Shown in pieces: positions 1 through 64,000 of a stretch of DNA of 64,000 bases. Source of the DNA: Aminobacter sp. AP02 (lineage in GTDB: Bacteria > Pseudomonadota > Alphaproteobacteria > Rhizobiales > Rhizobiaceae); contig NZ_QGGX01000015.1 in the NCBI RefSeq assembly GCF_003148805.1, forward strand, positions 62,001 through 126,000, given 5' to 3'. A program made the translations under genes and the position numbers. Positions within the stretch are counted from its first letter, which is position 1; the number at the start of each line of letters is the position of its first letter. The notes beneath the pieces were generated by a model. That model made no database searches. It saw only the letters and a program-made list of their open reading frames with translations, and was not told the DNA's origin.

Positions 1-2
1 TG

Positions 3-818
3 TTGGACGGCACCAATTGGCTGCAGCCCGACAATGACGGCTATTTCGATGGGGAGGAACCCGCGCCGAAGCCGGCAACGAACTGGGAACGGCGCATGCG
101 TCCGGGTTCGTCCGATGCCGAACTGAAAGCATTTATCGGTAAGGCCCGAGCGGGAAAGTTGAAACCCAGCAACGGCAGCCAGCACGAGTCCTGCCATGTC
201 AGGAAGGGCGGAAAGACTGTGAAGGGCAGTGTAAGGATGCCGCTCGGGGCGATCCTCTATCAGGAAGACCGCTTTGCCGAACTTAAGGGGGAAGAGCCGG
301 ACTACAAGGAGATTGAGCGGCGTCAAGGATACTGGACCAGCTTGTTTAGCAGCGCTCGCGCCTTCAGGTCTCACGACTATTACAATCAGGAACTGGAGCC
401 CGTTCGGTACGTAAAAGCGGGGCGTATACGCCGCAAGGTAAAGCTCACCAAGGCCGAACAGCTGGAGCTTCTAGCCGGGCCGCTGCCACCTGTCACCTAC
501 TGCAAGCCGGGCCTGCCATGTGGTCATGAAGACATCGGCGCCAGCTTTCTCGGCGGCTGGATATCTGCAACCAAGGGTGCGCGGGGCATGGACCGATGGG
601 AGGATTTGTCAGATGAGTTATCCCGGCAGGAGGAGCTTGAGGTTTGGGCAGATGCGCTCCCCCCAGAGCAACAAAAGGCTCTCAATCTCGGCGCCGGGGC
701 TGCGAACTTCCGCGAGATCGGCGAGGCTTTCGCAAAGACTGGCAAGGCTGCTGAGCGATACGGCAAGGCCATCGTCATTGCCTCCAATGATAACTTGCGC
801 AAGGCAATAGCCGCATAG
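3..818 (+). CDS. Hypothetical phage protein, 5' end possibly off the window
   Basis: An open frame of 271 codons from the first possible start in view, a TTG at the window edge; the true start may be further left. The product is hydrophilic, rich in Lys/Arg and Glu. It has scattered Cys/His residues (an SCH group near residue 64 and a YCK...CGHED stretch near 168-177) that could bind metal, and a C-terminal third that looks helical. I do not recognise the family. It lies just upstream of a strong rho-independent hairpin and of the packaging genes, a place often used by late regulators or small DNA-binding proteins, but that role is only positional inference. Confidence 0.55.
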   Translation: MDGTNWLQPDNDGYFDGEEPAPKPATNWERRMRPGSSDAELKAFIGKARAGKLKPSNGSQHESCHVRKGGKTVKGSVRMPLGAILYQEDRFAELKGEEPDYKEIERRQGYWTSLFSSARAFRSHDYYNQELEPVRYVKAGRIRRKVKLTKAEQLELLAGPLPPVTYCKPGLPCGHEDIGASFLGGWISATKGARGMDRWEDLSDELSRQEELEVWADALPPEQQKALNLGAGAANFREIGEAFAKTGKAAERYGKAIVIASNDNLRKAIAA

Positions 819-1002
819 TCCCCTTTTTACACTTCGGCGGCAAAGTCAGTAGAGGGGCCTACGCACCACTCGCCTTCCTCATCGGTGCAGCCCTTCACTA
901 TCACGACAGTCTTATGGCATTGCCACGGGGACAGGCTTTACGCATGTCCGCTGTCGTTTCCCATCGCCCCCTGCGCGTCCCTCCGCGCTGCATTGGGCGA
1001 AC

Positions 1003-1045
1003 AGCGGCAGCCTCCCTGCGAAAGCGGGTTGAGGCTGCCGCTTTT
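1003..1045 (+). terminator. Strong rho-independent terminator or structured RNA hairpin
   Basis: A perfect 12-bp inverted repeat (1003-1014 with 1031-1042) is followed by a short T run. The interior refolds into a second short stem (1015-1019 with 1024-1028) closed by a GAAA tetraloop, with two unpaired T residues on one side. It sits in the 269-bp gap between the first gene and a minus-strand gene, where I see no other convincing gene. Confidence 0.7.
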
Positions 1046-1087
1046 GGACCGACGCGTGGCCATGTCATCGCGAGAAAGCGCGCAGTA

Positions 1088-1813
1088 CTACTCCGACGTG
1101 ACAGAAAAGAAATCTTGGAACGCACCAAGGTGTTTTTGTTCGAGATTATCCTCTTCAGCGCCGTAGATTATTGGGTCGGAATCAAAAGTCATTTTTGTAA
1201 GAGTCGCGCGCGGCTTAAAATCGGGTGTTTCCCGCACATGCTCCGTAACTTGCTTAAATATCTGGAACATTGCTAGTGAACTACCAATAAGATATTTCTT
1301 ATTTAGCGGAAAATGATGTTTGTTAATTTGGCAGTCGTCATATGTATCTGACGTAAGGAAATGAAACCTGATAATGAACTGAGACAGTTGCGGGCTGATA
1401 TAGGCGATATCTTTCATTAAATCTGCCGGAGGCAAAGGGATTGACGCCGGAATCTTCGTCGCAAATCGGATTTTACGGTAATACTCTCCTACGTCTGCGC
1501 CAACTGTGTAAACGCTATCAAGAGCATCATCAATCTTTTCTCTCTGCTTAGATTCTCGCAGATGCTGAATTTGCTCTCGGCCTGAAACAATAACGAACGC
1601 GCCCGCGCCCAGGGCTGCAATGCCTGCAATTAGGGTTTGAAATTCCTCTACCCAACCAAGCAGAACGACGTGGCTTAATCGCTGCCACCCGAGCCTGAGG
1701 CAGTCGCCTGTAAAGAATGCGCCGCATGTTGAACTAGATTGCGCGGCTGTGAACGCAAGCAATGCCCATACGCAGACCGCAAATATGAGCGGCTGCTTCA
1801 GTTTTTGAAACAT
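1088..1813 (-). CDS. Hypothetical membrane protein (prophage moron candidate)
   Basis: A 241-residue product when started at the ATG at 1813, which has GGGGAA five bases upstream; a GTG at 1849 would add 12 residues and lacks a ribosome site. Two hydrophobic segments are visible, residues about 7-25 and 55-75, and the remaining 165 or so residues are soluble and helical. The family is not recognised. It runs against the phage late genes and is visibly more AT-rich than them, which is typical of morons carried for lysogenic conversion or superinfection exclusion; that role is inference. The divergent + strand begins 30 bp away with a tiny gene and HNH. Confidence 0.6.
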   Translation of the reverse strand: MFQKLKQPLIFAVCVWALLAFTAAQSSSTCGAFFTGDCLRLGWQRLSHVVLLGWVEEFQTLIAGIAALGAGAFVIVSGREQIQHLRESKQREKIDDALDSVYTVGADVGEYYRKIRFATKIPASIPLPPADLMKDIAYISPQLSQFIIRFHFLTSDTYDDCQINKHHFPLNKKYLIGSSLAMFQIFKQVTEHVRETPDFKPRATLTKMTFDSDPIIYGAEEDNLEQKHLGAFQDFFSVTSE

Positions 1814-1842
1814 ATGATTCCCCAGCACCAAATGGAGGAACC

Positions 1843-1905
1843 ATGACACCGCAGTTCATTGCTCACAAGGCGACCGAACAGGCTGCCAATGACTTCGCCG
1901 CATGA
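1843..1905 (+). CDS. 20-residue leader peptide coupled to HNH gene
   Basis: An ATG preceded by GGAGG with four bases of spacing opens a 20-codon frame. Its TGA overlaps the ATG of the HNH gene (ATGA), the usual geometry of translational coupling. No family is recognised. The HNH start has no ribosome site of its own, so this short frame may exist mainly to feed ribosomes to it. Confidence 0.4.
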   Translation: MTPQFIAHKATEQAANDFAA

Positions 1906-2225
1906 CAGATCACCGCTCCGCCGAAGCTGCCGTTTACAGGCGACTTTATAAAACCGCCCGTTGGCAGCGCACCCGTGAACACCAACTGGCTCTGCAGCCT
2001 CTGTGTGAGCGCTGCTTGACGATGGAAGTTGTGGAGCCGGCGACCGTCGTGCACCACGCAGACGGTGGGCATAAGGGCGACGAGGAGAAGTTCTGGTCTG
2101 GCCCGTTCGAGTCCCTGTGTAAACCGCATCACGACAGCGAGGGCCAACGAGAGGATCGCGGTCAGGTCATCGTGACCTTCGGGCTGGACGGCTGGCCTGT
2201 CGAAGACCCCACCCCCGGTCAATAA
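1902..2225 (+). CDS. HNH endonuclease, phage packaging
   Basis: A 107-residue HNH nuclease. Zinc-binding Cys35/Cys38 and the C-terminal CKPHH group (Cys73, His76, His77) frame the central His51-His52 of the HNH fold. In HK97-type cos phages an HNH protein encoded next to the terminase works with it to cut concatemeric DNA at cos, and the position immediately upstream of terS fits that. The start is chosen at the ATG that overlaps the stop of the upstream 20-codon frame. The 85-bp gap to terS contains no gene. Confidence 0.85.
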   Translation: MTDHRSAEAAVYRRLYKTARWQRTREHQLALQPLCERCLTMEVVEPATVVHHADGGHKGDEEKFWSGPFESLCKPHHDSEGQREDRGQVIVTFGLDGWPVEDPTPGQ

Positions 2226-2316
2226 GTTGCCATCCAGCCGCCTGCAGGGCCGGCGGGGAAATGAAACGCGTTACGCCGCAGGTTTCGCTTTAAATTTTTG
2301 AAATGAGATTTTGACC

Positions 2317-2787
2317 ATGGGCGTACGAGGACCGCGCCCCGAGACGCCAGAAATACAGGCGCTGAAGGGCAATCCCGGCAAGCGCAAAAAGCGGCCGGCA
2401 TCGATAAAGCCGAAGAGCGACGTCTACATCCCGAATTACCTGACGGGCGATGCCCGCGAGTGTTTCGAAATGATCGTCGGCGCGATGCCTCCGGGCACAT
2501 ACGCAGCCACCGATACCGGCGGCGTTGCCGTCTATGCTTCAGCCTGGGCCGATCACAAGCGAGCCGCCGAGGCGCTTTCCGTGGAGCCGGCAATCGTGCC
2601 GGGTTCAACCGGAAACATGCAGCCCAACCCATGGTTCAAAATCAAGAACGAGGCGGCCCGCATCATGATGTCGATGGGTGACAGGCTTGGCCTGGATCCA
2701 AAGGCTCGCGCTGCTTTGGTGCCGCCTGAGGAGAAGCCAAAATCGAAGTTCAGCGGCCTGATTGGGCGAAGCGCGGAGACGGCGTAA
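2317..2787 (+). CDS. Terminase small subunit (P27 family)
   Basis: Product of about 156 residues with the P27-type opening GPRP...PEI..LKGNPGKR, basic and proline-rich, then a helical domain. It recognises phage DNA and presents it to the large subunit for packaging into proheads. ATG at 2317 is preferred over the in-frame TTG at 2311. The gene is followed directly, with frame overlap, by terL. Confidence 0.85.
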   Translation: MGVRGPRPETPEIQALKGNPGKRKKRPASIKPKSDVYIPNYLTGDARECFEMIVGAMPPGTYAATDTGGVAVYASAWADHKRAAEALSVEPAIVPGSTGNMQPNPWFKIKNEAARIMMSMGDRLGLDPKARAALVPPEEKPKSKFSGLIGRSAETA

Positions 2788-2816
2788 CCAAGAAGGGCCT
2801 GACACGCGCACAGAAA

Positions 2817-4403
2817 GTGATTGAGTTCATCGAATTGCTGCGCGTCCCAAGCGGCGAAGGGCAGGGCGGGCTACTCAAGCTTCGCCCCTGGCAGAAGCAG
2901 TTTGTGCGCGATCTTTACGCGCCGCACGATGATCACGGCCGGAGGAGAGTTCGCCGAGCTATCCTTTCGGTTGCTCGAAAAAACGGCAAGACAGCGCTGA
3001 TTGCGGCTCTGGTGCTTGCCCATCTAGTTGGACCGGAAGCCATCCCAAATGGCGAGATTTACTCTGCCGCGACCGATCGCGAGCAGGCAGGCCAGGTCTT
3101 CAAATTTGCCCGTCAGATCGTTGAAGCTGACCCTGAGTTGGATGCGGACGGCGGCGGGCTAGTCACGGTCGTTCCATCGACCAAGACGTTGGTGGTCAAA
3201 AGCAATGGCTCGTTTTATCGCGCGCTGTCCGCCGAGGCCGGCACGAAGCATGGCTTGAACCCATCGGTATGGATTTACGACGAACTCGCACAAGCGCGTG
3301 ATCAGGAGCTTTACGAGGTCATGAACACCTCGCAGGGCGCACGTCAGGAGCCTCTCGGCATTGTCATTTCAACTCAATCGCCTGACCCGGAACATCCGCT
3401 TTCTAAGCTGATCGACGACGGCCTCGTTGCAAACGACAACACTGTGCTGGTGCACCTGTATTGCGCTTCGGATGATGCCGAAATCATGGACGAATCCGCC
3501 TGGCGTCTGGCCAATCCGGCTCTCGGCGACTTTCGCTCGGTTGATGATTTGCGCGCCTTGGCCGTGCAGGCTGAGCGCATGAAGACCTTGGAGGCTTCGT
3601 TCAGGAACCTCTACCTCAACCAGCGCGTAGACCAGAACTCGCCGCTCATCCCGAGATCGGAATGGAAGGCCTGTCAGGTTGCTGACACTGAAGCAAATGC
3701 TGCGACAGGCCTCCTTGTGTCTGGAGAGCGCATCTATCTCGCCCTCGACCTCTCTGGGGTCAACGACCTGACGTCGCTTGCCGGTGTCAGCGCGGAGCCA
3801 AAAGAGGATCGCATCGGCGCCTGGCACTGGAAGCCTGGCGAGTGGCTTCATGAGCATTCTCGTCGCGACAGGGTCCCGTACGATGTTTGGGCGCGCCCCG
3901 ATGAGGGCTGGCTCGAGACACCGCCGGGAAGGGCAATCGACTACGCGTATGTCGCGGGTCGAATTGCGCATATCCGCGATGACTTTGAGGTCGTTGGATT
4001 GGCGTATGATCGTTGGCGCATTGAGCAATTGCTAGTTGAGTTCAATCGTATCGGCCTGGACGCCTACATCGACGGCAAAGACAAACCCTTCGATGGCGCC
4101 CTTCGGCTAGTTCCTTGGGGGCAGGGTTTCCGAGACATGGCTCCGGCGGTGGAAGCGCTGGAGGCATCGGTGGTTCACCGACGGTTCCGGCACAATGGAA
4201 ACCCGGTACTCGGCTTTTGCTTCGCCAACGCAATTGTCGTTTCGGACGCGTCTGGCAACCGAAAATTAGATAAATCCAAGACGCGTTTCCGCATAGATGG
4301 AGCGGTTTCAACCGCAATGTGCCTCGGTCTCAAGGCGCGGGAAGTGACGGAAACGGTCGAGTCCTCCATCTACAAAACGCGCGGCATCCGAATGGCCGGC
4401 TAA
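2817..4403 (+). CDS. Terminase large subunit
   Basis: The packaging motor, 528 residues from a GTG at 2817. Walker A is VARKNGKT at residues 52-59, Walker B is VWIYDE at 151-156, and the coupling motif ISTQSPDP follows near 184-191. The C-terminal half has the RNase H-like nuclease start LALDLSGVNDLT. The start is uncertain: the frame stays open upstream to about 2730, overlapping terS, and encodes a plausible basic stretch (TKKGLTRAQK) just before the GTG, with only CTG at 2799 as another near-cognate start. The portal gene follows after 13 bp. Confidence 0.93.
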   Translation: MIEFIELLRVPSGEGQGGLLKLRPWQKQFVRDLYAPHDDHGRRRVRRAILSVARKNGKTALIAALVLAHLVGPEAIPNGEIYSAATDREQAGQVFKFARQIVEADPELDADGGGLVTVVPSTKTLVVKSNGSFYRALSAEAGTKHGLNPSVWIYDELAQARDQELYEVMNTSQGARQEPLGIVISTQSPDPEHPLSKLIDDGLVANDNTVLVHLYCASDDAEIMDESAWRLANPALGDFRSVDDLRALAVQAERMKTLEASFRNLYLNQRVDQNSPLIPRSEWKACQVADTEANAATGLLVSGERIYLALDLSGVNDLTSLAGVSAEPKEDRIGAWHWKPGEWLHEHSRRDRVPYDVWARPDEGWLETPPGRAIDYAYVAGRIAHIRDDFEVVGLAYDRWRIEQLLVEFNRIGLDAYIDGKDKPFDGALRLVPWGQGFRDMAPAVEALEASVVHRRFRHNGNPVLGFCFANAIVVSDASGNRKLDKSKTRFRIDGAVSTAMCLGLKAREVTETVESSIYKTRGIRMAG

Positions 4404-4416
4404 CCGGAAGGAAATC

Positions 4417-5691
4417 ATGGGAATTCTTGACTTCTTCCGGTCCAAGCCGGAGGCGGTGGCGCCTAAGCGCGCCCCGCGCGCGGACTGGGTGGAGTTTACG
4501 GATCTAACCGATCCGAGGCTTGCCACGTTCATCCAATCCGGCGCCAGCACCGAAAGCGGCACCATTATCACGCCATCGAAGGCGCTGTTTAACACCGCCG
4601 TCTTCCGATGCGTCGATCTGATCTCGGGCAGCATAGGCATGTTGCCGATGTATCTGATGAGGAAGGGCGCAAACGGTGCCCTTGAGCCGGATGAAGAGCA
4701 CTCACTGTATGACGTTCTTCATTCGCAGCCTAACGGCTGGCAGACGGCATACGAGTTTCGCCGATTGATGCAGGCGAATGCCCTCAATGAGGGCAACGCT
4801 TACGCCCAGATCGTCCGAAGCGGCAAGCGCGTGATCGCTTTACACCCACTGCAGCCGTCGCGGGTTTGCGTGGAGCAGCATGACGACCTCAGCATCACCT
4901 ATACGGTCACGCGCAAGGACGGTCGGCAAGTAAAGCTGGCGCAGTCTGACGTTTTCCACCTTCGGGATATCTCGGTCGACGGTATCGTTGGCCTTTCGCG
5001 GGTGAGGCAGGCGAAAGAAGCCATTGGCTTGGCCATGCAGACGGAAAAGTCCGCTGCGCGCTTGTTCAAGAACGGCACAATGGTTGGCGGGGCGCTTACA
5101 CATCCCGGCAAGTTGGGCGATGACGAGTTCGAAAACCTCGACACCAGCCTGAAAGACAAGTTTTCCGGCGCGGAAAACGCCCACAAATGGCTGATCCTCG
5201 AAGAGGGGATGAAGGCCGAGCCATTCTCGTCGACGGCGCGCGATTCCCAGCAGATCGAGACGCGAAACCATCAGATTGAGGAGATCGCCCGCGCCTTTGG
5301 CGTGCCGCGGCCGCTTCTAATGATGGACGATACCAGTTGGGGTTCGGGCATTGAGACCCTTGGTCTGTTTTTCGTCCGATATTCGTTGGCGCCGTGGTTT
5401 GTCGCCTGGGAGCAGGCCGTTTCGCGCTCGCTACTGACAAAAGATGAGCGAAAAACGCACAAAGCAGACTTCGACGAGCGCGAATTGCTGCGTGGATCCA
5501 TCAAGGACCAGGCCGAATTCCTTACTAAGGCGCTTGGCGCTGGCGGCTCAAGGCCGTGGATGACGCAGAACGAGGCTCGAGACTACGTCGGGCTCAGTCA
5601 GCGGGACGACGAAGACGCCAACAGCCTCAAGAATCCTATGACGCAGCCTACGGGCGCGCAGCCTCAGGACACCAAGAATGAGCCTAAATAG
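4417..5691 (+). CDS. Portal protein (HK97 family)
   Basis: 424 residues, the usual size for HK97-type portals. The middle contains the family-like SISYTVTRKDGR, VFHLRDIS..GIVGLSRVRQAKEAIG and the IARAFGVPRPLL segment typical of the core. It forms the dodecameric ring at one capsid vertex through which terminase pumps DNA. ATG at 4417 is preceded by GGAAGG. Its 3' end overlaps the protease gene by 14 bp, suggesting coupled translation. Confidence 0.93.
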   Translation: MGILDFFRSKPEAVAPKRAPRADWVEFTDLTDPRLATFIQSGASTESGTIITPSKALFNTAVFRCVDLISGSIGMLPMYLMRKGANGALEPDEEHSLYDVLHSQPNGWQTAYEFRRLMQANALNEGNAYAQIVRSGKRVIALHPLQPSRVCVEQHDDLSITYTVTRKDGRQVKLAQSDVFHLRDISVDGIVGLSRVRQAKEAIGLAMQTEKSAARLFKNGTMVGGALTHPGKLGDDEFENLDTSLKDKFSGAENAHKWLILEEGMKAEPFSSTARDSQQIETRNHQIEEIARAFGVPRPLLMMDDTSWGSGIETLGLFFVRYSLAPWFVAWEQAVSRSLLTKDERKTHKADFDERELLRGSIKDQAEFLTKALGAGGSRPWMTQNEARDYVGLSQRDDEDANSLKNPMTQPTGAQPQDTKNEPK

Positions 5692-6568
5692 GGCGCCAGT
5701 CGGCGCTATTGAGCGTCCTGGCGCCTATCGCTGGGACGTTCCTAAGTCTGCAATGGCCAAATGGGGCGTTGCCCCTCTTGCCGCCGAAGCGGACGAGACG
5801 AACACCATCTCGATCTACGACCAGATTGGCGAAGATTACTGGAGCGGCGAGGGCTTCACCGCCAAGCGGATGGCTGCGGCACTTCGAAACATCGGTGCGA
5901 ACCCCGTTACGGTGAACGTCAACTCGCCCGGCGGCGACATGTTCGAAGGCTTGGCGATCTACAACCTGCTTGCCGAGCACCCGGCCGAAGTCACCATCCG
6001 CGTTATGGGGATTGCGGCAAGCGCGGCTTCCATCATCGCTATGGCCGGCGACAAGGTGCTCATGGGTACCGGCACCATGATCATGGTGCACCGGGCATGG
6101 GGGCTAGCACTCGGCAATCATCACGATTTTGCCGAAGCCTCATCGCTTTTCCAGAAGTTCGACGAGGCTATGGCCTCAATCTACGTCGAACGCACCGGCC
6201 TGTCCGAGGCGGAGATTTTCGCGCTACTCGACGGCTCCAGCAAGAGTTCTGACGGCACGTTCATGACCGTCACGGAAGCCATCGACAAGGGTTTTGCCGA
6301 CGGCAAGTTCGAGAAATCGAGCGCGGCCGACGCCAAGGCGTCGGTGCCGACGAAGGTGCTGGCCAAGCGGCGCGTTGAAGCCGCTTTGGCCGCGCAAGGG
6401 ATGTCCCGCAAAGAGCGGTACGAGATCCTGAATGAGATTGGCGGCGAGCGTGATGCAGCCCCCACAGCCAAGCGAGATGCTGGCGAAGACGAAAAGAACC
6501 TGTCCGCCATCAGCGCGGCACTCACCAGCAATCTTTGTATTCTAGGAGGTCCAATTGGACGCCACTGA
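5678..6568 (+). CDS. ClpP-type head maturation protease
   Basis: 296 residues with a ClpP/S49-like serine protease domain. The fold markers are VNSPGGDMFEGLAIYN (82-97), the nucleophile Ser115 in GIAASAAS, and His138 in MVHRA. The C-terminal third is charged and probably acts as a scaffold or is removed on maturation. It cleaves the capsid delta domain and itself during prohead maturation. The stop lies 14 bp inside the capsid gene, so the capsid ribosome site is within this frame. Confidence 0.92.
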   Translation: MSLNRAPVGAIERPGAYRWDVPKSAMAKWGVAPLAAEADETNTISIYDQIGEDYWSGEGFTAKRMAAALRNIGANPVTVNVNSPGGDMFEGLAIYNLLAEHPAEVTIRVMGIAASAASIIAMAGDKVLMGTGTMIMVHRAWGLALGNHHDFAEASSLFQKFDEAMASIYVERTGLSEAEIFALLDGSSKSSDGTFMTVTEAIDKGFADGKFEKSSAADAKASVPTKVLAKRRVEAALAAQGMSRKERYEILNEIGGERDAAPTAKRDAGEDEKNLSAISAALTSNLCILGGPIGRH

Positions 6569-7775
6569 AATTAAGTCCCTGATCGAAGACCAGGGCCGTG
6601 CCTTTGAGGCATTCAAGGCCGAACACAACGCAGCCCTCGCTGACGTCAAGAAGGGCACGACAGACGTCGTTCGCACCGACAAGGTCGACCGCATCAACTC
6701 CGCCATCAGCGACCTGCAGTCGGCACTGGACGAGCAGGCTGTGAAGCTTGCCGCAATGCAGACCGGCGCCCAGACCGGCGACAACAAGACGCGCGGCGAG
6801 TACGCAAAGGCGTTCGACAGGTTCTTCCGCAAGGGAGACGAGGCCGGCATTGATGCCGCTATCGAGGCTGCGATTGCGGCTGGCCCGAAGGCTGCGATGA
6901 ACATCACCACTCCTGCGGACGGCGGCTACACCGCTCCGCTCGAGTGGGATCGCACCATCACGGACAAACTCAAGATCGTCTCGCCGATGCGCCAGATTGC
7001 TTCGGTGATCACGATCGGCGGCAATGGCCTCTCGAAGCTCTACAATGACCGTGCCACGGCTTCCGGCTGGGTCGGTGAATCTGCGGCTCGCCCGGAAACC
7101 ACCACTGCAAAGTTCGCAGAGGTGAAGTTCAACACTGGCGAAATCTATGCCAATCCGGCCGCTACCCAGCGCCTTCTGGACGATTCCGAGCTCAATCTCG
7201 AGAGCTGGCTTGCCGGCGAAGTCGAGGCCGAGTTCGCATATCAGGAAGGTGTTGCATTTATCTCCGGCAACGGCACGGACAAGCCCAAAGGCATCCTGAC
7301 CTACACCACGGCGCCGTCGCATCCTTGGGGCGCAATCCCGATCGTCAATTCCAACGCTGCGGCCGCCCTTACGACCGACGGCTTGATTGATCTGGTTTAC
7401 GACCTTCCGAGCGAGCGCACGCCCAACGCCCGGTTCACTCTGAACCGCAAGACGCAGGGCGCGGTACGTAAGCTGAAGGATGGCCAGGGCAATTACATCT
7501 GGCAGCCCGGCCTTGTCTCGGGTCAGCCGGCAACGATCCTTGGCTTTCCTGTCACCGAACTGGCCGCAATGCCAGATATCGCAGCCGACGCCATCCCGAT
7601 CGTGTTTGGCGACTTCGCTCGTGGCTATCTGGTTGTTGATCGTACGGGCACCCGCATTCTGCGTGACCCATACACCAACAAGCCGTTCGTGCAGTTCTAC
7701 ACGACCAAGCGCGTCGGCGGCGGCGTCACCGACCCGACTGCGCTGCGCTACCACAAGGTCGCTGTTAACCCGTAA
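6555..7775 (+). CDS. Major capsid protein (HK97 fold)
   Basis: 406 residues. The N-terminal 90 or so form a charged helical delta/scaffold segment, then the HK97 shell domain starts around AAMNITTPADGGYTAPLEWD. Conserved features are the ESAARPETTTAKFAEV strand and the GYLVVDRTGTRILRDPYTNKP segment near the C terminus. It starts with a TTG that has an optimal AGGAGG at 6544-6549, five bases upstream, so the rare start is well supported. A UUCG-capped hairpin follows the gene. Confidence 0.95.
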   Translation: MDATEIKSLIEDQGRAFEAFKAEHNAALADVKKGTTDVVRTDKVDRINSAISDLQSALDEQAVKLAAMQTGAQTGDNKTRGEYAKAFDRFFRKGDEAGIDAAIEAAIAAGPKAAMNITTPADGGYTAPLEWDRTITDKLKIVSPMRQIASVITIGGNGLSKLYNDRATASGWVGESAARPETTTAKFAEVKFNTGEIYANPAATQRLLDDSELNLESWLAGEVEAEFAYQEGVAFISGNGTDKPKGILTYTTAPSHPWGAIPIVNSNAAAALTTDGLIDLVYDLPSERTPNARFTLNRKTQGAVRKLKDGQGNYIWQPGLVSGQPATILGFPVTELAAMPDIAADAIPIVFGDFARGYLVVDRTGTRILRDPYTNKPFVQFYTTKRVGGGVTDPTALRYHKVAVNP

Positions 7776-7784
7776 TCTTTGATC

Positions 7785-7807
7785 GGGGCGGCTTCGGCCG
7801 CCCCTTT
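7785..7807 (+). terminator. UUCG-capped hairpin after capsid gene
   Basis: An 8-bp GC stem (7785-7792 with 7797-7804) closed by a TTCG tetraloop and followed by three Ts. The weak T run suggests a partial terminator or mRNA stabiliser that helps keep capsid transcripts in excess over downstream head-tail genes. Confidence 0.65.
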
Positions 7808-7825
7808 CCCAACATGGAGGCGCAA

Positions 7826-7999
7826 ATGGAAGCGCGAGTTACCAAGGCGTTCCCCGGCGTTCCCGAGGGCGAGATTTACGGCAGGCAGTTCGAGGTTGGC
7901 GAGGTGATTTCCGGCCGAATGGCGGAAGTTGCTCTGGCCGAAGGATGGGCCGTCAAAGAGGGCGAAAAGTCCAAGGACGCCGCACCTAAGCGGGGCTGA
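7826..7999 (+). CDS. Small head-module protein, unknown
   Basis: A 57-residue product if started at the ATG at 7826, which has GGAGG five bases upstream; an earlier ATG at 7814 overlaps that ribosome site. It is short and charged, with the compact segment EGEIYGRQFEVGEVISGRMAEVALAEGWA and a basic tail. Small proteins of this shape commonly sit between capsid and gp6-like connector in HK97-type phages. No function is assigned. Confidence 0.65.
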   Translation: MEARVTKAFPGVPEGEIYGRQFEVGEVISGRMAEVALAEGWAVKEGEKSKDAAPKRG

Positions 8000-8002
8000 C
8001 CA

Positions 8003-8281
8003 ATGGCGCTGACCCTTGAGAAGGCCAAGAAGCATCTTCGCATCGAGTTCGACGACGATAACGAGATGATCCAGCTTTACCTCGACGCCGCCAAGTCATG
8101 GGCGTTGAGGTATTGCAATAGGCTGACGGTGCCGGCGGAGGCAGAATTCGCGTTTGATGCCGCCACTTTGCTCACGATGGCAGATCTTTACGAGAACCGT
8201 GAGGCGCAAACAGCCAACGCCCTGCATGAAAACGTCAGCGCGCGTCGGCTGATCGACCCCTATCGCCTGTTGAGGGTCTAG
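8003..8281 (+). CDS. Head-tail connector, gp6-like
   Basis: 92 residues, all helical, with the family opening LTLEKAKKHLRIEFDDDNEMIQ (shown in part) and a closing RLIDPYR motif. This matches phage gp6-like/HK97 connector proteins that form the ring under the portal. ATG at 8003, three bases after the previous stop. The location directly after the capsid module supports the call. Confidence 0.85.
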   Translation: MALTLEKAKKHLRIEFDDDNEMIQLYLDAAKSWALRYCNRLTVPAEAEFAFDAATLLTMADLYENREAQTANALHENVSARRLIDPYRLLRV

Positions 8282-8283
8282 CC

Positions 8284-8541
8284 GTGTGGCTTCGCTTCAC
8301 CGCCGACATGGACTTCAAACCCGCGGCCGGAACCACGATCGAATACAAGGCCGGCATGGTGCAGAACGTCACCCGCGACTGCGCAGACGAAGCGGTGACC
8401 GCGGGCAAGGGCGTGCGGTTGAACGCACCGCGGAAGGGCGAGGTGGCGGATAAAGCCGTTGATCGCCTAGAAGCAAGGCTTGACCGGGCTTTCAAGCATA
8501 ACGACTATCGAACCAATCAAGCGTTCTCTGCGTCAAAGTAG
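8284..8541 (+). CDS. Hypothetical small phage protein
   Basis: 85 residues from a GTG two bases after the previous stop, consistent with coupling. The first half resembles a small beta domain (WLRFTADMDF.PAAGTTIEYKAG), followed by a helical basic tail. The family is not recognised. The position between two connectors suggests a virion or assembly role. The last 50 bp overlap, antisense, the end of a minus-strand gene. Confidence 0.6.
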   Translation: MWLRFTADMDFKPAAGTTIEYKAGMVQNVTRDCADEAVTAGKGVRLNAPRKGEVADKAVDRLEARLDRAFKHNDYRTNQAFSASK

Positions 8542-8686
8542 ATTCAGGGTCGCGTTGAGAAAACCGAGCGCGTGCAGCAACCAGAACCTGGGTGATCCCG
8601 CTTTCAGGGATTTGCTCAAGGGTCGAAATAATTGCCATCAACGCGATCTCGGTGGCACGTAATCTAGCCTCTAAATCCTCGTCCAT
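8492..8686 (-). CDS. Small antisense gene within head-tail operon
   Basis: 64 residues from an ATG at 8686 with a strong GGGAGGGG ribosome site a few bases upstream. The product is amphipathic and helical: an acidic start (MDEDLEARLRATEIALMAII) then a mixed tail. It lies on the strand opposite the late operon in the gap before the next connector gene. The family is not recognised; anti-repressor, moron or small regulator are all possible. The strong ribosome site is the main reason to accept it. Confidence 0.55.
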   Translation of the reverse strand: MDEDLEARLRATEIALMAIISTLEQIPESGITQVLVAARARFSQRDPESTLTQRTLDWFDSRYA

Positions 8687-8735
8687 TTGCCCCTCCCATT
8701 TTTGGGCAATCAACCACATTGGCTGAGAGGTGTCT

Positions 8736-9092
8736 ATGTTGGCCAAGCGTAGTGGCGCTGGAAGCCTGAGCGAGCGCGTGACCTTCCAACGCAAGGACGC
8801 GATCGACGATGGTTACGGAAATCCTGTAACCGGTCCTTGGCAGGATATTTTCACTGAACCTGCCCGCCTACAGCCCCGCCTCGGTTCCGAGCCAGTAATC
8901 GCTGCCCGGCTCACCGGAATCCAGCCCTTCACCCTCACAGTTCGCAGCTCCACCCGCACGCGCGAGGTGACGCCTGCCTGGCGCATCGTGAATGCGCGAA
9001 GCGGCGCGACCTACAACATCAAGGCAATCACCAATCCCGACGAGCGGAATGTGTGGCTTGATTTGCTGGTTGTTGAGGGCGAACCGTCGTGA
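8736..9092 (+). CDS. Head-tail adaptor / head closure protein
   Basis: 118 residues when started at ATG 8736, preceded by GAGAGG; a GTG at 8730 is alternative. It has the adaptor family pattern LSERVTFQRKDAIDDGYGNPVTGPW near the start and a beta-rich remainder with RIV...ATYNIKAI. Such proteins close the portal after packaging and bind the tail. It overlaps the next gene by 4 bp (GTGA). Confidence 0.82.
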   Translation: MLAKRSGAGSLSERVTFQRKDAIDDGYGNPVTGPWQDIFTEPARLQPRLGSEPVIAARLTGIQPFTLTVRSSTRTREVTPAWRIVNARSGATYNIKAITNPDERNVWLDLLVVEGEPS

Positions 9093-9553
9093 CGCGCATA
9101 CTTGGCTTGGCCAAGCTACAGCGCAAGTTGCAGCGCATGCCGGAAGTCGCCAAGGCGCGCATTCAAACTGCGATGGAGCAGGGCGCCAACGAAATCGTCG
9201 ACATGATGAAATCGCTGGCACCCGTCGATGACGGCGACCTTCGCGACAGCATCGGTTGGACGTGGGGCAAAAAGCCCAAATACGCCCAAGCGATGGCGAC
9301 GGTGAAGTCGAGCCTCGCCGGCGACCTGACACTCACGATCTACGCCGGCAACAGCAAAGTTCGGTACGCCCATCTAGTCGAGTTCGCCACGCGAGCGCAC
9401 CAGAACGGCGGCCAGTTCGCGGGCACTGAACACCCCGGCACCGCTGCTCAACCCTTCTTCTTTGTGTCGTGGCGGGCTTTGCGCTCGCGGACCAAATCCC
9501 GCATCACTCGAGCGATCAACAAGGCTGCCAAAGACGTGGCCGCCGGGAAGTAG
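9089..9553 (+). CDS. HK97 gp10-family tail completion protein
   Basis: 154 residues with the family signature LAPVDDGDLRDSI near residues 45-58, YAHLVEFATRAH near 95-106 and HPGTAAQPFFFVSW near 116-129. gp10-like proteins finish the head-tail joining apparatus. GTG start overlaps the preceding stop. The next gene starts two bases after its stop. Confidence 0.88.
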   Translation: MTRILGLAKLQRKLQRMPEVAKARIQTAMEQGANEIVDMMKSLAPVDDGDLRDSIGWTWGKKPKYAQAMATVKSSLAGDLTLTIYAGNSKVRYAHLVEFATRAHQNGGQFAGTEHPGTAAQPFFFVSWRALRSRTKSRITRAINKAAKDVAAGK

Positions 9554-9555
9554 CC

Positions 9556-9972
9556 ATGGACCCAATTTTGGAGCTTCAGGGCGTCATCGTGGCGCGCCTG
9601 CGATCGTTCGCGGCCGTAACGGCGCTCGTCGGGCAGAAATCATACGACCAACCGCCGCTGGATCAGAATGGCAAGGTTCCGGCGACTACGTTTCCCTACA
9701 TCAGCATCGGCCCGTCAAACTACGTGACCGAAGATGCGGATTGCATCGACGGTGGCGAGGTCATGATTCAGATCGACGCCTGGTCGGTCGAACCGGGTCA
9801 GCCGCAAATGCGGCGGATGGCTGATGCTATCCGCAAGGCTTTCCGCGGATACGAATTCTCGCTGACTGAAAACGCGCTGGTCACCTTCGACCATTGGCGC
9901 ACCGACTACATCGTCGACGGCACGCTCAAGCATGCGTCGGTTCGCTTCACGGCGATCGTCGAGCAACCTTAA
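9556..9972 (+). CDS. Tail completion protein (DUF3168)
   Basis: 138 residues from ATG 9556. The DUF3168 pattern is visible: an opening that includes a LRS..AVTALVGQKSYDQPP stretch, a central PYISIGPS, a VMIQIDAWSVEPGQPQMRRMADAIRKAF segment and the closing SVRFTAIVEQ. These proteins cap the tail tube on the head side. An in-frame open region upstream is not needed, because this ATG follows the prior stop by two bases. Confidence 0.85.
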   Translation: MDPILELQGVIVARLRSFAAVTALVGQKSYDQPPLDQNGKVPATTFPYISIGPSNYVTEDADCIDGGEVMIQIDAWSVEPGQPQMRRMADAIRKAFRGYEFSLTENALVTFDHWRTDYIVDGTLKHASVRFTAIVEQP

Positions 9973-10008
9973 TCACAACATCGGCCGAAAACGGCCAAGG
10001 AGACAACA

Positions 10009-10449
10009 ATGGTAGCTGCTACCACCATCAAGGGCGGTAAGGTCAAGGTTCTCCTTGGCAATGACTCGACGCCTACTGTTTACACCGCACCTTGCGGTTT
10101 CACGTCGAAATCCATCTCGCTCAGCAAGGCCTTGAACGAAGTTCAGGTGCCCGACTGCGATGACCCGGACAAGGTTGACTGGCTCGGCCGCGATTCAGTT
10201 TCGCTGTCGATGGGTGTGAGCGGCGAGGGCGTTCTTGCCGCACAGAGCGTGGAAACCTGGCTGGATGCCTGGGAATCCGTGGACTCGGTGCCCGTGAAGG
10301 TCGAGTGGGAATTCCCCGCCAAGACGATCACTTGGACTGGCCGAATGCACGTGGAGTCCGTCGAATCCACAGCCCCGAACGGCCAGCGCGCCACCATCTC
10401 TGTAAGCATGCAGTCTGATGGCGAAATGGTTCGGGTGGTCACTCCGTAA
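10009..10449 (+). CDS. Major tail tube protein
   Basis: 146 residues, beta-rich, with the tail-tube pattern GKVKVLLGNDS...SISLSKALNEVQVPDCDDPDKVDWLGRD and a closing RATISVSMQSDGE. It polymerises into the tail tube. The ribosome site AAGGAG (9997-10002) lies right behind a small 5-bp hairpin (9983-9996) that may modulate its use. The stop overlaps the next start by one base. Confidence 0.85.
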   Translation: MVAATTIKGGKVKVLLGNDSTPTVYTAPCGFTSKSISLSKALNEVQVPDCDDPDKVDWLGRDSVSLSMGVSGEGVLAAQSVETWLDAWESVDSVPVKVEWEFPAKTITWTGRMHVESVESTAPNGQRATISVSMQSDGEMVRVVTP

Positions 10450-10808
10450 TGAGCCGGGACGCATCCGTTGAACTCACCTGGGCGGACAACGACTACTCGT
10501 TCCGTCTAGGCTGGGGAGAGCTCGAAAAGCTGCAGGAGGCGACGGAGAGCGGCCCGTGGGTGGTTCTCTACCGTCTGCAGAACAAGCTGTGCAACGTGGG
10601 CGAGATTGCCCACGTGTTGCGCCTTGGCTTGGTCGGCGGCGGGCTGGAACCGGTAAAGGCGCTTGGGTTGGTTAGGGAATACGTCGAAAAGCGCCCGCCA
10701 GCCGAAAATCTGCTTCACGCCATCGGCGTTTTGCAGGTCGCGCTACACGGCGCGCCGGAGGAGAAACTGGGGGAAAGCGACGCGGCAAATCCACAGGCGA
10801 CCGCCTAG
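10449..10808 (+). CDS. GTA gp10-like tail assembly chaperone
   Basis: 119 residues resembling the Phage_TAC_11 / GTA gp10 group. It opens with VELTWADNDYSFRLGWGELEKLQE, has VVLYRL near residue 35 and GEIAHVLRLGLVGGGL in the middle. It coats the tape measure during tail assembly. The product frame ends at 10808, but the -1 frame is open across its last 60 bp or so and runs into the next small gene, as in classical G/GT chaperone pairs. Confidence 0.82.
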   Translation: MSRDASVELTWADNDYSFRLGWGELEKLQEATESGPWVVLYRLQNKLCNVGEIAHVLRLGLVGGGLEPVKALGLVREYVEKRPPAENLLHAIGVLQVALHGAPEEKLGESDAANPQATA

Positions 10809-10813
10809 ACCCA

Positions 10814-11014
10814 TTGCCTAACGGCAGGGTCAGGTTTGCCGCAGTCTACGGTAACTGCGCGGCCATGGGGTTCACGCCTCAGGAGGCGCGGGCGATGTCA
10901 GTATGGCAATACATGGCGGCGCTGGAAGGCTTTACGGAAGCCAACTCGCCCGACGACGGCGGCCTTTCCGAGAAGGAAAAGGACGAACTTTGGGGGTGGT
11001 TGGGGGAGGGCTAG
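10814..11014 (+). CDS. Second tail assembly chaperone frame (Phage_TAC_6-like)
   Basis: 66 codons from a TTG with no ribosome site. The core MGFTPQEARAMSVWQYMAAL and a following Ser/Glu/Lys-rich stretch ending in WGWL resemble the small TAC_6-type proteins found after GTA gp10. It is in the -1 frame of the upstream gene, which is open through the junction, and a run of five G at 10769-10773 could allow a one-tRNA slip. It may therefore be made as an extension of the upstream protein rather than alone. Confidence 0.7.
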   Translation: MPNGRVRFAAVYGNCAAMGFTPQEARAMSVWQYMAALEGFTEANSPDDGGLSEKEKDELWGWLGEG

Positions 11015-11343
11015 TGAGCCTTGTCGACTAAATCATCGAGGTCAGATTTGGCCTCGATGAGAAGGTTTTCGCAATCCGATGTATCGATTGGAGTTGCCAG
11101 TTTCATGGCGCCGTCTCGTAATCCGCGGTCCAATCCCGTGATGTCTCGGGCCGTGTAGTTCGAAGGGTCGTATTGCTTGATGGCCCTTAGTGCCGCCGCT
11201 TTGGATGCGCGATACGTACTGCTTGCACCATCGCAGGCAAATGAAAGCTTCATGTATTCCATGTGCGCCGCAATCACGGCGTCGTTTTCCTGAGGGGAAG
11301 ACGGGGTCGACAGGCCCAACAGTAGTACAGCGATAGCAAGCAT
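11011..11343 (-). CDS. Small exported protein, antisense to tail genes
   Basis: 110 residues from the ATG at 11343; an in-frame TTG at 11355 would add four residues. The N terminus is a clear signal peptide (MLAIAVLLLGLSTPSSP), and the mature part is helical with two Cys that could pair. It lies between the chaperones and the tape measure on the opposite strand. No family is recognised. A periplasmic product from a lysogen suggests lysogenic conversion, such as superinfection exclusion; this is inference. Confidence 0.6.
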   Translation of the reverse strand: MLAIAVLLLGLSTPSSPQENDAVIAAHMEYMKLSFACDGASSTYRASKAAALRAIKQYDPSNYTARDITGLDRGLRDGAMKLATPIDTSDCENLLIEAKSDLDDLVDKAH

Positions 11344-11374
11344 ATTCCACCACAATTAGAGCGGACCCAGACCT

Positions 11375-13762
11375 ATGGCGACAGATCTGGAACGACTTGT
11401 CGTTCAACTTTCGGCCGATTTCAAGTCCTTCGAAAAAGGGCTTGCTAGAGCACAAGGCGTTTCAAATCGCCAGTTTAGCGCAATTGAAGCGCGCGCTCGC
11501 AAGCTAAACACCAATCTCGACAGCATTGGGCGGCAGGCAGCGAATAGTCTGATTGCCCCACTGTCAGGCATCGGGGCCGCATTGGGCGTGCGCGAAATTG
11601 CGCGATACGCTGACACTTGGACCGAGGCCGGCAACAAAATCCGCGCTGCTGCACAAATCGCGGGTGTTTCCACACGATCACTCGATGTTCTCAAGGATAG
11701 CGCGAACGCAGCACGTGCGGATTTTTCCACTTATGTTGATCTGTACGCCAAACTCATACGGTCTGCATCTGGGGTCGCAAAGTCCGAACTTGAAGTTGCC
11801 ACGGCAACTGATGTTGTCACGAGGGCCTTCAAGGCAGGCGGAGCGAGCACCCAGGAGCAAATCGCTGGCATCATGCAGCTAAGCCAGGCCCTTGGGTCCG
11901 GCGTGCTTCAGGGTGACGAGTTGCGATCGCTCCGCGAGAACGCCCCTCTGCTGGCGAAAGCGATCGCCGACGAGTTCAAAACCACCATTGCCGGCCTCAA
12001 GGATCTTGGCGCTGAGGGGAAGCTCACCAGCGAACGAGTATTCAAGGCAATTCTGGCCGCTCAGAAGCCGATCGGGGCCGCGTTCGCCGTGACCAACGCG
12101 ACTATTCAGGACGCGATATCGAGGATCAATAACGAGTTCACGGCCTATATCGGCAACGCTGATGCATCGGCTGGCGCAAGCCGAAAGCTCGTTGAAGCGC
12201 TGCAGTATCTGGCTGACAATTTTGGAGCCGTTTCTGACACCGTATTGCAGTTCGCAACCGTGCTCATCAGCGCGCTGACGGGCCGCGCCATCCTTGGCGT
12301 GGTTGCAGGGCTTGGCAATGCAGTGGTTGCGCTCGGGGCTTTCTTGACGGCCATGCGTGCCGGCACGCTTGTTGCGACCGGGTTCACTGCAGCACTTGGA
12401 CCTATTGGGCTTTTGGCTGGCGCTGCTGCGGCCGCGATCTTCTTGCTCTCCGACAGCCAAGCGGAAGCCAAAGGCGCAGCGGGATCGTTTCAGATCTCTA
12501 TCAAGGACAATGAGGCTGCGCTTCGCAGTGCGACCGACGCTACGCATGCTCAGGTCGACGCATTGCGCCAGTTGATCGCCATGCAGGTTCAGGCTGCAAA
12601 GACGGCTGCGATCGATGCGGAGGCCCAGTACAACGTCGCCAACAATCGCAGCAAATCGTTCAAAAAGGCCACCGGCCTTGAGTTTGAGCCGTTCGAATAT
12701 TCAACGCGGAACGCCGGCCAGAAGCTAGCCGACCTTCAGGCTGCACAGTTCCAGCTAGAGGATCAGCTTGCGGCGGCCGACAAGCTGTTGGCAACCAAGC
12801 CTTCTGGCTTCGGCATCGGGTCCGGCACTCTGCCTGACAAGGATAAGAAGTCCAAGTCGCGCAAAAAGACCGCCCAAAACCGCCTCGACGAAGACATCCA
12901 GGCAATTCGCGACCGCACTGCGGCGCTGTTGCAGGAACAGGAACTCGTCGGCAAATCCTTCTACGTGCAGGAAAAGCGCCGTGTTGCGCTGGACCTTGAG
13001 CAGTCAGCGCTGAAGGAGCTTAGGGAGGAGGCGCGCAAGAAGGGCGCCACCGACCTTGAGAGCATCACGCTTTCAAATGCGCAGGTGGCAGCGATCGATG
13101 CTGCGTCCGAAGCCTACGCGCGCCAGGCTGACGCCTTGCGGCGGGTTGAAGAGACCCAAGAGCGCATCGAGCAGGCGGCGAGTGATGCCTACGAGGCGTT
13201 CAAGTCTGGCGCGATGGACGCCATCCTTGGTGCGGATAGCCTGCAGGATGCGCTTTCGGGGGTGCTGAAGCGGTTGGCCGAAATTGCCATTAGCAGCGCG
13301 TTCGACGGGCTATTTAAGCCTGCAACCGGGGGCTCGTCGGGCGGTGCATTTGGCGGTGTGTTTAGCGCGATCGGGAAGTTTTTAGGCTTCGCCGAAGGCG
13401 GCTACACCGGCGACGGCGGCAAAAACACACCTGCCGGCACGGTCCACAAGGGCGAGTATGTGTTCAGCAAGGCCGCGGTCCAAAAGGCCGGCGTTGCCAA
13501 TCTGGATTCGATGCATCGCAACTTGAAGAGTGGCTACGCCTCTGGCGGCTATGTCGGTGCGCCGGTCATGCCGCGCATCCAAACGCCGGCCAACCAGAAC
13601 GCCGCTGCACAGTTCACCTTCGCGCCTCAGATCGATGCGCGCGGAGCTTCTGTCGAGGCGGTTGCAAGGCTGGAGCAGGTAGTGGCGCGGCAGCAGCGCG
13701 AGTTCTCGGCGAACGTCGTCAACACGGTGCGGAAGATGCGGCCGGCAAACATGAAGGTGTAG
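11375..13762 (+). CDS. Tail tape measure protein
   Basis: 795 residues, the longest tail gene. The conserved tape-measure domain spans about residues 65-260, with RYADTWTEAGNKIRAAAQIA and IMQLSQALGSGVLQGDELRSLRENAP. Hydrophobic segments follow near 290-355, then long coiled coils (residues about 490-620), and a Gly-rich C-terminal part ending in FAEGGYTGDGGKNTPAGTVHKGEYVF, a motif common at the end of tape measures. It sets tail length and is injected with DNA. Confidence 0.93.
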   Translation: MATDLERLVVQLSADFKSFEKGLARAQGVSNRQFSAIEARARKLNTNLDSIGRQAANSLIAPLSGIGAALGVREIARYADTWTEAGNKIRAAAQIAGVSTRSLDVLKDSANAARADFSTYVDLYAKLIRSASGVAKSELEVATATDVVTRAFKAGGASTQEQIAGIMQLSQALGSGVLQGDELRSLRENAPLLAKAIADEFKTTIAGLKDLGAEGKLTSERVFKAILAAQKPIGAAFAVTNATIQDAISRINNEFTAYIGNADASAGASRKLVEALQYLADNFGAVSDTVLQFATVLISALTGRAILGVVAGLGNAVVALGAFLTAMRAGTLVATGFTAALGPIGLLAGAAAAAIFLLSDSQAEAKGAAGSFQISIKDNEAALRSATDATHAQVDALRQLIAMQVQAAKTAAIDAEAQYNVANNRSKSFKKATGLEFEPFEYSTRNAGQKLADLQAAQFQLEDQLAAADKLLATKPSGFGIGSGTLPDKDKKSKSRKKTAQNRLDEDIQAIRDRTAALLQEQELVGKSFYVQEKRRVALDLEQSALKELREEARKKGATDLESITLSNAQVAAIDAASEAYARQADALRRVEETQERIEQAASDAYEAFKSGAMDAILGADSLQDALSGVLKRLAEIAISSAFDGLFKPATGGSSGGAFGGVFSAIGKFLGFAEGGYTGDGGKNTPAGTVHKGEYVFSKAAVQKAGVANLDSMHRNLKSGYASGGYVGAPVMPRIQTPANQNAAAQFTFAPQIDARGASVEAVARLEQVVARQQREFSANVVNTVRKMRPANMKV

Positions 13763-13765
13763 CCA

Positions 13766-13930
13766 ATGGCAAGCGAACACGAGTTACGCGATATGGAGGA
13801 GCGGCTGGCCGCTCTCTCCCACGCAGTTGTCAATCTGACTGCGGATATGGAGAAACTTAAGCGGCAGATCGGAGATGAGCGGCAATCGCCTCGAGAAGGT
13901 CGGCGAGGGCGGCTTTCGACAAGGCGGTAA
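13766..13930 (+). CDS. Small coiled-coil protein after tape measure
   Basis: 54 residues, ATG three bases after the tape-measure stop. The first 35 residues form a heptad-like helix (MEERLAALSHAVVNLTADMEKL) resembling SlyX-type short coiled coils; the tail is very basic. Its last 74 bp overlap antisense with the end of a minus-strand gene, so only one of the two may be real there. The heptads and tight spacing support it. Confidence 0.5.
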   Translation: MASEHELRDMEERLAALSHAVVNLTADMEKLKRQIGDERQSPREGRRGRLSTRR

Positions 13931-14087
13931 CTTCGGACTCTTTCAGGTCGCCCGACGTCGGAACCGGCAGTCTTCCCATGATCGATGCAGGTTCATCGTC
14001 AAGCCTGCAGGTAATGTTGAAGTTTGCCGCATTGGCCGTCGAGTCATGCGACAGGCCTTTGATGGCAATGTTGGTCAAGTTCGACAT
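13857..14087 (-). CDS. Small antisense gene between tape measure and distal tail
   Basis: 76 residues from the ATG at 14087 with GGGGA upstream. The product has a beta-rich first half (NIAIKGLSHDSTANAANFNITCRLDD) and an amphipathic C-terminal helix (ALSKAALADLLEAIAAHL). The family is unknown. It is one of several small reverse-strand genes inserted at late-gene junctions in this prophage. Confidence 0.55.
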   Translation of the reverse strand: MSNLTNIAIKGLSHDSTANAANFNITCRLDDEPASIMGRLPVPTSGDLKESEVTALSKAALADLLEAIAAHLRSAA

Positions 14088-14135
14088 GAAGAATCCCCGT
14101 TTGTTGCAATTCAACATTGCAGATAGCGAGAAGCA

Positions 14136-14744
14136 ATGGCAATTACCTATCCGCTAGACCTTCTCGCGGGCTTCCCCGGCTGGTCGACTGAGTTCGACCT
14201 GTTGTCTCGTGATGAGTTTTCGCGAACCGCCAACGGTCGAACGATTCCGAAGAACTTAGGCTCGCCGCTGTGGCGGGCCTCCTACACTACGCGCAGCTTG
14301 AGGCCGAACCAACTCGATGAGTGGCGCGCGAGGCTAAGCTCGCTTGAGAACGGGCAGAAGACGTTCAAAGGCTATCCGACTTCGAGGTGCCGGCCGATCG
14401 CACATCCGGGCTCGGCGGTACTTCCCACTGGCTCGCTGTTTTCGATCGATGCAAACCGCAAGGCTATCCGCATAACAGCCTTGGCCGGCGTCTCGTTGAG
14501 CGTTGGAGACATGATCCAGATCGGCACCAAAGACCTGCATCAGGTCATGGAGCCAGTGGACGGCCCAGTGACGGGCTTGTTTGAAGTGCGGCCACATATC
14601 TGGCCGGGCGTCGCCAATGGCGCGGTTGTGACCATAGTGAGGCCGACCTGCATCATGGCGATCGTGCCGGGATCGATTAGCAGCACGGCAGACAAAGAAA
14701 CAGGCCGTGGTGTTGTGTCGTTTCAGGCTATTGAGGCGCGGTAG
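14136..14744 (+). CDS. Distal tail protein (GTA gp12 position)
   Basis: 202 residues. The N-terminal half is a compact domain with YTTRSLRPNQLDEWRARLSSLENGQKTFKGY; the C-terminal half is beta-rich with hub-like strands and ends VVSFQAIEAR. It follows the tape measure, where the distal tail/baseplate protein is encoded in GTA-like phages. It is similar in layout to DUF2460 proteins, though I do not see their exact opening motif, so the assignment is mainly positional. Confidence 0.7.
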   Translation: MAITYPLDLLAGFPGWSTEFDLLSRDEFSRTANGRTIPKNLGSPLWRASYTTRSLRPNQLDEWRARLSSLENGQKTFKGYPTSRCRPIAHPGSAVLPTGSLFSIDANRKAIRITALAGVSLSVGDMIQIGTKDLHQVMEPVDGPVTGLFEVRPHIWPGVANGAVVTIVRPTCIMAIVPGSISSTADKETGRGVVSFQAIEAR

Positions 14745-14745
14745 A

Positions 14746-14892
14746 TCAGTTCTGCTGAACCGATATCCCGTTTTCATTCAGCTTGATCTCGACTCCTTGA
14801 GGCTTGCTTTGTTCGCGCACAACGTAAGCGCCAAGGGCGATCACTGCGACGACCAAGGCGCCGATTATCAGATAAAGGCGGTTCTGCTGCAT
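14746..14892 (-). CDS. 48-residue single-pass membrane protein
   Basis: ATG at 14892 with GAGGA seven bases upstream. The product has a clean transmembrane segment (LYLIIGALVVAVIALGAYVV, residues 6-25) then a short polar domain with GVEIKLNENGISVQQN. The layout is N-terminal anchor plus small periplasmic or cytosolic tail, and similar tiny proteins occur in rhizobial genomes. It is antisense to the late genes, in the junction between two distal tail genes. Confidence 0.65.
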   Translation of the reverse strand: MQQNRLYLIIGALVVAVIALGAYVVREQSKPQGVEIKLNENGISVQQN

Positions 14893-14973
14893 TCTGATTC
14901 CTCGTCGAAACGTTGACCCGCCTTAGCACATCCCGCCCGGCCCGCGCGGGGCTTTTCGAAGGTTTCCCATCCC

Positions 14974-15639
14974 ATGCGCAATATCTCAGCCGCCAACTTG
15001 GCGGCCCTACAGGCGCGCGCCTTGGTTGCCCGCGACTTCCTATGGATTGTTGCGCGAAACCGCGTGACGGGCGGCCCTGTGGCCGATGGCATGTGGTCTG
15101 ACGTCGGCAATGTGTCGGCGTCGGTCATCCATCCCGATACCGGGCTTGAGGTGACGCGCGATTGGTTCGGATCCGGCACGCTGGTTGCGATCGACGACAT
15201 TCCGCTCGTGTCGAATCTCACGGTGCAAAACGTCAACATCCGGCTCAGCCAGGTTGATGACCGGGTCGAGCAGCTTGTGCGCGACTACGATTGCAAACAG
15301 GCGAGGGTGGAGATTTACCGCGGCCTGTTCGATCCGGACTCGCGCCAGATGGTTGCGCCGGCCGAGTGCCGCTTTGTCGGGTTCGTCGACACCATCGAAA
15401 TCAAGACACCTGATGAAAACGAGGAAGGCGGCGTTACGCTGACGTGTGCCAGTCATACGCAAGAGATGACGCGCGCCAACCCCGACACGCGCTCGCACGA
15501 GACGCAGAAGCTGCGCAGCGCGAGTGACACGTTCTTCAAGGACAGCGCGACGGTTGAGGCATGGGAAGTCTTTTGGGGTTCCGTTAAGGGAGCCGTGCCC
15601 ACCCAGAAGAAGCGCAAGAAGTTTTTGGGGATCTTCTGA
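14974..15639 (+). CDS. Distal tail/hub protein (DUF2163-like, GTA gp13 position)
   Basis: 221 residues. Beta-rich middle with VSASVIHPDTGLEVTRDWFG and NLTVQNVNIRLSQVDDRVEQLVRDYD, then RVEIYRGLFDPD and CRFVGFVDTIEI, a pattern seen in DUF2163-type hub proteins of GTA tails. The C terminus is basic (TQKKRKKFLGIF). The stop overlaps the next start (TGATG), so translation is coupled to the acetyltransferase gene. Confidence 0.75.
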   Translation: MRNISAANLAALQARALVARDFLWIVARNRVTGGPVADGMWSDVGNVSASVIHPDTGLEVTRDWFGSGTLVAIDDIPLVSNLTVQNVNIRLSQVDDRVEQLVRDYDCKQARVEIYRGLFDPDSRQMVAPAECRFVGFVDTIEIKTPDENEEGGVTLTCASHTQEMTRANPDTRSHETQKLRSASDTFFKDSATVEAWEVFWGSVKGAVPTQKKRKKFLGIF

Positions 15640-16058
15640 TGGTGCGGCGAGCCAATGCCAGCGACCGGCTTGCAGTCGTCAGATTGCTCAAGGAAAGCCA
15701 TGCGGCGGCCGGTTTCACCTTTCCGTTTCACGCCGCCTACGCCGAGCAACTGTTCAAGCAGCACATGGCCGACGGTCTCGTGTTGGTCCTAGGCGAGCCC
15801 GCCCAAGGCGTTCTTATGGCCCGTGCGTTCGAGCACCCATTCGGCGCCGGTCTCTGGGCCAAAGAAACCTGCTGGTACATCGCACCAGCAGCGCGCGGCC
15901 GCTCTGCGCTCCGCATGCTCGACTCCTACGAGGCTTGGGCGCGTGAGCAGGGCTGCGTCACCATCGGCATGGCTTCGCTAGCCACCAATGACGTCTCCGG
16001 TCTGTACGAGCGGCGCGGCTACGCGCCCGCCGAGACGCACTTCCTGAAAGCGCTTTAG
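15639..16058 (+). CDS. GNAT-family N-acetyltransferase in tail module
   Basis: 139 residues, a full GNAT domain. Strand 4 and the acetyl-CoA loop are visible as WYIAPAARGRSALRMLDSYEAWAREQG (residues 86-112), and the closing GLYERRGYAPAE is the usual C-terminal motif. The substrate is unknown. It overlaps the hub gene by one base and precedes the J-like gene, exactly where GTA-like clusters usually carry an NlpC/P60 peptidase, so it may modify a tail or host surface protein instead. Confidence 0.85.
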   Translation: MVRRANASDRLAVVRLLKESHAAAGFTFPFHAAYAEQLFKQHMADGLVLVLGEPAQGVLMARAFEHPFGAGLWAKETCWYIAPAARGRSALRMLDSYEAWAREQGCVTIGMASLATNDVSGLYERRGYAPAETHFLKAL

Positions 16059-16126
16059 GCGCCCGGCCTGCGGCTGCCTTGCGCTCTCGTTGGCGCCGCA
16101 CGCCCCGACCAAAACCAAGGCACATC

Positions 16127-18613
16127 ATGGCAATTTTCTCGGCGATCGCTTCGGCGGTCGGCGCCGTTGCGTCGTTCATTGGCGGCCTTGGCGCAATTGG
16201 CTCGTTCGTTCTCAAGACCGCAGTCGGCATTGGTCTCAACCTTCTTGCCCAGTCGATTGCCGGCAAGCCCAAAGACCCAACCTTTTCCATCAATGGGTCT
16301 CTCCAGGCGGGCGGCGACCTTCCGCGGTCGTTCATCCTCGGGCGGACGGCAACTGCCGGCTCGCTCGTTTGGGCGAACACCTGGGGCAATGTCGACGACA
16401 CGCCGAACGCGTTTCTGACGCAGGTTATCGCGCTCGCGGATCTGCCTATCGCCAGCCTCGACGAGGTCTGGGTGAATGGCGAGCGCTGCACGCTTGGTGC
16501 CGACACCGGCTACGGCCGGAACGTCAACGAGTATCACGACAGCCTTTGGGTCAAGTTCTACGACGGCACGCAGACGTCCGCCGATCCTTTCCTTGTCTCG
16601 ACAGCCTCCAACGGCCAGCGTCAGTGGGAAAGCACGCGCGTTGGACTTGGCGTCGCCTACGCCATCGTGACGGCAAAGGTCACGAAAAACCTGTTCTCAG
16701 GCATCCCGTCATTCAAGTTCGTTGTCAGCGGCACCCGGCTTTACGATCCGTCGCGCGATTCCAGCGTTGGCGGTTCCGGTCCACAGCGGTGGAGCACCCC
16801 AAGCACATGGGGCGGTGACGGTGACCACCTGCCAGCCGTGCAAGCCTACAACCTGCTTCGCGGTCTGACCTTCGGCAACAAGTGGTTCTATGGCCTGCAA
16901 GGGCTGGCCGCTGCTCGTCTGCCGGCGGCGAACTGGATTGCCCAGATCAACAAGTGCCGCGCGACCATCGGCGGCGCGTCCGGCCCTGAGCCAACTTATC
17001 GTTCGGCCGGCGAAATCCAGATCGAAGCGCCGTTGGCGTCTGCGCTCGAGGCTATCCTGACGACGTGTCAGGGGCGCATTTCCGAGATTGGCGGCGTCTA
17101 TTCGATCTATCTCGGCGCTCCTGACCTGCCGACGTTCTCGTTCACCGACGGCGATATCCTGTCGACCGAAGAGCAGTCGTTCACGCCGTTCTTCGGGCTG
17201 GCCGACACCATCAACGGCATTTCGGCGACCTATCCGTCGCCTGCCGATGGCTGGGCCGCCAAGACCGCACCACCGCTCTATCGGTCGGACTTGGAAGCGC
17301 TGCACGGCAACCGCCGGCTTATGGCCGATGTGCCGTTGGACTTCGTACCATATGCCGAGCAGGTGCAGCGGCTCATGCTCTCCGCCCTACAGGAAGGGCA
17401 GCGAGCTCGCCGGCACACATTGGTGCTGCCGCCTGAGTTCTGGCCCTATGCGGTGCCTGGTGCGGTGCTGTCGTGGACATCGGAACGCAATGGCTACATC
17501 GCCAAGCTGTTCCGCATCGACGGTGTTGCCGACCGCGCCAACCTCGACGTGATGATCGACATCACCGAAGTTGACCCATCCGATTACGACTGGGATAGCG
17601 GCGACTTCCAAGAGCCGGTCGACGGTGCGGTTGGCCCTATCCGGCCACAGCCGCAGCCCATCATTGATTGGTTTGCCGAACCGTCGAGCATCAAGGACGA
17701 TGCCGGATTGGATAGGCGCCCGGCGATCCTTTTGACATGGGACAACACCGCAAGTCGCCTTGTCGATGTCGTGGGCATCGAGTTTCAGGTGCGAATGGCG
17801 GCCACGCTTGAGACCGTCTACGGCGGACGCACAGATCAGCCAGAGACAGGTTCGCTTCTGATCAGCCAAGGGCTGCTACCCGACACTCTCTACGGAGTGC
17901 GCGGGCGTTACCTGCCTGGCGGCGACCGGCCAACGCTCTGGTCGGATTGGCTTCCGGTTCGGACGCCTGACATTCGCATTGCCGATGTCGAAGTCGGGCT
18001 CGCCGCGCTACGAGACGATGTCTACAAGCGCCTGCTTCAGCTTGCACAGGAGTCAGACGAGTTCCGTGCACGCCTTGAGCAGTTGGCCTTGGCGGCTTCC
18101 GATGCGGCGGGCGTGATCGTTGATGAGAACTCGGTTTCTGTCCGGTTCCGCAACGCCACGGCTGGTGCGCTCACCGGCATCAGCGCTTCGATTGAAGAAA
18201 TCGACGGGGCGATTGAAGCTCTCGCGACTGCCTACACAGCTGTGTCGGCCACGGTCGGCGATCTTGCTGCTGATGGTCTCTGGCGCATGCAGGCGCAAGC
18301 CGGCAGCGGCGGAAATGTCCAGGCCAGCGTTGTGCTTCAGGTGCGCGCAACCACCGGCCATGACTGGGTCACTGCCGGCACCCTTTGGGAAGTCGGGTCA
18401 GTTGGCGGCGTGCCGTTCTCGCGCGTCGTCATCTACGCAGATCAGTTCATCCTGACCAATGGTTCCGGCACGGCGCTGCCCTTTGTCTATGACGGCGGCG
18501 GATTGCGGCTGGCCGTAGCCAACATCGGCACGGTAACCGCCGGCACGATCCGAAGCCCAGACGGCAAGTTCGTCATCACCCTTTCTACCGGTTCAATAGA
18601 GTGGTTTGACTAA
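16127..18613 (+). CDS. J-like central tail tip / host specificity protein
   Basis: 828 residues from ATG 16127. The N terminus has hydrophobic Gly/Ala helices, the middle has tail-tip (J/TipJ) strands, and a fibronectin-like part lies near residues 530-610. The C terminus ends with a DUF1983-like element: DQFILTNG...LPFVYDGGGLRLAVANIGTVTAGTI. These proteins form the central spike that contacts the host receptor. The downstream gene begins right after its stop. Confidence 0.88.
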   Translation: MAIFSAIASAVGAVASFIGGLGAIGSFVLKTAVGIGLNLLAQSIAGKPKDPTFSINGSLQAGGDLPRSFILGRTATAGSLVWANTWGNVDDTPNAFLTQVIALADLPIASLDEVWVNGERCTLGADTGYGRNVNEYHDSLWVKFYDGTQTSADPFLVSTASNGQRQWESTRVGLGVAYAIVTAKVTKNLFSGIPSFKFVVSGTRLYDPSRDSSVGGSGPQRWSTPSTWGGDGDHLPAVQAYNLLRGLTFGNKWFYGLQGLAAARLPAANWIAQINKCRATIGGASGPEPTYRSAGEIQIEAPLASALEAILTTCQGRISEIGGVYSIYLGAPDLPTFSFTDGDILSTEEQSFTPFFGLADTINGISATYPSPADGWAAKTAPPLYRSDLEALHGNRRLMADVPLDFVPYAEQVQRLMLSALQEGQRARRHTLVLPPEFWPYAVPGAVLSWTSERNGYIAKLFRIDGVADRANLDVMIDITEVDPSDYDWDSGDFQEPVDGAVGPIRPQPQPIIDWFAEPSSIKDDAGLDRRPAILLTWDNTASRLVDVVGIEFQVRMAATLETVYGGRTDQPETGSLLISQGLLPDTLYGVRGRYLPGGDRPTLWSDWLPVRTPDIRIADVEVGLAALRDDVYKRLLQLAQESDEFRARLEQLALAASDAAGVIVDENSVSVRFRNATAGALTGISASIEEIDGAIEALATAYTAVSATVGDLAADGLWRMQAQAGSGGNVQASVVLQVRATTGHDWVTAGTLWEVGSVGGVPFSRVVIYADQFILTNGSGTALPFVYDGGGLRLAVANIGTVTAGTIRSPDGKFVITLSTGSIEWFD

Positions 18614-19027
18614 ATGTCGCGTGGGTTCCTGAAGGACATCGGTGGCACCAAGCGCATGCGCTTTGTGAAGCCCGGCTATGATGCCAACAACCTCAATGTG
18701 CCGCCCAATGCCGTCATCTTCGACAGCGAGGATGAAGGCGGGCTGTTCATCTACCGGTCGGGCACTTGGTCGGGTGCAATTCCGGGTGGGGCCGGGGCCT
18801 ACATCGCCACTTGGCCCAGTCTGGGGTACACTCCGCTGGCGGTTGTCCAGAACGGTACGCCGGGCGCCGTGTGGCCGTTCTTCGACTACTACTACAACTC
18901 GGCCAGCGCGCCGCGCCTGATCGTCTACCCCGGCGGTTTGTGGCTGCGGAATGGCCGCAACGGCGTCGCACCCGATGCCACGGTCTTCAACATCACCTAT
19001 CAAATCTATCGGTTGAGGGCTCAATGA
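18614..19027 (+). CDS. Tail fibre accessory protein, repeat-containing
   Basis: 137 residues. It opens with a short motif, RFVKPGYDANNLNVPPNAVIF (in part), that recurs twice in the next gene, and continues with an aromatic, Gly-rich beta domain. ATG follows the J-like stop directly and its own stop overlaps the next start by four bases. It is likely a virion surface protein at the tip; the exact role is unknown. Confidence 0.7.
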   Translation: MSRGFLKDIGGTKRMRFVKPGYDANNLNVPPNAVIFDSEDEGGLFIYRSGTWSGAIPGGAGAYIATWPSLGYTPLAVVQNGTPGAVWPFFDYYYNSASAPRLIVYPGGLWLRNGRNGVAPDATVFNITYQIYRLRAQ

Positions 19028-19941
19028 AGCGCGGAAAAATCAGGCTTTCCGGCCCAGCACCAATCTTTCGCGTGTCAAAGCCCGGCGTTGACGTGGACAC
19101 CGCAGCGCCAAATGAGTTTGTTGCGCACGAAGATTTCCTATTCTCGCAACCCTACGCATTCGGCTACGTCCAGTGCCCGTTCATTGGATTCACCGGCGAG
19201 GCCTACCGCGATGAGTCAGTGACGGTGACGGTGCCCAATCCGGGCGTCACACCCGTCATCCACCTGTTCCCGGTCGACCACAACAACCAGATTTCGTTTC
19301 CAACGCACTTCTCGGAGGGCGGCGGCAACGATCAGTCTGGTTATGCCGTTACCACCTACGTTGTCGACGGCACCACTTCAGGCAGCAACCTGACAATCCG
19401 GTTTCGCAAATCCTTCAACGGCCTGCGTTCGCCGAATGGCTGCTATTACATGCTCTCCAGAAACGCCAACGTTGGCGGCGCACCAGGCCCAGGCGGAAGC
19501 GGCCGGCCACGGATGCGCATCAACAAGAACGGCATCAAGATTGCTCGGCAAGGCTACGACGTCGACACGGCAGCCGAACAGGATCTCTACTTTTCCTCAA
19601 GCGGCATAGCGGCACGCGTGTTCGCAACCGGGCTCGTTGGCGTCAGCAACGCTGGCCACGAGCGCTACAACCAGGCGCGGGTGAACTTCTCCAAGACGTT
19701 TTCGCGTCCGCCGCTGGTTTTTGCTGCGGGGCTTCGTTCTGACGGCGGCGCAGATGTGACGCCGGTTCGCTATCGCGTCATTGGCAACAACATCGCCCGC
19801 ATTCACCCCCACTACTGTTTGAAGATCGACACGACGGGCTTCGACATCATGGTCGTCAAGGACTACGGCCCCGGCGACTTCTATGTCGATGTACCCACTA
19901 CCTGGAGGTACTGGGTCTTGGACAACACCCTCGACGGCTAG
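19024..19941 (+). CDS. Tail fibre protein with duplicated KPGYD motif
   Basis: 305 residues from ATG 19024 (ATGA overlap). Two units each begin with a related motif: FRVSKPGVDVDTAAPNEF near residue 14 and IKIARQGYDVDTAAEQDL near 170. Each is followed by a beta-rich stretch, and a Gly/Pro linker (GGAPGPGGSGRPR) separates them. The structure suggests internal duplication of a receptor-binding or capping domain shared with the previous gene. Confidence 0.72.
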   Translation: MKRGKIRLSGPAPIFRVSKPGVDVDTAAPNEFVAHEDFLFSQPYAFGYVQCPFIGFTGEAYRDESVTVTVPNPGVTPVIHLFPVDHNNQISFPTHFSEGGGNDQSGYAVTTYVVDGTTSGSNLTIRFRKSFNGLRSPNGCYYMLSRNANVGGAPGPGGSGRPRMRINKNGIKIARQGYDVDTAAEQDLYFSSSGIAARVFATGLVGVSNAGHERYNQARVNFSKTFSRPPLVFAAGLRSDGGADVTPVRYRVIGNNIARIHPHYCLKIDTTGFDIMVVKDYGPGDFYVDVPTTWRYWVLDNTLDG

Positions 19942-19964
19942 CCACACTCAACTAGGCAAAAATC

Positions 19965-21794
19965 ATGACATCATCGGTTTATTCGACCGGCACGGTTTCC
20001 GTGTCGAACGGCTCGCCTATTGTGACGGGCACAGACACGGCTTGGGACGTCGCGCTTGTCACTGGCGGCATGTTCAGCTTCGCTGGGTATGCGGTGCCGA
20101 TTGCCAGCGTTGAGGGCGACACGTCGCTGACACTTGCCTACGGGTGGCCCGGTGCTACGGCCAGCGGCGGCTACGCCATCGCCCGTGAGACCTCAGAAGC
20201 GGTGCGGGCGGCCTGGATAAACGATCGCCTCGCGCAAATCCTAACCAAGCTTTCGCTGGCTGGCATCCATCCCGACGGTGCCGGCACCCTAGCCGAGCGC
20301 AATGCGTTGTCGCCGCAGCCGGCCGCTGGTTACCTCTGGCTGCGCGTCGAAATCGGCTATGGGCTCGACATCTACAAGCGCACCCCGAGCGGCTGGGACG
20401 GCCCGTTTGGTATTACGGGGCCGGAGGGTCCGGCTGGAACCTTGCGCTGGATCGAGGCGGGTTGGGCTTCGGGCACTGCCTACGAATACAACGACGGCCT
20501 GACGCGCAACGGCACGTCTTACCGCTGCTTTGTGGCACACACGTCCGGCGCTGCCACCGAACCGGGTGTCGGTGCCAATTGGCAGACTGTCTGGAAGGTT
20601 ACCGCAGCCAAGGGCGATAGCTTCAGGTTCCGTGGCGCCTATAGCGGCGCGACTGCATATCTGGCCAATGACGTTGTGCGGGACGGGGGCTCAAGCTGGG
20701 TGGCGCTTCAGGCTACCACTGGCAACGCTCCGCCGGCCTTGCCGGCGACGACAAACGCCTACTGGGAACTGATGGCCGTGAAAGGCCAGGACGGCACCGG
20801 TACGGGCGATGTTGTTGGGCCGGCCGGCGTTGCATCGAACCGCATGGCGCTGTTCGATGGCTTGAGCGGGAAGCAGATCAAGGCGGGCACGCTCACCGAA
20901 GTGCTCGACATGGTCGGCTCGCCTGCCGAAGGCGATATCCTCTATCGCGGGGCGTCTGGTTGGACGCGGTTGCCGAAGGGTGCTGCGGGGCAGGTGTTGA
21001 GGCAGAACACAGCGTTGACTGCGCCTGAGTGGGGTGCGCCTGCGCCGCGAGGGCATCTGACTGGGATCCAATTGGCAAACAACGCAGCCGACGCCACGAA
21101 CGACATTGACTGGACGGCAGGCGATTGTGCGAGCTCGTCGATAAGTCCGATCCTCATGGTCGTGTCCGCAGGGACCATGCAGTTAGACGTGGCCTTCGGC
21201 ACAGGGAACGGCGGTCGATTTGACGCTGCGATGAGTGATGGCTCATGGCACTGCTTTGTCATCAGCAATGGTGTAACTGTTAAGGTCGGCATGTCGAAGT
21301 CGACGGATCCGACATCTCAGCCAAACTATCCTGTCGGCTATGCTCACCACAGGCGGGTCGGCTCGATCATTCGCGATGGTGGTGTAATTAGGCCGTTTAT
21401 GCAGGCTGGCGACATGTATTTATGGGCGACAGAACGTATCGATAGAAACTCAAATGCAAATCAGGCCAGTGTTCTTCTGACAGTCAGCGTCCCGACTGGA
21501 ATAGTTGTTCAACCTCTTTTGAGGGTTCAAATGAGCGCATTGGGGGTGGTCGGGGTCGTCAATCAAGCGACTGTACTGGGATCCGCAATGACTGGCTTAG
21601 CCAATTTGGTTGTAGCTCAAATATACACGAGCGCGGCCTCCGAAACCGCCGTAGTGACTGCAACCCCACCTCCTAATCTGTCCACCAATACAAGTGGACA
21701 ACTCTGGTTCGCACATACCCCCTTCGGCGGCGCCGCGCCTTCAGCCAGCACCCTGTATTGTTACGGGTACATCGATAGTCGCGGGAGGGTGTAG
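19965..21794 (+). CDS. Tail fibre with carbohydrate-binding-like modules
   Basis: 609 residues. The N-terminal unit (TGTVSVSNGSPIVTGTDTAWD) is common in phage fibres. A collagen-like GPEGPAG sits near residue 150, then two chitin-binding type 3-like modules: WASGTAYEYNDGLTRNGTSYRCFVAHTSG and the shorter YSGATAYLANDVVRDGGSSW. The distal half is beta-rich and Ser/Ala/Val-rich and probably carries host binding. ATG 19965 follows a 23-bp gap. Confidence 0.82.
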   Translation: MTSSVYSTGTVSVSNGSPIVTGTDTAWDVALVTGGMFSFAGYAVPIASVEGDTSLTLAYGWPGATASGGYAIARETSEAVRAAWINDRLAQILTKLSLAGIHPDGAGTLAERNALSPQPAAGYLWLRVEIGYGLDIYKRTPSGWDGPFGITGPEGPAGTLRWIEAGWASGTAYEYNDGLTRNGTSYRCFVAHTSGAATEPGVGANWQTVWKVTAAKGDSFRFRGAYSGATAYLANDVVRDGGSSWVALQATTGNAPPALPATTNAYWELMAVKGQDGTGTGDVVGPAGVASNRMALFDGLSGKQIKAGTLTEVLDMVGSPAEGDILYRGASGWTRLPKGAAGQVLRQNTALTAPEWGAPAPRGHLTGIQLANNAADATNDIDWTAGDCASSSISPILMVVSAGTMQLDVAFGTGNGGRFDAAMSDGSWHCFVISNGVTVKVGMSKSTDPTSQPNYPVGYAHHRRVGSIIRDGGVIRPFMQAGDMYLWATERIDRNSNANQASVLLTVSVPTGIVVQPLLRVQMSALGVVGVVNQATVLGSAMTGLANLVVAQIYTSAASETAVVTATPPPNLSTNTSGQLWFAHTPFGGAAPSASTLYCYGYIDSRGRV

Positions 21795-21871
21795 ATGCGT
21801 TTTACCATCGCCAGGGCGGCACGATAGTCGGCGACTACTCGAATTTACTGGCAGGAGTAGCCCAAGAGCAA

Positions 21872-22189
21872 TTGCCCGATAACCACCCCGACGTTGTCGC
21901 TTATTTCAACCCTCCGCCACCGGTTAACTCCTACAAGACCGCGATCGTTGCCCATCTCGACGCCAAGGCGCAGGAGCGGCGTTACGACAACGCAGTATCG
22001 ATCGCGACCTATGTCGGCAGCACCAACTCACAATGGGCAACAGAAGCGGCTGCTTTCGTTGCCTGGCGCGACGCGGTCTGGGCTTATGCCGAGCTCGACA
22101 AGGTCATGAACGGTGAGCGCCCGCAGCCGACAGTAGTTGAATTCGTGACAGAGTTGCCGTTGCTGCCTTGGTCAGGCGATCAGGCTTAG
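21872..22189 (+). CDS. Tail fibre chaperone-like protein with missing start
   Basis: The well-formed part from the TTG at 21872 is 105 residues, with YDNAVSIATYVGSTNSQWATEAAAFVAWRDAVWAYA, a pattern frequent in DUF4376-like proteins encoded after phage fibres. The frame is open and coding-like upstream to 21779 (reading DAFYHRQGGTIVGDYSNLL), yet contains no ATG or GTG. The only nearby ATG, at 21795, is in another frame and stops after 10 codons. Either a start-destroying indel or a frameshift from the fibre gene is implied. Confidence 0.62.
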   Translation: MPDNHPDVVAYFNPPPPVNSYKTAIVAHLDAKAQERRYDNAVSIATYVGSTNSQWATEAAAFVAWRDAVWAYAELDKVMNGERPQPTVVEFVTELPLLPWSGDQA

Positions 22190-22869
22190 GAACTCTGATC
22201 CTTCCCAATCAGTGCGTTGTATTCATCGCTCGCGAGAATGCCGTCGACGAACTCTGCGCGACCTTTCTGCTCGATGAAACCAATACTGTGTTCGAGGCCG
22301 CCAACATCGACCGGGCGGCCAAGCTTGGTGAAGTAGGTGTGGTGTACGAACTCTTGGTCCGTCAGAAGGTCAGGGTTGTCGCCCTTTCGGAACCACACTT
22401 CGTAAAGCCATTCATCGCGAAGACGAGATTCGCAAACGATCAGTCCAACTTGTTGACCGACATCCGCAAGTGTCAGTGCGGTATGTCCAGCCAAATGGTA
22501 GTCGCCGTTGTATGCTTGCGTCCCATAAATCATGTGAACCAATTGTGAATGCTTCTCAAGCGTTTGCCACGATGGCTGAAGGCCGAGCTTCAGCATATCG
22601 AAAAGACTTGGAACCCTGATGTAAAGTCGTCCAGTGGGCGAAAGAAGCCTTGCCCACTCTTTCAGCGCCGGCAGCTGCTTTGCGCGCTCCACGTGCTCTA
22701 GAACATCCTGGGCGACAATTTCTTGGTAGTGACTAGAAGGCAATCCTTCAAGGTTGAGAATGTCTGCGACCAAGTCGGGTTTTGTAAAATCATGTAAATC
22801 GACATTTAGAAATCCCTCCCTGATATCCCATCCACAGCCTAAGTTAAGCTTCGTCAGCGATAAGTCCAT
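22186..22869 (-). CDS. SAM methyltransferase fused to DUF4214 domain
   Basis: 227 residues; ATG 22869 has GAGGAG upstream. Residues 7-25 give the class I SAM-binding start (KLNLGCGWDIREGFLNVDL), followed by a VAQDVLEHV helix. The last 60 residues fit DUF4214: QEFVHHTYFTKLGRPVDVGG, an EQKGRAEFVDGI turn and SDEY. DUF4214 occurs in surface-glycan and secreted proteins, so modification of a cell-surface polysaccharide by the lysogen is a fair inference. The gene is AT-rich and reversed against the late operon. Confidence 0.8.
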   Translation of the reverse strand: MDLSLTKLNLGCGWDIREGFLNVDLHDFTKPDLVADILNLEGLPSSHYQEIVAQDVLEHVERAKQLPALKEWARLLSPTGRLYIRVPSLFDMLKLGLQPSWQTLEKHSQLVHMIYGTQAYNGDYHLAGHTALTLADVGQQVGLIVCESRLRDEWLYEVWFRKGDNPDLLTDQEFVHHTYFTKLGRPVDVGGLEHSIGFIEQKGRAEFVDGILASDEYNALIGKDQSS

Positions 22870-22906
22870 TCAATTCTCCTCGCCATGTATTCCTCAAGGA
22901 TTGCCC

Positions 22907-23209
22907 TTAAAGACAAAGTCCATTGTCGTCTAGGCGTGACGGTCTTCGTCTGGTCGATTGGCATATCCCCCGCACCGCCCAAAGGTCGGCGAGCGCATCA
23001 TGCCGCGTGTGATTGTGGCCGTCGCCGATCTCTTCGATGACTTCGGCCAAAGCGGCAAGGGTCGCATTTAGCCGGTCAATGCCGTCGGCAAGATCGGCGC
23101 TGGCCGGAGTTCGCGCGGTCGCGCGCAGCACCAAGCGCCTTGCCTCAGTGACGGGGAATGGATGCCCCGCACGTTCGATTAGCCTGGCGATCGCTTCGAA
23201 TTCGTCCAC
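22907..23209 (-). CDS. Hypothetical small protein
   Basis: 100 residues from a GTG with GGGGGA seven bases upstream. The first 70 residues are helical and acidic (IARLIERAGHPFPVTEARRLV, then DRLNATLAALAEVIEEIGDG), and the tail is Arg-rich. The family is not recognised. It lies between the reversed methyltransferase and the lysis cassette and could share a promoter region with either. Confidence 0.5.
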   Translation of the reverse strand: MDEFEAIARLIERAGHPFPVTEARRLVLRATARTPASADLADGIDRLNATLAALAEVIEEIGDGHNHTRHDALADLWAVRGICQSTRRRPSRLDDNGLCL

Positions 23210-23290
23210 CTGAAATCCCCCGCCGCCAAGGTCGCGCGGCTTCGGCTAGCCGTCAATCGGCACCAATCCCACAAAATCTTAGGAGCCGTT

Positions 23291-24091
23291 ATGGCTAAAG
23301 AAACGCTACCCGCAGCGCTTAAGCTGATGTTCGGGCATGAGGGCGGTTATTCAAACCACCCGAGCGACCCCGGCGGGCCGACGAAATACGGCGTCACGCT
23401 CAAGACGTTGCGTGCGCATCGTCGCAACCCCAAACTTACCGCAGAGGACGTCAAGGCGCTTACCCTTGCGGAGGCGGAAGACGTCTATCACAAGTCCTAT
23501 TGGACGCAGTCTGGCGGAGACCTGCTCCCGGCTGGCCTGGACTATTCTTCTTTCGACTACGGCGTGAACTCTGGTCCGGCAACCGCCATCAAGCGGCTGC
23601 AGAAGGTGCTAGGCATCGGGCAAGACGGCATTGTCGGCGGGCAGACGCTCGCTGCGATCGATGCCTACCCTGGAGGCCTAGCTGAGCTGATCGTGGCTTA
23701 TGCCGAAGAGCGCATGCGCTATCTGCGCGGCCTTGGAACTTGGGGCAAGTTCGGTCGCGGCTGGACCATCCGGGTAACCGGCAAGGATCCAAAGGGCCAG
23801 TACAAGCCGGCCCTCGGTGTTGTCGGCAATTCCCTGCGCATGGCTGCGGGTCGCGTCACAGCACCATCGGCTTCGCCTGTCGGAACGCCGAAGGCGCCTC
23901 CATCGGACGCAGGCATCGCCGAGATCCTGAAGAAGCCTGAGGCATGGGCGCCGCTTGGCGGCTTGCTGTCCGCGGTTGGCGGTATGGCGGCCGGGGCAGG
24001 GCCAGTGCAATGGGCGCTGGCCGTCGTGCTGGTGGCTGGCGTTGGCTATGGGCTCTATCGGCTTGTTAAGCGCGAACGGGCAACAGCATGA
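23291..24091 (+). CDS. Endolysin, GH108 muramidase with C-terminal membrane segment
   Basis: 266 residues. The GH108 start is present with catalytic Glu17 in HEGGYSNHPSDPGGPTKYGVT (in part), followed by the peptidoglycan-binding half with LQKVLGIGQDGIVGGQT. A C-terminal hydrophobic helix (WALAVVLVAGVGYGLYRLV) ends in basic residues. The enzyme cleaves the glycan backbone at lysis. The C-terminal anchor would tether it to the inner membrane, an unusual but known layout. It overlaps the spanin gene by 4 bp. Confidence 0.9.
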   Translation: MAKETLPAALKLMFGHEGGYSNHPSDPGGPTKYGVTLKTLRAHRRNPKLTAEDVKALTLAEAEDVYHKSYWTQSGGDLLPAGLDYSSFDYGVNSGPATAIKRLQKVLGIGQDGIVGGQTLAAIDAYPGGLAELIVAYAEERMRYLRGLGTWGKFGRGWTIRVTGKDPKGQYKPALGVVGNSLRMAAGRVTAPSASPVGTPKAPPSDAGIAEILKKPEAWAPLGGLLSAVGGMAAGAGPVQWALAVVLVAGVGYGLYRLVKRERATA

Positions 24092-24324
24092 TCGCCCTAT
24101 GGACCGCAGCCCGCTCGCGAATAGCGGGCTGGCTTGCCGCAATAGGCATGGCCGCCATGTTGCTTGGCGCCGCCTACACCAAAGGCCGGCAGGACGCCGC
24201 GTCGCGGCAGACCGAAGACCGGCTCAAATCAATTCAGAAAGCTAGACATGTCGAAGATGAAGTGGGTCGCCTCGATCCTGCTGCTGTCGACGCTCGCCTT
24301 AGCAGGTGGATGCGTGACCGGTAA
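24088..24324 (+). CDS. Rz-like inner-membrane spanin
   Basis: 78 residues with an N-terminal transmembrane segment (IAGWLAAIGMAAMLLGAAY) and a charged helical tail, the layout of i-spanins. Position after the endolysin and a nested out-of-frame lipoprotein gene support the call. It would bridge to the outer-membrane partner and fuse membranes at the last step of lysis. It is shorter than lambda Rz. Confidence 0.78.
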   Translation: MIALWTAARSRIAGWLAAIGMAAMLLGAAYTKGRQDAASRQTEDRLKSIQKARHVEDEVGRLDPAAVDARLSRWMRDR

Positions 24325-24445
24325 CTATTGCGACGTGGCGCGTACCGTGAGGCCGAGCGTCGAAGATCGTCTGACCGAAGGAACGGCGACACAAATATTG
24401 GCGGAAAACACCAAGCTCGAGCGGTTGTGCGGGGTGCGGCCGTGA
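24248..24445 (+). CDS. Rz1-like outer-membrane spanin lipoprotein
   Basis: 65 residues from ATG 24248, started inside the Rz-like gene in another frame. A lipoprotein signal ends with the lipobox ALAGGC near residue 20, leaving a mature protein of about 46 residues with two further Cys. Nested Rz/Rz1 genes are a hallmark of phage spanins. Its stop overlaps the GTG of the next gene. Confidence 0.8.
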   Translation: MSKMKWVASILLLSTLALAGGCVTGNYCDVARTVRPSVEDRLTEGTATQILAENTKLERLCGVRP

Positions 24446-24753
24446 CCGGGCCCGAAATTATGGCCGTCGTCGGCTTCTTCCTCACGCTCGCCTACGCCAT
24501 GTGGTTCGCGTGGGGTCGGGTAGAGGGCAAGGTGAAGATCGCCGAAGACAAGGCGGACAAGGCCCTTGGCAAGATTGCCGACCACAAGCTCCACGTCGCT
24601 GAGACCTATGTCAGCAAGCAGGGGCACCGCGAAGCGACCGATCAAGTGATGGAGGCCATTGGCGCGGTGAAGACCGCAGTCGAAGGCACCAACCTCCGGA
24701 TCGATCGCATGTGGGAGAGCCACGGCAAGCCGGCGCCACGGGCGAGACAGTAG
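24442..24753 (+). CDS. Small membrane/coiled-coil protein, holin candidate
   Basis: 103 residues from a GTG that overlaps the Rz1-like stop (GTGA). One N-terminal transmembrane segment (IMAVVGFFLTLAYAMWFAW), then a long charged helix with heptads (KVKIAEDKADKALGKIADHK). Single-pass proteins of this shape occur in lysis cassettes as holin-like or accessory factors. The membrane topology makes a pinholin possible, but evidence is positional. Confidence 0.68.
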   Translation: MTGPEIMAVVGFFLTLAYAMWFAWGRVEGKVKIAEDKADKALGKIADHKLHVAETYVSKQGHREATDQVMEAIGAVKTAVEGTNLRIDRMWESHGKPAPRARQ

Positions 24754-24866
24754 CCGGGTTTACCTATCGTTAACCGTGACCGGAAGGCGAGGTGAATAGG
24801 GCTTAATCGGGCCAAATGGGGCAACTACCGACGAAAGCGAACGTAGCCCTATGCAGGAACTGCCGA

Positions 24867-25037
24867 ATGGATGACGAACCGAAAACGACCTCCGACAGGT
24901 GGGCGCCATTGAAGTGCATAGCAAATGTCGCATTGCTTTTTGCGCCTATCGCGATCGGGCTTGGCGTGTTGGTGATGGTGTCGGCGGGCAATGACCGAGT
25001 GGACCCGGTGGTGACGAGCACGGTCCAGCAAAGGTAG
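24867..25037 (+). CDS. Small membrane protein after lysis cassette
   Basis: 56 residues from ATG 24867 with AGGA about nine bases upstream. A single hydrophobic segment (IANVALLFAPIAIGLGVLVMV) follows a short charged N terminus. The family is unknown. It may be a second holin or antiholin-like protein given its place at the end of the lysis block. Confidence 0.45.
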   Translation: MDDEPKTTSDRWAPLKCIANVALLFAPIAIGLGVLVMVSAGNDRVDPVVTSTVQQR

Positions 25038-25383
25038 CGAAACGGGACTATTGCCCGCGAAATCCAACTTTCAACACAATGCGCCATCATCGGGCGACCG
25101 CGGGTGTGATTTAGCCCGCCTCAGGCAACAGCCCCGCTGCCGAAAGGTGGTGGGGCTTTTTGTGTTTCAGGTCCAGTTCCGAATTCGCTTGCTTTATGAA
25201 CCTCGAACCTCCATACGAGGTCATCGGCTGCTGATCGGCTGGGAACGCTCTTCGAAATACGTTGGTGGGTTTCCCCTTTATGCAGCCGGATTTGCCCTGA
25301 TTGATGGTGCGCCGACCACGAATGTACCGGCGGTTCACATGTCTCAGGAATGAAGGGGAAGCGGGCATCACGGCCCGCTTTTT
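25038..25383. other. Gene-poor terminator region at end of late operon
   Basis: About 345 bp with two rho-independent terminators and no gene I can support. Open frames exist on both strands between the hairpins but have neither ribosome sites nor recognisable products. This is the natural end of the late transcript and a plausible boundary between phage structural genes and cargo. Confidence 0.5.
25130..25162 (+). terminator. Rho-independent terminator, end of late operon
   Basis: AGCCCC (25130-25135) pairs with GGGGCT (25152-25157), with additional pairing inside the stem, followed by a run of Ts. It closes the + strand lysis block. Confidence 0.75.
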
Positions 25384-25384
25384 T
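25360..25384 (+). terminator. Second rho-independent terminator
   Basis: AGCGGGC pairs with GCCCGCT around an ATCACG loop, with six Ts following. It abuts the minus-strand ligase fragment that ends at 25384 and could also act on that side. Confidence 0.75.
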
Positions 25385-25509
25385 CATTTCTGACTCCGGC
25401 TTTGGATCTGGGTCCGATAGCCGTCGTATTTGATCTCATGCGTCCAAGCTTCGCTCTCGGGCGGCTTGTCGACCAGAGTCGGGATGCAAGGCGGGATGAA
25501 TATCCCCAT
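25384..25509 (-). pseudogene. Truncated ATP-dependent DNA ligase (N-terminal fragment)
   Basis: A 41-residue frame starting at the ATG at 25509. It reads FIPPCIPTLVDKPPESEAW then THEIKYDGYRTQIQ, which is the start of a LigD/ligC-type ATP-dependent ligase including motif I, EIKYDGYR, with the adenylated Lys. A stop follows a few residues after motif I, so the catalytic domain is lost. It neighbours an SRAP repair gene, a pairing common in rhizobial accessory DNA, suggesting decay of a repair cassette. Confidence 0.7.
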
Positions 25510-25512
25510 GCC

Positions 25513-25704
25513 TCAAGGATAGGGCTGTGCGGCCATGACCCTATCGAGCCGCGGGCGAGACGGGCCATATAATTTCATTAGGCCTAAAGCCTGCCCGCGC
25601 GAGAGCCCGTACTTTTTCGCGAGCGCTCGGTCGGTGTAGACGTCGGCTGGCACATATAGGAACTCGAACATTTCGAGTTGGCGCTTGTCGGGTACGCTAA
25701 ACAT
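25513..25704 (-). CDS. Hypothetical small HTH-like protein
   Basis: 63 residues from ATG 25704, which has GGAAG upstream; an ATG at 25764 would add 20 residues but lacks a ribosome site. The centre looks like a helix-turn-helix (RALAKKYGLSRGQALGLMKLYG). The stop is three bases before the ligase fragment start, so the two form one transcription unit. The family is not recognised. Confidence 0.55.
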   Translation of the reverse strand: MFSVPDKRQLEMFEFLYVPADVYTDRALAKKYGLSRGQALGLMKLYGPSRPRLDRVMAAQPYP

Positions 25705-25913
25705 GGCTGGTTCTTCCCAACGCTTTCGACGCGTTGAAACGCCTAAGTCGTCAAATCGATCCATCGATATAACTTGGCCGGCGCCTCCCGGCTGAGTCTT
25801 CCAAAGCAGCGCCGGCCTGCGGACAGATTGCCGCCGCACCGAAACGCTATCAGGGCGTTGCTAGTGGTTCAAGAATTCGGCAGCGGCATTTTTGCGTCTT
25901 GGGCAACTAGACC

Positions 25914-26966
25914 CTATTGCTGGAGGCCAGGATAGGCCCATACGCCGGAGATGCGCATAAGATCGCGATAAACGACCATCCGTTCGTCGACCGAGACGGT
26001 AGCCGCCTCAGCAATTGACGGTGCATCCAAGGCAGCCACAGGTACAATACTTGTCGGCAGATCATATTGGCGAAGGGCTTCTTCAAGTAGGGTTCGCGCA
26101 CGCCGCATATGGCTTGAGCTCGTCACCAAAATCACCGTATCGGCGTTGTGACGCGCGAGCAAATTGGCGACGTTGAGCACATTGCCGACGGTATCTTTGG
26201 ACTTGTCCTCGATCAGGATGCGGTCGCGGTCAACGCCCTTCTCGACCAGCCACTTAGTCATGACGTCACCTTCTGTGACGCCACTTTTTGGAACGCCGCC
26301 GGTGACCATAATGCGCGCCGACGGGTTTGCCTCGGCCACTTTGAGCGCGACGCCAAGACGGTCGAGCAAGGGCTGCTCCGCGGTTCCATCGTCAGCCAAC
26401 GCGTAGCCAAGTGTGACTACCATTACGTTACCAGGCACCACAGGAACGTCAAAATTCTGCTTGTCGGCCATGATCTGCTCGGCGCGAATAAAGCGTTCGC
26501 GGTACGCTTCTGCCTGGTCGCGATCGAGTCCGGCCAATGCTTGATGAGCGAGGATTGCGATGGTTTCGTCATTGCGGATGCGGGCGATCGCCTCGAGCCA
26601 AGCCTGCGCATTGAAGGCGGTCGGGTCCTTGGCCAGAATTCCCTCAAAGGTGGAACGCGCATCGTCGAGCTTCTTCTGGATCACCTGTGTTGCGGCGACA
26701 GCATAGAGGAAGTCCAGACGTTCGGGAGCTAGCTTAGCCGCTTCGGCGAAAGCCTGCTCCACAACGTCGTAGCGGCCGTGCAGGGTTATACCCTTAAAGA
26801 CTTCCGCCTCGGCCTTCTTAACGTCGCCACCAGACCAATAATACTTCATGCCTGTGTCGACCAGTTCCTTGATGCGTGGAGCATCGGCCTGGTCAAAGGC
26901 GTATGCCGGCGACAAGGCGATCAACGCAAGGAATGCAGCGGATCCGAGCAGAGCAAGTCGTTTGAT
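25914..26966 (-). CDS. YdcF-family (DUF218) exported protein with ATC start
   Basis: About 350 residues. N-terminal signal peptide (KRLALLGSAAFLALIAL then SPAYA), a TPR-like helical part, then the YdcF/SanA domain with VVTLGYALADDG, MVTGGVPKSGVTEGDVM, a DTVGNVLNVANL helix and VTSSSHMRRA. These proteins act at the envelope; the substrate is unknown. The signal peptide can only be included if translation starts at an ATC (26964-26966), placed seven bases after GGGAG. The first accepted start, TTG 26924, falls inside the signal peptide. The start codon may have mutated from ATG. Confidence 0.75.
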   Translation of the reverse strand: MKRLALLGSAAFLALIALSPAYAFDQADAPRIKELVDTGMKYYWSGGDVKKAEAEVFKGITLHGRYDVVEQAFAEAAKLAPERLDFLYAVAATQVIQKKLDDARSTFEGILAKDPTAFNAQAWLEAIARIRNDETIAILAHQALAGLDRDQAEAYRERFIRAEQIMADKQNFDVPVVPGNVMVVTLGYALADDGTAEQPLLDRLGVALKVAEANPSARIMVTGGVPKSGVTEGDVMTKWLVEKGVDRDRILIEDKSKDTVGNVLNVANLLARHNADTVILVTSSSHMRRARTLLEEALRQYDLPTSIVPVAALDAPSIAEAATVSVDERMVVYRDLMRISGVWAYPGLQQ

Positions 26967-27189
26967 TTCAAATCTCCCAAAGACAACCTAGCGCTATTGG
27001 CGATGAGTAACGAGAAAATGACAGCCCGCTGCCATTCACCCTTCCGATCTGCGATACCCAGAACATCCCATATGCCCTGAGCTAGGGTGATCGTAGGTGC
27101 GGCCGGATTTTCGTCAATACGAACATCAAAGGCATGCTGCAGTCTGAATAGGGGAGGCCGCGCTGCGCAAGTCCGATCACGGAGGGCCG

Positions 27190-27954
27190 TCAGATCAACG
27201 TCGGTTGGGCTCGACCCTCAACGATCTGGCTTGGTGGGAGATCAACAATCGTCAGCAATTCGTCGGGCAGGGGGCGCTGCAGCGCTTTCGCTTCTTGCCA
27301 GGGCGCCGTCAGCCAGGTCTCGATTTCCTCAGGCGTGGTCAGTATGACCGGCATTGCCTTGGAATGGATAGGCCGAACAACGCCGTTCGGATCGGTGGTC
27401 AGAAAGGCATAGACCTCCCAATCGAGCACGCCGTCGCGGATGGTTCGGGCACCCCGCCAAGGTGTCCAGAGCCCGGCGAACACCGCCAGCGGCTTGCTTT
27501 CGTTGAGGGCGAACCAGAAGTTCCGATGCTGGCCGGTGTCTGGATCTTTGTCGCCATCCGTCGGGCTAGGCTCTGCGAAGCTGGTAAATGGGACGACGCA
27601 GCGATTGCCGACGCCGAGCCATTGAGCCCAGTGCTTGCTGTCGGTCTTGCGGATATTGGTGACGCCGCGGTCGGGCTCCTTCGCCAACAGATCGTTGAAA
27701 TCGACCGTCTGGCCTTTGGCCTGCAACTTCTGCGCGCGCTTCTTGGTTGCCTCGAACATCACCTTCAACGAGGTCGGCATGCCCCAATTCAGCATTGCCA
27801 GCTGGCGGCGCCCTTCGAAGTTTCTCACCACTGGCCCATTGCGACCGGGATAGACGTCAAGCGAAGGCTCAAGGTTGCCCGCGATATCGTCGAATAGCTT
27901 GGCCAGTCCACGGATGGCGTCCTGGGTGGTGGTGATGTTGTAGAGGTTGCACAT
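27190..27954 (-). CDS. SRAP / YedK-HMCES abasic-site crosslinking protein
   Basis: 254 residues from ATG 27954, which puts the catalytic Cys at position 2 (MCNLYN). Other family features are the TNIRKTDSKHW segment, the VPFTSFAEP strand with its Glu, and HSKAMPVIL with the active-site His. SRAP proteins form a covalent link with abasic sites in single-stranded DNA to protect replication forks. The gene is divergent from the next one, across a LexA-type GTTC-N7-GTTC box, consistent with SOS control. A ribosome-site-poor upstream extension is ignored because Cys2 defines the start. Confidence 0.9.
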   Translation of the reverse strand: MCNLYNITTTQDAIRGLAKLFDDIAGNLEPSLDVYPGRNGPVVRNFEGRRQLAMLNWGMPTSLKVMFEATKKRAQKLQAKGQTVDFNDLLAKEPDRGVTNIRKTDSKHWAQWLGVGNRCVVPFTSFAEPSPTDGDKDPDTGQHRNFWFALNESKPLAVFAGLWTPWRGARTIRDGVLDWEVYAFLTTDPNGVVRPIHSKAMPVILTTPEEIETWLTAPWQEAKALQRPLPDELLTIVDLPPSQIVEGRAQPTLI

Positions 27955-28031
27955 CGGCCAAAGCCTGCCTTGTCTCATAGCCTTAGGTCAACGGGAATTT
28001 GCCAGTTGTGAATTGACTCGGCAAGGCAAAT

Positions 28032-28046
28032 GTTCCTATTTTGTTC
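28032..28046. promoter_or_regulatory. LexA/SOS box (GTTC-N7-GTTC)
   Basis: GTTC at 28032-28035 and GTTC at 28043-28046 are separated by seven AT-rich bases, the alphaproteobacterial LexA operator layout. The box ends two bases before the ATG at 28049, and 78 bp from the SRAP start on the other strand, so it could repress both genes. Confidence 0.7.
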
Positions 28047-28048
28047 GC

Positions 28049-28351
28049 ATGCCCTCGCCGTACAGATCAAAGCCATATCCGCTCTCCAACCTAAATGATG
28101 GGAGGCAATTTGTTCGCGTCCGTTGCGCCTATTGCAGTCGCACGCACCACTACTATCCGACTGACCTTATTCAGGTTTTCGGGGATGTGGACGTCGATTC
28201 ACTGATGGGGCGAATAAAGTGCGAAGCCGGGGATCACGGGCAAATGAGGGTCGACACGGTGTATCCATCCGGCGCGGAGGCGGTAGGGATGACGATCCGA
28301 CGTCTGGTCTCGATCGAAATAAGGCGCATACCTGTGTGGCGGGAAAAATGA
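28049..28351 (+). CDS. Conserved small protein divergent from SRAP gene
   Basis: 100 residues from ATG 28049. The opening PYRSKPYPLSNLNDGRQFVRV and a CAYC...CEAG pair of Cys-containing segments suggest a small zinc ribbon, followed by a Val/Ile/Arg-rich end. I have seen this pattern in rhizobial accessory regions but know no function. The LexA-type box immediately upstream argues for a DNA-damage role with SRAP. Confidence 0.7.
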   Translation: MPSPYRSKPYPLSNLNDGRQFVRVRCAYCSRTHHYYPTDLIQVFGDVDVDSLMGRIKCEAGDHGQMRVDTVYPSGAEAVGMTIRRLVSIEIRRIPVWREK

Positions 28352-28372
28352 CGGGCGCGAGGGAATAGCCCA

Positions 28373-28636
28373 ATGCCGATGCTGTCTGAATTCCCGTCCG
28401 AAAAGGTCATTGTCTCGTGCGAAAAATGCGGGATGTGGAAGCAGTACGACCGAGACGCGATGGTCCGAACCGGGGGAGATCGCACACTGGCGCACTTGCT
28501 CGATGAGATTGTCGCGCGCGTGGGCTGCCCAAAAGCTAAAAGCCTGAGCGTCTATGACCGGTGCGGAGCCAAGTACGAGGATCTGCTAGCCCTGATGGGC
28601 GGCGGAAATGCGTATGCGAAGGCGAAGGGCGGGTGA
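28373..28636 (+). CDS. Small CxxC protein
   Basis: 87 residues with a CEKC motif near residue 16 and further Cys in GCPK and DRCG, giving a possible zinc knuckle. It follows the previous gene by 21 bp in the same direction and may share its promoter. The function is unknown. The C terminus is Gly/Lys-rich. Confidence 0.6.
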   Translation: MPMLSEFPSEKVIVSCEKCGMWKQYDRDAMVRTGGDRTLAHLLDEIVARVGCPKAKSLSVYDRCGAKYEDLLALMGGGNAYAKAKGG

Positions 28637-28679
28637 GGGCTGTTGGGGCTGCCGTGTTCTTTCGGGTGCATGGGCAGTA

Positions 28680-28691
28680 GTTCGATCGAAC
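28680..28691. promoter_or_regulatory. 12-bp palindrome upstream of HEPN-like gene
   Basis: GTTCGATCGAAC is a perfect palindrome in the 119-bp gap before the HEPN-like gene. It could be an operator for a dimeric regulator, such as the nearby XRE protein; no partner is proven. Confidence 0.3.
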
Positions 28692-28755
28692 ACGAGGCAG
28701 GCCGCTGCTTGTCAGGTTGCGCCGCGTATGTTTTTTCAAGGGGGGGGGGATTCAC

Positions 28756-29355
28756 ATGCTGACCAAAACCGCGCTGCTCGAACTCGACGCTGAAACGCGA
28801 ACCTTTGCTCTTGTTGGAGCCTTCATCGGCTATTTTGCCCTTCTCGAGCAAGGCATTGAGAGTGCACTAGGCGAAGTAGTCGGCGTGGATGGAGTGCGTC
28901 GAGCGATTATCGGCCGGAACATGGGGTTCGATGACAAAATCAAGACCCTGCGTACGTTGGTCGATCTTTTTATTACTGATAAGGTGGAAGCAAAGCGATT
29001 TGACGATTTGGCCAAGCGCGCCAGAAAGTGTGGCGAACTCCGCAACATAGTGGCGCATACGCCATTTCGTCAGAGCTCCACTTCAGATGGAGCAGAGTTT
29101 TTCCCAATTTCCGCGAGCAGCAAGCTTGAGTTTCCTGACATGGACTGGTCGATCGACGACTTCCTGATGCAAATCGACAGCATCAATCAGATCGACAACG
29201 ACTTAAGGTCTCTCGAGAAGCGCATGTCACTACAACGTATTGCTGAAGCCCTTATGCAGGTGCCCGACGCCAACGATGCTCGTGGGGAGCGGGCTGCTGC
29301 CGTGGGCGGCCTCTTCGGCCTCGGCTCGGCTCTCCTGAAAGACAATGACCCCTGA
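28756..29355 (+). CDS. HEPN-like protein, possible abortive-infection RNase
   Basis: 199 residues from ATG 28756. It is all-helical, with LVGAFIGYFALLEQGIESAL near the N terminus and RNIVAH in the middle, which fits the RX4-6H signature of HEPN ribonuclease domains. The C-terminal part is coiled coil plus a Gly-rich tail. HEPN proteins are common in toxin-antitoxin and phage-defence systems. A G10 tract (28740-28749) lies six bases before the ATG and could change translation by slippage. HEPN assignment rests on one motif plus fold, so it is tentative. Confidence 0.6.
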   Translation: MLTKTALLELDAETRTFALVGAFIGYFALLEQGIESALGEVVGVDGVRRAIIGRNMGFDDKIKTLRTLVDLFITDKVEAKRFDDLAKRARKCGELRNIVAHTPFRQSSTSDGAEFFPISASSKLEFPDMDWSIDDFLMQIDSINQIDNDLRSLEKRMSLQRIAEALMQVPDANDARGERAAAVGGLFGLGSALLKDNDP

Positions 29356-29430
29356 TAAGCCTTGGCTTCCACGTCTGATTACCTTCTTGTCTTTACATCA
29401 CCGCCGGGACTTTTTCAGAGGGAATTGCAA

Positions 29431-29556
29431 ATGGCTCGACTTGGACAGAAGCCGCACATTAGAAACATCAAGGGTAAAAGCGGTTCGGCCACGACCAGAA
29501 CAATCCGCGCGGGCGGAAAGCCGAAGCCTACGAAGTCAGCGCTAAAGAAGAGCTAG
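29431..29556 (+). CDS. Tiny basic protein
   Basis: 41 residues from ATG 29431 with GAGGG eight bases upstream. Almost one third of the residues are Lys or Arg, with several Gly and Thr (GKSGSATTRTIRAGGKPKPT). It probably binds nucleic acid or an acidic partner. It follows the HEPN-like gene by 75 bp in the same direction and might be a partner of it; no family recognised. Confidence 0.5.
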   Translation: MARLGQKPHIRNIKGKSGSATTRTIRAGGKPKPTKSALKKS

Positions 29557-29675
29557 TTGCCTTAATCAGCAGATCGGCCAGGTTTGAGGGATGTCCCGCT
29601 GTTCTTCGATGCGTTCGGCGTCGGTCATGGGGTGTCCTAACTCGCTGTCAATTGTCTGCAGCTACACGCTCGGCG

Positions 29676-30794
29676 ATGACGACTATCAATATTTCCCGTC
29701 GAGAACTCTACGAAAAGGTCTGGGCCGCTCCACTGCAAAAAGTCGCGGATGCCCTCGACTGCGACTACTGGCGGTTGAGAGCGGCCTGCATCGAACGGCA
29801 TGTCCCTCTCCCGCCAAAAGGCTACTGGATGAAGGTAGCTCACGGGAAAGCACTCCCTGAGCGTCCGGCTCTTCCCGACCATCCTAGTGGGTATAACGCG
29901 GTACCGCTTCACGTTGGTGATGCGGCCGAGAAAGCGCAGATCGCGGCCCGACGTTCGCTTGCGCAAGAGATCGTCGAATCGCTTGGCCCCATCAGAGTTC
30001 CATCTCGCCTGGTCAACCCCCATCCCGCAGTTGCCGAGATAATCGCAGATCCGTCTCGTTGGCCAATCCCGCGCGAGATGCGCGCTGCTCTGACCAAACC
30101 TCCGAGCGATTGCCTTCGGCGCGCGTTCCGTTTCTTAAATGTTATTGCTCGGGCCGAGGCGCAGGGCTTTACGGTTCGCGGAGGGGCAGACGGTGGTCTG
30201 ATTATTTCGTCTGAGTATCGCAACACGACCATTCGCGTACGAGAAAAGCTGAAGCGGGTAGCAATTCAGCTGCCGAGAGATCCACATGATCGCTATGCAG
30301 ATCTAACGTCAAAGAACCGGTCGGACGATGGCTACCAACTGCAACCAAGCGGTTTGCTGGAAATCCAGCTTTACGGTGGTAAGTGGGCTGAGGAGCCCAA
30401 GGACGACTTGGAGGCCAGCCTTCCGCACTTGATTGCGCGTCTCGTCAGCGACCGTGAGTATGACAAAGAACGGGCTGCATCGGCTGCGGAGCGGGAGCGG
30501 CTTCGCCAGATAGAGTCGCGCAAGCGGGCAAAAGCGAAGAAGATCGCGGATCAAGAGGCGTTGGCCTTTGGCGAGTTCCTCGAGATGTCTGTTCGTTGGA
30601 CAGCGACGACCCAAGCGCGTGCATTCGTTGCCGCCATTGGCGCTGCCGGACCAAGTTCTGCAAACACTTCAACCTTGGAGTGGCTTGTCAGTAAGCTGGA
30701 TGCGCATGATCCCCTACAGGATGGCCCTGACAAAGTGCTCGAAAGGCTCAGTGCGGTGCGAGACGACATAGGAGAGTGGAAGGATATGGACTAG
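29676..30794 (+). CDS. Conserved island protein with N-terminal HTH-like 'PPKGYW' domain
   Basis: 372 residues from ATG 29676. The N-terminal 60 contain SRRELYEKVWAAPLQKVADALDCD and RHVPLPPKGYWMKVAHGK, a conserved domain met in genomic islands next to defence or recombination genes and probably DNA-binding. The middle is alpha/beta, and residues about 265-300 form a charged coiled coil (RAASAAERERLRQIESRKRA). The biochemical role is not known. No ribosome site is obvious. Confidence 0.65.
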   Translation: MTTINISRRELYEKVWAAPLQKVADALDCDYWRLRAACIERHVPLPPKGYWMKVAHGKALPERPALPDHPSGYNAVPLHVGDAAEKAQIAARRSLAQEIVESLGPIRVPSRLVNPHPAVAEIIADPSRWPIPREMRAALTKPPSDCLRRAFRFLNVIARAEAQGFTVRGGADGGLIISSEYRNTTIRVREKLKRVAIQLPRDPHDRYADLTSKNRSDDGYQLQPSGLLEIQLYGGKWAEEPKDDLEASLPHLIARLVSDREYDKERAASAAERERLRQIESRKRAKAKKIADQEALAFGEFLEMSVRWTATTQARAFVAAIGAAGPSSANTSTLEWLVSKLDAHDPLQDGPDKVLERLSAVRDDIGEWKDMD

Positions 30795-30890
30795 GGCGTC
30801 GAAAGCCATCGCTTTGTTGTGGATACCGTCGATTGCAGAGGACATTGCATTTGGGGCGTGAGTGAATAGTCCGAGCGATATGGGGCAGCG

Positions 30891-31619
30891 ATGACCGAAA
30901 CCAAGTCGAACACTGGTCCTGGTGGTCTCATCCTCAGTGATGAGGAGAGCAAGGCACTCCAAGAAGTGGCCAAGACCGCAAGCAAATATGAGCAGGCGGC
31001 TCGTGAACTCGGCGCATTCGTCGGGTCCGTAATTGGGCACCCCCTGCGACAGGCCGGTGGTCTATTGGGCGATTCACTTGGAATACTGCGTCTTGAAATG
31101 GCCCTCCGATACAAGGGGCGAGTAGATCGGATCATGCACGAGCGCGGCTTAAGCGGCCCACAGCGTGAAATTCCCTTATCGGTAGCCTATCCGTTGCTTG
31201 AGGCTGCCTCAATTGAAGAGGACGAGCAGCTTCAGGAAATGTTCGCCCAATTGCTGGTGAATGCGATCGACGGCAATGTCGGGGGGTACATACCAAAATC
31301 ATTCGTTGAAACCATTCGCAAGATGTCCCCCTTGGAGGCACTGATCTTGAACCGGATGGTAGATGCACCGCCCACAAGTGTTGGCGATGGGGGCATGATG
31401 TACACCGGGCGCCTGCCGGACGACTATTTAGATAGTCCAGCGGCAATTGACGGAGGAGAGCCGGAACCTAGGGCAGATGTCGCTTTGGCTCTATCATCCC
31501 TCATAGCGGCTGGGTGTGTTGGCGCTATGCTTCGCATGAACGGCTCGTACGACATTGCTGAGGCGCGGGTGACAGAGTTCGGTCAAGCATTGGTGCGGGC
31601 CTGCAGATCGCCTGCGTAG
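30891..31619 (+). CDS. DUF4393 / Abi-alpha family protein
   Basis: 242 residues. The DUF4393 layout is clear: a short N-terminal helix, the Gly-rich amphipathic LGAFVGSVIGHPLRQAGGLLGDSL, then LRLEMALRYKGRVDRIMHERGL and PLLEAASIEEDEQLQEMFAQLLVNA. The family includes 'Abi-alpha' abortive-infection proteins and membrane-associated defence proteins. It stands alone downstream of the PPKGYW gene and upstream of an XRE regulator. Defence activity is inferred from family and place. Confidence 0.78.
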   Translation: MTETKSNTGPGGLILSDEESKALQEVAKTASKYEQAARELGAFVGSVIGHPLRQAGGLLGDSLGILRLEMALRYKGRVDRIMHERGLSGPQREIPLSVAYPLLEAASIEEDEQLQEMFAQLLVNAIDGNVGGYIPKSFVETIRKMSPLEALILNRMVDAPPTSVGDGGMMYTGRLPDDYLDSPAAIDGGEPEPRADVALALSSLIAAGCVGAMLRMNGSYDIAEARVTEFGQALVRACRSPA

Positions 31620-31644
31620 GCATTCACTGTTGCTGGCGCGGGGC

Positions 31645-31884
31645 TCAGCCCTGCCGCTCTTTGAGCCTCACGCCAGGGCCATTGCCGTTCTGATCGATGA
31701 ACATCACGCCGGCCGCCTCAAGGGCGGCGCGGATGTCACGCAGCGTCCTTTCATAGGGCGTCGACTTTTCAGCTTCGAAATTGGCGAGCGTTGCTCGACC
31801 GACTCCCGCTGCTTCGCAGAGATCGGATTGCGACCATGCTAGCAGGGCACGTGCGGCGCGGCATTGTGCAGCTGTAGTGGGCAT
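31645..31884 (-). CDS. XRE-family transcriptional regulator
   Basis: 79 residues, a single helix-turn-helix domain with RALLAWSQSDLCEAAGVGRATLANFEAEK and a short C-terminal extension ending GVRLKERQG. It is divergent from the 116-residue gene across about 100 bp with palindromic TGCAT sequences, so it likely regulates both. The small size fits an antitoxin or phage-type repressor. Confidence 0.85.
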   Translation of the reverse strand: MPTTAAQCRAARALLAWSQSDLCEAAGVGRATLANFEAEKSTPYERTLRDIRAALEAAGVMFIDQNGNGPGVRLKERQG

Positions 31885-31909
31885 TATGGCTAACTCGATA
31901 CTTTTTGCA

Positions 31910-31943
31910 TTGACTTGGCATCGGACGATGCAATATGCATTGA
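31910..31943. promoter_or_regulatory. Divergent operator/promoter between XRE and 116-residue gene
   Basis: Contains ATGCA-ATA-TGCAT, a perfect 5-bp inverted repeat (31928-31940), and a TTGACT that could be a -35 element. TGCAT half-sites recur on both sides. The position between divergent starts makes it the natural binding site for the XRE protein. Confidence 0.45.
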
Positions 31944-31987
31944 GTCATACCAAATGCATCGCATCGACGCAACGAGGAGCCCGCATC

Positions 31988-32338
31988 ATGCTTAACAGCC
32001 CGTTACCGCAGGGAACATACGGACAGTCAGTCACAGACCTGGCTAAGCGCTATCACGCAGTTACGGCTCTCTACGCGATGTGCCCTTGGGTCGACGATGC
32101 GATGGACCGGATATGCGAGGCGGCCGAGATCGTTGAGCATGAGATTTTCAATACGGCTTCCGCTGACTTCAGCGAGATCGCAATCAAGCTCCGCATCCTT
32201 GCCGACAAGGCGGATGATACATCGTCGCTCCATGACATGCAGGGCAGGGTGAGAGACATTGCTGGCGAGTGGGACAGGCTGCTCGGCGTGGGGCAAGCGG
32301 CCGTGCATAAGCTGGACGCCTTCTTGAAGGCCGCTTGA
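31988..32338 (+). CDS. Small helical protein divergent from XRE regulator
   Basis: 116 residues from ATG 31988, which has GAGGAG eight bases upstream. It is entirely helical and acidic, with YHAVTALYAMCPWVDDAMDRI and a C-terminal amphipathic segment. The family is unknown. Divergent arrangement with an XRE regulator is seen in toxin-antitoxin and phage control pairs. It ends seven bases before the tRNA-like element. Confidence 0.6.
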   Translation: MLNSPLPQGTYGQSVTDLAKRYHAVTALYAMCPWVDDAMDRICEAAEIVEHEIFNTASADFSEIAIKLRILADKADDTSSLHDMQGRVRDIAGEWDRLLGVGQAAVHKLDAFLKAA

Positions 32339-32345
32339 TCGAATC

Positions 32346-32423
32346 GCCCCTGTACCGGCGCGGGACTTCTAGCCCGTGAGCCGTAATTGGATGATGCGCG
32401 TTCGAATCGCGCCAGGGGCTCCA
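32346..32423 (+). tRNA. tRNA-like element, non-canonical
   Basis: 78 nt with a perfect 7-bp acceptor stem (GCCCCTG at 32346-32352 with CAGGGGC at 32413-32419), T8-A9, discriminator T, an encoded CCA, and a 5-bp T arm around the consensus loop TTCGAAT. The centre does not give D and anticodon arms. Instead it folds into one long hairpin (6 bp, 32359-32364 with 32373-32378, extended by 3 bp beyond a bulge) with loop ACTTCTAG. It may be a degenerate tRNA, a prophage-altered tRNA end or a tRNA mimic. Confidence 0.4.
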
Positions 32424-32588
32424 ATCAAAGCTGACAGCTACCAACTGTCGGCAAGGGCCGCACTGAACGCTATTTCGTTTAGTGGCACCACCGGCCCGCT
32501 ACAATGCCCAAAGCGGGGAGGGAAAGCGGGGAAGACCCGGCTCGCTTTTCAGAAAATGTAAGGAAAACAAACGCTTAGCCAAATGAAA

Positions 32589-32663
32589 TGGCTCCCCGGG
32601 CCGGATTCGAACCAGCGACCAACCGGTTAACAGCCGGTTGCTCTACCACTGAGCTACCGGGGA
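32589..32663 (-). tRNA. tRNA-Asn (GTT)
   Basis: A complete cloverleaf on the minus strand with encoded CCA. Acceptor TCCCCGG pairs with CCGGGGA, the D arm begins AGCTCAGTGGTAGAGC, the anticodon loop is CTGTTAA, and the T loop TTCGAAT is consensus. It is the first clearly chromosomal gene right of the accessory region and a candidate attachment site. Confidence 0.95.
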
Positions 32664-32863
32664 ACAGCGCTCTCATGTGAACGAGGCGGCGTATAGCAAC
32701 GGCTTTCCGATTTGCAAAGCGCTAATCTGAATTTTTTCGAAGTTTTTCACTGCCAACTTTCTGGTAATTGCCCCGCATGGCGCTCATATGACGGCTTCGC
32801 AAGGGGTGCGGCTGGTTCGCTGCGGCATTCCGGCACAGACCAACGAGCGGAAATGCAGGGCGA

Positions 32864-33127
32864 ATGATCAAACAGAAACCTCAGCAGCCCCCAAGGCGGA
32901 AGATTTCGATCCTGGGCCGTGAATTCGCCATGCCGCAATCGCGCGGCGTGCGGATCGGGCTTGGGATCGCACTTTGCTTCCTGGGACTGCTCGGCTTCCT
33001 GCCCGTGCTCGGATTCTGGATGGTGCCGCTTGGCCTGCTGATTCTTTCGCACGAATTCCACGTCGTACGCCGCATACGTCGCAGACTGATCGTCTGGTGG
33101 GAAAGGCGTAAGCGTCCGACGAGCTGA
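32864..33127 (+). CDS. Small PGPGW-like inner membrane protein
   Basis: 87 residues with a basic N terminus, then two hydrophobic segments with GLGIALCFLGLLGFLPVLGFWMVPLGLLILS (positions about 31-61) and a basic C-terminal tail. The pattern FLPVLGFWMVPLG is conserved in rhizobial proteins of unknown role. It sits between tRNA-Asn and tRNA-Cys. Confidence 0.75.
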   Translation: MIKQKPQQPPRRKISILGREFAMPQSRGVRIGLGIALCFLGLLGFLPVLGFWMVPLGLLILSHEFHVVRRIRRRLIVWWERRKRPTS

Positions 33128-33376
33128 CCTTCTGAGCGAATAGGGGCTTGGTCCGGGATTCGGGCGCGTCGCGCCCAAAATGCTCATTGGGTGCGGAGTG
33201 CTGCGGCGCACGTGTAGCGAGGGGCAGGGCATGCTGATTGTTTCCACGGGTTCGCCTCGACGCCGGCGTTGTCGTTTCCTGTAGGGCACCTGCAAAACCA
33301 GCGGGAAAAAATCTTCCCCGCTTGACGGCGGAATCCTGGCAACCTATTGGAGCCGTGTAGACGCCCGAAGCGGCGA

Positions 33377-33450
33377 GGCCTCGTGGCGGAGTGGTTACGC
33401 AGAGGACTGCAAATCCTTGCACCCCGGTTCGATTCCGGGCGAGGCCTCCA
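33377..33450 (+). tRNA. tRNA-Cys (GCA)
   Basis: Complete tRNA: acceptor GGCCTCG with CGAGGCC, discriminator T, encoded CCA; the anticodon loop is CTGCAAA, and the T loop is TTCGATT. It lies 82 bp upstream of the pcm-like gene. Confidence 0.95.
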
Positions 33451-33532
33451 GCTTCCTCGGCAACCGCCGCCGAGGACCCATTCGGGTACAGTCAATTTGC
33501 GCGTCACGCGCCGAAGGCGGGCCGGTTTGAAC

Positions 33533-34207
33533 ATGAACGCTGATTTTTCCGAACGTCGTGTGAAGATGGTGGACGGCCAGGTCCGTACCACCGACGTGAC
33601 CGACGCAGCCATCTTGTCGGCAATGCTTTCGGTGCCTCGCGAGGCGTTCGTCGACAATGGTCAGCGCGAGCTCGCCTATATCGACGAGGATCGACGCTAC
33701 GCTGCGACCGCCGATGCCGATCAGCCACGCTATCTCATGGAGCCGTCGCCTTTCGCAAAGTTGGCGCAGCTGGCTGAGATCAAGTCCAGCGACTTCGTGC
33801 TCGATGTCGGCTGCGGGACAGGTTATTCGTCCGCGGTGCTGTCGCGCCTGGCAAGTTCGGTCGTCGCCTTGGAAAGCGATGCAACGCTTGGCGCGCGCGC
33901 TGCGGAAACCTTGTCTTCGCTCGGTTATGACAATGTGGTGGTGGTCTCGGGTGCATTGCCTGCCGGCTATCCGTCCGAGGCGCCATACGATGTCATTTTT
34001 GTTGGCGGAAGCGTCGAGCAGGTTCCTGAGAAGCTGCTTGCCCAACTCAAGGAGGGCGGCCGTCTGGTCGCCGTCGAGGGGCGAGGCAATGCTGGTGTAG
34101 CGGCAGTTTATCTCAAGAACGAAGCGACAGTAACGGCCCGAAAAGCCTTTAATGCGGCAGTTAAGCCACTACCCGGCTTCAATCGTACACGCGAATTTGA
34201 GTTCTGA
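33533..34207 (+). CDS. Protein-L-isoaspartate methyltransferase family protein
   Basis: 224 residues from ATG 33533. The SAM site is VLDVGCGTGYSSAVLSRL near residues 87-104. It has the PIMT-type N terminus MVDGQVRTTDVTDAAILSAM and PREAF. A second, more canonical PIMT is encoded at 59803. The order tRNA-Cys, this gene, tolC, popZ, valS is conserved in rhizobia, so it is host DNA. True isoaspartyl repair is less certain for this paralogue, as the usual EP/GxGxG arrangement is modified. Confidence 0.82.
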   Translation: MNADFSERRVKMVDGQVRTTDVTDAAILSAMLSVPREAFVDNGQRELAYIDEDRRYAATADADQPRYLMEPSPFAKLAQLAEIKSSDFVLDVGCGTGYSSAVLSRLASSVVALESDATLGARAAETLSSLGYDNVVVVSGALPAGYPSEAPYDVIFVGGSVEQVPEKLLAQLKEGGRLVAVEGRGNAGVAAVYLKNEATVTARKAFNAAVKPLPGFNRTREFEF

Positions 34208-34372
34208 TCTCCTTTTTCTTGCGGCGCGTCGTTTGTCGTGATGATCTAACGCCCGGACGAGTGCGACTGATTCCGGACTGATTTGGTCCGATATGGTTGC
34301 TTTGGGTCGGATCCGGCGAGGGGCATTTCAGATTGCCTTCGGGCAGTCCGCCGCAGAATCAATGAGGGACGC

Positions 34373-35752
34373 GTGTTGCCGTTTTTCCGTAAAAGTTTGT
34401 TTGCCGTAGCCTTGGTTTCAGCCACGGCCCTTTCGCCGCTGTCGGCCTCGGCGGAAACAATCCTAGGCGCTCTTTCAAAAGCGTATCAGAACAATTCGGC
34501 GCTCAATTCGGCCCGTGCCGGCGTGCGTGTGACCGACGAAAACGTGGCCATTGCCAAGTCTGGCTGGCGCCCGACCGTAAGCGCCAACGCCGGCATCGAC
34601 TATACGGCAACGCGGCTCTCGGGAGTGACCACCAATCTTTCCGTCGGTGCTTTCGGTGTCGCGATCAATCAGACCCTGTTCGATGGTTTCCAGACCAAGA
34701 ACAATGTCGCTGCTGCGGAGTCGCGGGTGAGGGCCTCGAACGAGTCTCTCCGAAACACTGAGCAGACAACGCTGTTCAATGCCGCGACCGCCTATATGGA
34801 TGTCATTCGCGATCGCCAGATTGCAGTGCTGACCGAGCGCAATCTCCAGTTCCTGACCGAGCAGGTGCGCGCGGCGCGCTCGCGTTTCGATGTGGGTGAG
34901 GGCACGCGCACGGACGTGGCTCAGGCCGACGCATCGCGCTCCGCTGCCGTCGCAAGCCTGGCAGCAGCGCGCGCCCAGGCCGAGTCCAGCGCGGCCGTTT
35001 ACCGCCAGATCGTCGGTGACGATCCCAAGAATCTGAAGGCAGCATCACCGGTTGCGAAACTTTTGCCCAAAAGCCTCAACGGGGCGATTGCTATCGCAGC
35101 CGAGCAACATCCAGCGATTCTCGCGACCGAGTATCTTGTCGACGCTGCCGGGTTCTCGGTGAAGTCGGCGGAAGGCCAGTTGTTGCCGCAAGTGACCGCT
35201 CGCGCGGGGGTTTCGCAGACTTATCGCACCACGTCGCCGGACACCTTGGCCGATGGCAATTCCGCTTCGGCTACCATCGGTGCCACGTTGACCGTGCCCA
35301 TCTACCAGGGCGGCCGTGTTGCCGCCCAGGTGCGGCAGCAGAAGGAAACGTTGGGCCAGGCCCGGATCGAGGTCGATGTCAGCCGGGACCAGGTTCGGAC
35401 GGCTGTGACCGCTGCCTGGACACAATACGTTGCGGCACGTGAAAGTGTAGCGGCCAATCGGGCGCTTGTTTCGGCGCAGCAACTTGCGCTCAACGGTGTC
35501 ATCGAGGAGCGCAATGTGGGGCAGCGTACGACGCTCGACGTGCTCAACGCGCAGGCCGATGTGATTACGGCCCAGATCAACCTTGCGACATCCGAGCGCG
35601 ACACGGTCGTGGCAAGTTACGCCATTCTTTCGGCTACGGGCAGCCTGTCGGTCGATCGGCTTGGGCTCCAGGTCGCAAAGTACGAGCCGAAGGAGCACTA
35701 CAACGCCGTCAAGGACAAGTGGTACGGTCTGCGCACGCCCGACGGCCGCTAA
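34373..35752 (+). CDS. tolC: TolC-type outer membrane efflux/secretion channel
   Basis: About 459 residues. Start is GTG 34373 or TTG 34376, both after GAGGG. Signal peptide FRKSLFAVALVSATALSPLSASA is followed by ETILGALSKAYQNN and the duplicated coiled-coil repeats of TolC. Family features include GFQTKNNV, GQRTTLDVLNAQADV and a C-terminal YAILSATGSLS. It forms the trimeric outer-membrane exit duct for type I secretion and efflux pumps. A strong terminator follows. Confidence 0.92.
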   Translation: MLPFFRKSLFAVALVSATALSPLSASAETILGALSKAYQNNSALNSARAGVRVTDENVAIAKSGWRPTVSANAGIDYTATRLSGVTTNLSVGAFGVAINQTLFDGFQTKNNVAAAESRVRASNESLRNTEQTTLFNAATAYMDVIRDRQIAVLTERNLQFLTEQVRAARSRFDVGEGTRTDVAQADASRSAAVASLAAARAQAESSAAVYRQIVGDDPKNLKAASPVAKLLPKSLNGAIAIAAEQHPAILATEYLVDAAGFSVKSAEGQLLPQVTARAGVSQTYRTTSPDTLADGNSASATIGATLTVPIYQGGRVAAQVRQQKETLGQARIEVDVSRDQVRTAVTAAWTQYVAARESVAANRALVSAQQLALNGVIEERNVGQRTTLDVLNAQADVITAQINLATSERDTVVASYAILSATGSLSVDRLGLQVAKYEPKEHYNAVKDKWYGLRTPDGR

Positions 35753-35777
35753 TCGTATCGTCCAAGTGACAGTATAG

Positions 35778-35814
35778 ACGGGCGTCTGCTTCGATGAAGC
35801 AGACGCCCGTTTTT
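35778..35814 (+). terminator. Terminator after tolC
   Basis: A perfect 15-bp stem (35778-35792 with 35796-35810) around a GAT loop, followed by TTTT and more Ts. It isolates tolC from popZ. Confidence 0.92.
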
Positions 35815-35982
35815 GTTTTCCGGCAATGCAGCCAAAGTGCAGGGCTGTAATCTGTTGAAATCGGCAGAGCTGTCCAATTGGGGATTCTCGAAGAGGAATC
35901 AGTAGGCTACGCTTGGGTTCTGATTCGAAGCCCGTTTCAACGGGCGGGTTTGTAACCTGTCACGAAGGCGGCGGATGTGACG

Positions 35983-36744
35983 ATGGCCCAGGCTAACAGC
36001 GCTCAACGGGAACCCTCGATGGAAGAGATTCTCGCTTCCATTCGCAGGATCATCGAAGACAACGACACCGGACGCCGTCCGGCAGTCGATTTCGAGCAGT
36101 TGCGCCCGGAACCTGAAGCCGATGGTGGCGACCGGAACATCATAGAAGTGGAGGCTTTCCGCGCGGAGTTCCAGGCCGCCAAGCCAGCGCCACTCGAGTC
36201 CGAACCGGCAATTGTAGAGCCCGTCGTAGCAAAGCTCGAGACCCCTCGTCGCGACGAGACAAGTGCACCGCTTTGGCCGTCGGTCGAGGCAAAGGCACCG
36301 GTAGTCTCTGATGAGGTCAAGGCACCTGTAGCCGTTGAGGCGCCGGAAGCGGCAGCGGAAGCACCTGTCGTGGCGCGCGCGTCCGCTGCAAGCTGGACAC
36401 CGAAGTCGACTTTGGCCGTCGAGCAGATGGAGCGTCTGGCTGGTCCAGCACGCGAGCCGGAAAAGGTCGAGGTCGCTGTCGCTGCCAAGCCCGCCGAGCC
36501 TGTCGTTGCGGACGAACAGTTGCTTGCGAAGCCGGCGATCCTCTCCGAGCAGGCGGGCCGTCAAGTGTCGGCGGCATTCGGCGAGCTCAATGATGCCTAT
36601 GCGGCGCGCAGCCGCAAGTCTTTCGACGACATCGCCGCCGAGATGATGCGGCCGATGCTGCAGGATTGGCTCGACAACAACCTTCCCACACTCGTCGAGC
36701 GACTTGTGCGTGAAGAAATCGAGCGTGTGGCGCGCGGCGCCTGA
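35983..36744 (+). CDS. popZ: Polar organising protein PopZ
   Basis: About 253 residues from ATG 35983; an in-frame GTG at 35977 is alternative. N-terminal EPSMEEILASIRRIIEDND, a long Pro/Ala/Glu/Val-rich disordered centre and the C-terminal oligomerisation block with SFDDIAAEMMRPMLQDWLD and NNLPTLVERLVREEIERVARG. PopZ forms a matrix at the cell pole that anchors the ParB-parS complex and, in rhizobia, marks the growing pole. Confidence 0.9.
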   Translation: MAQANSAQREPSMEEILASIRRIIEDNDTGRRPAVDFEQLRPEPEADGGDRNIIEVEAFRAEFQAAKPAPLESEPAIVEPVVAKLETPRRDETSAPLWPSVEAKAPVVSDEVKAPVAVEAPEAAAEAPVVARASAASWTPKSTLAVEQMERLAGPAREPEKVEVAVAAKPAEPVVADEQLLAKPAILSEQAGRQVSAAFGELNDAYAARSRKSFDDIAAEMMRPMLQDWLDNNLPTLVERLVREEIERVARGA

Positions 36745-36774
36745 CGGCCGCCTGCTCGGTAGTATAGCGATACT

Positions 36775-36990
36775 TCATCCAGGAAATACGATTCTTCGCC
36801 AATGGCTTGCGCTGATTTGTGCTCGGCGTGGGTGAAGTCCGTCGACGGAATCCTGCGCTTTGTCGTAGTCGACGCAGCACTGAAAGCGTGCTCGACCTGC
36901 CATGAGCTTGCCATTCGCCTCGGCAACTATGAAGTTGCACGCGCCCTTGGCGCTGCGCGCGGCGCCAATGGTTGACTCGCTCCCACCCAT
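36775..36990 (-). CDS. Possible small protein between popZ and valS
   Basis: 71-residue frame with CNFIVAEANGKLMAGRARF near the centre. The next frame downstream also reads in a coding-like way (FTHAEHKSAQAIGEESYFLDE), as if one base had been gained or lost around 36840. It may be a frameshifted remnant or chance. The rest of the 295-bp popZ-valS gap shows nothing else. Confidence 0.25.
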   Translation of the reverse strand: MGGSESTIGAARSAKGACNFIVAEANGKLMAGRARFQCCVDYDKAQDSVDGLHPRRAQISASHWRRIVFPG

Positions 36991-37039
36991 CCGATTTACA
37001 CCGGACCAGTAAAATCCGGACCAAACGGAACCAATTCCG

Positions 37040-39823
37040 ATGCTTGAGAAGACCTACGACGCCAAATCAGTCGAACCCAAGATTGCCAAGGCCTGGGAAG
37101 ATGCCGATGCCTTCAAGGCCGGCGCGGGGGCTGCAGAAGGCGCGGAACCATTCACCATCGTAATCCCGCCGCCCAACGTTACCGGCTCGCTGCACATGGG
37201 CCACGCGCTCAACAACACGCTGCAGGACATTCTTGTCCGCTTCGAGCGCATGCGCGGCAAGAACGTGCTCTGGCAACCTGGCATGGACCATGCCGGCATC
37301 GCCACACAGATGGTGGTCGAGCGCAAGCTGATGGAAAAGCAGATTCATCGCCGCGACCTGACGCGCGAGGATTTCATTGCGCGCGTGTGGGAGTGGAAGG
37401 ACGAGTCGGGCGGCATGATCTTCAACCAGCTCAAGCGGCTGGGTGCTTCCTGTGACTGGTCGCGTGAACGCTTCACCATGGATGAGGGGCTGTCCAAGGC
37501 CGTCATCGAGGTGTTTGTCACGCTGCACAAGCAGGGCCTGATCTACAAGGACAAGCGCCTTGTGAACTGGGATCCGAAGCTGTTGACCGCCATCTCCGAT
37601 CTCGAGGTCGAGCAGCACGAGGTCAATGGCAACCTATGGCACTTCCGCTATCCGGTCGAAGGCGAGGTCTACGATCCTGAGGATCCAAAGACCTACATCA
37701 CTGTAGCAACGACACGGCCGGAAACGATGCTCGGCGACACTGCCGTCGCCGTTCACCCGGACGATGAGCGCTATTCATCACTCGTTGGCAAGAATGTCGT
37801 GCTGCCGATCGTCGGCCGCAAGATTCCGATCGTTGCCGACGAATATTCCGATCCGGAGAAAGGCTCTGGCGCGGTCAAGATCACGCCGGCCCACGACTTC
37901 AACGATTTTGAGGTCGGCAAGCGCCACAACTTGCCGGCGATCAACATCCTGACCGTCGAAGGCAACATCAACATCGTCGACAACGAGGAATTCCTCGAAG
38001 GTGTCGAGCGCAGCGAGTTGCGCGACGGTGTGTGGGCACAGCTCCACGGCCTCGACCGCTTCGAAGCCCGCAAGCTGATCGTCAAGATCATGGAGGAGGG
38101 CGGTTTTCTCGACAAGGTCGAACCGCACAAGCACATGGTGCCGCATGGCGACCGCGGCGGCGTGCCGATCGAGCCGTACCTGACCGACCAGTGGTGGGTC
38201 AACGCCGCCGAGATGGCAAAGCCCGCGATCCGCAGCGTGCGCGAGGGCCGCACCAACTTCGTCCCCAAGAACTGGGAGAAGACCTATTTCGACTGGATGG
38301 AAAACATCCAGCCCTGGTGCGTGTCGCGCCAGCTGTGGTGGGGGCACCAGATCCCGGCATGGTATGGCCCTGACGGCCATGTCTTTGTCGAACGCACCGA
38401 AGAAGAAGCGCTCGCCGCGGCGATCCAGCACTATCTCGCACTTGCCGGACCGTGGAAGGCCTGGGTCGAGGAGCAGCTTGAGAATTTCGAGCCCGGCAAG
38501 ATCCTGACCCGCGACGAAGACGTGCTCGACACCTGGTTTTCGTCAGCGCTTTGGCCGTTCTCGACGCTCGGCTGGCCTGACAAGACGCCGGAACTCGACA
38601 CTTACTACCAGACCGACGTTTTGGTGACCGGCTTCGACATCATCTTCTTCTGGGTCGCCCGGATGATGATGATGGGCTTGCACTTCATGGAAGAAGAGCC
38701 GTTCCACACGGTCTATGTCCATGCGCTGGTTCGCGACAAGAGCGGCCAGAAGATGTCGAAGTCGAAGGGCAACGTCATCGATCCGCTCGAGCTGATCGAC
38801 GAGTACGGTGCTGATGCCTTGCGCTTCACCTTGGCCATCATGGCTGCGCAAGGACGCGACGTGAAGCTCGACCCGGCCCGCATCGCCGGTTACCGCAACT
38901 TCGGAACCAAGCTGTGGAACGCCACGCGCTTTGCCGAGATGAACGGTGTCGCGCGCAATGACGAGTTCTGGCTCAACGACGCCAAGCTTACGGTCAACCG
39001 CTGGATCCTGACCGAACTCACCCGCGCGACGCGCGAAGTGACGGCGGCCATTACCACCTACCGCTTCAATGAAGCCGCGGGCGCTGCCTATCGCTTCGTC
39101 TGGAATACCTTCTGCGATTGGTACCTCGAACTGCTGAAGCCGATCTTCATGGGCGAAGACGAAGCCGCCAAGGCCGAAAGCCAGGCTGTGGCCGCTTTTG
39201 TGCTCGATGAGGTCTACAAGCTGCTGCACCCGATGATGCCGTTCATGACCGAGGAGTTGTGGGCGCATACGGCGGGCGAAGGCAAGGAGCGGGCGTCGCT
39301 GCTCTGCCATGCAGCCTGGCCAGCGCCTGACTTCGAGGACACTGCTGCCGCCGCCGAGATCAACTGGCTGGTCGATCTGGTCAGCGGCATTCGCTCGGTG
39401 CGTTCGGAGATGAACGTGCCGCCAGCGGCTATTGCGCCGCTGGTCTTTGTGGGCGCCAATGATGAGACGCTTGCGCGCCTCAAGCGTCATCAGTCGGCAA
39501 TCGCCCGGCTGGCGCGTGTCGGCGAGATCACGCACGAGGCGGCAGCGCCCAAGGGGGCGGCGCAGATCGTTGCCGGCGAGGCCACCGCATGCCTGCCGCT
39601 CGGCAGCCTGATTGATCTCAGTGCGGAAGCCGCGCGCCTGCAAAAGGAGCTTGCCAAGACAACCGAAGAGATCGCGCGACTGCACAAGAAGCTGTCGAAC
39701 GAAAAGTTCGTTGCCTCTGCTCCCGAAGAGATCGTCGCGGCCGAGCGTGAAAAACTCGAGGACTATCGCCAGATGCAGGAAAAGCTCGATACCGCGCTTT
39801 CCCGCGTCAGGGACGCCGGCTGA
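37040..39823 (+). CDS. valS: Valyl-tRNA synthetase
   Basis: 927 residues, class Ia synthetase. HIGH is in [15 protein letters not shown] (near 45-58) and KMSKS in [11 protein letters not shown] (near 570-580). The editing CP1 domain spans roughly residues 220-430, with [19 protein letters not shown]. An anticodon-binding domain and a C-terminal tRNA-binding coiled coil ([19 protein letters not shown]) follow. It charges tRNA-Val and edits mis-charged threonine. ATG 37040 follows a normal spacing. Confidence 0.97.
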
Positions 39824-39840
39824 CGATTCGAAGTTCAACC

Positions 39841-39880
39841 CCTGCCGTGGCTTGACGCTGCGGCAGGAACTTCTTTTTTC
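39841..39880 (+). terminator. Terminator after valS
   Basis: CCTGCCG (39841-39847) pairs with CGGCAGG (39861-39867), with a T-rich run a few bases later. Remaining DNA to 40187 holds a candidate operator but no gene. Confidence 0.6.
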
Positions 39881-40048
39881 TCGCTGTATACATGCCGCTG
39901 CGTAAGCTGAAGCTGATGTATCCATTTTTCGCCTGATTGTTGCCATAATGTAACAAAGGACTGAAATGGCGGGAAAATGCCTGTTTCCGCGCAATGATCC
40001 ATGGGTATTCCTGGAAACTCTGTTCGCGAAAACAGCGAAATCACCAAA

Positions 40049-40067
40049 ATTGACGTTTGCGTAAGCG
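40049..40067. promoter_or_regulatory. Candidate operator upstream of FadL-like gene
   Basis: TTGACGTTTGCGTAAGCGG combines TTGACGTTT with a GCGTAAGCG half, similar in style to TTGACGTTTACGTAAA-like sites bound by fatty-acid or branched-chain regulators of the MerR type. It lies about 120 bp upstream of the porin start. The regulator is not identified. Confidence 0.3.
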
Positions 40068-40187
40068 GAAGGTCTGCGGCGATCACGCCGAGAGGCGCAT
40101 TCGGCGCGGGCGTTTGTGAAAAATCAATGTTGCGTGAAGACAATGAAATCGTTCAATTCGGCTCACGAGCATTCGGGAGAGGACCTA

Positions 40188-41447
40188 ATGAATTTTTTGC
40201 GTTTCAAAGCGCTGCTGGGGGCAACGGCGCTGACAATCGTTGCGGCAAGCGCGGCGCAGGCCGGTGGTTTTGACCGCGGCGGTGTCAATATTGACCAGTT
40301 GTTTGATGCAGCACCTTACTCGTTTGAAGCCGGCGTGACCTATGTGTCGCCTCAGCGCACGTTGAAGAATGTCCGCCGCCTCGACCCCTCAGGTCTGAAG
40401 TCACCAGAGGTCAAGGTCGAAGGCGATTATGCCGTGCCGCGCGTCGGCCTGAAGTTCAACGTTGTCGAACCTGTTGACTGCTTGGCTTCATATACAAAGC
40501 CATATGGTGCTGACGCCGACTACGGTCTCAACAATGCCTATTCCCCGACAGCCGTGAAATTTTCGATTGATACTAACGACTTCGGCCTCACTTGCTCTTA
40601 CAAGGTGGCCGTCGGCAAGGGATCGTTCCGCTTCATTGGTGGCGTATCCTATCAGGATGTAGACGCGTTTCTATCGCGCCAGACACTTCTCGGTTTGAGC
40701 GCTATCGGTGGTCCGCTCCCCGCCGGCAATTTGGGCAATACCGGCGTTGGGACCTTCAAACTTTCTGATTCAACCTGGGGCTGGCGCATCGGCGGCGCTT
40801 ACGAAATGCCTGAAATCGCCCTCCGTGCGAGCCTGATGTATTATTCGAAATACAATTATGATGGCCTTTCGGGCACTGTCGACACGACCGGATTCAGTGG
40901 CCGTGGTTTCCCCGCTAACTTGCGTCCGGGTTCAACCGGGGTCTTCCCGGTGTCGGCGTCCGCCGAGATTCCGCAGGCCCTCGAGTTTAAGTTCCAGACG
41001 GGTATTGCGCCGGACTGGCTGGCATTCGGCTCCGTCCGCTGGCAGGAATGGAGCAAGCTTGGCGTCATTCCGATCACGGGTGTCCGGAGCCCCGTTAATG
41101 GCGCTGCATCGAAGGTGTCCTTCGATCCGCTCTATCGCGACGGCTGGACGGTTGCCGGCGGTATCGGCCACAAGTTCAGCGACATGATTAGCGGTGCTGC
41201 CCAGATCACCTGGGATCGCGGCACGTCCACCATCTCGGGCTATCAGTCGGACACCTGGAACTTTGGTGCCGGCGTATCCGTGGCTGCGACCGAGAACATC
41301 GAATTCCGACTGGGTGGGTCGATCGGCATCATGACCAGCGGAACGTCGGCCTATAACGGCGTCGGCGACGTAGCAAATGCCGTCATTTACGAATTTGACA
41401 GCGATCCGGTCTATGCGGGCGCGGCGTCCGTGAAGATCAAGTTCTGA
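40188..41447 (+). CDS. OmpP1/FadL-family outer membrane transporter
   Basis: 419 residues from ATG 40188, with GAGAGG nearby; an earlier in-frame ATG at 40116 would bury the signal peptide. Signal peptide LLGATALTIVAASAAQA, then GGFDRGGVNIDQLFDA, the FadL-type plug start, and a beta-barrel rich in alternating hydrophobics ending in VKIKF with the terminal aromatic. It imports hydrophobic substrates such as long-chain fatty acids. Confidence 0.87.
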   Translation: MNFLRFKALLGATALTIVAASAAQAGGFDRGGVNIDQLFDAAPYSFEAGVTYVSPQRTLKNVRRLDPSGLKSPEVKVEGDYAVPRVGLKFNVVEPVDCLASYTKPYGADADYGLNNAYSPTAVKFSIDTNDFGLTCSYKVAVGKGSFRFIGGVSYQDVDAFLSRQTLLGLSAIGGPLPAGNLGNTGVGTFKLSDSTWGWRIGGAYEMPEIALRASLMYYSKYNYDGLSGTVDTTGFSGRGFPANLRPGSTGVFPVSASAEIPQALEFKFQTGIAPDWLAFGSVRWQEWSKLGVIPITGVRSPVNGAASKVSFDPLYRDGWTVAGGIGHKFSDMISGAAQITWDRGTSTISGYQSDTWNFGAGVSVAATENIEFRLGGSIGIMTSGTSAYNGVGDVANAVIYEFDSDPVYAGAASVKIKF

Positions 41448-42177
41448 CCAAATCGCCATGATCCCTTGCTCCCTGTAGATACTATGGGGAGCAGGACAAT
41501 TGAGCCGGGCGTCATGCCCGGCTTTTTGTTGCCCGGGGTCCATTTCCATTTCGGAAACCATGGCGCGGCAAGTCCGCAACAGTTGTGACGATTCAGCAAC
41601 ACTTTTCCAGCAAGCTTTCAGCTATGGAACGAAGCGGGACAATTGCCCATTTCCCGCCATAAACCCGGCGCACCCCGGATAGGTCTTTTGATCAGTACCC
41701 GGATGTCGGGCGTAACAGGGCCGCATTGATGCGGCAGGAACAGGAATGAACGCCAAGGCGATCTTCAAGGCCAAGCTTTCCAGCCCGCGCGAGGCGGCGG
41801 CCCTGGCGCATGCGGCTGCCTGTTCCTATTTCTCAGCGAGAACGCCTGCCGGTTGCGGAAGTGATCTTGCGATGGCCACCACACAGGCTCGGCCGATGAG
41901 GACCTTCTTCGATCACGATTGCTTGCACCAAATTGGCCGTACTTTGGTCGAAAACGGCGAGCATCTTAGCTGCATGGATGCTCAGGACATGAAGCGCCCG
42001 GCCAAAATCCTTGGCATGGTGCAGTCCGAGGCAGAACTGGCGGAGAGGGTGAAAGACTTGAAACCGTGCTCGACCGGCGGTCGGTTGGGCGCGACGTGGA
42101 ATTATGTCCGAACCGAGCGGCCAAGCCGTGACGGTACGGTCATCTCCCATCCCGGTGGGCGAAAGAAACGCACTGCT
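41448..42177 (+). other. Long leader region upstream of exoR
   Basis: About 730 bp with a terminator near 41503. From an ATG at 41746 the frame stays open into exoR for 144 codons, but its product shows no domain, and the real signal peptide starts at 42178. I read it as a long 5' leader or chance open frame. No other gene is convincing here. Confidence 0.5.
41503..41528 (+). terminator. Terminator after FadL-like gene
   Basis: AGCCGGGC (41503-41510) pairs with GCCCGGCT (41516-41523) around GTCAT, followed by five Ts. Confidence 0.9.
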
Positions 42178-42996
42178 ATGCGCATCTCTGAGTTGGTAAG
42201 AGCATCAGCCTTTTCGGCGCTCGTCGCGGCCAGTCTTCTGGGTGCCGCTGGCGAAGCGCTGGCGTTCGACGACAAGGTCTTCGACGACAAGACCGGGGTG
42301 AAGCCGCAGTCGAGCCCGTGGGCCGTGTTCCAGTTCGGGTTCTCCGCCTACAAGAGCGGCCACAAGGACCAGGCCGTCGAGGCCTATCGCTATGCCGCTG
42401 AAAATGGCCAGATCGGTGCCACCTGGAAGCTCGCGCGCATGTATGCCGAAGGCGACGGTGTGGCCCAGAACGATTACGAGGCCTTCAAGTTCTTCACCGA
42501 GATCGCCGAACAGGATGTCGAGCCCGGCTCGCCCGAGGAGAGCTACGTCTCCGATGCGCTCGTGGCGCTTGGCGGCTACATGAAGGAAGGCATTCCCGGC
42601 AGCCCGGTGTCTGCCAACCCGGTCGCTGCGCAGGAATACTACATGCGCGCCGCCGCCAACTACCGCAATCCCAACGCCCAGTACGAAATGGGCAAGATGT
42701 TCCTCAGGGGCGACGGCGGCGTGAAGGTGTCGGTCAAGCAGGCCGGTCGCTGGCTGCAGCTTGCCGCCGAAAAGGGCCATGCCGGTGCACAGGCGACCCT
42801 TGGCAACTTGCTGTTCCAGAGCGGCAAGGTGGTACGTGGCCTTGCGATGATGACCGCGGCCCTCGAACGCGCACAGCCCTCAGACCAGCCGTGGATCCGC
42901 GGCATGCAGGAAGAGGCGTTCGCGCTGGCCGACGAATCCGATCGCCGCACGGCTATCTCACTGGCCGAGGACATCCTGACCAAGGGCAATCAGTAG
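42178..42996 (+). CDS. exoR: Exopolysaccharide regulator ExoR
   Basis: 272 residues from ATG 42178, close to the 268 of Sinorhizobium. Signal peptide SAFSALVAASLLGAAGEALA precedes FDDKVFDDKTGVKP. Sel1-like repeats fill the rest (DQAVEAYRYAAENGQIGATWKLARMY, then YYMRAAANYRNPNAQYEMGKMF and LQLAAEKGHAGAQATLGNLL). ExoR binds and restrains the ExoS sensor in the periplasm, controlling succinoglycan, motility and host entry through ChvI. Confidence 0.92.
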   Translation: MRISELVRASAFSALVAASLLGAAGEALAFDDKVFDDKTGVKPQSSPWAVFQFGFSAYKSGHKDQAVEAYRYAAENGQIGATWKLARMYAEGDGVAQNDYEAFKFFTEIAEQDVEPGSPEESYVSDALVALGGYMKEGIPGSPVSANPVAAQEYYMRAAANYRNPNAQYEMGKMFLRGDGGVKVSVKQAGRWLQLAAEKGHAGAQATLGNLLFQSGKVVRGLAMMTAALERAQPSDQPWIRGMQEEAFALADESDRRTAISLAEDILTKGNQ

Positions 42997-43123
42997 GCGT
43001 TATGCTTGCTGCAGCAACATTGCAGTAGTCTGACGCCGAGACTGCCGATAGGCAGTCCTGAGCTTTTTCCAAGTCTGATCATGGCCAGGTCCGCCGGAGT
43101 CGAAACTGCGGCGGTGCCTTGTT

Positions 43124-43915
43124 TCATGCCGCTTGAAGATTGAGATCGATCGCGACCGGAACGTGGTCGGAGGGTTTTTCCCACCCGCGAACGTGCTTTT
43201 CGATCGATGCCGAGGCGAACCGGTTCGCAGCTTCGGGCGACAAGAGCAGGTGATCGATGCGGATGCCGTTGTTCTTCTGCCAGGCACCGGCCTGATAGTC
43301 CCAGAATGTGTAGACGTCGGGCTGGTCGGTAACCGCGCGCACGGCTTCGGTGAAACCCAGGTTCAACAGCCGGCGGAATGCCTGGCGCGTCTCGGGTTGG
43401 TATAGTGCATCGCCCAGCCACATTTCGATGTTGCGGGCATCGACGGCCTCCGGGATGACGTTGTAGTCGCCGGCCAATACGAGAGCTTCTTCCAGCGCCA
43501 GTCGTTCCGCCGCCCAGCGTTCAAGCCGTGACATCCAAGACAGCTTGTAGGGGAATTTCTCTGTCCCTACGGGGTTGCCGTTGGGCAAGTAGAGCGAGAC
43601 GACGCGCAACGCGCCCTTGTCGGTTGAAAATACCCCCTCGATAAATCGCGACTGTTCATCGGAATCATCGCCGGGCAGGCCGCGATTGACCTCGTCGAAG
43701 CGCAGCTTGGACAGTATAGCGACGCCGTTGAAGCCTTTTTGGCCATGTGTTTCGACGTTGTAGCCAAGCGCTTCGATCTCAAGTCGTGGGAATTGATCGT
43801 CGACCGTCTTTATTTCTTGCAGGCACACGATGTCGGGCGCGCTTTCTCTAAGCCAATGCACCAGGTTCTCGATGCGGGCTCTGACGCCGTTGATGTTCCA
43901 GGTTACGATCTTCAT
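43124..43915 (-). CDS. xthA: Exodeoxyribonuclease III / AP endonuclease
   Basis: 263 residues from ATG 43915 (MKIVTWNINGVRAR). The catalytic Glu is in CLQEIKT, the metal site is in AGDYNVIPEA, and the closing SDHVPVAIDL carries the active Asp-His pair. It removes 3' blocks and cuts at abasic sites in base-excision repair. The gene is convergent with exoR. Confidence 0.93.
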   Translation of the reverse strand: MKIVTWNINGVRARIENLVHWLRESAPDIVCLQEIKTVDDQFPRLEIEALGYNVETHGQKGFNGVAILSKLRFDEVNRGLPGDDSDEQSRFIEGVFSTDKGALRVVSLYLPNGNPVGTEKFPYKLSWMSRLERWAAERLALEEALVLAGDYNVIPEAVDARNIEMWLGDALYQPETRQAFRRLLNLGFTEAVRAVTDQPDVYTFWDYQAGAWQKNNGIRIDHLLLSPEAANRFASASIEKHVRGWEKPSDHVPVAIDLNLQAA

Positions 43916-44053
43916 GAATTTCACGCGATTATTTCAAATAAATCTTGATAGCCTGCGCGGCCGTTCCGGACGATCCTGCACCATCCCTTGGGAGAAGGGA
44001 ACCGGTCCTCTTCGGCATTCTTTGGACCGGCTGGCAAAAGGGGAACAAATGCC

Positions 44054-45538
44054 ATGTCCAACAGTCCACATCCTGTGGACGAGGTGCTACCAGCGCCTCG
44101 TCTAGCCGCGCTTGGAATCCAGCATGTGCTGGTCATGTATGCCGGCGCAATCGCAGTACCTCTCATCATCGGTCGCGCGCTCAAGCTCGACCCGGAGCAG
44201 GTCGCCTTCCTGATTTCAGCCGACCTCTTCGTCTGCGGCGTGGTCACCATCATCCAGTCATTCGGCGCGACGCAATGGTTCGGCATCAAGCTGCCGGTGA
44301 TGATGGGCGTGACCTTCGCCGCCGTCGGCCCGATGGTGGCCATGGCCAACGCCAACCAGGGACCGGATGGCGCCCGCATGATCTTCGGCGCCATCATTGG
44401 CGCGGGCATCGTGGCCTTTTTGATTGCACCCTTGGTCAGCCGGATGTTGCGGTTCTTCCCGCCGGTCGTTACCGGCACCATCATCGTGGTGATCGGCGCA
44501 TCCTTGATGCGTATCGGCATCAACTGGATCTTCGGCAATCCCTTTGGACCTACCGCACCGAAGCTCGTCGCGCCCGAGCATGCCGAGTGGCTGAAGACGG
44601 TAACCGACATGGCTGCTGCCACCGGCTCGACCATTCCGCCGATTCCAGCCAAGCTGGCACTCGCCGCAACAGCACCGAACGCTGCCTATGCGCCGCTCGT
44701 CAATGTCGGCGTCTCGGCAGTGGTGCTGGTCTCCATCCTGGCAATCGCCAAGTTCGGCAAGGGCTTCCTGGCCAACATCGCCGTGCTGCTCGGCATCGTC
44801 ATCGGCGGCGTGCTTACCGCCTCGCTTGGCATGATGCATTTCGACAAGGTGGCGTCTGCCGGCTGGTTCGAACTCATCACGCCGCTACGTTTCGGCATGC
44901 CGATCTTCGATCCGATCCTGATCATTACCATGGTGCTTGTGATGATCGTCGTCATGATCGAATCGACCGGTATGTTCCTGGCCCTTGGCGACATGACGGG
45001 TAGGAAGGTGACGCAACCGATGCTTTCGGCAGGCCTGCGTACTGATGGACTTGGCACCATCATTGGTGGCCTGTTCAACACCTTCCCCTATACCAGCTTC
45101 TCGCAAAATGTCGGTCTCGTCGGCGTCACCGGCGTCAAGAGCCGTTTCGTTTGCGTCGCTGGCGGTGTGATCCTGATCATTCTCGGCCTCGTGCCCAAGA
45201 TGGGAGCGCTGGTCGAATCGTTGCCTACCGTCGTGCTGGGTGGTGCCGGTCTGGTGATGTTCGGCATGGTGGCGGCGACTGGTATCCGCATTCTGTCCAA
45301 TGTCGACTTCAAGACCAACCGCAACAACCTGTTCGTCGTCGCGGTTTCCATCGGCTTTGGCATGATCCCGCTGGTAGCGCCCGACTTCAAGATGTGGATG
45401 CCGCACGACATCCACCCACTCATCGAGTCGGGCATTCTGCTGGCGTCGGTTTCGGCAGTGGTGCTGAATGCCTTCTTCAACGGCACCAAGGAAAACGAAG
45501 CCGAAATCCGCGAAGCGGCGATGGCGTCGGAAGCCTGA
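44054..45538 (+). CDS. Uracil/xanthine (NCS2) permease
   Basis: 494 residues, about 12-14 membrane segments. NCS2 hallmarks: GIQHVLVMYAGAIAVPLIIG at the first helix, IESTGMFLALGDMTG with the conserved Glu, and NTFPYTSFSQNVGLVGVTGVKSR. These are proton or sodium symporters for uracil, xanthine or urate; the Gln/Glu pattern fits purine transport better. Upstream GGGGAAC serves as ribosome site. Confidence 0.9.
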   Translation: MSNSPHPVDEVLPAPRLAALGIQHVLVMYAGAIAVPLIIGRALKLDPEQVAFLISADLFVCGVVTIIQSFGATQWFGIKLPVMMGVTFAAVGPMVAMANANQGPDGARMIFGAIIGAGIVAFLIAPLVSRMLRFFPPVVTGTIIVVIGASLMRIGINWIFGNPFGPTAPKLVAPEHAEWLKTVTDMAAATGSTIPPIPAKLALAATAPNAAYAPLVNVGVSAVVLVSILAIAKFGKGFLANIAVLLGIVIGGVLTASLGMMHFDKVASAGWFELITPLRFGMPIFDPILIITMVLVMIVVMIESTGMFLALGDMTGRKVTQPMLSAGLRTDGLGTIIGGLFNTFPYTSFSQNVGLVGVTGVKSRFVCVAGGVILIILGLVPKMGALVESLPTVVLGGAGLVMFGMVAATGIRILSNVDFKTNRNNLFVVAVSIGFGMIPLVAPDFKMWMPHDIHPLIESGILLASVSAVVLNAFFNGTKENEAEIREAAMASEA

Positions 45539-45557
45539 TTGCTCGCAGGGTCAAGAG

Positions 45558-45587
45558 AAAGGGCCGTCCCACGGGGCGGCCCTTTTT
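45558..45587. terminator. Bidirectional terminator
   Basis: AAAGGGCCG pairs with CGGCCCTTT around TCCCACGGGG, with T runs on both strands. It separates the permease from the convergent VOC gene. Confidence 0.85.
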
Positions 45588-45590
45588 CGT

Positions 45591-45974
45591 TCAGCCAGGC
45601 TTGCGCTCGACAAGCCCGACCGTGTTGCCGGCGGGGTCTTTTAGGAAAGCCATCCATTCGCATTCGCCGGCCGGGCCGAACTCGCCACTGGAGTCCCGGT
45701 GGACGAGCGTTGGCGCAGTGGTGAATGCAACGCCGTTGTCGGACGCCGTTTCGTAGAACGTGTCGAGTTCGATGATGTCGAGATAGACGGTTGCCTGCGG
45801 CACGCCGCCGGTGAAGAACAACCTGGTGGCTCCTGCCATGATGAAGGCGATGCCAGGTGGGTCATAGCGGGCGTGTACGGACAAGCCGAACACCTCGAGC
45901 CAGAAGGCGAGGGTCGCGTCGATGTCGCGGCCAGCCGAGAGCGCAACCTGACGGAGCGCTCCGACTCGGCGCAT
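45591..45974 (-). CDS. VOC superfamily (glyoxalase-like) protein
   Basis: 127 residues with beta-alpha-beta-beta-beta units: DIDATLAFWLEVFGLSVHARYD, then ATRLFFTGG and VYLDIIELDTF, closing FLKDPAGNTVGLVERKPG. This is the VOC fold of glyoxalases and related dioxygenases; catalytic ligands cannot be fully read, so the substrate is unknown. It follows erpA by two bases in the same direction and likely shares its transcript. Confidence 0.85.
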   Translation of the reverse strand: MRRVGALRQVALSAGRDIDATLAFWLEVFGLSVHARYDPPGIAFIMAGATRLFFTGGVPQATVYLDIIELDTFYETASDNGVAFTTAPTLVHRDSSGEFGPAGECEWMAFLKDPAGNTVGLVERKPG

Positions 45975-45976
45975 GG

Positions 45977-46333
45977 CTAGATGGAGAAGCTGGTGCCGCA
46001 GCCGCAGCCAGCGACCGCATTGGGGTTCTTGATCTGGAACGACTGTCCCATCAGGTCGTCGACGAAGTCAACAACCGAACCGCCCATGTAGACAAGCGAC
46101 AGGTCGTCGACGAGCAGCGTCGCGCCATCGCGTTCGATCGCTACGTCGTCATCGTTGCGGGCGTCGACGAGGTCGAACTTGTAGGAAAAGCCGGAACAGC
46201 CACCGCCTTCGACGGAAATACGCAGTGCTATCTTGCCGGGATCGCTGGCCACGATCTTCGCAATCCGCTTGGCAGCGGCTTCGGTCATGTCGACTTTCAT
46301 GGCAGTCTTGGCGTCAGCGCCCATCGGCGTCAC
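45977..46333 (-). CDS. erpA: Iron-sulfur cluster insertion protein ErpA/IscA type
   Basis: 118 residues, A-type carrier. Three conserved Cys appear in [13 protein letters not shown] and the C-terminal GCGCGTSF. It accepts Fe-S clusters and delivers them to apo-enzymes. It is divergent from the dGTPase gene. Confidence 0.9.
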
Positions 46334-46394
46334 CTTGCTTTCGGTTTCTTATGATAGGTATGAAGCCACCTGTGGCAAGTCAACAGGTGGGAGT

Positions 46395-47615
46395 ATGGCA
46401 AGCGAGCGGCAACTTGGCGATATCGGCTTCGGCTACCGGCCGCGCGCGGCCTACGCCTGCGATCCCGCGCGTTCGCGGGGCCGCCTCTTCGACGAGGTCG
46501 AGAGCCCGACGCGCACGCCGTTTCAACGCGACCGCGACCGCATCATCCATTCGACCGCCTTTCGCCGTCTCAAGCACAAGACGCAGGTGTTCGTTGCCCA
46601 TGAAGGCGATCATTTCCGCACACGGCTGACGCATACGATCGAGGTCGCCCAGATCGCACGCGCCTTGGCGCGCGCCCTGCGCTGCGACGAGGACCTGGCC
46701 GAGGCGATCGCGCTGGTCCATGATTTCGGCCATACGCCGTTTGGCCACACCGGCGAGGATGCGCTGAACGACAAGATGGCGGCCTGGGGCGGCTTCGACC
46801 ATAACGCCCAATCCTTGCGCATCGTGACTAGACTGGAGCGGCGCTACGCTGAGTTCGACGGGCTCAATCTGACCTGGGAAACCCTTGAGGGGCTGGTCAA
46901 GCACAATGGGCCGTTGACCGACGCTACCGGAAAGGGCCTGAAGGGGCCGGTCCCGCAGGCGATCCGCGACTATTCGGAACTGCATGACCTCGAACTTGAC
47001 CGCTTCGCCAGCCTGGAGGCCCAATGCGCGGCGATCGCCGACGACATCGCCTACAACACCCACGACATTGACGATGGGCTGAGAGCGGGGCTGCTGACCC
47101 TCGACATGCTCGACGCGGTTTCGCTGCCTGCCTCGATCCTGCGCGGCGTACGCGAACGCTATCCCGCGCTTGATGTGGTGCGTACCGGCCACGAACTGAT
47201 GCGCCGGCAGATAACGATCTTTGTCGAGGATGTGATTTCGACCGCCGCCGCCAAGATCGCGCGTGCGGCACCGCAGAGTGCCGACGACATCAGGGCGGCC
47301 GGTGAGGCGATGGTGACCTTTTCCGATGCAATGGCGGCGTCGGAGAAGGAGTTGAAGGCCTTTCTCTACCGCAACATGTATCGGCATTCCGAGGTGATGC
47401 GGGTGCGCGCCGATGCCGACAGCATCGTGCGCGACCTGTTCGATGTCTATTTCGCCGATCCGCGCGCCATGCCCGAAGGCTGGCGCGAGGGGCTCGACCG
47501 GGCCGAAGACCGCATCAAGGCACGCGCCGTCGCCGACTTTCTGGCCGGCATGACCGATACCTATGCGATCAAGGAACACCGGCGCTTGTTTGACCATACG
47601 CCCGATTTGGGTTAG
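46395..47615 (+). CDS. dgt: Deoxyguanosinetriphosphate triphosphohydrolase-like protein
   Basis: 406 residues from ATG 46395, preceded by GGTGGGAG. HD-domain metal ligands are in [10 protein letters not shown] and the [14 protein letters not shown] box. A dGTPase-type start ([27 protein letters not shown]) and the C-terminal HRRLFDH are present. It splits dGTP to deoxyguanosine and triphosphate, adjusting nucleotide pools. The argS gene follows 62 bp later. Confidence 0.93.
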
Positions 47616-47677
47616 GCCGAGCGCAATTTCCGGCATATTTTGCCGGTAGCCACGCAATGCCAGCCAGAGCCGAGCAC

Positions 47678-49435
47678 ATGAACATTTTCGCCGATTTCAG
47701 CGAGCGGATCACCAAAGCCGTCGAAGCGCTTGAATTGACTCCCAAAGATGGCGGCGCACTCGATCTCACGCGTATTGCCGTGGAACCGCCGCGCGACGCC
47801 ACCCATGGCGACTTGGCGACCAATGCGGCGATGGTGCTGGCAAAGCCGACAGGGCAGAATCCACGCGCCCTGGCCGAGCGTCTTGTTGCCGAACTGGCCA
47901 AGGACGCCGACGTGGCGAAGGCCGAAGTCGCCGGACCCGGTTTTGTCAATCTCAAGCTCCATGATGGTTTCTGGCACAAGCATCTGGCAGAGTTGCTGTC
48001 GCGCGGCACCGAGTACGGCCGCTCCGGTTTCGGCCAGAAGAAGCGCGTCAACGTCGAATACGTCTCGGCCAACCCGACCGGTCCGATGCATGTCGGCCAT
48101 TGCCGGGGGGCGGTTGTCGGCGATGCGCTCGCCAACATCCTCGGCTTTGCCGGCTACGACGTGACCAAGGAATACTACATCAACGACGCCGGCGTGCAGA
48201 TCGACGTGCTCGGCCGCTCGGTGATGCTGCGCTATCGCGAAGCGCTGGGCGACGAGATCGGCGAGATCCCGGCTGGGCTTTACCCCGGCGACTATCTCGT
48301 TCCTGTCGGTCAGGCGCTGGCCAAGGAGTTCGGCCGCGAGCTGTTGCAAAAGCCCGCGGACGAGGCCCTGGCGCTCATCAAGGACCGCACCATCGATGCC
48401 ATGATGGAGATGATCCGCGAGGACCTGGCGCTGCTCAACGTACGCCACGAGGTGTTCTTCTCCGAGCGCACGCTGCATGCCGACAACGCCAAGGCCATCC
48501 GCTCGGCGATCAGCGATCTGACGCTGAAGGGCCACATCTACAAGGGCAAGCTGCCGCCGCCCAAGGGCGAGAAGCCCGACGACTGGGAAGACCGCGAGCA
48601 GACCCTGTTCCGCTCGACCGAGGTCGGTGACGACATGGACCGGCCGCTGGTCAAGTCGGACGGGGCCTTCACCTATTTCGCCGCCGACGTCGCCTATCTC
48701 AAGGACAAGGTCGATCGCGGCTTCGAGGAACTGGTGTTCGTGCTGGGCGCCGACCATGGCGGCTACGTCAAGCGCATGGAAGCATTGGCGCGCGCCGTTA
48801 CCGGCGGTGCAGTCAAGCTCGACGTGTTGCTGTGCCAGTTGGTCAAGCTGTTCCGCGACGGCGAGCCGGTACGCATGTCCAAGCGGGCAGGGGAGTTCAT
48901 CACCCTGCGCGAGGTCGTCGAGGAAGTCGGCCGCGACGCGATCCGCTTCATGATGCTCTACCGCAAGAGCGATGCGCCGCTGGACTTCGATTTTGCCAAG
49001 GTGACTGAACAGTCCAAGGACAACCCGGTGTTCTACGTGCAGTATGCTTCGGCGCGCTGCCACTCGGTGTTCAGGCAGGCCAAGGAGCAGCTTGGTGAAG
49101 CAGAGTTCGCGCGTTCCGGCCTGATTGGCGCTGTCGAGCGGCTGACCGATGAAGGCGAGATCGCGCTGATCAAGAAGCTGGCCGAGTATCCGCGCCTGAT
49201 CGAATCCGCTGCCCAGTCGATGGAGCCGCACAGGCTGGCCTTTTACCTCTACGATGTCGCCAGTACGTTCCACGGACACTGGAATCGTGGCACCGACAAC
49301 CCAGACTTACGGTTTGTTAAGGTTAACGACCGAGAATTGACCTATGCCAGACTCGGGCTGGTGCAGGCTGTTTCGGACGTTTTGACGTCGGGCCTGGCGT
49401 TGATCGGAGCGGATGCCCCGACCGAAATGCGCTAG
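47678..49435 (+). CDS. argS: Arginyl-tRNA synthetase
   Basis: 585 residues from ATG 47678. The N-terminal additional domain is followed by HIGH-like [13 protein letters not shown] (near 127-139) and KMSK-like RMSKRAGEF (near 399-407), and the C-terminal anticodon-binding domain ends with [14 protein letters not shown] and [11 protein letters not shown]. It charges tRNA-Arg and needs tRNA for activation. Conserved order with the SPOR gene downstream. Confidence 0.96.
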
Positions 49436-49541
49436 GTTTTCCGGGACTTCGTGTCACCTTTTGCCCACATTGCGCTGGTAAGGGCCAACCTTACGCGACG
49501 TTCATTGCGTCCGAAAAAAGTGCGAGAGTTCGGGAAAACGA

Positions 49542-52500
49542 ATGGCAGATAGAACCCAGCTGAAGATCGCAGACAAGAACCAGTTCGCCGACGAAGACCC
49601 CTTCGCTGAATTGACGAGGATCATGGGCTTCGACCCGCGCCAGCCTGTGGTGCGCCAGGATGTTGGCGCGCCCGCTGGTCACGTGGATCCGGCTATGGAC
49701 GACGATTTCGGCATCGATCTGGAAAAGGAATTGCTCGGCGAATTGGCCGTCGACGAACAGGTTGCGGCGCCGCAATACGAGGCTCCCGCTTCTTACGTTC
49801 AGGCTGAAGATCCGGCCGAAGAGGCAGCCTATGCGCGTGCCTCCGAACCGCAATTTGAGCCGGAATTCGCGGACGCTTCATTCGATGATGCGGTTGCGGC
49901 CAGCTTCGAGCAGGATTTTTCGCTTGAAGACGAGCTGCTGCGCCCTGAGGAGCCGGCCTATGCCGTTGAACCGGCTTACGCAGTGGAGCCCGACTACGCT
50001 GTAGCGCCTGCCTACGCTGCCGCACCTGAAGTCGACTTTGCGCCCGAAGCGGCGTTTGACGATGCCGTTGCCGCATCTTTCGAGCAGGACTTTTCGCTCG
50101 AAGACGAATTGCTGCCGGTCGAAGAAAGCACCGAGCAAGTCGCTGCACCGGTTGCTTATGCCGTGCCGGCTGAAGTCGACCTCGATGCCGATTTCGATGT
50201 CGCGCTTGCCAATGTCGACATGGATTTCGCTGCGCATGACGATGCGAATTACACTGTCGAGGCCGGAGACGACGAACCGCTGACGCTGGGCGAGTATCAG
50301 CAAGCCGAGCCGGAAATCGCGTTTTCCAGCGAGGAGCTGGTCGACGAATCCCAGGCGGTCGCGGCGCCTGTCGCGCAGGCCCAGGACTATGACGAGTTCG
50401 AACGCCGCTTGCAGGATGCCCTGCAAGATGAAGAACCGGCCTACGAACCAGCGGTTGCCTACGAAGAGCCAGCCTATCAGCCCGAGGCTGTCGCCGCCCC
50501 AGTGGCAGCGCCGGTTGCAGAAGATACCAGCCTCGAAGACGAGCTGAACGCTTTGCTCGGCAACATGAGCAGCCAGGCCAAGGCACTGTCCGAGCCGACG
50601 CCGCTTCGCGCTGTCGAGCCGGTTGCAGAGCCCGAGCCTGCCTTTGCCAGTTCGTTGTGGGCGGCTGAGCAGCCTGAAGAAGCCGCACCGCAGGAATCTG
50701 AAACGACAGACTTTGCGCCGTCCTACGAAGCGCAGCAGGTCGCGGATTATTCGTCCGAAGTCGAAGAGGCCCCGGTTCTGGCGGATGCCGGCTATTCCGA
50801 GCCGAGCTATGACCATCAGGCCGACGTCGATGTCAGCTTCGATGATGACGCCTTCGACATGGCACTTGAGCATAGCGCGGTAACGGATGTGGCAGAGGTG
50901 GTCGCGCCTGTCGCAGCCGCTGCTGCCGCTGCCGCACCGCTGCGTCCGCTGGCTGCCTCGCGTTATGAGCAGGCCCGCAGCTGGGGGCTTGGTACACCGG
51001 TCGCGCCGCGCGCCGTCGACACGCAGCCAAGCTATCGATCCGAGGCGAGTTCTGGCTACAAACCCGAGGCCTATGCCGCGCCCACCGAAACCTTTGCGCA
51101 GCGTGACGAACCCGAAGCCGTCGAATCCTACATGCCGCAGCAAGCCGAGCCTGTTGTCGATGTGGCCGACGACCTCGAGGCGGAGCTGTTCGAAGCCGTT
51201 TCGTCCTTCGACGATGCTCCGGACATCGAGACGGTCGACGTGCCGGAAAAGGCCGTGGCCCTTGCCGATGATCTGGATATTCCCGAGCTGTCTTTCGAAG
51301 ACGATGCTCCGCCTGCGCCTGCCTATGACGATCTTGACGGCGAATTCTCGAACCTGATGAACGAGATGAACGCGGCCGAGACCGGCACGCAGTCGACGTC
51401 GTCGAGCTACGCGGCCAATCCCTACGCTACCGGTTTTGACCGCAAGACGTTGCGCGATGGCGATGTCGCTCAGCAGATCGAGTTTCCGGCTGCCGCAGCG
51501 GCCGGTGCTGCCGCTGGTGCGGCTGCCATGTATGGCGCACGCCAGTCCGCGCAGGGTGGCGAACGCCCGACCGGCTTCGATCTCGGCGGCATGCAGCAGA
51601 GCCAGGGGGCGGCACCGCGCCAGCAGCCACCGCTTGACGATTTCGACTACGATCCTGATTTCGACGAGGCGATGGAAACGCTGCCCGGTTCTTCCGAGAC
51701 GGCTCGTCCGGCTCGTCGCGGCATGATGATCGCTGCCGTCGTCGGCGCGGTCGCCATTGTTGGCGGCATTGGCGCCTGGGCGCTTTCAACCGGCGGCGGA
51801 GATGGGGCCGGAGCGCCCGTTATCGTCAAGGCCGACGAGAGCCCGATCAAGGTCAAGCCGGAAAATCCCGGTGGCATGACCGTTCCGAACCAGGACAGCA
51901 AGGTCTATGACCGCGTTGCCGGTGGTACGGCTAACGGTGCGCCCGCCCAGGAAAAGCTAGTTACGAACACCGAAGAGCCGATCGACGTGACGGCGCAGGA
52001 CGAGGCGAGCGCCTCCGATTCCCTGCCGCTCAATGAAGAAGATACGGCCGATGCTCCGACCGCGAAGTCGGAAGACCGTGTCGCGCAGGCGGCCCAGGCC
52101 GACCAGCCGGATGCCAGCGCCGAGACGGCTGCTGTTGCTCCGCGCAAGGTGCGCACCATGGTCGTGCGTCCTGATGGCACGCTGGTTCCCCGCGAAGAGC
52201 CGGCTCCTGCCGCCGTTGCTGCGACCGAGCCGGCCGATCCGGCACCACAACGTGTTGCCGGAAGCGAAGCCACCGGCACGGTGCCGGCCCAGCCGGCGTT
52301 GGCACCGGTCGCCAAGCCGGCTCAGCCGACCAATGCGCCCGCCCAGTCGACCAATACGCCAGCCAGCGCTCCAGTCGCGCCGCAGCGTCCTTCGCAGCAG
52401 CCGGTCAATGTGGTCGGCGAAGTCAAGCCGGACCAGGTTGCCGCCTTGGCACCTTCGGCTCCGACAGCTGCTGCTTCGGGCGCCTGGGCGATGCAGATTG

Positions 52501-52721
52501 CCTCGCAGCCAAGCGAAGAGGCCGCGAAGTCGACCTATCAGGACCTCGTGCGTAAGTACGGAAGCGTGCTGAACGGCCGTGAAGCCAGCATCGTCAAGGC
52601 CGACATTGCCGGCAAGGGTACCTTCTGGCGCGTCCGCGTACCGGCAGCCACGCGCAACGAGGCGATCAGCCTGTGCGAGAGCTACAAGGCCGCCGGCGGC
52701 AACTGCTTCGTCTCGAAGTAA
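49542..52721 (+). CDS. Long SPOR-domain cell envelope protein
   Basis: 1059 residues. The first 720 form a very acidic, Ala/Pro/Val-rich cytoplasmic region with repeats such as YAVEP and two copies of FDDAVAASFEQDFSLEDELL (residues 114-133 and 172-191). One transmembrane helix (MMIAAVVGAVAIVGGIGAWAL, about 726-746) precedes a periplasmic Pro/Ala linker and the C-terminal SPOR domain (about 980-1059, GAWAMQIASQPSEEAAK). SPOR binds denuded glycan at division sites. Length and disorder make it an outlier for the family. Confidence 0.9.
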   Translation: MADRTQLKIADKNQFADEDPFAELTRIMGFDPRQPVVRQDVGAPAGHVDPAMDDDFGIDLEKELLGELAVDEQVAAPQYEAPASYVQAEDPAEEAAYARASEPQFEPEFADASFDDAVAASFEQDFSLEDELLRPEEPAYAVEPAYAVEPDYAVAPAYAAAPEVDFAPEAAFDDAVAASFEQDFSLEDELLPVEESTEQVAAPVAYAVPAEVDLDADFDVALANVDMDFAAHDDANYTVEAGDDEPLTLGEYQQAEPEIAFSSEELVDESQAVAAPVAQAQDYDEFERRLQDALQDEEPAYEPAVAYEEPAYQPEAVAAPVAAPVAEDTSLEDELNALLGNMSSQAKALSEPTPLRAVEPVAEPEPAFASSLWAAEQPEEAAPQESETTDFAPSYEAQQVADYSSEVEEAPVLADAGYSEPSYDHQADVDVSFDDDAFDMALEHSAVTDVAEVVAPVAAAAAAAAPLRPLAASRYEQARSWGLGTPVAPRAVDTQPSYRSEASSGYKPEAYAAPTETFAQRDEPEAVESYMPQQAEPVVDVADDLEAELFEAVSSFDDAPDIETVDVPEKAVALADDLDIPELSFEDDAPPAPAYDDLDGEFSNLMNEMNAAETGTQSTSSSYAANPYATGFDRKTLRDGDVAQQIEFPAAAAAGAAAGAAAMYGARQSAQGGERPTGFDLGGMQQSQGAAPRQQPPLDDFDYDPDFDEAMETLPGSSETARPARRGMMIAAVVGAVAIVGGIGAWALSTGGGDGAGAPVIVKADESPIKVKPENPGGMTVPNQDSKVYDRVAGGTANGAPAQEKLVTNTEEPIDVTAQDEASASDSLPLNEEDTADAPTAKSEDRVAQAAQADQPDASAETAAVAPRKVRTMVVRPDGTLVPREEPAPAAVAATEPADPAPQRVAGSEATGTVPAQPALAPVAKPAQPTNAPAQSTNTPASAPVAPQRPSQQPVNVVGEVKPDQVAALAPSAPTAAASGAWAMQIASQPSEEAAKSTYQDLVRKYGSVLNGREASIVKADIAGKGTFWRVRVPAATRNEAISLCESYKAAGGNCFVSK
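49881..50114 (+). repeat. Duplicated 60-bp coding repeat in SPOR gene
   Basis: Two copies (49881-49940 and 50055-50114) encode the same 20 residues but differ at many third positions, showing an old duplication kept by selection on the protein. Confidence 0.85.
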
Positions 52722-52745
52722 GCTCGGAACCTTAAGCATCAGAAG

Positions 52746-52773
52746 ACGGCGCAGCTTGGCTGCGCCGTTTTCG
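52746..52773 (+). terminator. Terminator after SPOR gene
   Basis: ACGGCGCAG (52746-52754) pairs with CTGCGCCGT (52760-52768) around CTTGG, with Ts following. Confidence 0.85.
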
Positions 52774-52831
52774 TTTGTGCGGTCGAGGCACGGCGATTCT
52801 ATCGCGGCCCAAAAGGCGCTAAACTTGCCCA

Positions 52832-53014
52832 ATGCGCGAATCACCCACATCGCCAAGGGCGCTTTCTGGGGATTACCGGCCGAAGGCCACGGCAATCCTT
52901 GCGGCGGGTGTGGATATTGTCCTTCACTGCGGTGGCGCTACCGGCAAGGCGCTGGAAAGCGCCGATAGGGTGCTGCGGGCGGAATTAGGACACTATTTCG
53001 AGGCAGTTGCTTAG
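52832..53014 (+). pseudogene. nagZ remnant (C-terminal part)
   Basis: A 60-codon frame reads RALSGDYRPKATAILAAGVDIVLHCGG and ends ALESADRVLRAELGHYF. The stretch ALSG...AILAAGVDIVLHC matches the C-terminal third of beta-N-acetylglucosaminidase NagZ, which normally lies between the SPOR gene and scpA in rhizobia. Most of the gene is gone, including the active site. Loss of NagZ would affect peptidoglycan recycling unless a second copy exists. Confidence 0.65.
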
Positions 53015-53078
53015 TCTCACGGAGAAGGCACGGATTTTGGCGGAGTCATTGGAAAGCAAGGCGCAAAGGCCCGCACCG

Positions 53079-53879
53079 ATGGATCGCCTGTGGGCGGAGA
53101 ACGCCGACGATCGCACCACCGACGATCCGTCGCTGGTGGTCGATGTGGCAGGCTTCGAAGGCCCGCTCGATCTGCTCCTGCATCTCGCTCGCAGCCAGCG
53201 CGTCGACCTCTCGCGCATTTCGATCCTGGCGCTAGTCGAGCAGTATCTGGCTTTCGTTTCGCAGGCGCGGGCGCTGAGGTTGGAGCTTGCCGCCGACTAT
53301 CTGGTCATGGCAGCCTGGCTTGCCTTCCTCAAATCCAAGCTTCTGATCCCCAAGCTGCCCGGCGACGAAGGCGAGAGCGGCGAGGAGCTGGCTGCGGTGC
53401 TGCAGTTCCGGCTGAAGCGGCTGGAGGCGATGCGCGACGCGGCAGCCCGGCTCGTCAACCGCAACCGGCTGGGCCGCGATGTGTTCCAGCGCGGTGCGCC
53501 GGAAATGGTCATCATCGACAAGCGCAACCAGTATTCGGCCTCGCTCTACGATCTCTTGAGCGCCTATGCGAACCAGCGCCAGCGTCAGGCAATCACCAAT
53601 GTGCAGATCGCCAAGCGCGGCGTCTGGTCGCTCAAGCAAGCGCGCGACATCCTGGCCCGCATGGTCGGTGAATTGAAGGATTGGACCGCGCTCGATCATT
53701 TCCTCGTCCGCTACATGACCAGCCCGGAAGAGCGGGCAACGGCGATCGCCAGCTCATTTGCCGCGAGCCTGGAGATGGTCCGCGACGGTAGCGTCGAAAT
53801 ACGTCAACATGAGCCGTTTGCGCCGATCTACCTGCGCGAACGCCAGCCGGGCGACCGGCAGACCGAGGGCGCGTCATGA
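53079..53879 (+). CDS. scpA: Segregation and condensation protein A
   Basis: 266 residues from ATG 53079 (MDRLWAENADDR); longer TTG starts exist but would run into the nagZ remnant. Kleisin features: VDVAGFEGPLDLLLHLARSQRVDLSRI at the N terminus and ELKDWTALDHFL toward the C terminus. It bridges SMC heads in the condensin complex. It overlaps scpB by four bases. Confidence 0.93.
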   Translation: MDRLWAENADDRTTDDPSLVVDVAGFEGPLDLLLHLARSQRVDLSRISILALVEQYLAFVSQARALRLELAADYLVMAAWLAFLKSKLLIPKLPGDEGESGEELAAVLQFRLKRLEAMRDAAARLVNRNRLGRDVFQRGAPEMVIIDKRNQYSASLYDLLSAYANQRQRQAITNVQIAKRGVWSLKQARDILARMVGELKDWTALDHFLVRYMTSPEERATAIASSFAASLEMVRDGSVEIRQHEPFAPIYLRERQPGDRQTEGAS

Positions 53880-54610
53880 GCGAAGGATCAAACGTTGTTC
53901 CGTTTTCCCTCGATGATGAGGATGGCGACAGCAAAAATGAGAACCCGGCCGCGCGCCTGCACCTGGCTGAAGCTGCGCGCATGGCCGAGGCGATCGTCTT
54001 TGCCAGCGCCGACCCGGTAAGTGAAAGACAGCTGGTATCGCGTCTGCCGGAGGGTGTCGACATTGCCGCCGTAATGGCCGAACTGCAGCGTATCTACGAG
54101 CGCCGGGGCGTCAATCTCGTCCGTGTCGCGGATGCCTGGGCCTTTCGCACCGCCGGGGACCTTGCCTTCCTGATGAGCCGCGACACCGTCCAGCAGAAGA
54201 AGCTGTCGCGCGCAGCGCTCGAAGTGCTGTCGGTGATTGGCTACCACCAGCCGGTGACTCGCGCCGAGATCGAAGACATCAGGGGCGTCGAGACCTCGAA
54301 GGGCACGCTCGACACGCTGATGGAAACCGAATGGGTGCGCATGCGCGGCCGCCGCAAGACGCCGGGCCGGCCTGTGACTTATGGCACGACCGACAAGTTC
54401 CTCGACCATTTCGGGCTGGAGGAGATTCGCGATCTGCCCGGCATGGAAGAACTCAAGGGAGCAGGGTTGCTGTCGACCCGCATGCCGCCCGGCTTCTCGG
54501 TGCCTTTGCCACCATCCGACCCAGACTTGCTCACCGACGACGAGGATCCGCTGACGGACATCGATCTCGAAGAGCTTGGCCTGTTGACACCTCGCGTCAC
54601 AGATGATTGA
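53876..54610 (+). CDS. scpB: Segregation and condensation protein B
   Basis: 244 residues; two winged-helix domains, with ARMAEAIVFASADPVSERQL and LEVLSVIGYHQPVTRAEIEDIRGVE. The tail is acidic. It dimerises and binds ScpA in condensin. Start overlaps scpA (ATGA). Confidence 0.93.
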   Translation: MSEGSNVVPFSLDDEDGDSKNENPAARLHLAEAARMAEAIVFASADPVSERQLVSRLPEGVDIAAVMAELQRIYERRGVNLVRVADAWAFRTAGDLAFLMSRDTVQQKKLSRAALEVLSVIGYHQPVTRAEIEDIRGVETSKGTLDTLMETEWVRMRGRRKTPGRPVTYGTTDKFLDHFGLEEIRDLPGMEELKGAGLLSTRMPPGFSVPLPPSDPDLLTDDEDPLTDIDLEELGLLTPRVTDD

Positions 54611-54649
54611 CCGGCGCCGGTGTGGAACCGGCCCCCGGAGGTCCATCCT

Positions 54650-55753
54650 GTGACAACCAAACAAGCCCAGACAGCATCGCGTGTGACAGCCGGCGTGACC
54701 TTTGCCGCGCGTCTGGCTTTTGAAAACATCCGCCATTCTTTCGCCAACGGCGCCGAGACGTTGCGCGACGTCACTCTGGCGGCTGAGCCGGGCGAAGTGC
54801 TGTGCCTGCTCGGCCCATCCGGTTCAGGCAAGACGACGCTGCTCAGGATCGCTGCGGGCATCGAGGCGCAGACGTCGGGCAGGGTGCTGCTCAACGGTAA
54901 GGAAATCGCTGGTCCCCAGGTGTTCCTGCCCCCGGAGCAACGCTCGATCGGGCTGGTTTTCCAGGATTTCGCGCTCTTTCCGCATCTGAGCATCCTCGAC
55001 AATGTGCGGTTTGGCCTGACCGCGCTGTCGCGCGACGAAGGCAAACGCGAAGCGCTGATCGCTCTCGCCCGCGTTGGCCTTGAACATTATGCCGACAACT
55101 ATCCGCACGCCTTGTCCGGTGGCGAGCAGCAGCGGGTGGCACTTGCGCGCGCGCTCGCGCCACGGCCGGCGGTGCTGTTGATGGACGAACCGTTCTCGGG
55201 ACTGGATTCGCGGCTCAAGGATTCGGTGCGCGCCGAAACGCTCGCGATCCTGCGGGAAAGCCGCGCAACGGCGATCGTGGTTACCCACGATGCCGAGGAG
55301 GCCATGCGAATGGGCGACCGTATCGCTCTGCTCAAGGACGGCAGGCTCGTACAGACGGGCAGGGCGGATGATCTTTATCTGCGTCCGGCGAATCTGTTCG
55401 CCGCTGGCTTTTTCTCGGAACTCAACGTCTTTTCGGGCAAGGTCGTCGATGGTTATGCGGATACACCGGTCGGTGAGGTCGAAACCGACATTGCCGATGG
55501 CGCCGAAGTCTCGGTTGCGGTGCGACTCACCGGCATCGATGTCAGCGAAACCACCGGCGAAACGCAGGCTCGGATCATTTCCAGGCGCTATCTGGGTGTC
55601 GTCGAATTGCTCGAGCTTGCGGTGCCTGGTGCCGAGATACCGGTGAGGGCGCGCATACGCTGCGGCGCTTTGTCCGCAAAAGCACGTGATATATGGCTGT
55701 CGCTTCGGAAAGCGGATGTTCTAGTGTTTGAATCCGGAAGCGAAAGAGCCTAG
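54650..55753 (+). CDS. Orphan ABC transporter ATP-binding protein (FbpC-like)
   Basis: 367 residues from GTG 54650, which has GGAGG eight bases upstream. Walker [10 protein letters not shown] (near 55-63), signature LSGGEQQR, Walker [14 protein letters not shown] and a C-terminal TOBE-like domain. It resembles iron, thiamine or phosphonate importer ATPases, but no permease or binding protein is adjacent. It separates scpB from tatA, which are usually neighbours. Confidence 0.88.
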
Positions 55754-55788
55754 ATCAATCGCAGGGAAACTGTTCAAGAGAGAGTTCA

Positions 55789-56007
55789 ATGGGTTCGTTT
55801 TCAATCTGGCACTGGCTGATCGTTCTGGTCGTCGTGCTGCTGCTTTTCGGTCGCGGCAAAATCCCAGAACTGATGGGTGACATGGCCAAGGGCATCAAGA
55901 GCTTCAAGAAGGGTATGTCGGACGACGAAGCCGATGACTCCAAGACGGTCGAGCATCGCACCGATGAGACCGTGAATTCGACAAAGGAAAAGGCCAGCAA
56001 GAGCTGA
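55789..56007 (+). CDS. tatA: Twin-arginine translocase subunit TatA
   Basis: 72 residues; N-terminal membrane helix ([31 protein letters not shown] in part) and an amphipathic helix, then a charged tail. It polymerises to allow passage of folded proteins. First of the tatABC set. Confidence 0.95.
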
Positions 56008-56142
56008 GACCTCACTCTTGATTACAGCGGCGCGCGTCCATCTGGACGCGCAAGTGCTGCTGTGAGCCTCTTGAATCCGTGCATGATCTTTTCCGAACAT
56101 CGTTGCCGATTTCGGGGCATGCACTAGCCGGATCGCACCGAC

Positions 56143-56799
56143 ATGTTTGAAATCGGCTGGACCGAAATGCTGGTTATCGCGGTCGTCATGATCGTGGTCG
56201 TTGGCCCCAAGGATTTGCCCAAGATGCTCCGCACCATGGGGCGAATGACGGCCAAGGCACGTTCCATGGCGGGCGATTTCCAGCGCCAGTTCAATGAGGC
56301 GTTGAAAGAGGCCGAACTCGACGAGGTCAAGAAGTCGGTCGACGACTTGCGCAGCCTCAATCCGGCCAATGAGATCAGGAAGCAACTCAATCCGTTCGAG
56401 CAGGCCGCAGCCGATGTGCGTGCCGGCATCGACACGGCAATGAAGCCCTCCCAGCCTGCGCCGCCGGCTGATCCGGCCGCAAGTTCCGCGCATCCGGCCG
56501 AGCCGTTGAAGAATGGCGCTGCTGCGATGCCCGGCGTTGCCGGACCCGAGGCGATGCCAGCGGCACCGGTATTCCCGGCTGCCGAGGTCAAATCCACGCC
56601 AGTGCCTGTCGCAGCCAGTGCTGAGCAGCCGAAGGCTGCGGTTAAGCCAAAGGCAGGGCCGAAAGCCAAGCCGGCTGCGAAAGCCAAGGCAAGTGTTACG
56701 CCTGCCAAGGCTGCGGCGCCGAAGGCGGCCCCAGCTAAGGCCGCCGCCCCCAAGAAGTCTGTTGCCGCCAAGGCGACCAAAGCAGGAAAAGCCTCGTGA
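56143..56799 (+). CDS. tatB: Twin-arginine translocase subunit TatB
   Basis: 218 residues: N-terminal FEIGWTEMLVIAVVMIVVVGPKDLPKMLR, amphipathic helix, then a long Ala/Pro/Lys-rich tail (repeats of AKAAAPKAAPAKA type). It forms the receptor with TatC. Its stop overlaps tatC by four bases. Confidence 0.94.
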   Translation: MFEIGWTEMLVIAVVMIVVVGPKDLPKMLRTMGRMTAKARSMAGDFQRQFNEALKEAELDEVKKSVDDLRSLNPANEIRKQLNPFEQAAADVRAGIDTAMKPSQPAPPADPAASSAHPAEPLKNGAAAMPGVAGPEAMPAAPVFPAAEVKSTPVPVAASAEQPKAAVKPKAGPKAKPAAKAKASVTPAKAAAPKAAPAKAAAPKKSVAAKATKAGKAS

Positions 56800-57686
56800 G
56801 CGCCGAAGACGACGAAATCGAAAAGTCCTCGGCCCCGCTGATCGAGCATCTGATCGAGCTGCGTACGCGGCTGATATGGTCTATCGGCGGCTTCTTCGTC
56901 GCTTTCCTTGTCTGCTTCTTCTTTGCCAAGCAGCTGTTCAACCTGCTCGTCATCCCGTTCAAATGGGCGACGAAGTGGGCCGGCCTCGACCCCCATAAGG
57001 TCGAGCTGATCTACACCGCGCCGCAGGAATTCTTCTTCACCCAGATCAAGCTCGCCATGTTCGGCGGCCTGGTGATTGCATTTCCGCTGATCGCCACGCA
57101 GATCTATAAGTTCATCGCGCCGGGTCTCTACAAGAACGAGCGCAACGCCTTCCTGCCGTTCCTGATCGCCTCGCCGATCCTGTTTCTGATGGGCGCGTCG
57201 CTGGTCTATTTCTTCTTCACGCCAATGGTGATGTGGTTCTTCCTTGCCATGCAGCAGGCCGGCACCGACGATCAGGTGCAGATTTCGCTGCTGCCGAAGG
57301 TTTCGGAATATCTCAGCCTGATCATGACGCTGATCTTTTCCTTTGGCCTGGTGTTCCAGTTGCCGGTGGTGACGACGCTGATGGCGCGCGTCGGAATGGT
57401 CTCGTCGCAAGGTTTGGCCGACAAGCGCAAATGGGCTATCGTCATCGCCTTCGTGGTGGCGGCGGTTCTGACGCCGCCTGACCCGGTCAGCCAGATCGGC
57501 CTTGCCCTTCCCACGATCCTTCTTTACGAGATTTCCATCTGGACCGCCCGGATGATCGAAAGAAAGCGCGAGCAGGAGCGCGTGGCGAAGGACAAGCAGG
57601 ACGCGGGCGAAAGCACCGCAGAGCAGCAATCGCCAGCAGCATCGACCTCGCTCGAAGGCACAGGCAGCGGCACGAAAGCCGGCTGA
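56796..57686 (+). CDS. tatC: Twin-arginine translocase subunit TatC
   Basis: 296 residues, six membrane helices. Family marks: APLIEHLIELRTRLIWSIG, YTAPQEFFFTQIKLAMFGG and FGLVFQLPVV. It recognises the twin-Arg signal peptide. The C-terminal tail is longer than usual and polar. Confidence 0.95.
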   Translation: MSAEDDEIEKSSAPLIEHLIELRTRLIWSIGGFFVAFLVCFFFAKQLFNLLVIPFKWATKWAGLDPHKVELIYTAPQEFFFTQIKLAMFGGLVIAFPLIATQIYKFIAPGLYKNERNAFLPFLIASPILFLMGASLVYFFFTPMVMWFFLAMQQAGTDDQVQISLLPKVSEYLSLIMTLIFSFGLVFQLPVVTTLMARVGMVSSQGLADKRKWAIVIAFVVAAVLTPPDPVSQIGLALPTILLYEISIWTARMIERKREQERVAKDKQDAGESTAEQQSPAASTSLEGTGSGTKAG

Positions 57687-57741
57687 CAGCCCGATCCGCC
57701 GTCGCGGTCGTTTCGACAACCGCGACGACCGGAATAGTTAA

Positions 57742-59046
57742 ATGCTTGATATCAAATGGATTCGCGAGAACCCCGCAGTGCTGGCCGAAGCCTTGGCCAA
57801 GCGCGGCCAGTCGGACGTCGCTGCGAAGTCGACGGTTGAAGACCTGATCGCCAAGGACGAGGCGCGCCGCGCCCATGTCTCCAAGCTGCAGGAGGCGCAG
57901 GAGCGCCGCAATGCTGCTTCCAAGGAAATCGGCAACGCGATGCGCGCTGGTGATTCCGCGCTCGCCGAGAAGCTGAAAAGCGAAATCGCCGAGATCAAAG
58001 GCTTCATCCAGGATGGCGAGGGCCGCGAGCGAGAGCTCGACAAGGCGCTCAATGACGCACTGGCCGTCATTCCCAATGTCCCTTTGGAAGGTGTTCCGGT
58101 CGGCAAGGACGAAACCGGCAATGTCGTGCTGCGCATGGTTGGCACGGTTCCGCCACGCCCCAACTGGGTGAAGGAACATTTCGAGATCGGCGAAACTCTC
58201 GGCCTGATGGACTTCGAGCGCGCCGCCAAGCTTTCCGGCTCGCGCTTTACCGTGCTCAAGGGCCAGCTTGCACGCCTTGAGCGCGCGCTCGGCCAGTTCA
58301 TGCTCGACCTGCACACGTCGGAGCACGGCTACACCGAGGTGCAGCCGCCGCTTCTGGTTCGCGATGAGGTGCTGTTTGGTACCAACCAGTTGCCCAAGTT
58401 CGAAGAAGACCTGTTCTTCGTGGCGCATGGCGACAGCCGTCTCGGCCTAATCCCGACCGCAGAGGTGCCGCTGACCAATCTGGTGCGCGAGGAAATCCTG
58501 GCGAGCGAGCAACTGCCACTCCGCATGACGGCACTGACGCCGTGCTTCCGCTCGGAAGCAGGGTCCTCCGGGCGCGATACGCGTGGCATGCTGCGCCAGC
58601 ACCAGTTCTACAAGGTCGAGCTGGTTTCGATCGTCGATGCCGAAAGCGCACTTGCCGAGCACGAGCGCATGACCGAATGCGCGGAAGAAGTTCTGAAGCG
58701 CCTCGGCCTGCCGTTCCGCACCATGGTGCTGTGCACCGGCGACATGGGCTTTGGCGCGCGCAAGACCCACGACATCGAGGTCTGGCTCCCGGGTCAGAAC
58801 ACCTATCGTGAAATCTCGTCCTGCTCGGTCTGTGGCGATTTCCAGGCACGCCGCATGGATGCCCGCTATCGTCCGAAAGAAGAGAAGGGCACGCGTTTCG
58901 TGCACACACTCAACGGCTCGGGCGTGGCTGTCGGCCGTGCGTTGATCGCGGTGATCGAAAACTACCAGAACGAGGACGGCAGCGTAACGATTCCTGAAGT
59001 CCTGCGTCCTTACATGGGTGGTCTCTCCAAGATCGAAATGAAGTGA
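57742..59046 (+). CDS. serS: Seryl-tRNA synthetase
   Basis: 434 residues. N-terminal coiled coil (residues 30-100), class II motif 2 [21 protein letters not shown] and motif 3 near [21 protein letters not shown]. The loop [15 protein letters not shown] is typical. It charges tRNA-Ser. surE follows after one base. Confidence 0.97.
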
Positions 59047-59047
59047 C

Positions 59048-59806
59048 ATGCGTATTCTGCTGACCAACGACGACGGCATCCACGCTGAGGGCCTTGCCTG
59101 CCTGGAGCGGATCGCCAACCAGCTATCGGACGATGTCTGGGTGGTGGCGCCGGAGACCGACCAGTCGGGTTATGCGCATTCGCTGTCGATCTCCGAGCCG
59201 CTTCGGCTGCGCAAGATCAGCGACAAGCACTATGCTGTGAACGGCACGCCGACCGATTGCGTTATCATGGGCGCGCGCAAGATTCTGCCGGAGCCACCGG
59301 ACCTGATCCTGTCGGGCATCAATTCGGGGCTCAACGTCGCCGACGACGTGACTTATTCAGGAACCGTGGCCGGTGCCATGGAAGGAGCGCTGATTGGAAT
59401 TCGCTCGATCGCGCTCAGCCAGGCCTACGTGTATGAGAACGATGAGCGCATCGTGCCTTATGAAACGGCCGAAGCGCTGGCGCCGGCGCTGTTGCAGAAG
59501 TTGATTTCGACGGAACTGCCAATCGGCGTGCTGCTCAACGTCAACTTCCCCAATTGCCCACCCGAAGAGGTGACGGGACCCGTCGTGGCCAGCCAGGGCA
59601 AGTTGTCCTATGGCATCTGGGTCGAGGAACGCCGCGACGGACGCAGCTTGCCTTACTACTGGCTACGTTTCGGCCGCGACGAGCCGGTGTTGAAGCCAGG
59701 TACCGACCTTCATGCCGTGCGCAACAAGCAAATCTCCGTAACTCCGCTCAAGCTCGACATGACGGCGCATGAACTGCGCGACCAATTGGCCAAGGCTATT
59801 GCATGA
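59048..59806 (+). CDS. surE: 5'/3'-nucleotidase SurE
   Basis: 252 residues. Metal-binding [13 protein letters not shown], and the catalytic [25 protein letters not shown]. It hydrolyses nucleoside monophosphates and is a stationary-phase survival factor. It overlaps pcm by four bases, the classical surE-pcm pair. Confidence 0.96.
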
Positions 59807-60456
59807 ACATGATGTCGGACGACCGTGAAGGCTTTGCCGCCTTTCTGCTTCGCCTGCGTGGGCGCGGCATCGTTCCGAAAAGCCTGATTGCCGCCTTCGA
59901 GGCGACGCCCAGGCGTGATTTCATCTCCGGCCAGTTTCATTCCATGGCCTGGTCGGATCGCATGCTGCCGATCGAGTGCGGCGAGGCCATCGAAGGCGCC
60001 GATCTCCAGGCCGCGGTGATTGCGGCGCTCAACATCGAACAGGGTAACCGCGTGCTCGAAGTCGGCACCGGTTCGGGCTATACGGCGGCCGTCATGGCGC
60101 GGCTTGCCGGGCGTGTCGTCACTGTAGAACGGTTCAAGACTCTGGCCGAACAGGCGCGTCAGCGCTTCGAACTGCTCGGCATCAGCAACGCAATGGTCCG
60201 TCAGGCCGATGGCTCGAACGGATTGCAAGGTGAGGGGCCGTTCGACCGCATCGTGGTGTGGGCGGCCTTTGACAGTCATCCACGCATGTTCGTCGACCAG
60301 CTGTCGAGCGGCGGCACGATGATAGCGCCGATCGGCCCTGAAGAGGGCGAACAGGTGCTGTGTAAACTGACAAAGATCGGCAGCCGCTTCGAGCGCGAAG
60401 ACCTGGGTGTCGTTCGCCTGCAGGCCCTGGCACGCGGCGTCGCTGCCGTTCTCTAG
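59803..60456 (+). CDS. pcm: Protein-L-isoaspartate O-methyltransferase
   Basis: 217 residues. PIMT motif [18 protein letters not shown], the VVTVERF helix, and [10 protein letters not shown]. It methylates isoaspartate in damaged proteins. The gene is in the canonical surE-pcm context; the paralogue at 33533 is more divergent. Confidence 0.94.
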
Positions 60457-60626
60457 GCAAAATTTCTCCGACAGATCGAGCTTGAGGCTGGCCTTGGTCT
60501 GGCGAGGGGCCATGCCGTGCCCTGGCTTGTGAAGCATTTGATTTATTTGATCCTCTTAACCGACCAGTAACATTAACGCGCTTTAATCAAGCCTAGTTGG
60601 TATCGGGTAAAGCGCGGGTCGGTGCG

Positions 60627-61910
60627 ATGCGTTTCAGTATTTTGAAGGCGAATAAACGCTCTCTGGCGCGCGGTGGCGCCGTTCTGCTGGTTGCCGGCAT
60701 GGCAGCAGGGTGCAGTTCAGGAGTGTCGCGATTCGGCGGCGGCGGCGTCGACGATATTTTTACGGCATCGACGCCCAACCAGCGGTCGATCATCAACGAT
60801 CAGCAGCAGCCCTATCCGGGCGATCCGCAGATGGCGGCAGCGCCGGTAGCGCCCAGCAGCTCGGGTTCGGTCAGCCGTGGCAGCCTCCAGCCTGTGTCGT
60901 CGCAGCCTCTGCCGGCACCAGTTGCTCAAGCTCCTGCCCTCGCTCCAGCCCCTGTTCGCACGGCCCAGGCACCTGCATCGGCACCTGTCCTCGCCACGGC
61001 CGGTACGCTAACCCAGCCGCAGACCGCGCAAGCGGAGCAAAACACCCTCAAGGTTCCAACCAAGAAGCCTTTGCCGGCCAATCCGCCGCTGTCGACAGAC
61101 AAGGTGGCGGTGTTGCCGCAGCAGCCCAAGACCAGGGAAGGTGCTGTCGCTCAGCTCGACGCATCGGCCGACAAGAATGCCAGACCGGCGGGCGCTGGTG
61201 GTGGCTACAAGGTTGTCGAAGGCGATACGCTCAACCGTATCGCCAGCAAGCTCGGCGTCACGACCGCCGCCCTCAAGGAGGCCAATGGCCTGCAGGACGG
61301 TCGCATCCGTATCGGTCAGTCGCTGAAGGTACCTGGGGCTGCCACGAGCGTGGCCGCAGCCAAGCCTGCAGCCGTCGATCCTGTGGTTACAAGCACGCCG
61401 GCTCCGGCCAAGCCGGCCGTGGCCGCTGCCAAGCCAGCGGCTGAAGCGCCCACCGTTGCTTCCTACACGCCACCAAAGAAAGACAAGCTGGTCGAGCAAG
61501 CTGAAGAATCTTCCGTACCTGCCCCGAACGCCACCGGCATTGATCGCATGCGTTGGCCAGTGCGCGGCCGGGTGGTCTCCAACTACGGCAAGGGTGGCGG
61601 CAAGGCCAATGACGGCATCGACATTTCAGTTCCGGAAGGCACACCCGTCAAGGCGGCCGAGAATGGCGTCGTCATCTATGCCGGCGACGGGCTCAAGGAA
61701 TTCGGCAACACAGTGCTTGTGCGCCACGAGAACGGACTGGTCACCGTCTATGGCCATGCCAGCGAGCTGAAGGTCCAGCGCGGCCAGAAGGTCAAGCGGG
61801 GCGACGAGATCGCGCTTTCGGGCATGAGTGGCAGTACCGACGCACCGAAGTTGCACTTCGAAGTGCGCAAGAATTCCACGCCGGTCGATCCGAGCGGCTA
61901 TCTCGAATAG
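60627..61910 (+). CDS. LysM-LytM lipoprotein, NlpD/DipM-like
   Basis: 427 residues from ATG 60627. Lipoprotein signal ends in AGMAAGC. A LysM domain (YKVVEGDTLNRIASKLGVTTAALKEANGL) sits in the middle, followed by Ala/Pro linkers, and a C-terminal LytM/M23 domain. The zinc ligands are degenerate (NDGIDIS and KLHFEV in place of HxxxD and HxH), so it is probably an amidase activator. It lies after surE-pcm as nlpD does in other Proteobacteria. Confidence 0.9.
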   Translation: MRFSILKANKRSLARGGAVLLVAGMAAGCSSGVSRFGGGGVDDIFTASTPNQRSIINDQQQPYPGDPQMAAAPVAPSSSGSVSRGSLQPVSSQPLPAPVAQAPALAPAPVRTAQAPASAPVLATAGTLTQPQTAQAEQNTLKVPTKKPLPANPPLSTDKVAVLPQQPKTREGAVAQLDASADKNARPAGAGGGYKVVEGDTLNRIASKLGVTTAALKEANGLQDGRIRIGQSLKVPGAATSVAAAKPAAVDPVVTSTPAPAKPAVAAAKPAAEAPTVASYTPPKKDKLVEQAEESSVPAPNATGIDRMRWPVRGRVVSNYGKGGGKANDGIDISVPEGTPVKAAENGVVIYAGDGLKEFGNTVLVRHENGLVTVYGHASELKVQRGQKVKRGDEIALSGMSGSTDAPKLHFEVRKNSTPVDPSGYLE

Positions 61911-61934
61911 CGCATCGTAGTGTCTGATTTCCTG

Positions 61935-61968
61935 CGCCCGTCCCGATCAGGGGCGGGCGTCTTCGTTT
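61935..61968. terminator. Terminator between DipM-like and ATPase genes
   Basis: A 10-bp stem (61935-61944 with 61950-61959, one wobble) with a T-rich tail, between convergent genes. Confidence 0.6.
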
Positions 61969-61975
61969 GGAGAGA

Positions 61976-62848
61976 TCAATCCTTGAGCGGCTTGCCGAGG
62001 CGGCCAGCCAGGTCCTGGATGAATTGCCAGGCAACGCGGCCCGAGCGGCTGCCGCGCGTCGTTGCCCATTCCAGCGCTTCGGCGCGCAGCGATTCCGGAT
62101 CGCTGCCGAGGCCGTGGTAGCTGGCGTAGCCGTTGACCATGTCGAGATACTCGTCCTGCGAGCACTTGTGGAAGCCGAGCCACAGGCCGAAGCGGTCCGA
62201 CAGCGATACCTTTTCCTCAACTGCTTCCGACGGGTTGATCGCCGTCGAGCGCTCATTGTCGATCATGTCGCGTGGCAACAGGTGCCTTCGGTTCGACGTC
62301 GCGTAGAAGATGACGTTCGCCGGCCTGCCCTCGACGCCGCCCTCGAGGGCTGCCTTCAGCGACTTGTATGAGGTGTCGTCATGGTCGAACGACAGGTCGT
62401 CGCAAAACAGGATGAAGCGATAGGGCGCTGCCTTGAGCAGGTTCATCAGCTTGGGCAGCGTGTCGATGTCCTCGCGGTGGATCTCGATCAGCTTAAGTGG
62501 AGCTACAGTCTTGCCCGAGGCGTTGATCGTGGCGTGTGCCGCCTTGACCAGCGATGACTTGCCCATGCCGCGCGCGCCCCACAGGAGCACGTTGTTGGCG
62601 GGCAGGCCGCCCGCGAAGCGCTCGGTGTTGTCGACGAGGATGTCGCGGACGCGGTCGACGCCCTTGATCAGGCCGATGTCGACGCGGTTCACCCGCTGTA
62701 TGGGTTCGAGAAAGCCCGGATCGGCTGCCCAGACATAGCAGTCGGCGATGGCGATGTCGGTTTCAGGGACGGACGGAGGCGCAAGCCTGGATACCGCGGC
62801 GATCAGAAGATCCAGCTTGGAGTTGAGCGCTTCGATGGTCTTTTCCAT
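61976..62848 (-). CDS. DUF815 AAA-type ATPase
   Basis: 290 residues. Walker A LLWGARGMGKSSLVKA near residues 88-103, Walker B FILFCDDLSF near 143-152, and a sensor-like FYATSNRRHLLPRDM. DUF815 proteins are common in Proteobacteria; the function is not established. It is convergent with the LysM-LytM gene and divergent from yajC. Confidence 0.9.
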   Translation of the reverse strand: MEKTIEALNSKLDLLIAAVSRLAPPSVPETDIAIADCYVWAADPGFLEPIQRVNRVDIGLIKGVDRVRDILVDNTERFAGGLPANNVLLWGARGMGKSSLVKAAHATINASGKTVAPLKLIEIHREDIDTLPKLMNLLKAAPYRFILFCDDLSFDHDDTSYKSLKAALEGGVEGRPANVIFYATSNRRHLLPRDMIDNERSTAINPSEAVEEKVSLSDRFGLWLGFHKCSQDEYLDMVNGYASYHGLGSDPESLRAEALEWATTRGSRSGRVAWQFIQDLAGRLGKPLKD

Positions 62849-63029
62849 GGCTAATCCCGTCAGTCTCTAGATAATACCTGTGCGCGACGCTGTAACACGC
62901 TCAAATTGCGCGGAAAAGCGCCACGGCTTGGGCCAAGCGTAGTTGCATTGGTGGCATGAGCGACTATATTCCGCGCACATTTCCGGGGGACCGATGTGCG
63001 GTATCCCGATACTTTCTCAGGAGACATTC

Positions 63030-63368
63030 ATGTTCGTCACGCCGGCATACGCACAGGCCACCGGGGCTACGCCCGACGTTCTCGTCAGCATTCTGCCGTT
63101 TGTGCTGATCTTCGTGATCATGTATTTTCTTATCATTCGCCCGCAGCGTACCCAGCTCAAGAAGCGCGGTGAAATGCTTTCGGCGATCCGCCGTGGCGAT
63201 ACGGTTGTCACCGGCGGCGGTTTCGTCGGCAAGGTGACCAAGGTCATCGACGACAACGAACTCGAGGTTGATCTGGGCAACGGCCTCAAGGTGACGGCGC
63301 TGCGCGCGACCATCTCCGACGTTCGGGTCAAGGGCGAGCCGATCGCCAACCAGAACGCCAAGAAATAA
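63030..63368 (+). CDS. yajC: Preprotein translocase subunit YajC
   Basis: 112 residues from ATG 63030 with AGGAG upstream. One membrane helix (VSILPFVLIFVIMYFLIIRPQ) and the conserved MLSAIRRGDTVVTGGGFVGKV. It associates with SecDF. secD follows downstream. Confidence 0.95.
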   Translation: MFVTPAYAQATGATPDVLVSILPFVLIFVIMYFLIIRPQRTQLKKRGEMLSAIRRGDTVVTGGGFVGKVTKVIDDNELEVDLGNGLKVTALRATISDVRVKGEPIANQNAKK

Positions 63369-63518
63369 CTTGGGGCGTCGTGCGTCCGAAAGCGCGCACA
63401 AAGTTCGCTCCAAGTATTTGTATGTAGTATCGGCTTTCCGAAAATTGATTCCGATTTTCGGGCCGATGCTGTAGTCGAGGCGAGACCACCACCTTCACGC
63501 CTTACCGGACGAGGCCAA

Positions 63519-64000
63519 ATGCTCTATTTTTCGCGCTGGAAGACAATCTCGATCTGGGCCGTGGTGCTCCTCGGGATACTCTTCACCATCCCCAACATGC
63601 TGACCCAGTCTCAGCTCAATTCCCTTCCGGGGTGGTTTCCCAAGCGCGCGCTGACACTTGGCCTCGACCTTCAGGGTGGTTCGCACATCCTGCTGTCCAT
63701 CGACAGGCAGGATTTGATCGACGAGCGTCTGCAGGCGACCCGCGACGACATCCGCACCATGCTGCGCGATGCCAAGGTCGGCTACACAGGCCTGACAGGT
63801 ACGGGTAGGACGATTCAGGTCCGCATCACCGATCCGAACGAGCTCGAAGCAGCGAAAAAGGCACTGGCGACGCTGATCGCGCCGATTTCGTCGAGCATGT
63901 TCGGCACCGGTTCGGTGAGTGAACTGGCGCTCGACGAGCCTGAGCCCGGCCTGCTGCGCTACACGCTGACGGACGCCGGCATCGATTATCGCGTCAACAA
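63519..64000 (+). CDS. secD: SecD, 5' part (runs off the window)
   Basis: The visible 160 codons start at ATG 63519 with SRWKTISIWAVVLLGILFTIPN, a membrane helix, and LGLDLQGGSHILLSID, the hallmark of SecD. The frame continues beyond the window. SecD with SecF uses the proton gradient to pull proteins through SecYEG. The yajC-secD order is conserved. Confidence 0.95.
   Translation, partial: MLYFSRWKTISIWAVVLLGILFTIPNMLTQSQLNSLPGWFPKRALTLGLDLQGGSHILLSIDRQDLIDERLQATRDDIRTMLRDAKVGYTGLTGTGRTIQVRITDPNELEAAKKALATLIAPISSSMFGTGSVSELALDEPEPGLLRYTLTDAGIDYRVN

What the first reader, a model, noticed from the sequence alone, without database searches (positions are those of the whole stretch)
28680..32423. 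Right-edge cluster of possible antiphage genes
Five genes in a row (HEPN-like with RNIVAH, tiny basic protein, PPKGYW-domain protein, DUF4393/Abi-alpha, XRE plus divergent helical protein) lie between the SOS repair genes and the tRNA-like and tRNA-Asn genes. Several belong to families met in defence. Their position at a prophage edge is typical of cargo defence. The combination is not one I know as a named system.
Basis: partly seen in the sequence, partly recalled or inferred. Interest (0 to 1): 0.7.

Follow-up and report, generated by a model that had tools for sequence, protein, structure and literature searches.

The report
Prophage cargo with odd arginine tRNA
The genes at this prophage's right edge are a loose set of phage cargo, some related to anti-phage genes, and the tRNA-like stretch at their end belongs to a widespread, overlooked family of phage RNAs that look like arginine tRNAs with an unusual shape.

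Summary
The genes are there. They are the cargo end of a ~39.6-kb tailed prophage (integrase, terminase, portal, tape measure; 22-bp att repeat at tRNA-Asn). One is a distant Abi-alpha (PF14337, 7e-21), one is HEPN-like by motif only, and the PPKGYW protein belongs to a widespread family without a library model whose neighbours are rich in defence genes (117 partly redundant PADLOC models against 6 in a control). They do not travel together: 0 of 80 PPKGYW loci carry the others. So this is assorted cargo, not one system.

The surprise is the 'tRNA-like' piece at 32346-32423. ARAGORN and Rfam miss it, yet it belongs to a conserved RNA family with strong covariation (0.749 against 0.179 shuffled, 0/500): acceptor stem, extended anticodon arm, GGA linker, T-arm, mostly CCA, no D-arm in its normal place. 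With the anticodon left free in the search, 46 of 47 members parse as arginine. Many sit inside phage tRNA arrays; one lies unannotated in the array of phiCbK, whose genome paper says it lacks an Arg tRNA. I read it as a new structural class of phage tRNA-Arg. Charging and decoding are inferred, not shown.

The parts
28756..29355 (+). HEPN-like protein, 199 aa, RNIVAH motif; stand-alone phage cargo gene
   Evidence: RNxxAH kept in all three of A4; 56% relative alone in another viral contig; 2 of 199 family genomes incl. own, 2 of 385 class genomes incl. own; fold not confirmed
29431..29556 (+). tiny basic ORF, 41 aa; may not be a gene
   Evidence: ORF only; no family match
29676..30794 (+). 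PPKGYW-family protein, 372 aa: N-terminal small helical domain, middle beta domain, long C-terminal helices
   Evidence: no Pfam/NCBIfam/PHROGs/PADLOC match beyond noise; 267 relatives in genome contigs; model pLDDT 87.7, no PDB match at E<=0.001; defence-rich neighbours
30891..31619 (+). Abi-alpha (DUF4393, PF14337) relative, 242 aa
   Evidence: PF14337 E 7.1e-21 above gathering; PADLOC PDC-S47 1.2e-11; 30.6% to filamentous Vibrio phage proteins
31645..31884 (-). XRE-type DNA-binding protein, 79 aa, probable regulator
   Evidence: HTH_3 E 3.6e-6; 56% relative 6.4 kb from an Abi-alpha relative in L052
31988..32338 (+). small protein of unknown role, divergent from the XRE gene
   Evidence: no family match beyond noise; 2 of 199 family genomes incl. 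own, the other at E 7e-4
32346..32423 (+). non-canonical tRNA-Arg(UCU) gene: 7-bp acceptor, CGN/NCG-extended anticodon arm, GGA linker, T-arm, encoded CCA; no D-arm before the anticodon arm
   Evidence: model R1 77.7 bits, E 1.1e-18 (the window copy is one row of the training alignment); relatives and covariation
32587..32608 (.). attR core, 22 bp, shared with the left end 39.6 kb away
   Evidence: exact direct repeat
32589..32663 (-). host tRNA-Asn(GTT), integration site
   Evidence: ARAGORN, Rfam RF00005 72.1 bits

Best explanation
Shown by computation: 28756-32423 is the accessory block at the tRNA-Asn end of a ~39.6-kb tailed prophage. It is an assortment, not a system: a distant Abi-alpha, a HEPN-like ORF, a member of an unnamed defence-island-associated family, a regulator and small ORFs, which do not recur together. 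The block ends with an RNA gene of a structural class that standard tools mostly miss. That RNA has a 7-bp acceptor stem, three or four linker bases beginning UA, then directly an anticodon arm extended by a CGN/NCG helix, then a single-stranded linker with GGA, a 5-bp T-arm, the acceptor 3' strand and, in most copies, CCA. Inferred: it is processed and charged by ArgRS, the linker GGA standing in for D-loop G18-G19-A20 (G-G for the elbow contact with the T-loop, A for ArgRS), and it decodes AGA/AGG during phage expression; relatives decode CGN codons. Likely benefit, also inferred: extra arginine decoding, perhaps on a scaffold that host tRNA-cutting defences recognise poorly. The protein genes probably act one by one as superinfection or abortive-infection functions. 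The confidence given is for the RNA being a working arginine tRNA; that the block is assorted cargo is more secure.
For: Prophage. No linkage: 0 of 80 PPKGYW loci; HEPN-like relative alone. Abi-alpha; phenotype of the family in PMC6356687 (passages). RNA family: 44 viral contigs matched the first pattern; 43 of them could be extended, the 44th is cut by the contig end. With 7 BLAST-found copies and one genome copy this gives 51 copies, 43 distinct: 48 pair 7 of 7 and 3 pair 6 of 7 in the acceptor stem, which was not in the pattern (best 5' offset chosen, 3' strand fixed). RNAalifold gives the same structure, 16 of 19 pairs with changes on both sides. Pairing 96.6%, covariation 0.749 vs 0.179, 0/500 shuffles; slid versions pair 38-44%. 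A second alignment, fitted to the model, gives 0.826 vs 0.199 and one helix pair switching GC:21 to CG:8. Anticodon-free pattern: 56 contigs; 46 of 47 distinct copies parse as Arg (UCU 25, ACG 13, UCG 6, CCU 2), the 47th also reads CUUCUAA by eye; 17 of the 47 come from loci of the first scan. 33 of 59 copies lie within 15 nt of another tRNA, all 33 on the same strand. phiCbK: copy at 52333-52415 inside its tRNA array, unannotated, loop UUACGAA, while its paper says it lacks an Arg tRNA (passages, PMC3556154). Linker GGA in 57 of 62.
Against: No expression, charging or decoding data. The host genome has a match to the canonical tRNA-Arg(UCU) pattern. AGA+AGG are only 12.2% of Arg codons in the prophage against 9.7% in the host stretch, so demand is weak. 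Discriminators vary (U 31, G 11, A 6 of 48 CCA-ending); 14 of 62 copies lack encoded CCA; two of 62 model hits did not parse as Arg. The Cosmo phage copy has C at position 33 and ends CAA, and the window copy's own loop is 8 nt or closes on an A-G mismatch. T-loop and linker letters were part of the search patterns, so their conservation is partly imposed; the model was trained on UCU copies. One of 8 copies checked passes the ordinary Rfam tRNA cut-off (L188) and ARAGORN calls a few as tRNA-Arg, so the class is not invisible to tools. 33 other ARAGORN-called Arg tRNAs occur in the 56 loci, so these phages do not rely on this class alone.
Confidence: 0.74

Rival explanations
1. The RNA is a real structured tRNA mimic but not a translating tRNA: for example a decoy or sponge for anticodon nucleases, ArgRS or modification enzymes, or a primer or regulatory RNA.
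For: Non-canonical elbow; the host has a canonical-type tRNA-Arg(UCU); weak codon demand; the window copy stands alone, not in an array.
Against: Five Arg anticodons (UCU, CCU, UCG, ACG, GCG) in loops that mostly keep U33 and A37 fit decoding better than a fixed bait; 33 of 59 copies sit within 15 nt of other tRNAs; phiCbK's published 'missing' Arg isotype is supplied by it.
Confidence: 0.17
2. The tRNA-like piece is a decayed tRNA or att-site remnant left by earlier integrations.
For: It lies about 165 bp from attR and is not called by ARAGORN or by Rfam's tRNA model at E<=1.
Against: Compensatory changes in all four helices over 43 distinct sequences; no second copy of its 3' end in the genome; the same RNA type in arrays of other phages.
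Confidence: 0.02
3. The protein genes form one unrecognised multi-gene anti-phage system.
For: Adjacent at a prophage edge; four ORFs in a row on one strand; several defence-type families.
Against: 0 of 80 PPKGYW loci encode the partners at E<=0.01 (some of these loci are short). In the 20 family-level loci the only pairs were an XRE (56%) and an Abi-alpha relative 6.4 kb apart in L052 and a weak XRE match (E 0.01) in the PPKGYW locus L058. The HEPN-like relative stands alone.
Confidence: 0.06
4. The protein cargo has no defensive role today and is ordinary hitchhiking or decaying phage DNA.
For: No active-site proof; HEPN fold not confirmed; most genes are rare in the family.
Against: Open frames are intact; Abi-alpha is a proven Abi family in Enterococcus; RNxxAH kept across distant relatives.
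Confidence: 0.3

Closest known systems
Canonical bacterial tRNA-Arg(UCU) (host pattern match at G000 C3:122604)
   Same: anticodon loop CUUCUA, T-loop TTCGA; 7-bp acceptor, 5-bp T-arm and CCA as recalled for canonical tRNAs
   Different: no D-arm between acceptor and anticodon arm; GGA-bearing linker 3' of the anticodon arm; extra CGN/NCG helix under the anticodon stem
D-arm-lacking mitochondrial tRNAs such as Ascaris suum tRNA-Ser(UCU) (PMC7609411, passages)
   Same: no D-arm in the usual place
   Different: phage or bacterial, full T-arm, long 3' linker with conserved GGA, arginine anticodons
Allo-tRNAs (named from memory) and tRNA-Sec (RF01852, tested on seven loci)
   Same: non-canonical bacterial tRNA cloverleaf; four copies score weakly (24.5-26 bits) to tRNA-Sec
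   Different: below the 47-bit cut-off; no long variable arm predicted; arginine rather than serine or Sec anticodons
Abi-alpha of E. faecalis V583 prophage 6 (PMC6356687, passages)
   Same: PF14337 domain, prophage-borne
   Different: best matched stretch confined to residues 91-161, activity untested, alphaproteobacterial host
HEPN RNases (motif recalled)
   Same: RN-x-x-A-H motif, helical prediction
   Different: no HEPN family model or PDB match; rare family

Membership tests
Abi-alpha (PF14337) | domain match above Pfam gathering score | tested here: met
   75.5 bits against 29
Abi-alpha (PF14337) | abortive infection by premature lysis | not testable with these tools
   reported for E. 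faecalis ef2833
HEPN nuclease | R-x4-6-H motif conserved in relatives | tested here: met
   R96 N97 A100 H101 invariant in A4 (3 rows) and A7 (2 rows)
HEPN nuclease | HEPN helical-bundle fold | tested here: inconclusive
   pLDDT 54.4, no PDB match at E<=0.001
Named multi-gene defence system | genes co-occur in homologous loci | tested here: not met
   0 of 80 loci
Functional tRNA | acceptor stem, T-arm and anticodon stem conserved by covariation | tested here: met
Functional tRNA | 7-nt anticodon loop with a plausible anticodon | tested here: met
   46 of 47 arginine with the anticodon unconstrained; the window copy's own loop is 8 nt or closes on an A-G mismatch
Functional tRNA | D-arm 5' of the anticodon arm | tested here: not met
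   no pairs predicted there in 43 sequences
Functional tRNA | aminoacylation and ribosome use | not testable with these tools
   needs bench work
Arginine tRNA | A20-like base after GG (recalled ArgRS determinant) | tested here: inconclusive
   GGA in 57 of 62 linkers; that it sits as A20 in three dimensions is inferred, and GGA was part of the second pattern
Rfam tRNA RF00005 | score above gathering | tested here: not met
   window copy no match at E<=1; 1 of 8 copies (R1 70 bits or more) in seven loci passes

The most novel reading that the evidence does not exclude
Phages and prophages of several bacterial groups carry a second, arginine-only tRNA architecture in which the D-arm is gone and its G18-G19-A20 function has moved to a linker 3' of the anticodon arm. 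These tRNAs are charged by ArgRS, cover the arginine codon boxes, and, being built on an alien scaffold, let phages keep decoding arginine when host or rival defences cut canonical tRNA-Arg.
Probability: 0.3. Interest if true: 0.94.

Novelty: new variant of a known kind. Interest (0 to 1): 0.85.

Why it matters
A tRNA class that appears restricted to one amino acid and lacks a D-arm in its usual place would test how far the tRNA fold can be rebuilt and still work on bacterial ribosomes, and why ArgRS would tolerate it. It would mean phage tRNA inventories are undercounted: phiCbK was published as lacking an Arg tRNA. It is directly testable in a model phage-host pair, and may bear on tRNA-cutting phage defence. 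The PPKGYW family is a separate lead: widespread, without a model in the four libraries searched, and next to known defence genes.

Tried and rejected
A search for a second copy of the tRNA-like 3' end in the genome found only itself; the longer query gave, besides itself, only short chance-level matches. The idea that the RNA is a decayed tRNA was dropped after the covariation result. tmRNA was considered and dropped: ARAGORN found one tmRNA in 54 loci, not overlapping a copy. PDB fold searches of the PPKGYW model and of the low-confidence HEPN-like model gave nothing at E<=0.001; sequence searches of the PDB gave nothing below E 0.15. No phage record at E<=1e-5 and no plasmid record at E<=0.01 matched the HEPN-like protein. 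PHROGs on 10 ORFs flanking Rhizobiaceae copies of the RNA gave one match, an ATPase, so it is not shown that those copies lie in prophages. BLAST of the L216 copy with flanks and of the L220 copy against named phages found nothing; an earlier query listed matches on the neighbouring tRNA-Met. Two paper searches returned no paper at all.

Limits of the PADLOC control: 118 ORFs from 13 arbitrary stretches (7 of the 20 asked for did not exist) of the window's own family, while the neighbour set (143 ORFs from 77 of the 80 loci; in 3 loci no frame for the protein was called) spans several phyla. Residue totals are alike (43,647 and 43,400). Counts are of models matched, not of proteins, and models are redundant: 11 of the 25 listed for the neighbours are JetC models. 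The control matched mad3, mad8, AriA, MzaA, HEC-01A and ATPase-Toprim_I-B. To pass these lists to the library search I put unrelated proteins into one alignment (A3, A5); those alignments mean nothing by themselves.
Full report
WHAT IS THERE. The stretch is the right end of a prophage. A 22-bp exact repeat lies at window 32587-32608, the 3' end of tRNA-Asn, and at contig position 55030-55051, 39.6 kb to the left. An integrase sits just inside the left repeat, and terminase, portal, tape-measure and tail genes follow. A 39,146-bp IMG/VR viral contig carries identical copies of the four proteins searched.

THE PROTEIN GENES. The 242-aa protein matches Abi-alpha/DUF4393 (PF14337, 75.5 bits against a cut-off of 29). 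In Enterococcus faecalis prophage 6 a member causes abortive infection by premature lysis (PMC6356687, passages read). The 199-aa protein keeps R-N-x-x-A-H in all three compared members at 25-28% identity and in a 56% relative. Its fold could not be confirmed: mean pLDDT 54.4 and no PDB match at E<=0.001. The 372-aa PPKGYW protein has no match beyond noise in Pfam, NCBIfam, PHROGs or PADLOC. One conserved-pattern scan of genome contigs found 267 relatives, of which 80 were kept; their record titles name Pseudomonadota, Bacteroidota, Planctomycetota, Gemmatimonadota, Acidobacteriota and others. A 46-sequence alignment gave a confident model (pLDDT 87.7) with no PDB match at E<=0.001.

DO THEY MOVE TOGETHER? 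Not in what was seen. In the 80 PPKGYW loci, none encodes a relative of the HEPN-like, basic, Abi-alpha, XRE, small divergent or SRAP proteins at E<=0.01; one weak match to the 28373 ORF (E 0.004) appeared. Flanks were up to 8 kb, but contig ends make some loci short. In the family, the HEPN-like protein occurs in 2 of 199 genomes, PPKGYW relatives in 33 of 199, Abi-alpha in 5 of 199, the small divergent protein in 2 of 199, own genome included each time. Among the 20 family loci, L052 holds an XRE relative (56%) and an Abi-alpha relative (30%) 6.4 kb apart, L058 a PPKGYW relative and a weak XRE match (E 0.01), and L056 a PPKGYW relative and a SRAP gene (48%). The 56% HEPN-like relative lies without the others in a 10.6-kb stretch of another phage.

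PPKGYW AS A DEFENCE LEAD. Its immediate neighbours (143 ORFs from 77 loci) match 117 PADLOC models at E<=1e-8; the 25 listed include JetC, JetD, KwaA, type I, III and IV restriction enzymes, IetS, NucC, AbiEi and SngA. Models are redundant, so the number overstates the proteins behind it. A control of nearly equal residue count (118 ORFs, 13 arbitrary stretches) matches 6: mad3, mad8, AriA, MzaA, HEC-01A and ATPase-Toprim_I-B. Neighbour clusters, named from one representative each, include recombinases in 11 of 77 loci, HsdR-like proteins in 7 and JetC-like ATPases in 5. This shows association, not function.

THE RNA. The stretch 32346-32423 is missed by ARAGORN and by Rfam at E<=1. DNA search found matches in 15 of 199 family genomes, the own genome included; seven of the copies aligned match nearly their full length, own copy included, and an eighth over 62 bases. 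A pattern built from these (TTCTA...CGTAA...ATGCNNGTTCGA) hit 44 viral contigs. Of the 51 copies extracted (43 from viral contigs, 7 from the BLAST set, 1; 43 distinct), 48 pair 7 of 7 in the acceptor stem and 3 pair 6 of 7, although the acceptor was not in the pattern; L196, cut by a contig end, and L172, which misses the pattern, were left out. RNAalifold returned acceptor (7 bp), a CGN/NCG helix, an anticodon stem and a T-stem, and no D-stem. Over 817 cells 96.6% pair; the covariation score is 0.749 against 0.179 (sd 0.014) in shuffles, 0 of 500, and slid versions pair 38-44%.

NOT ONLY UCU. A covariance model searched over 58 sources found further copies with other anticodons. Among 62 distinct members: UCU 46 (biased by the pattern), UCG 5, CCU 4, ACG 4, GCG 1, and two that did not parse as Arg. 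An alignment with 29 distinct rows fitted to the model keeps the structure (97.4% paired, 0.826 against 0.199), and one pair that never varied now switches GC to CG in 8 of 29. A second pattern with the anticodon left free hit 56 contigs; 46 of 47 distinct copies parse as Arg (UCU 25, ACG 13, UCG 6, CCU 2) and the 47th (L255) reads CUUCUAA by eye; 46 of 47 pair 6 or 7 of 7 in the acceptor; 17 of the 47 come from loci of the first scan. The linker carries GGA in 57 of 62. A20 and C35 as ArgRS determinants are recalled knowledge, not from a call.

CONTEXT OF THE RNA. Of 59 copies from the second pattern, 33 lie within 15 nt of another ARAGORN tRNA, all 33 on the same strand; ARAGORN as Arg, 4 as something else and 53 not at all; 33 other Arg tRNAs occur among the 527 called in these 56 loci. 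In the first set, 19 of 53 copies have four or more other tRNAs in their locus, and 2 of those 19 loci also hold an ARAGORN-called Arg(tct). In Rfam, of 8 copies in seven loci one passes the tRNA cut-off, four match tRNA-Sec below its cut-off and three have no match at E<=5. Named phages carry it unannotated: Mycobacterium phage Cosmo inside its array (loop CCCCUAC, so C at 33) and Caulobacter phages including phiCbK; 42 records (30 Caulobacter, 9 Vibrio, 3 Brevundimonas) matched the CcrColossus copy, 32 over at least 80% of it, with no feature under the match in the 20 rows listed. In phiCbK it lies at 52333-52415 between tRNA-Gln and tRNA-Gly, 72.4 bits. The genome paper, which used tRNAscan-SE 1.21 and Rfam, says phiCbK is the only phage of its set to lack an Arg tRNA (PMC3556154, passages); the RNA reads ACG, arginine.

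HOW IT MAY WORK. The anticodon arm, T-arm, acceptor and CCA are those of a tRNA. What is missing is the D-arm; what is added is a linker after the anticodon arm with GGA. I infer that linker GG makes the elbow contact with the T-loop and that its A serves ArgRS. The arginine restriction is what this predicts if ArgRS depends on A20 and C35. Against a simple codon-demand reading, the host has a match to the canonical tRNA-Arg(UCU) pattern and the prophage uses AGA+AGG only slightly more than the host stretch (12.2% against 9.7% of Arg codons, heuristic ORFs).

IS IT IN PRINT? Ten paper searches were made; the listings of those bearing on the RNA (two returned no paper) showed no title or abstract start that describes it. 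The review of non-canonical tRNAs (PMC7609411, passages) has no word beginning with phage and describes D-arm-lacking tRNAs in mitochondria. Most subscription papers and the bioRxiv collection are not held, so prior description cannot be excluded. tRNAscan-SE could not be run.

VERDICT. The cluster is ordinary as a system and moderately interesting as cargo. The RNA at its end is the finding.

Noticed in passing
cluster, representative L117 9174-10397: In 5 loci an ankyrin-repeat gene lies only 4-9 bp from a PPKGYW-family gene, suggesting a fixed two-gene unit there.
   Followed up: no
L151 6566-7285: A filamentous Vibrio phage (8.6 kb) carries a DUF4393/Abi-alpha gene related to the window's (30.6%).
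   Followed up: partly
L015/L044, L014/L043: A PPKGYW-type N-terminal domain is matched twice within one stretch in Rhizobiaceae loci; a PPKGYW gene on a Mesorhizobium plasmid lies beside AbiE and Fic genes.
   Followed up: no
window 27190-27954: A SRAP (SOS-associated peptidase) gene on the minus strand flanks the cargo block.
   Followed up: no
L152 8968-10152: A 20-kb Synechococcus phage with RepA-like and ParA genes carries a PPKGYW-family gene near a Txe/YoeB toxin gene.
   Followed up: no
L209 396-475 and L220 1211-1290: A weaker model hit (44 bits) with loop CTTATGA (UAU) may be a non-arginine member of the same RNA architecture.
   Followed up: no
window 23331-23376: 46 bp at 89% identity to Bordetella phages including BPP-1, near an endolysin gene.
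   Followed up: no
L172 1503-1581: Another genome of the family holds the RNA 473 bp from a tRNA-Asn, possibly the same kind of integration edge.
   Followed up: no
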